A stretch of DNA of 10,526 nt, taken from the NCBI GenBank assembly GCA_030824255.1, contig JAVBYB010000564.1, positions 1-10,526 of the forward strand. Direction: 5' to 3'. The position numbers were made by a program, and so were the translations under genes. Within the stretch, counting starts at the first letter, position 1. Every line of letters starts with the position of its first letter. Shown piece after piece: positions 1-10,526 of this stretch. The stretch is from a bacterium. GTDB lineage: Bacteria > Pseudomonadota > Alphaproteobacteria > Caulobacterales > Hyphomonadaceae. The notes under the pieces are model-generated. The model did no database searches and had not been told where the DNA came from. It saw only the letters and a list, made by a program, of their open reading frames with translations.

Positions 1-895
1 GTCCCGTCGCTGTTGCGGGGCCGTCAGGGTTGCTGATGTCCACCGTAACCCCGGCCGGGAACGGACCTGCCCCCTGGAAACGCATCCGGTCGTAACCGTC
101 TCCGCCTATGATCGTCCCGGTTCCGCCTCTGGCCTCGATGTAGTCATTTCCTTCGCCGCCATCGACATACCCATTGAATTGGGCAGCCAGTCGATCGTCT
201 CCGGCGCCGCCAAGCAGCGTCGCATTATCGGCGGCTCTCAGCTCATCGTTTCCATTTCCGCCTTCAAGCCGATCCGTACCGGCGCGCGTGGCGGAGCCGC
301 CATTCAAGCGATCATTGCCATCTCCGCCATAGAGAATGTCGTCGTCCTGTCCTCCGTCCAGAATATCATTGCCGGCGCCGCCCGACAGCGTGTCGTTCCC
401 GGCAGCTCCGGTAAGGTAATCATCGAGCGCCCCAGTCGTAATCCGGTCATTGCCGGAGCCCGCCTGGAAAACACCCCACTCCATGCCCGCCACGGTTGAG
501 CCATCGCCCAGCGCCTGCACGATATCTGGCGCCAGCGTGACGTCGAGCGTCAGGTTTCCCGTGAAATACCGGCGGTCGATCGAGAACATGTCGATGCCGT
601 CACCGCCATCGATGATGTCGCTACCGTAGTAGCTGAAGATCCTGTCGTCGCCGGCGCCGCCATACATCGTGTCATTGGACTGGCCGGTCTGGCCAAAGTA
701 CTCATCGGCAAGGTTGTCATTGCCATCACCGCCATCCAGAAAGTCATCGCCGGCCCCGCCAGTCAGGTCGTCGTTGTTGCCATTCCCGCGCAGCGTATCA
801 TTGCCTTCGCCGCCCTCGGCCGCATCTCTCGCGTCATCCCCGATGTATGTGTCACCACCCGCTGTCGGGCCCGGGCCCGGTGTCCAGATTCCCAT
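1..895 (-). CDS. RTX (hemolysin-type calcium-binding repeat) protein, N-terminal part, 3' end outside window
   Basis: The frame is open for 298 codons from ATG at 895 to the window edge, so the C-terminus is missing. From about residue 28 the protein is built of glycine/aspartate nonapeptides of the GGxGxDxLx type (GGEGNDTLR, GGAGDDFLD, GGDGNDNLA, GGAGNDILD, GGDGNDRLN, GGNGNDELR, GGEGNDYIE). These bind calcium in parallel beta-rolls. Repeats cover roughly residues 28-102, 145-219 and 229-270. Between them lies a non-repeat segment (about 103-144), and a second begins at about 271 with a GVTVDIS motif common in RTX proteins. There is no signal peptide and no enzymatic domain before the repeats. 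RTX proteins usually leave by type I secretion using a C-terminal signal, which would be off-window. An in-frame TAG 14 codons upstream, with no ATG, GTG or TTG between, fixes the start. GGGAG at 909-905 is the likely Shine-Dalgarno. Family assignment is secure; function is unknown. Confidence 0.88.
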   Translation of the reverse strand, partial: MGIWTPGPGPTAGGDTYIGDDARDAAEGGEGNDTLRGNGNNDDLTGGAGDDFLDGGDGNDNLADEYFGQTGQSNDTMYGGAGDDRIFSYYGSDIIDGGDGIDMFSIDRRYFTGNLTLDVTLAPDIVQALGDGSTVAGMEWGVFQAGSGNDRITTGALDDYLTGAAGNDTLSGGAGNDILDGGQDDDILYGGDGNDRLNGGSATRAGTDRLEGGNGNDELRAADNATLLGGAGDDRLAAQFNGYVDGGEGNDYIEARGGTGTIIGGDGYDRMRFQGAGPFPAGVTVDISNPDGPATATG

Positions 896-901
896 ACAGA
901 A

Positions 902-933
902 AGGCTCCCAACCAACTGACGTGGCGGGAGCCT
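902..933 (-). promoter_or_regulatory. Hairpin between lepA and the RTX gene: possible lepA terminator that also hides the RTX ribosome-binding site
   Basis: Positions 902-909 (AGGCTCCC) and 926-933 (GGGAGCCT) form a perfect 8-bp inverted repeat. CCA at 912-914 and TGG at 922-924 can pair inside the loop. Read on the minus strand, the stem is followed by TTCTGT, a short and imperfect T-rich tail, so a weak intrinsic terminator for lepA is possible. The downstream arm also contains GGGAG (909-905), the only good Shine-Dalgarno for the RTX start, 9 nt from its ATG. If the transcript runs through, the folded form would hide this site. The pairing is seen in the sequence; both roles are inferred. 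Confidence 0.5.
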
Positions 934-962
934 AATCCATGCTTGGCGGGTAAAGAAAGCCT

Positions 963-2771
963 CTAGTCCTCGTCCATTTTCAGGGCGGCGACGAAGGCTT
1001 CCTGCGGGATCTCGACCTTGCCGAACTGGCGCATGCGCTTCTTGCCCTCTTTCTGCTTGTCGAGGAGCTTGCGTTTGCGGCTGGCGTCGCCGCCATAGCA
1101 TTTGGCGGTCACGTCCTTGCGGAGCGCCGAGATGGTTTCGCGGGCCACGACCTTGCCGCCGATGGCGGCCTGGATCGGGATCTTGAACATCTGGCGCGGG
1201 ATCAGGTCTTTCAGTTTCTCGCACATCGCGCGGCCGCGCTGTTCGGCGCGCGCGCGGTGGGTCAGCATCGAGAGCGCATCAATAGGCTCGTCATTGACCA
1301 GCATCTGCAGCTTCACGAGATCGCCTTCGCGGCGGCCGATCTGGTTGTAGTCGAACGACGCATACCCTTTCGAGATCGACTTCAGGCGATCATAGAAGTC
1401 GAACACGACCTCATTGAGGGGCAGCTCATAACGCACCATCGCGCGCGCGCCCACGTATGACAGTTCCTTCTGCACGCCACGCCGATCCTGGCAGAGCTTC
1501 AGGATGCCGCCGAGATATTCGTCGGGCGTGAAGATGGTCGCCTCGATCCATGGCTCGTGAATATCGAGGATCGCCATCACGTCGGGCATGTCGGCCGGGT
1601 TATGCAGGTCGACGGTTGAACCGTCCCGCATGTGCAGCTCGTAGACCACCGATGGCGCCGTCGCGATGAGATCAAGATCGAACTCGCGGCTGAGACGCTC
1701 CTGGATGATTTCGAGGTGGAGCAGACCGAGGAAGCCACAGCGGAAGCCGAAGCCGAGCGCCGCCGACGTTTCCATCTCGTAGGAAAAGCTGGCGTCGTTC
1801 AGGCGCAGGCGGCCCATGGCGGCGCGCAGATCCTCGAACTTCGCCGCATCAACCGGGAAGAGGCCGCAGAACACCACAGGCTGCACTTCGCGGAAGCCGG
1901 GCAGAGCCTCTTCCGTTGGCTTGCGCTCGTCGGTGATCGTGTCGCCGACCGAACAGTCCGCCACCGTCTTGATCGAGGCCGTAAAGAAGCCGACCTCGCC
2001 CGGCCCCAGCTCGTCCACATCGACCAGCTTGCCCGGCCTGAACACGCCGACGCGGTCGAGCACGAAATGCGCGCCCGTCTTCATCATCTGGATCGCCTGG
2101 CGCTTCTTCAGCGTGCCATCGACGATGCGCACGATAACGACGACGCCAAGATAGGTGTCGTAGTACGCGTCTACCAGCAGAGCCTTGAGCGCCGCGTCAC
2201 GGTCGCCGGTCTTCGGCGGCGGCAAGCGCGTGACGATGGCTTCGAGCACTGTATCAACACCAAGACCGGTCTTGGCTGAAATCTCCAGCGCGTCGCTGGC
2301 GTCGATGCCGATCACGTCCTCGATCTGCTGCTTCACGCGGCCGACTTCGGCGGCCGGCAGGTCCACCTTGTTGAGGACGGGCACGATCTCATGATTGGCG
2401 TCGATGGCCTTGTAGACGTTGGCCAGCGTCTGGGCCTCCACGCCTTGCGATGAATCGACGACAAGAAGCGAGCCCTCGCAGGCCGCGAGACAACGCGAGA
2501 CTTCGTAGGCGAAGTCGACGTGTCCGGGCGTGTCCATGAGGTTCAGGACATAGTCCTGACCGTCCTTGGCCTTGTAATCGAGGCGGACGGTCTGGGCCTT
2601 GATGGTGATGCCGCGTTCCTTCTCGATATCCATTGTATCGAGGACCTGCTCGGTCATTTCGCGCGCGGTCAGGCCGCCCGTCATCTGGATGATGCGGTCA
2701 GCCAGCGTCGACTTTCCGTGGTCGATGTGGGCGATGATGGAGAAGTTTCGGATCTTGTCGCGGGCGGTCAT
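963..2771 (-). CDS. lepA: Elongation factor 4 (LepA), ribosome back-translocase GTPase
   Basis: LepA/EF4 is a ribosome-bound translational GTPase that acts on stalled or mis-translocated ribosomes. The 602-residue product has the usual family length. GTPase motifs appear in order: P-loop AHIDHGKST (14-22), switch I GITIKAQT (54-61), G3 DTPGHVDF (80-87), NKVD (134-137) and SAK (165-167). EF-G-like domains follow ([13 protein letters not shown] in the middle). The LepA-specific C-terminal domain ends in the basic stretch around [20 protein letters not shown]. The frame continues 32 codons upstream to an ATG at 2867. ATG at 2771 ([10 protein letters not shown]) is chosen because it matches the normal LepA N-terminus, and the extra residues are low-complexity and would overlap the possible upstream TTG start of the divergent gene. 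No strong Shine-Dalgarno is visible before 2771. The divergent GH16 gene starts 117 bp away. Confidence 0.97.
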
Positions 2772-2888
2772 GGTGCGGCGTCTAGCAGAACCCTCGATGG
2801 GGGCCAAGCTGGCGGCGCGGCCAGCGACAAGACGTTCCTCTGACAGGCTTTTTTGCCCGCTTGGCATGCGGGTTGCCCATGGTCGGGC

Positions 2889-4007
2889 ATGAAGGAAACC
2901 CTGGAAAGGCTCCGCAGGTTGGCGCGGGCCGGGCTTAACAGCGCCCGGACCGCCTACGACCGTGCGCGCGCATCGGCCATCCAGGCGTGGACAGCGACCC
3001 CGGACAAGCTCCGGGAAGGCTGGGCCAGCTTCCGCGATTCATGGACGAAAAAGGACTGGATGGCCGGGATTGAGCCCCTGCCGCCCGGCATGGCGCCCAT
3101 TTTGGCCGCCATTGCCATGGTTACCGGCCTCGTCGTCACCTCGCTGGTTTATGGCGATCACTACCAGCGGCAGGCCTGGGAACACCGCCTTATCCCCTCC
3201 GGCGAACACCCCTCGCAGCAGGATGACTTTCCCGCACCGGTTGAAGAACCTGACGCCCAGCCTGTCCCGGACCCGGACACTCCCGAGGCGACACCCGCGC
3301 CATCCGCAGGCTCAGCCCTGCCCCAGCAGGGTGAAGCCTTCGTCGAAAGATTCGACCGCGACGCGATCGACGACCGCTGGGTCGTCGCCGATGGCTGGTC
3401 CAACGGAACGTGGATGGCCAATGATTGGCGGCGCTCGTCGGTCGGTATCCAGCCCAACCTGCTGACACTGAACCTGAAGAAGAACCCGAAGGGGTCGGAG
3501 TACGAACTCGCCAGCGGCGAACTGCAGACGCATGCGCGCCACCGCTATGGCTATTTCGAAATCCGCATGAAGGTCCCTCGCGCTTCCGGCCTGGTCACCG
3601 GCTTCTTCACCTATGCAGGCCGCGACGGCGCGCAGCGCCCGAACGAAATCGACATCGAAATCCTCGGCCGCAATACACGCGTCGTGGAACTGACCATCCA
3701 CGAGAACAACCGGCCCACCTCGAAAAAGATCACCCTGCCCTTCGATGCGGCAGACGACTTCCACACCTATGGCTTCGACTGGCAGCCCGGCCATGTCCGC
3801 TGGTATGCCGATGGCCAGCTCATCCATTCCGAAACCGGCGGCGCCGCACAGCGTCTCGTGCGCCCGCAACAGCTCTTCCTGAATCTGTGGTCCAGCAAGG
3901 AACTCCACGCCTGGGTCGGCCGCCTCGACACGAACCGCGCGCCATGGAAGCTCGATGTGTCGTGCATGGCTTACGCACCGACCTACACCGGCGCGCTCTG
4001 CAACTGA
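2889..4007 (+). CDS. Membrane-anchored glycoside hydrolase family 16 (endo-beta-glucanase-like)
   Basis: GH16 enzymes cut beta-1,3/1,4-glucans, marine galactans or bacterial exopolysaccharides by a retaining mechanism. The 372-residue product has a basic, helical N-terminus of about 65 residues, then one hydrophobic segment (about 68-88, [20 protein letters not shown]). A Pro/Asp/Glu-rich linker (about 105-145) and the GH16 beta-sandwich (about 150-372) follow. The catalytic signature EIDIE is at 253-257, with E253 the expected nucleophile and E257 the acid/base. Family-typical stretches are [30 protein letters not shown] and QQLFLNLWS. The topology suggests N-in/C-out, with the enzyme facing the periplasm. 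The frame could begin at TTG 2853, but ATG 2889 is preferred; no clear Shine-Dalgarno supports either. The fold resembles ExoK-like depolymerases. The substrate (own exopolysaccharide or dietary glucan) cannot be decided here. Confidence 0.92.
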
Positions 4008-4070
4008 TTTTATTGTACCTGACCGCCTGATTTCGCGACGGCAAGCACTCGCCAGATCGCACGCGTTCGT

Positions 4071-4099
4071 TTGCTGGAGCCCCGCAATTCCGGTATGGC
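4071..4099 (+). promoter_or_regulatory. Weak promoter candidate upstream of the redox fusion gene
   Basis: TTGCTG (4071-4076) and TATGGC (4094-4099) are 17 bp apart in the 151-bp gap between the GH16 gene and the next gene. Each box matches the sigma-70 consensus at only three of six positions. Start of transcription near 4106 would leave a leader of about 50 nt. No terminator hairpin is visible after the GH16 gene, so co-transcription with it is equally possible. Confidence 0.2.
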
Positions 4100-4146
4100 T
4101 GGCTCAAGCGCGGCCCTTCCCAGCGGAGCCGCATGCAAAGCTCAAT

Positions 4147-4155
4147 GGGGAGGAA
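4147..4155 (+). promoter_or_regulatory. Strong ribosome-binding site that fixes the start of the redox fusion gene
   Basis: GGGGAGGAA sits 3 nt (6 nt from the AGG core) before ATG 4159 and is the best Shine-Dalgarno in the window. It places the start at 4159, rejecting a frame extension of 68 codons back to 3955. That extension would overlap the GH16 gene and lacks a signal sequence at its front. Confidence 0.8.
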
Positions 4156-4158
4156 ACA

Positions 4159-6162
4159 ATGAACGCCCGCACAGTGACGACAGGCTCACTCCGTCTTGCG
4201 ATGACCTCTGTCGCAATCGCCGCGCTCGTCGCTGTAGGCGTCGCCGCCTACGGCCAGATCGCCGGCGCGAACATGGTCGCAGCCCAGGTGAAACCGGCCG
4301 ATCGCGCCGAGGACTTCCGCCTCACCGATCAGAACTCGCGCGGTTACCTGCTGAGCTACTACAAATACGCCCCGGCGATCGTCATCGTCTCGCACGCCAC
4401 GGGCTCTGCGCAGATGAACGACGCGGCCCTCACGCTCAGAAATCTGCAGGCATCGCTCAAAGGCTCCGATACGCAGCTCTTCCTCCTGAACTCCACGCCT
4501 GGCGTCACGCGCGAAGCCATCATCGCCGACATGAGGGCACTCAACCTCGACATACCCGTGCTGATGGATGAAACGCAGCTGGTCGGTGAGAGCCTTGGCG
4601 TCAGCCGCATCGCGCAGGCGCTCGTCATCGATCCCAAGACGTGGAAGGTCGCCTACTCAGGCCCCATCTCCGGCCGACTGTCCGGCAAGCCCGGCAATGA
4701 CACAACCGACTATGTGGTGGACGCCATCGCCGCGCTGTCCGCCGGCAAAGCCGTAAAGGTTACGCGCGTGGCGCTCGACACGCCGCTGCTTGCCTTCCCC
4801 AACCGCGACGCCAAGACCAGCCACGCCAACATTTCGTATGAGAAAGACGTCTCGCCCATCCTCGCGAAGAACTGCGTCGCCTGCCATTCCGAAGGCGGCA
4901 TCGGCCCGTTCGCAATGAATAGCTATGAGAGCGTGAAGCAGTGGTCCGGCATGATCCGCGAGTCGATCCGGACCGATCGGATGCCGCCCTTCCACGCGGA
5001 TCCGCATGTCGGCGCCTTCACCGGGGACATGAACCTCGCTGCAAAGGACACCCAGACGCTGGTCCACTGGATCGAGGCAGGCGCTCCGCGCGGCGCCGGT
5101 TCTGATCCGCTGAAGATCAACGCCAAGCCCGCGCCGGCATGGGAGCTGGGCGAGCCTGACTTCGTGATCGAACTACCCGCCTACGCCGTGCCTGCCTCGG
5201 GCGTGGTCGACTATCAGAACCCCGCCGTGAAAAATCCCATGCTGGAAGGCCGCTGGCTGCGCGCCGCCACTGTGAAGCCCAGCGACCGTCAGGCGGTTCA
5301 CCACCTCCTGTCGAACGGCGTGGGCGGCTATGCGGTCGGCGCTGAAACCTCGGTCTATCCGCAAGGCACCGGTACGTGGGTCGCCCCCGGCCAGACCTTC
5401 CAGTTCCAGATGCACTACACGCCCTATGGCAAGGAGACGGTCGAGAAGACGAAAGTCGGTCTCTACTTCTATCCGAAGGACGCGCCGCCCGAGATCATGC
5501 GCCGCTCGGCCGTGATCGCGAATGCAGGCATCGAGATCCCGCCGAACACAGCGCGTCACGAAGAGATCGCCTACATCACCTTCCCCGAGAAGGCGACGCT
5601 CTACTCCGTCTTCCCGCACGCCCACTATCGCGGCGACAGCATGCATGTCTCGGTGCTGAAGCCGGGATCGGACAAGGAAGAGCTGATCCTCTCCCTGCCC
5701 AAATACGATTTCAACTGGCAGCGCGGCTATGACTTCAAGACGCCGATCAAGCTCGAGCCCGGCACGCGCCTCGTCACGCGCTACGTTTACGACAATTCGA
5801 AGAATAACCCCGCCAACCCCGACCCGACGATCAAGGTCACCTGGGGCGAGCAGTCATGGGAAGAGATGCAGTACACCGCACTCGGATTCCGCTGGGATGA
5901 CGAAACGGTCGCCAACCGCAAGGACGACTATCAGAAGCGCCTCGAGGAATCCCGCGCCATGGGCATCATGGATACAAACCTCGATGGCAAGGTCGCCAAG
6001 ACCGAAGTGCGCGGGCGCATGGCGGCCATGCTCCTCGCCAACTGGGACAAGGCCGACATCGACAAGGATGGATATCTCGCCACTTCAGAAATGACCGCCA
6101 TCAACCAGGTCATGAACAGCCGCATCCGCGAAGCACAAGCCCAGCAGAGCATCGGCCAGTAG
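4159..6162 (+). CDS. Redoxin-like / cytochrome c / PHM-DBH-like copper monooxygenase / EF-hand fusion protein
   Basis: A 667-residue exported redox enzyme. Residues 1-45 hold a hydrophobic export signal or anchor (about 15-35). Residues 46-200 look like a thioredoxin/AhpC-fold domain (EDFRLTD, AIVIVSH, VLMDE, ALVIDPKTWKVAYSGPI) but contain no cysteine. Residues 225-310 form a c-type cytochrome with heme motif CVACH (239-243) and a likely axial Met in RMPPFHADP (M275). Residues about 335-580 match the ascorbate-dependent type II copper monooxygenases (PHM/DBH). The expected CuH ligands are H381, H382 and H419; the CuM ligands are H487, H489 and M570. Residues 605-616 and 633-644 are two canonical EF-hand loops (DxNxDGxxxxxE and DxDxDGxxxxxE). 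The only two cysteines are those of the heme motif. Family knowledge predicts O2-dependent hydroxylation of an unknown substrate, with electrons perhaps fed through the heme. A terminator follows directly. Confidence 0.88.
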   Translation: MNARTVTTGSLRLAMTSVAIAALVAVGVAAYGQIAGANMVAAQVKPADRAEDFRLTDQNSRGYLLSYYKYAPAIVIVSHATGSAQMNDAALTLRNLQASLKGSDTQLFLLNSTPGVTREAIIADMRALNLDIPVLMDETQLVGESLGVSRIAQALVIDPKTWKVAYSGPISGRLSGKPGNDTTDYVVDAIAALSAGKAVKVTRVALDTPLLAFPNRDAKTSHANISYEKDVSPILAKNCVACHSEGGIGPFAMNSYESVKQWSGMIRESIRTDRMPPFHADPHVGAFTGDMNLAAKDTQTLVHWIEAGAPRGAGSDPLKINAKPAPAWELGEPDFVIELPAYAVPASGVVDYQNPAVKNPMLEGRWLRAATVKPSDRQAVHHLLSNGVGGYAVGAETSVYPQGTGTWVAPGQTFQFQMHYTPYGKETVEKTKVGLYFYPKDAPPEIMRRSAVIANAGIEIPPNTARHEEIAYITFPEKATLYSVFPHAHYRGDSMHVSVLKPGSDKEELILSLPKYDFNWQRGYDFKTPIKLEPGTRLVTRYVYDNSKNNPANPDPTIKVTWGEQSWEEMQYTALGFRWDDETVANRKDDYQKRLEESRAMGIMDTNLDGKVAKTEVRGRMAAMLLANWDKADIDKDGYLATSEMTAINQVMNSRIREAQAQQSIGQ

Positions 6163-6183
6163 TCAGTCCGTTATGACGGAAAG

Positions 6184-6219
6184 AAACAGGCGGACCCACA
6201 AGGTCCGCCTGTTTTCTTT
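6184..6219 (+). terminator. Intrinsic terminator after the redox fusion gene
   Basis: CAGGCGGACC (6187-6196) pairs perfectly with GGTCCGCCTG (6202-6211) around a 5-nt loop. AAA before and TTT after extend the stem to 13 bp, and TTTTCTTT (6212-6219) forms the U-tract. It lies 21 bp after the stop codon. A smaller 5-bp hairpin (TCCGT 6167-6171 with ACGGA 6176-6180) precedes it. The A-run on the other side could allow weaker reverse action. Confidence 0.93.
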
Positions 6220-6289
6220 ACCCTAGCGGCGCCCCATGTCATGGACACGCCAGCCCCACGCCGGGGCGGCAGACGGAGCGTCCTTCCAG

Positions 6290-7036
6290 ATGTCGACCGC
6301 CCTTTGCGTAACCGACCTCGCCAAATCCTATGGCGGCAAGCGCGCTGTCGATGGCATCAGCTTCGATGTGCGCGGCGGCGAGCTGTACGCGCTACTTGGT
6401 CCCAACGGCGCGGGTAAGACCACAACCCTGCGCATGATCGCCGGCCTCCTGAACGCAGACGCCGGTGCGATCAACGTCTTCGGCGTCGACGCTCGGCAGG
6501 ACCCCGCCGCCGCCAAACAGCTCATCGCCTGGCTGCCGGACGAGCCCCTGCTTTATGACAAGCTGACAGCGTGGGAATATCTCGAGTTCGTAGCCGGCCT
6601 CTGGGGCGTTGATCCGAAGTCCGCGCGCGCCGACGCCGAGCATCTGCTGAAACTCCTCGGTCTGTGGGACAACCGGAACGACCGCTGCGAAACCTTCTCG
6701 CGTGGCATGAAGCAGAAAGCCGTTCTCGCCGGCGCGCTGATCCACCATCCGAAACTGTTGATGCTGGACGAGCCGCTCACCGGCCTCGACGCCGCCGCCA
6801 GCCGTCTCGTGAAAGACCTGATCCGCGAGCGTGTAGCCCAAGGCGCCGCTGTCATCCTGACTACCCACATCCTCGAAGTGGCCGAACGCATGGCCGACCG
6901 TATCGGCATCATCAAGGACGGCAAACTGTTGACCGAGGGCAGCCTCGAAGAGCTACGCAGCCACGCCGGCGCGCAGGGCCAGTCGCTGGAAGATGTCTTC
7001 CTGTCGCTCACCGGCCAGCCGCAGGGCGTCGCCTGA
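6290..7036 (+). CDS. ABC transporter ATP-binding protein (ABC-2 exporter type)
   Basis: This 248-residue nucleotide-binding subunit powers the exporter whose permease is the next gene. Walker A GPNGAGKTT is at 37-45. The Q-loop region reads AWLPDEP (80-86), without the usual Gln. The signature is FSRGM (136-140) instead of LSGGQ, as is common in DrrA/CcmA-like ATPases. Walker B LLMLDE is at 156-161, the D-loop GLD at 165-167 and the switch His at H193. ATG 6290 is chosen: the protein begins like other ABC ATPases and GGAG (6275-6278) lies 11 nt upstream. The frame allows ATG 6236, but that has no Shine-Dalgarno and lies only 16 bp past the terminator U-tract. A 5-bp hairpin (GCCCC 6253-6257 with GGGGC 6263-6267) precedes the chosen start. 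The stop codon shares one A with the permease ATG, so the two are translationally coupled. The substrate is unknown. Confidence 0.94.
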   Translation: MSTALCVTDLAKSYGGKRAVDGISFDVRGGELYALLGPNGAGKTTTLRMIAGLLNADAGAINVFGVDARQDPAAAKQLIAWLPDEPLLYDKLTAWEYLEFVAGLWGVDPKSARADAEHLLKLLGLWDNRNDRCETFSRGMKQKAVLAGALIHHPKLLMLDEPLTGLDAAASRLVKDLIRERVAQGAAVILTTHILEVAERMADRIGIIKDGKLLTEGSLEELRSHAGAQGQSLEDVFLSLTGQPQGVA

Positions 7037-8571
7037 TGAGCAAGCCCGGAAGCATCCCGTGGCTGATGTCGCACGAGTTGCGCCTGTTCTGGCGGCGCGG
7101 ACAGGGCAAGAGCAGGAGCGGCTGGCTCCTCGCCGGCTTCATCCTGTCCGTCTGGATGGTCATGAGCTTCTTCATGTTCCAGGGGCTGGGCCCGAGGCTT
7201 CCGCCCCCGCCCTACATTGAAGGCAGCGGCGATGGACTGGCGCTCGCCGCCATCGGCGTCGCCATCGCCTTCATCGGCTCCATCATGATGTCGGGCGCCG
7301 TCCTTGCCGCCGTCGACGCGATCTACACCCGCAATGATCTCGACCTGCTGCTGTCATCGCCGCTTCCCGCATGGCGCATCCTTGCCGTGCGCTCCATCGC
7401 CATCGCGATCAATGCGCTGCCGATCTACATCGGCCTTCTCGGTCCGCCACTTCTGTGGCTATCGATCTTCTCCTCGCCGCTCTGGCTCTCAGCCATCATC
7501 TTTCTGATTACGCTGGCCTTTGCGGCGACCGGCCTCGCCCTGCTGATCGTCACCGGCCTGTTCCGCCTGATCGGTCCCAAGCGCACCCGCGTCCTCGCGC
7601 AGATCTTCAGCGCCGTCGCGGGCGCTGCGATCTTCATCGGCTTCCAGTTCCTCAACCTCAACCGCCGCGACGAAGACGGCATGAGCCAGAACGAAGTCGC
7701 GCGCACGATCCTCAGCATGGACCTTGATCCCAATGCGTGGTGGCAGGCCCCCGCTCGCGCCTTCACGGGCGACATCCCGTCCACGCTCGCCTGGGTCGTG
7801 TTCGTCGCCCTGCTCTTTCCCTTCGGCGTCTACGTCTTCAGCCGCCGCTACGTATCAGACGCCGCCGCCGCATCCGCCATGGGAAGCAGCCGCAAACGTG
7901 TTGCAGATGTGCGCGTCGCCCGCGTGCGCGGCGGCCTGATGCCGACCATCATCCGCAAGGAAATCCGCCTGCTGTTGCGCGATCCTCTCCTGCTCTCGCA
8001 GGTCGGCCTGCAGCTGATCTACTTTCTGCCGCTGGCTTTCATCCTCTTTCGGCCGGGCAGCACGATGACGCTCGACGAAGCCGCCTTCGCGCCCGCTCTC
8101 ACCATCATCTCCTCCACCCTCGCCGCCAGCCTCACCTGGATCACCGTCTCCGCCGAAGACGCGCCAGACCTGCTCGCCTCGGCCCCCGTCCACGCCCGCC
8201 TCATCGACCGCGCAAAACTGCTCGCCGCCGTCCTGCCCGTGTGGGCGCTGATGACAATCCCCTTGATCGTCCTGTGGGTGCGTGATCCGTGGGCCGGCGC
8301 ATGGGCGACCAGCGGCGTGGCTGTCGCGTCGGTCTGCGCTGCAATGATCGGCCTCTGGCGCCGCGTGCCGGCATCACGCCGCGACTTCGTGCGCCGGCGC
8401 GCCAAAGGCTCGATCATGGCGGGGCTTGGCCAGGGCGTGGTGACGCTTGGCATCACCTCCAGCATCGCGCTGGGCGTCTATGGCTTGCCGTGGATGGCTC
8501 TCCTGCCGGCAATCGTCTGGCTGGCGATACTGGGCGCTCTCTACAAGCCAACGCCCAGTATCGCCGCCTAA
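7036..8571 (+). CDS. ABC-2 type exporter permease, internally duplicated
   Basis: An integral inner-membrane protein of 511 residues with about twelve hydrophobic segments (roughly 28-50, 68-95, 115-145, 148-176, 187-205, 249-269, 322-338, 350-372, 393-414, 424-440, 459-481 and 484-503). It is the transport partner of the ATPase, whose TGA overlaps this ATG by one base. The two halves look related. HELRLFWRR near 13-21 parallels KEIRLLLRD near 308-316. DLDLLLSSPLPAWRILAVR (101-119) parallels DAPDLLASAPVHARLIDRA (375-393). One chain may thus supply both halves of the transmembrane pathway. A central basic region (285-305) links them. Substrate could be lipid, glycan or drug; the sequence does not say. 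It is convergent with the dehydrogenase gene, stop codons 6 bp apart, and its last codons contain a 14-bp inverted repeat. Confidence 0.9.
   Translation: MSKPGSIPWLMSHELRLFWRRGQGKSRSGWLLAGFILSVWMVMSFFMFQGLGPRLPPPPYIEGSGDGLALAAIGVAIAFIGSIMMSGAVLAAVDAIYTRNDLDLLLSSPLPAWRILAVRSIAIAINALPIYIGLLGPPLLWLSIFSSPLWLSAIIFLITLAFAATGLALLIVTGLFRLIGPKRTRVLAQIFSAVAGAAIFIGFQFLNLNRRDEDGMSQNEVARTILSMDLDPNAWWQAPARAFTGDIPSTLAWVVFVALLFPFGVYVFSRRYVSDAAAASAMGSSRKRVADVRVARVRGGLMPTIIRKEIRLLLRDPLLLSQVGLQLIYFLPLAFILFRPGSTMTLDEAAFAPALTIISSTLAASLTWITVSAEDAPDLLASAPVHARLIDRAKLLAAVLPVWALMTIPLIVLWVRDPWAGAWATSGVAVASVCAAMIGLWRRVPASRRDFVRRRAKGSIMAGLGQGVVTLGITSSIALGVYGLPWMALLPAIVWLAILGALYKPTPSIAA
8523..8565. repeat. 14-bp perfect inverted repeat at the convergent gene ends
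   Basis: GGCGATACTGGGCG (8523-8536) and CGCCCAGTATCGCC (8552-8565) are exact reverse complements around a 15-nt loop. They lie in the last 17 codons of the permease gene and end 13 bp before the stop codon of the facing dehydrogenase gene. The hairpin can form in either transcript. No U-tract follows on either strand, so if it stops transcription it is not a standard intrinsic terminator. A further 5-bp hairpin (AAGGT 8573-8577 with ACCTT 8582-8586) spans the gap. Confidence 0.7.
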
Positions 8572-8577
8572 CAAGGT

Positions 8578-9897
8578 TTAGACCTTGATCGGCTGCGCCG
8601 GCAGGTCGGCGAACTTGCGTCCGTCCTTCGCCATCTCGCGCAGCAGGTTGGAGACCTTGATCTCCGGCACCGCCTTCGCCACGCGCTCGGTCACGTCCAG
8701 AACGCGCTGCAAACCAACCTTGTCGCCAAGGAACATCGGTCCGCCCTTGTCCTGCGGGAAGCCATAACCGTTGAGCCAGGTGACATCGATGTCGCCCGCG
8801 CGCTGCGCCATGCCTTCCTCGAGGATCGCCGCGCCTTCGTTGATCATCGGGAAGACGCACTCTTCCAGGATCTCTTCATGCGTGACGGTGCGCGGTGCAA
8901 CACCGGAGTTAGAGGCGAACTCCTTCACGATCGCTTCCACTTCCGGCGACGGACGGCCAATCCGGTTCTCGTCGTAATCGTAGAAACCGGCGCCCGACTT
9001 CTGGCCACGGCGCGGCGTCCGCTCGCAGATCATGTCGCGCAGCGGGTTCGCCGTCTTCGCGCCCGGCTTCCAGCCGATATCCAGACCGGCGAGGTCCGAC
9101 ATCTGGTACGGGCCCATCTTGAAGCCGAACTTGTTGAACGCCGCATCGATGTCCCACGGCATCACGCCGGCCGCCACGAGATAGCTCGACGCCTGTCCGC
9201 GCTTGGCCAGCATGCGGTTACCGATAAAACCGGGGCACACGCCCGCGAGCGCGGCGACCTTGCCGATCTTCTTGGCGAGATCCATCGACGTGGCGACCAC
9301 CGTGTCAGATGTGTGTTTCGCGCGCACGATCTCCAGCAGCTTCATCACGTTGGCGGGCGAGAAGAAGTGAAGGCCGATCACGTCCTGCGGGCGCTTGGTC
9401 ACCGAGGCGATCTCGTTGATGTCCAGATAGGACGTGTTCGTGGCGAGGATCGCGCCCGGCTTCGCGATCTTGTCGAGGTCGGCGAAGATTTCCTTCTTGA
9501 TCGCCATGTCTTCGAAGATAGCTTCGATGATCAGGTCGCAGTCGGCGAGATCGGCGCGGCTCAGCGTGCCCTTCAGCATGCCCATGCGGATGCCTACCTC
9601 TTCCTGCGGGAAGCGGCCCTTGTCGGCGGAGTTCTGGTAGTTCTTGCGGATCACGCCGATACCGCGATCCAGCGCCGCCTGCTGCACTTCCACGATTGTG
9701 ACTTCGATTCCCACATTGGCGAAGTTCATCGAGATGCCGCCGCCCATCGTGCCGGCGCCGAGAACGCCAACCTTCTTGATAGGCTTGATCTCGGTCCCTG
9801 CCGCCAGGCCCTGCACATTCCAGGAAGCCTTGGTCGCCGCCGCGATGTAGGCGGAGATTTCTTCGGTCGTTCCGGCAGGGGCGGTGAGCGTTGTCAT
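8578..9897 (-). CDS. 3-hydroxyacyl-CoA dehydrogenase (FadB dehydrogenase half, no hydratase domain)
   Basis: This enzyme oxidises 3-hydroxyacyl-CoA to 3-ketoacyl-CoA with NAD+, the third step of fatty-acid beta-oxidation, in the cytoplasm. The 439-residue product carries an NAD-binding Rossmann motif GAGTMG (47-52). The HFFSP stretch contains the expected catalytic H177, with E189 following in KLLEI and a conserved CPGFIGNRM (221-229). Two C-terminal helical domains follow: one with MGPYQMSDLAGLDIG and a second with RAGDIDVTWLNGYGFP and KGGPMF. It therefore matches the dehydrogenase half of FadB/FadJ, while the enoyl-CoA hydratase half is absent and must be supplied by another gene. The first 40 residues are an extension of no known role. 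ATG 9897 has GAGGA 4 nt upstream (9906-9902), slightly close. A TTG at 9924 is in frame but less likely. The divergent TetR gene may regulate it. Confidence 0.94.
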   Translation of the reverse strand: MTTLTAPAGTTEEISAYIAAATKASWNVQGLAAGTEIKPIKKVGVLGAGTMGGGISMNFANVGIEVTIVEVQQAALDRGIGVIRKNYQNSADKGRFPQEEVGIRMGMLKGTLSRADLADCDLIIEAIFEDMAIKKEIFADLDKIAKPGAILATNTSYLDINEIASVTKRPQDVIGLHFFSPANVMKLLEIVRAKHTSDTVVATSMDLAKKIGKVAALAGVCPGFIGNRMLAKRGQASSYLVAAGVMPWDIDAAFNKFGFKMGPYQMSDLAGLDIGWKPGAKTANPLRDMICERTPRRGQKSGAGFYDYDENRIGRPSPEVEAIVKEFASNSGVAPRTVTHEEILEECVFPMINEGAAILEEGMAQRAGDIDVTWLNGYGFPQDKGGPMFLGDKVGLQRVLDVTERVAKAVPEIKVSNLLREMAKDGRKFADLPAQPIKV

Positions 9898-10051
9898 GGG
9901 ATCCTCGAAACTTTGGCGCAGCAAGTCCGCACCGGGTTTGGTTAAATGCGCGGATTTCCGTGCCGCGATGCCAGCCGGACGTCAACAAGAAGGGCAAATC
10001 CCGCCTTTCCCAACGTCAGCGCGACAAACGGCCCAGCAGTTGCCGCTACGT

Positions 10052-10083
10052 AACATACTTGCTTGCTCACAAACTAGTATGTT
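10052..10083. promoter_or_regulatory. Candidate TetR operator between the dehydrogenase and regulator genes
   Basis: AACATACT (10052-10059) and AGTATGTT (10076-10083) form a perfect 8-bp inverted repeat with 16 bp between. This AT-rich island stands out from the GC-rich surroundings and ends 11 bp before the regulator ATG. TAGTAT (10075-10080) could serve as its -10 box, although no convincing -35 box is found. TetR proteins usually bind palindromes overlapping their own promoter, so autoregulation is likely. Control of the divergent dehydrogenase, about 155 bp away, is possible. Confidence 0.55.
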
Positions 10084-10094
10084 GCATGTCGGGC

Positions 10095-10526
10095 ATGACA
10101 AACCGGAAGCCCACCGGTCGGGGTGAGACGCTCGCGACATCTGATCCGCCGCGCCAGACGCAGGCGGAGCGGCGCGAAACTGCGGAAAAAGCGATCCTTG
10201 AAGCGGCCGCACGCATCGTGGCGGATCGCGGCCTTGAGGAGCTGACCCTCAACGAAGCTGGCGAGCAGGCCGGCTACTCCCGCGCCCTCCCGGGGCATTA
10301 CTATGGGACCAAGAGCGCCCTGCTGCACGCCCTCTCCGACCACATCATGGCCAGCTACGTCGCCCGCATGCGCGATGCCGCCATGACAGATGAAGGCGGG
10401 CTGGAACGTCTCTGCAACATCATCGCATTCGCGATCGACGACGCCGTGAAAAATCCAACGACCGCCCGCGCCTATCAGACGATCGTCGCCGGCGGCCTCA
10501 ATCATCCGGAACTACGCCCAACCGTA
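10095..10526 (+). CDS. TetR/AcrR-family transcriptional regulator, C-terminus outside window
   Basis: The frame is open for 144 codons to the window edge, so about a third of a typical TetR protein is missing. Residues 30-83 are the TetR DNA-binding domain: helix AEKAILEAAARIVADRG, then the helix-turn-helix LTLNEAGEQAGYSRALPGHYYGTKSALL. The Tyr-Tyr before GTKSAL is the family hallmark. The remaining helical part is the ligand-binding domain, which is too variable to name a ligand. The first 29 residues are a charged, probably disordered tail. ATG 10086, three codons earlier, is also in frame; neither start has a clear Shine-Dalgarno. It is divergent from the beta-oxidation dehydrogenase, so an acyl-CoA-type ligand is conceivable but unproven. 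Confidence 0.9.
   Translation, partial: MTNRKPTGRGETLATSDPPRQTQAERRETAEKAILEAAARIVADRGLEELTLNEAGEQAGYSRALPGHYYGTKSALLHALSDHIMASYVARMRDAAMTDEGGLERLCNIIAFAIDDAVKNPTTARAYQTIVAGGLNHPELRPTV

Follow-up and report, generated by a model that had tools for sequence, protein, structure and literature searches.

This locus raises the question of how a copper monooxygenase could be supplied with reductant outside the bacterial cytoplasm. Peptidylglycine alpha-hydroxylating monooxygenase (PHM) and dopamine beta-hydroxylase (DBH), which produce animal neurohormones, hydroxylate C-H bonds with electrons from ascorbate, which would not be expected in the bacterial periplasm, where cytochromes are supplied instead. 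On the forward strand of the window (the whole 10,526-nucleotide stretch of DNA analysed) we identified an uninterrupted frame at 4159-6162 which, translated directly, encodes 667 amino acids. The original prediction had placed a CVACH heme site, HH/H and HAH/M copper ligand sets in PHM order and two EF-hands in this one frame. All of these were confirmed from the translation, and the residue numbers H381, H382, H419, H487, H489 and M570 proved right. The features are as follows:

4147..4153, forward strand: likely ribosome-binding site GGGGAGG, read directly, 5 bases 5' of ATG 4159
4159..6162, forward strand: redoxin / cytochrome c / dicopper / EF-hand protein, 667 amino acids plus stop
4159..4284, forward strand: putative N-terminal export segment, residues about 1-42 (sequence and predicted model)
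4291..4758, forward strand: redoxin (thioredoxin-like) domain, residues 45-200, cysteine-free
4816..5133, forward strand: cytochrome c domain, residues about 220-325 (conserved CxxCH and MPP motifs)
4873..4887, forward strand: CVACH heme-attachment site, residues 239-243 (conserved in alignments)
4981..4983, forward strand: M275, likely axial heme ligand (invariant in alignments)
5149..5895, forward strand: PHM/DBH-type dicopper core, residues 331-579 (structure and profile comparisons)
5299..5304, forward strand: H381-H382, first copper site (aligned via L101 to VHHMLLF of rat PHM)
5413..5415, forward strand: H419, third ligand of the first copper site (QVHY of PHM via L101; EVHY of DBH)
5617..5625, forward strand: H487-A-H489, second copper site (HTH of DBH; HTH of PHM via L101)
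5866..5868, forward strand: M570, third ligand of the second copper site (aligned via L101 to DEMC of PHM)
5971..6006, forward strand: EF-hand loop 1, residues 605-616 (D605-E616; canonical pattern, profile matches to EF-hand structures)
6055..6090, forward strand: EF-hand loop 2, residues 633-644 (D633-E644; canonical pattern, profile matches to EF-hand structures)

The open frame extends 5' to 3955, ahead of the ATG at 4159. A start from 3955 is probably not that of the gene, because GGGGAGG precedes ATG 4159 and most homologues share a start near there. The predicted model has a hydrophobic helix at residues 15-42 (low confidence), and the protein is probably exported and faces the periplasm. 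Attachment of heme to CxxCH takes place outside the cytoplasm, and cytochrome c assembly proteins are encoded in the genome from which the window derives.

Structure and profile comparisons were much stronger than Pfam for the window protein. Of the Pfam profiles that had been proposed as a check, Cu2_monoox_C (PF03712) rose just above its cut-off in the single protein (23.3 bits against 23), but the Cu2_monooxygen, cytochrome c and EF-hand profiles did not. Cu2_monooxygen (PF01082, N-terminal domain) gave no match at E <= 1, and NCBIfam gave nothing above a cut-off. Single-sequence searches of the PDB did not return PHM or DBH for the whole protein (E <= 1) or for the copper part (E <= 10); they were recovered instead by profile, by a bridging relative and by predicted fold. 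A profile of the copper core matched one PDB sequence at E <= 1, which was DBH (E 1.8e-4), in an alignment that puts H419 and H487/H489 on DBH histidines. The bridging relative (L101), a distant protein of 414 amino acids from another genome of the phylum, is above cut-off for both Pfam copper-domain models and matches rat PHM at E 2.8e-7 with VHH, QVHY, HxH and DEMC in register. It has the heme site, M275 and the six copper ligands in common with the window protein, and by this bridge each of the six ligands has a PHM counterpart by alignment. Residues 327-611 of the predicted model match PHM structures across their two-domain fold, and rat PHM (1phm, 1opm, 3mib) shows the same fold and the same order of all six ligands. 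The match of the predicted fold and the mapping of all six ligands support the dicopper core of the original prediction and, indirectly, the clustering of the ligands that it called for. All six are invariant in a 51-row alignment and in 200/200 rows of a wider one.

The heme c site rests on its motif. CVACH holds the only two cysteines of the whole 667-residue protein, and CxxCH arose in 0/20000 shuffles of the protein. The Pfam cytochrome c models remained below cut-off in the window protein (Cytochrome_CBB3, 21.7 against 27 bits; Cytochrom_C, 15.6 against 21.3 bits), so we refer to a predicted heme c site rather than to a placed cytochrome family. As in c-type cytochromes, a CxxCH motif (CVACH) and a conserved candidate for the distal ligand (M275) can both be read from the sequence.

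Heme and copper residues were conserved jointly. Ten residues (C239, C242, H243, M275 and the six copper ligands) are intact in 199/200 aligned relatives, and in 203/204 when four previously dropped rows are added. The sole exception (P0115, 428 amino acids) starts inside the heme motif and lacks the first cysteine. Two other architectures keep the same residues. Among the best relatives of a betaproteobacterial member (L089), with both cysteines in the redoxin domain and no EF-hands, the ten are present in 120/120 proteins, and among those of L101, the minimal set with neither redoxin domain nor EF-hands, in 118/120, each list of 120 being the best matches of its search rather than a random sample, with thousands of lower matches outside the counts. 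The two minimal-set proteins that lack CxxCH (346 and 335 amino acids) were rejected as heme-less variants, as they look N-terminally cut. Likewise, four short frames considered as heme-less or redoxin-less members from the genus (two in G008, one each in G002 and G014) lie at contig ends and are therefore cut rather than variant. The pattern across these alignments says that the cytochrome c site and the dicopper core form the constant unit, to which redoxin and EF-hands are added parts. In one paralogue group, PHCHSRC replaces PHAHYRG (window-protein columns 487-492), which places two cysteines beside the second-copper histidines. This was seen in 11 of 13 loci (L010, which lies in the window's own genome on contig C312, L126-L131, L133, L134, L136 and L137); the cysteines are missing in L132, and L135 yielded no frame. 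These cysteines could form a disulfide or alter the copper site.

The same counts bear on the idea that the protein is a copper-binding sensor, store or chaperone with a PHM fold that has lost catalysis. The redoxin domain is cysteine-free and no enzyme partner consistently adjoins the gene, as such a role would allow. The six ligands, CxxCH and the methionine are nevertheless retained in 203/204 rows against a mean column identity of 52% in the 51-row alignment, a retention that fits a working active site better, and we consider the non-catalytic role very unlikely.

PHM is also the best structural match of the copper core, which speaks for a true peptidylglycine alpha-hydroxylating monooxygenase performing the first half of peptide amidation. 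The residues of the substrate pocket make this highly improbable. At the places of R240, N316 and Y318, which we take to be the peptide-carboxylate-binding residues of PHM, the window protein has F485, Y572 and A574 (positions found by ungapped counting from H487 and M570), and among 440 proteins of the three sets the PHM residue is found 1 time for Arg, 0 times for Asn and 26 times for Tyr (25 of them in the minimal set). With these residues absent, the substrate probably differs from that of PHM, and it is probably not a peptidyl-glycine. The columns neighbouring these places differ among the three sets, which together with the differing residues suggests that substrate binding has been rebuilt and that the sets may act on different compounds.

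The original prediction described the redoxin fold as a part of a redox machine, which was not borne out. A thioredoxin fold is present at the N-terminus of the predicted model (the AhpC-TSA match in Pfam is below cut-off), but the catalytic cysteine of redoxin and thioredoxin enzymes was not found in the window protein outside CVACH. The domain is thus incapable of thiol chemistry, and it was ruled out as electron donor in the window protein. Structurally characterised redoxins matched by the profile (SMc02350, 3u5r; 2ywi; 2cvb) have a cysteine pair at alignment columns 83 (NGCP) and 209 (PGCL), both members of which are replaced in the window protein. Over 204 rows the domain has no cysteine in 171, two in 33 and one in 0 (before the four rows were added, 171 of 200 were cysteine-free and 29 had the pair), and the pair behaves as a dispensable disulfide. 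On a quick tree (91 rows, residues 220-582 only) the label for the pair requires 7 changes, at least 3 of them forced by starred branches; thus the pair comes and goes while the heme stays. At four loci (L025, L053, L054 and L078; one representative scanned) a separate redoxin gene lies 3' of the fusion gene on the same strand, and all four fusion proteins carry the cysteine-bearing redoxin domain.

The two EF-hands, in turn, were supported. The protein has the paired canonical 12-residue loops of EF-hand proteins, two such loops arose in 0/20000 shuffles of it, and the loops gave profile matches to EF-hand structures. EF-hand_1 was below cut-off in the window protein; EF-hand_5 matches 24 of 51 family members at E <= 0.001.

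The neighbours of the gene in the window (LepA, GH16, an ABC pair, a 3-hydroxyacyl-CoA dehydrogenase and a TetR regulator) look ordinary. Beside the ATPase at 6236-7036 lies a likely ABC permease (7036-8571, forward strand), named by its position and with no Pfam match at E <= 0.001. An open-ended frame on the reverse strand (2-895) carries many calcium-binding repeats of the RTX type (HemolysinCabind, E 8e-30). Neighbours were clustered over 95 stretches (the window plus 94 loci, with some overlap; 1350 called genes including family members) with a simple GC-based gene caller, which places some gene starts wrongly and overlooked the L034 family gene, and on which only the adjacency results rely. 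Over these stretches no consistent substrate or donor was indicated. A constant operon partner was rejected, as GH16 upstream and the ABC pair downstream recur in near orthologues only; other paralogue groups adjoin other genes (MdoG, FecCD and DUF885 among ten cluster representatives scanned). A family of about 370 amino acids recurs nearby (15 genes at 9 loci, including L049 12813-13913, reverse strand), and its representative has no Pfam match.

In one paralogue group the large subunit gene of a molybdenum dehydrogenase lies directly 5' on the same strand, with gaps of 83-483 bases, at 8 loci (L008, L035, L045, L049, L058, L061, L071 and L079; one representative scanned). The small subunit gene precedes it at 6 of the 8, and eight genomes are represented, including the window's own, Hyphomonas ih12 and bin RI_213. 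This dehydrogenase could be an electron partner of that paralogue group and is offered as a lead only. As an enzyme of a kind that requires an acceptor, it also bears on a reversed flow, in which the dicopper site oxidises a substrate (or acts as a peroxygenase with H2O2) and the heme exports electrons or only tunes the site; a fused mono-heme c is equally compatible with export and import. Against this reading, which we consider unlikely, the ligand sets and the fold are those of O2-activating monooxygenases that require a reductant, and we know of no member of the PHM/DBH superfamily that works as a dehydrogenase.

We therefore favour, as the likely reading, an exported PHM/DBH-superfamily copper monooxygenase whose own heme c site serves as the entry point for reductant, and which probably oxidises C-H bonds with O2 using electrons from heme instead of vitamin C. 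In a protein loaded with heme and copper, the His/Met heme would take electrons from the respiratory pool of the periplasm, either through a soluble cytochrome c or, in certain paralogues, possibly through the molybdenum dehydrogenase, and would hand them to the first copper (H381, H382, H419). At the second copper (H487, H489, M570), O2 would be bound and a small molecule hydroxylated at a C-H bond, by analogy with PHM and DBH. The cysteine-free redoxin domain may act as a scaffold or docking domain, and the EF-hands may be Ca2+-binding elements that stabilise the C-terminus or the contacts it makes. That the heme replaces a soluble reductant, as originally proposed, is the best inference from the joint retention of heme ligands and copper ligands in three architectures. 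The accompanying description of the enzyme as self-contained was too strong: each monooxygenase turnover takes two electrons, for which a mono-heme domain is a wire rather than a source, and a donor would still be needed.

The family is numerous. Homologue searches gave 2987 and 6167 matches at E <= 0.001, possibly overlapping and each from only about 8000 scored candidates. Among the best 80 of 487 places, the nearest relatives were Hyphomonadaceae bins at about 80% identity. Named relatives include Hyphomonadaceae, Caulobacteraceae (many of them Phenylobacterium), Parvularculaceae, Kordiimonas and some gammaproteobacterial and Burkholderiales bins, and the source names among the listed matches are often 'hypothetical protein', 'peroxiredoxin' or 'mono/diheme cytochrome c family protein'. 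The copper core, used as a query, matched 23/299 genomes of the order and 3/398 of a phylum draw, the window's genome in both; the family query PF03712 matched 2/299 genomes of a phylum draw, the window's among them; and among relatives of L101's genome there was a match in 1/61, that genome itself. Seven matches lie in the window's genome (73% complete); two of them are affected by contig ends, one being a fragment of 162 residues and the other being truncated there. Five aligned paralogues of this genome keep all ten residues, one of them ending at a contig end before the EF-hands. Every one of the 15 genus genomes in one draw, which included the window's, gave between 3 and 12 matches, counting fragments and redoxin-only matches. 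For L125 (G023) and for matches in G007 and G012, two frames or a stop were reported inside the match, which may reflect decay, sequencing error or a match overrunning the true end.

Compared with PHM, the window protein adds the fused heme c, redoxin and EF-hand parts and lacks the peptide-binding residues; its copper core is free of cysteine and so has none of the disulfides of PHM. DBH has an N-terminal DOMON domain. Compared with human DBH (4zel), the window protein has no DOMON match by Pfam at E <= 1, its N-terminal fold is a redoxin and heme c is added. The minimal bacterial cytochrome c / dicopper proteins of about 410 amino acids (L101; P0121-P0240; several named Myxococcota) share the heme site, the methionine and the six copper ligands in 118/120, differ in that no redoxin domain or EF-hands were seen, and have a lipobox-like motif (loose pattern) within the first 45 residues in 74/120. 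Heme donors to copper enzymes are known from heme-c-fused copper nitrite reductases and from cellobiose dehydrogenase feeding lytic polysaccharide monooxygenase; the likeness is functional only, their copper folds being unrelated to that of the window protein. No description of a bacterial cytochrome c / PHM fusion was found in the titles and abstract beginnings of open-licence PMC articles, a scope that makes this weak evidence that the fusion is undescribed. The copper-core superfamily and the other domains are already known; within that literature scope no mention was found of the standing heme c fusion, of its constancy over hundreds of proteins or of the sets of paralogues.

More speculatively, heme c with a PHM-type core might represent a large unstudied class of periplasmic hydroxylases and the older arrangement, from which PHM and DBH descend with ascorbate as a later reductant, and the alphaproteobacterial paralogues might have separate substrates, as a periplasmic counterpart of P450; we put this forward as a tentative possibility. 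For PHM and DBH, electron transfer between the two distant coppers and the delivery of reductant are both open questions. A bacterial form with its donor on the same chain would allow electron entry to be followed optically through the heme and would provide a soluble model system, and the many homologues would amount to a considerable capacity for oxidation to which no role has been assigned.
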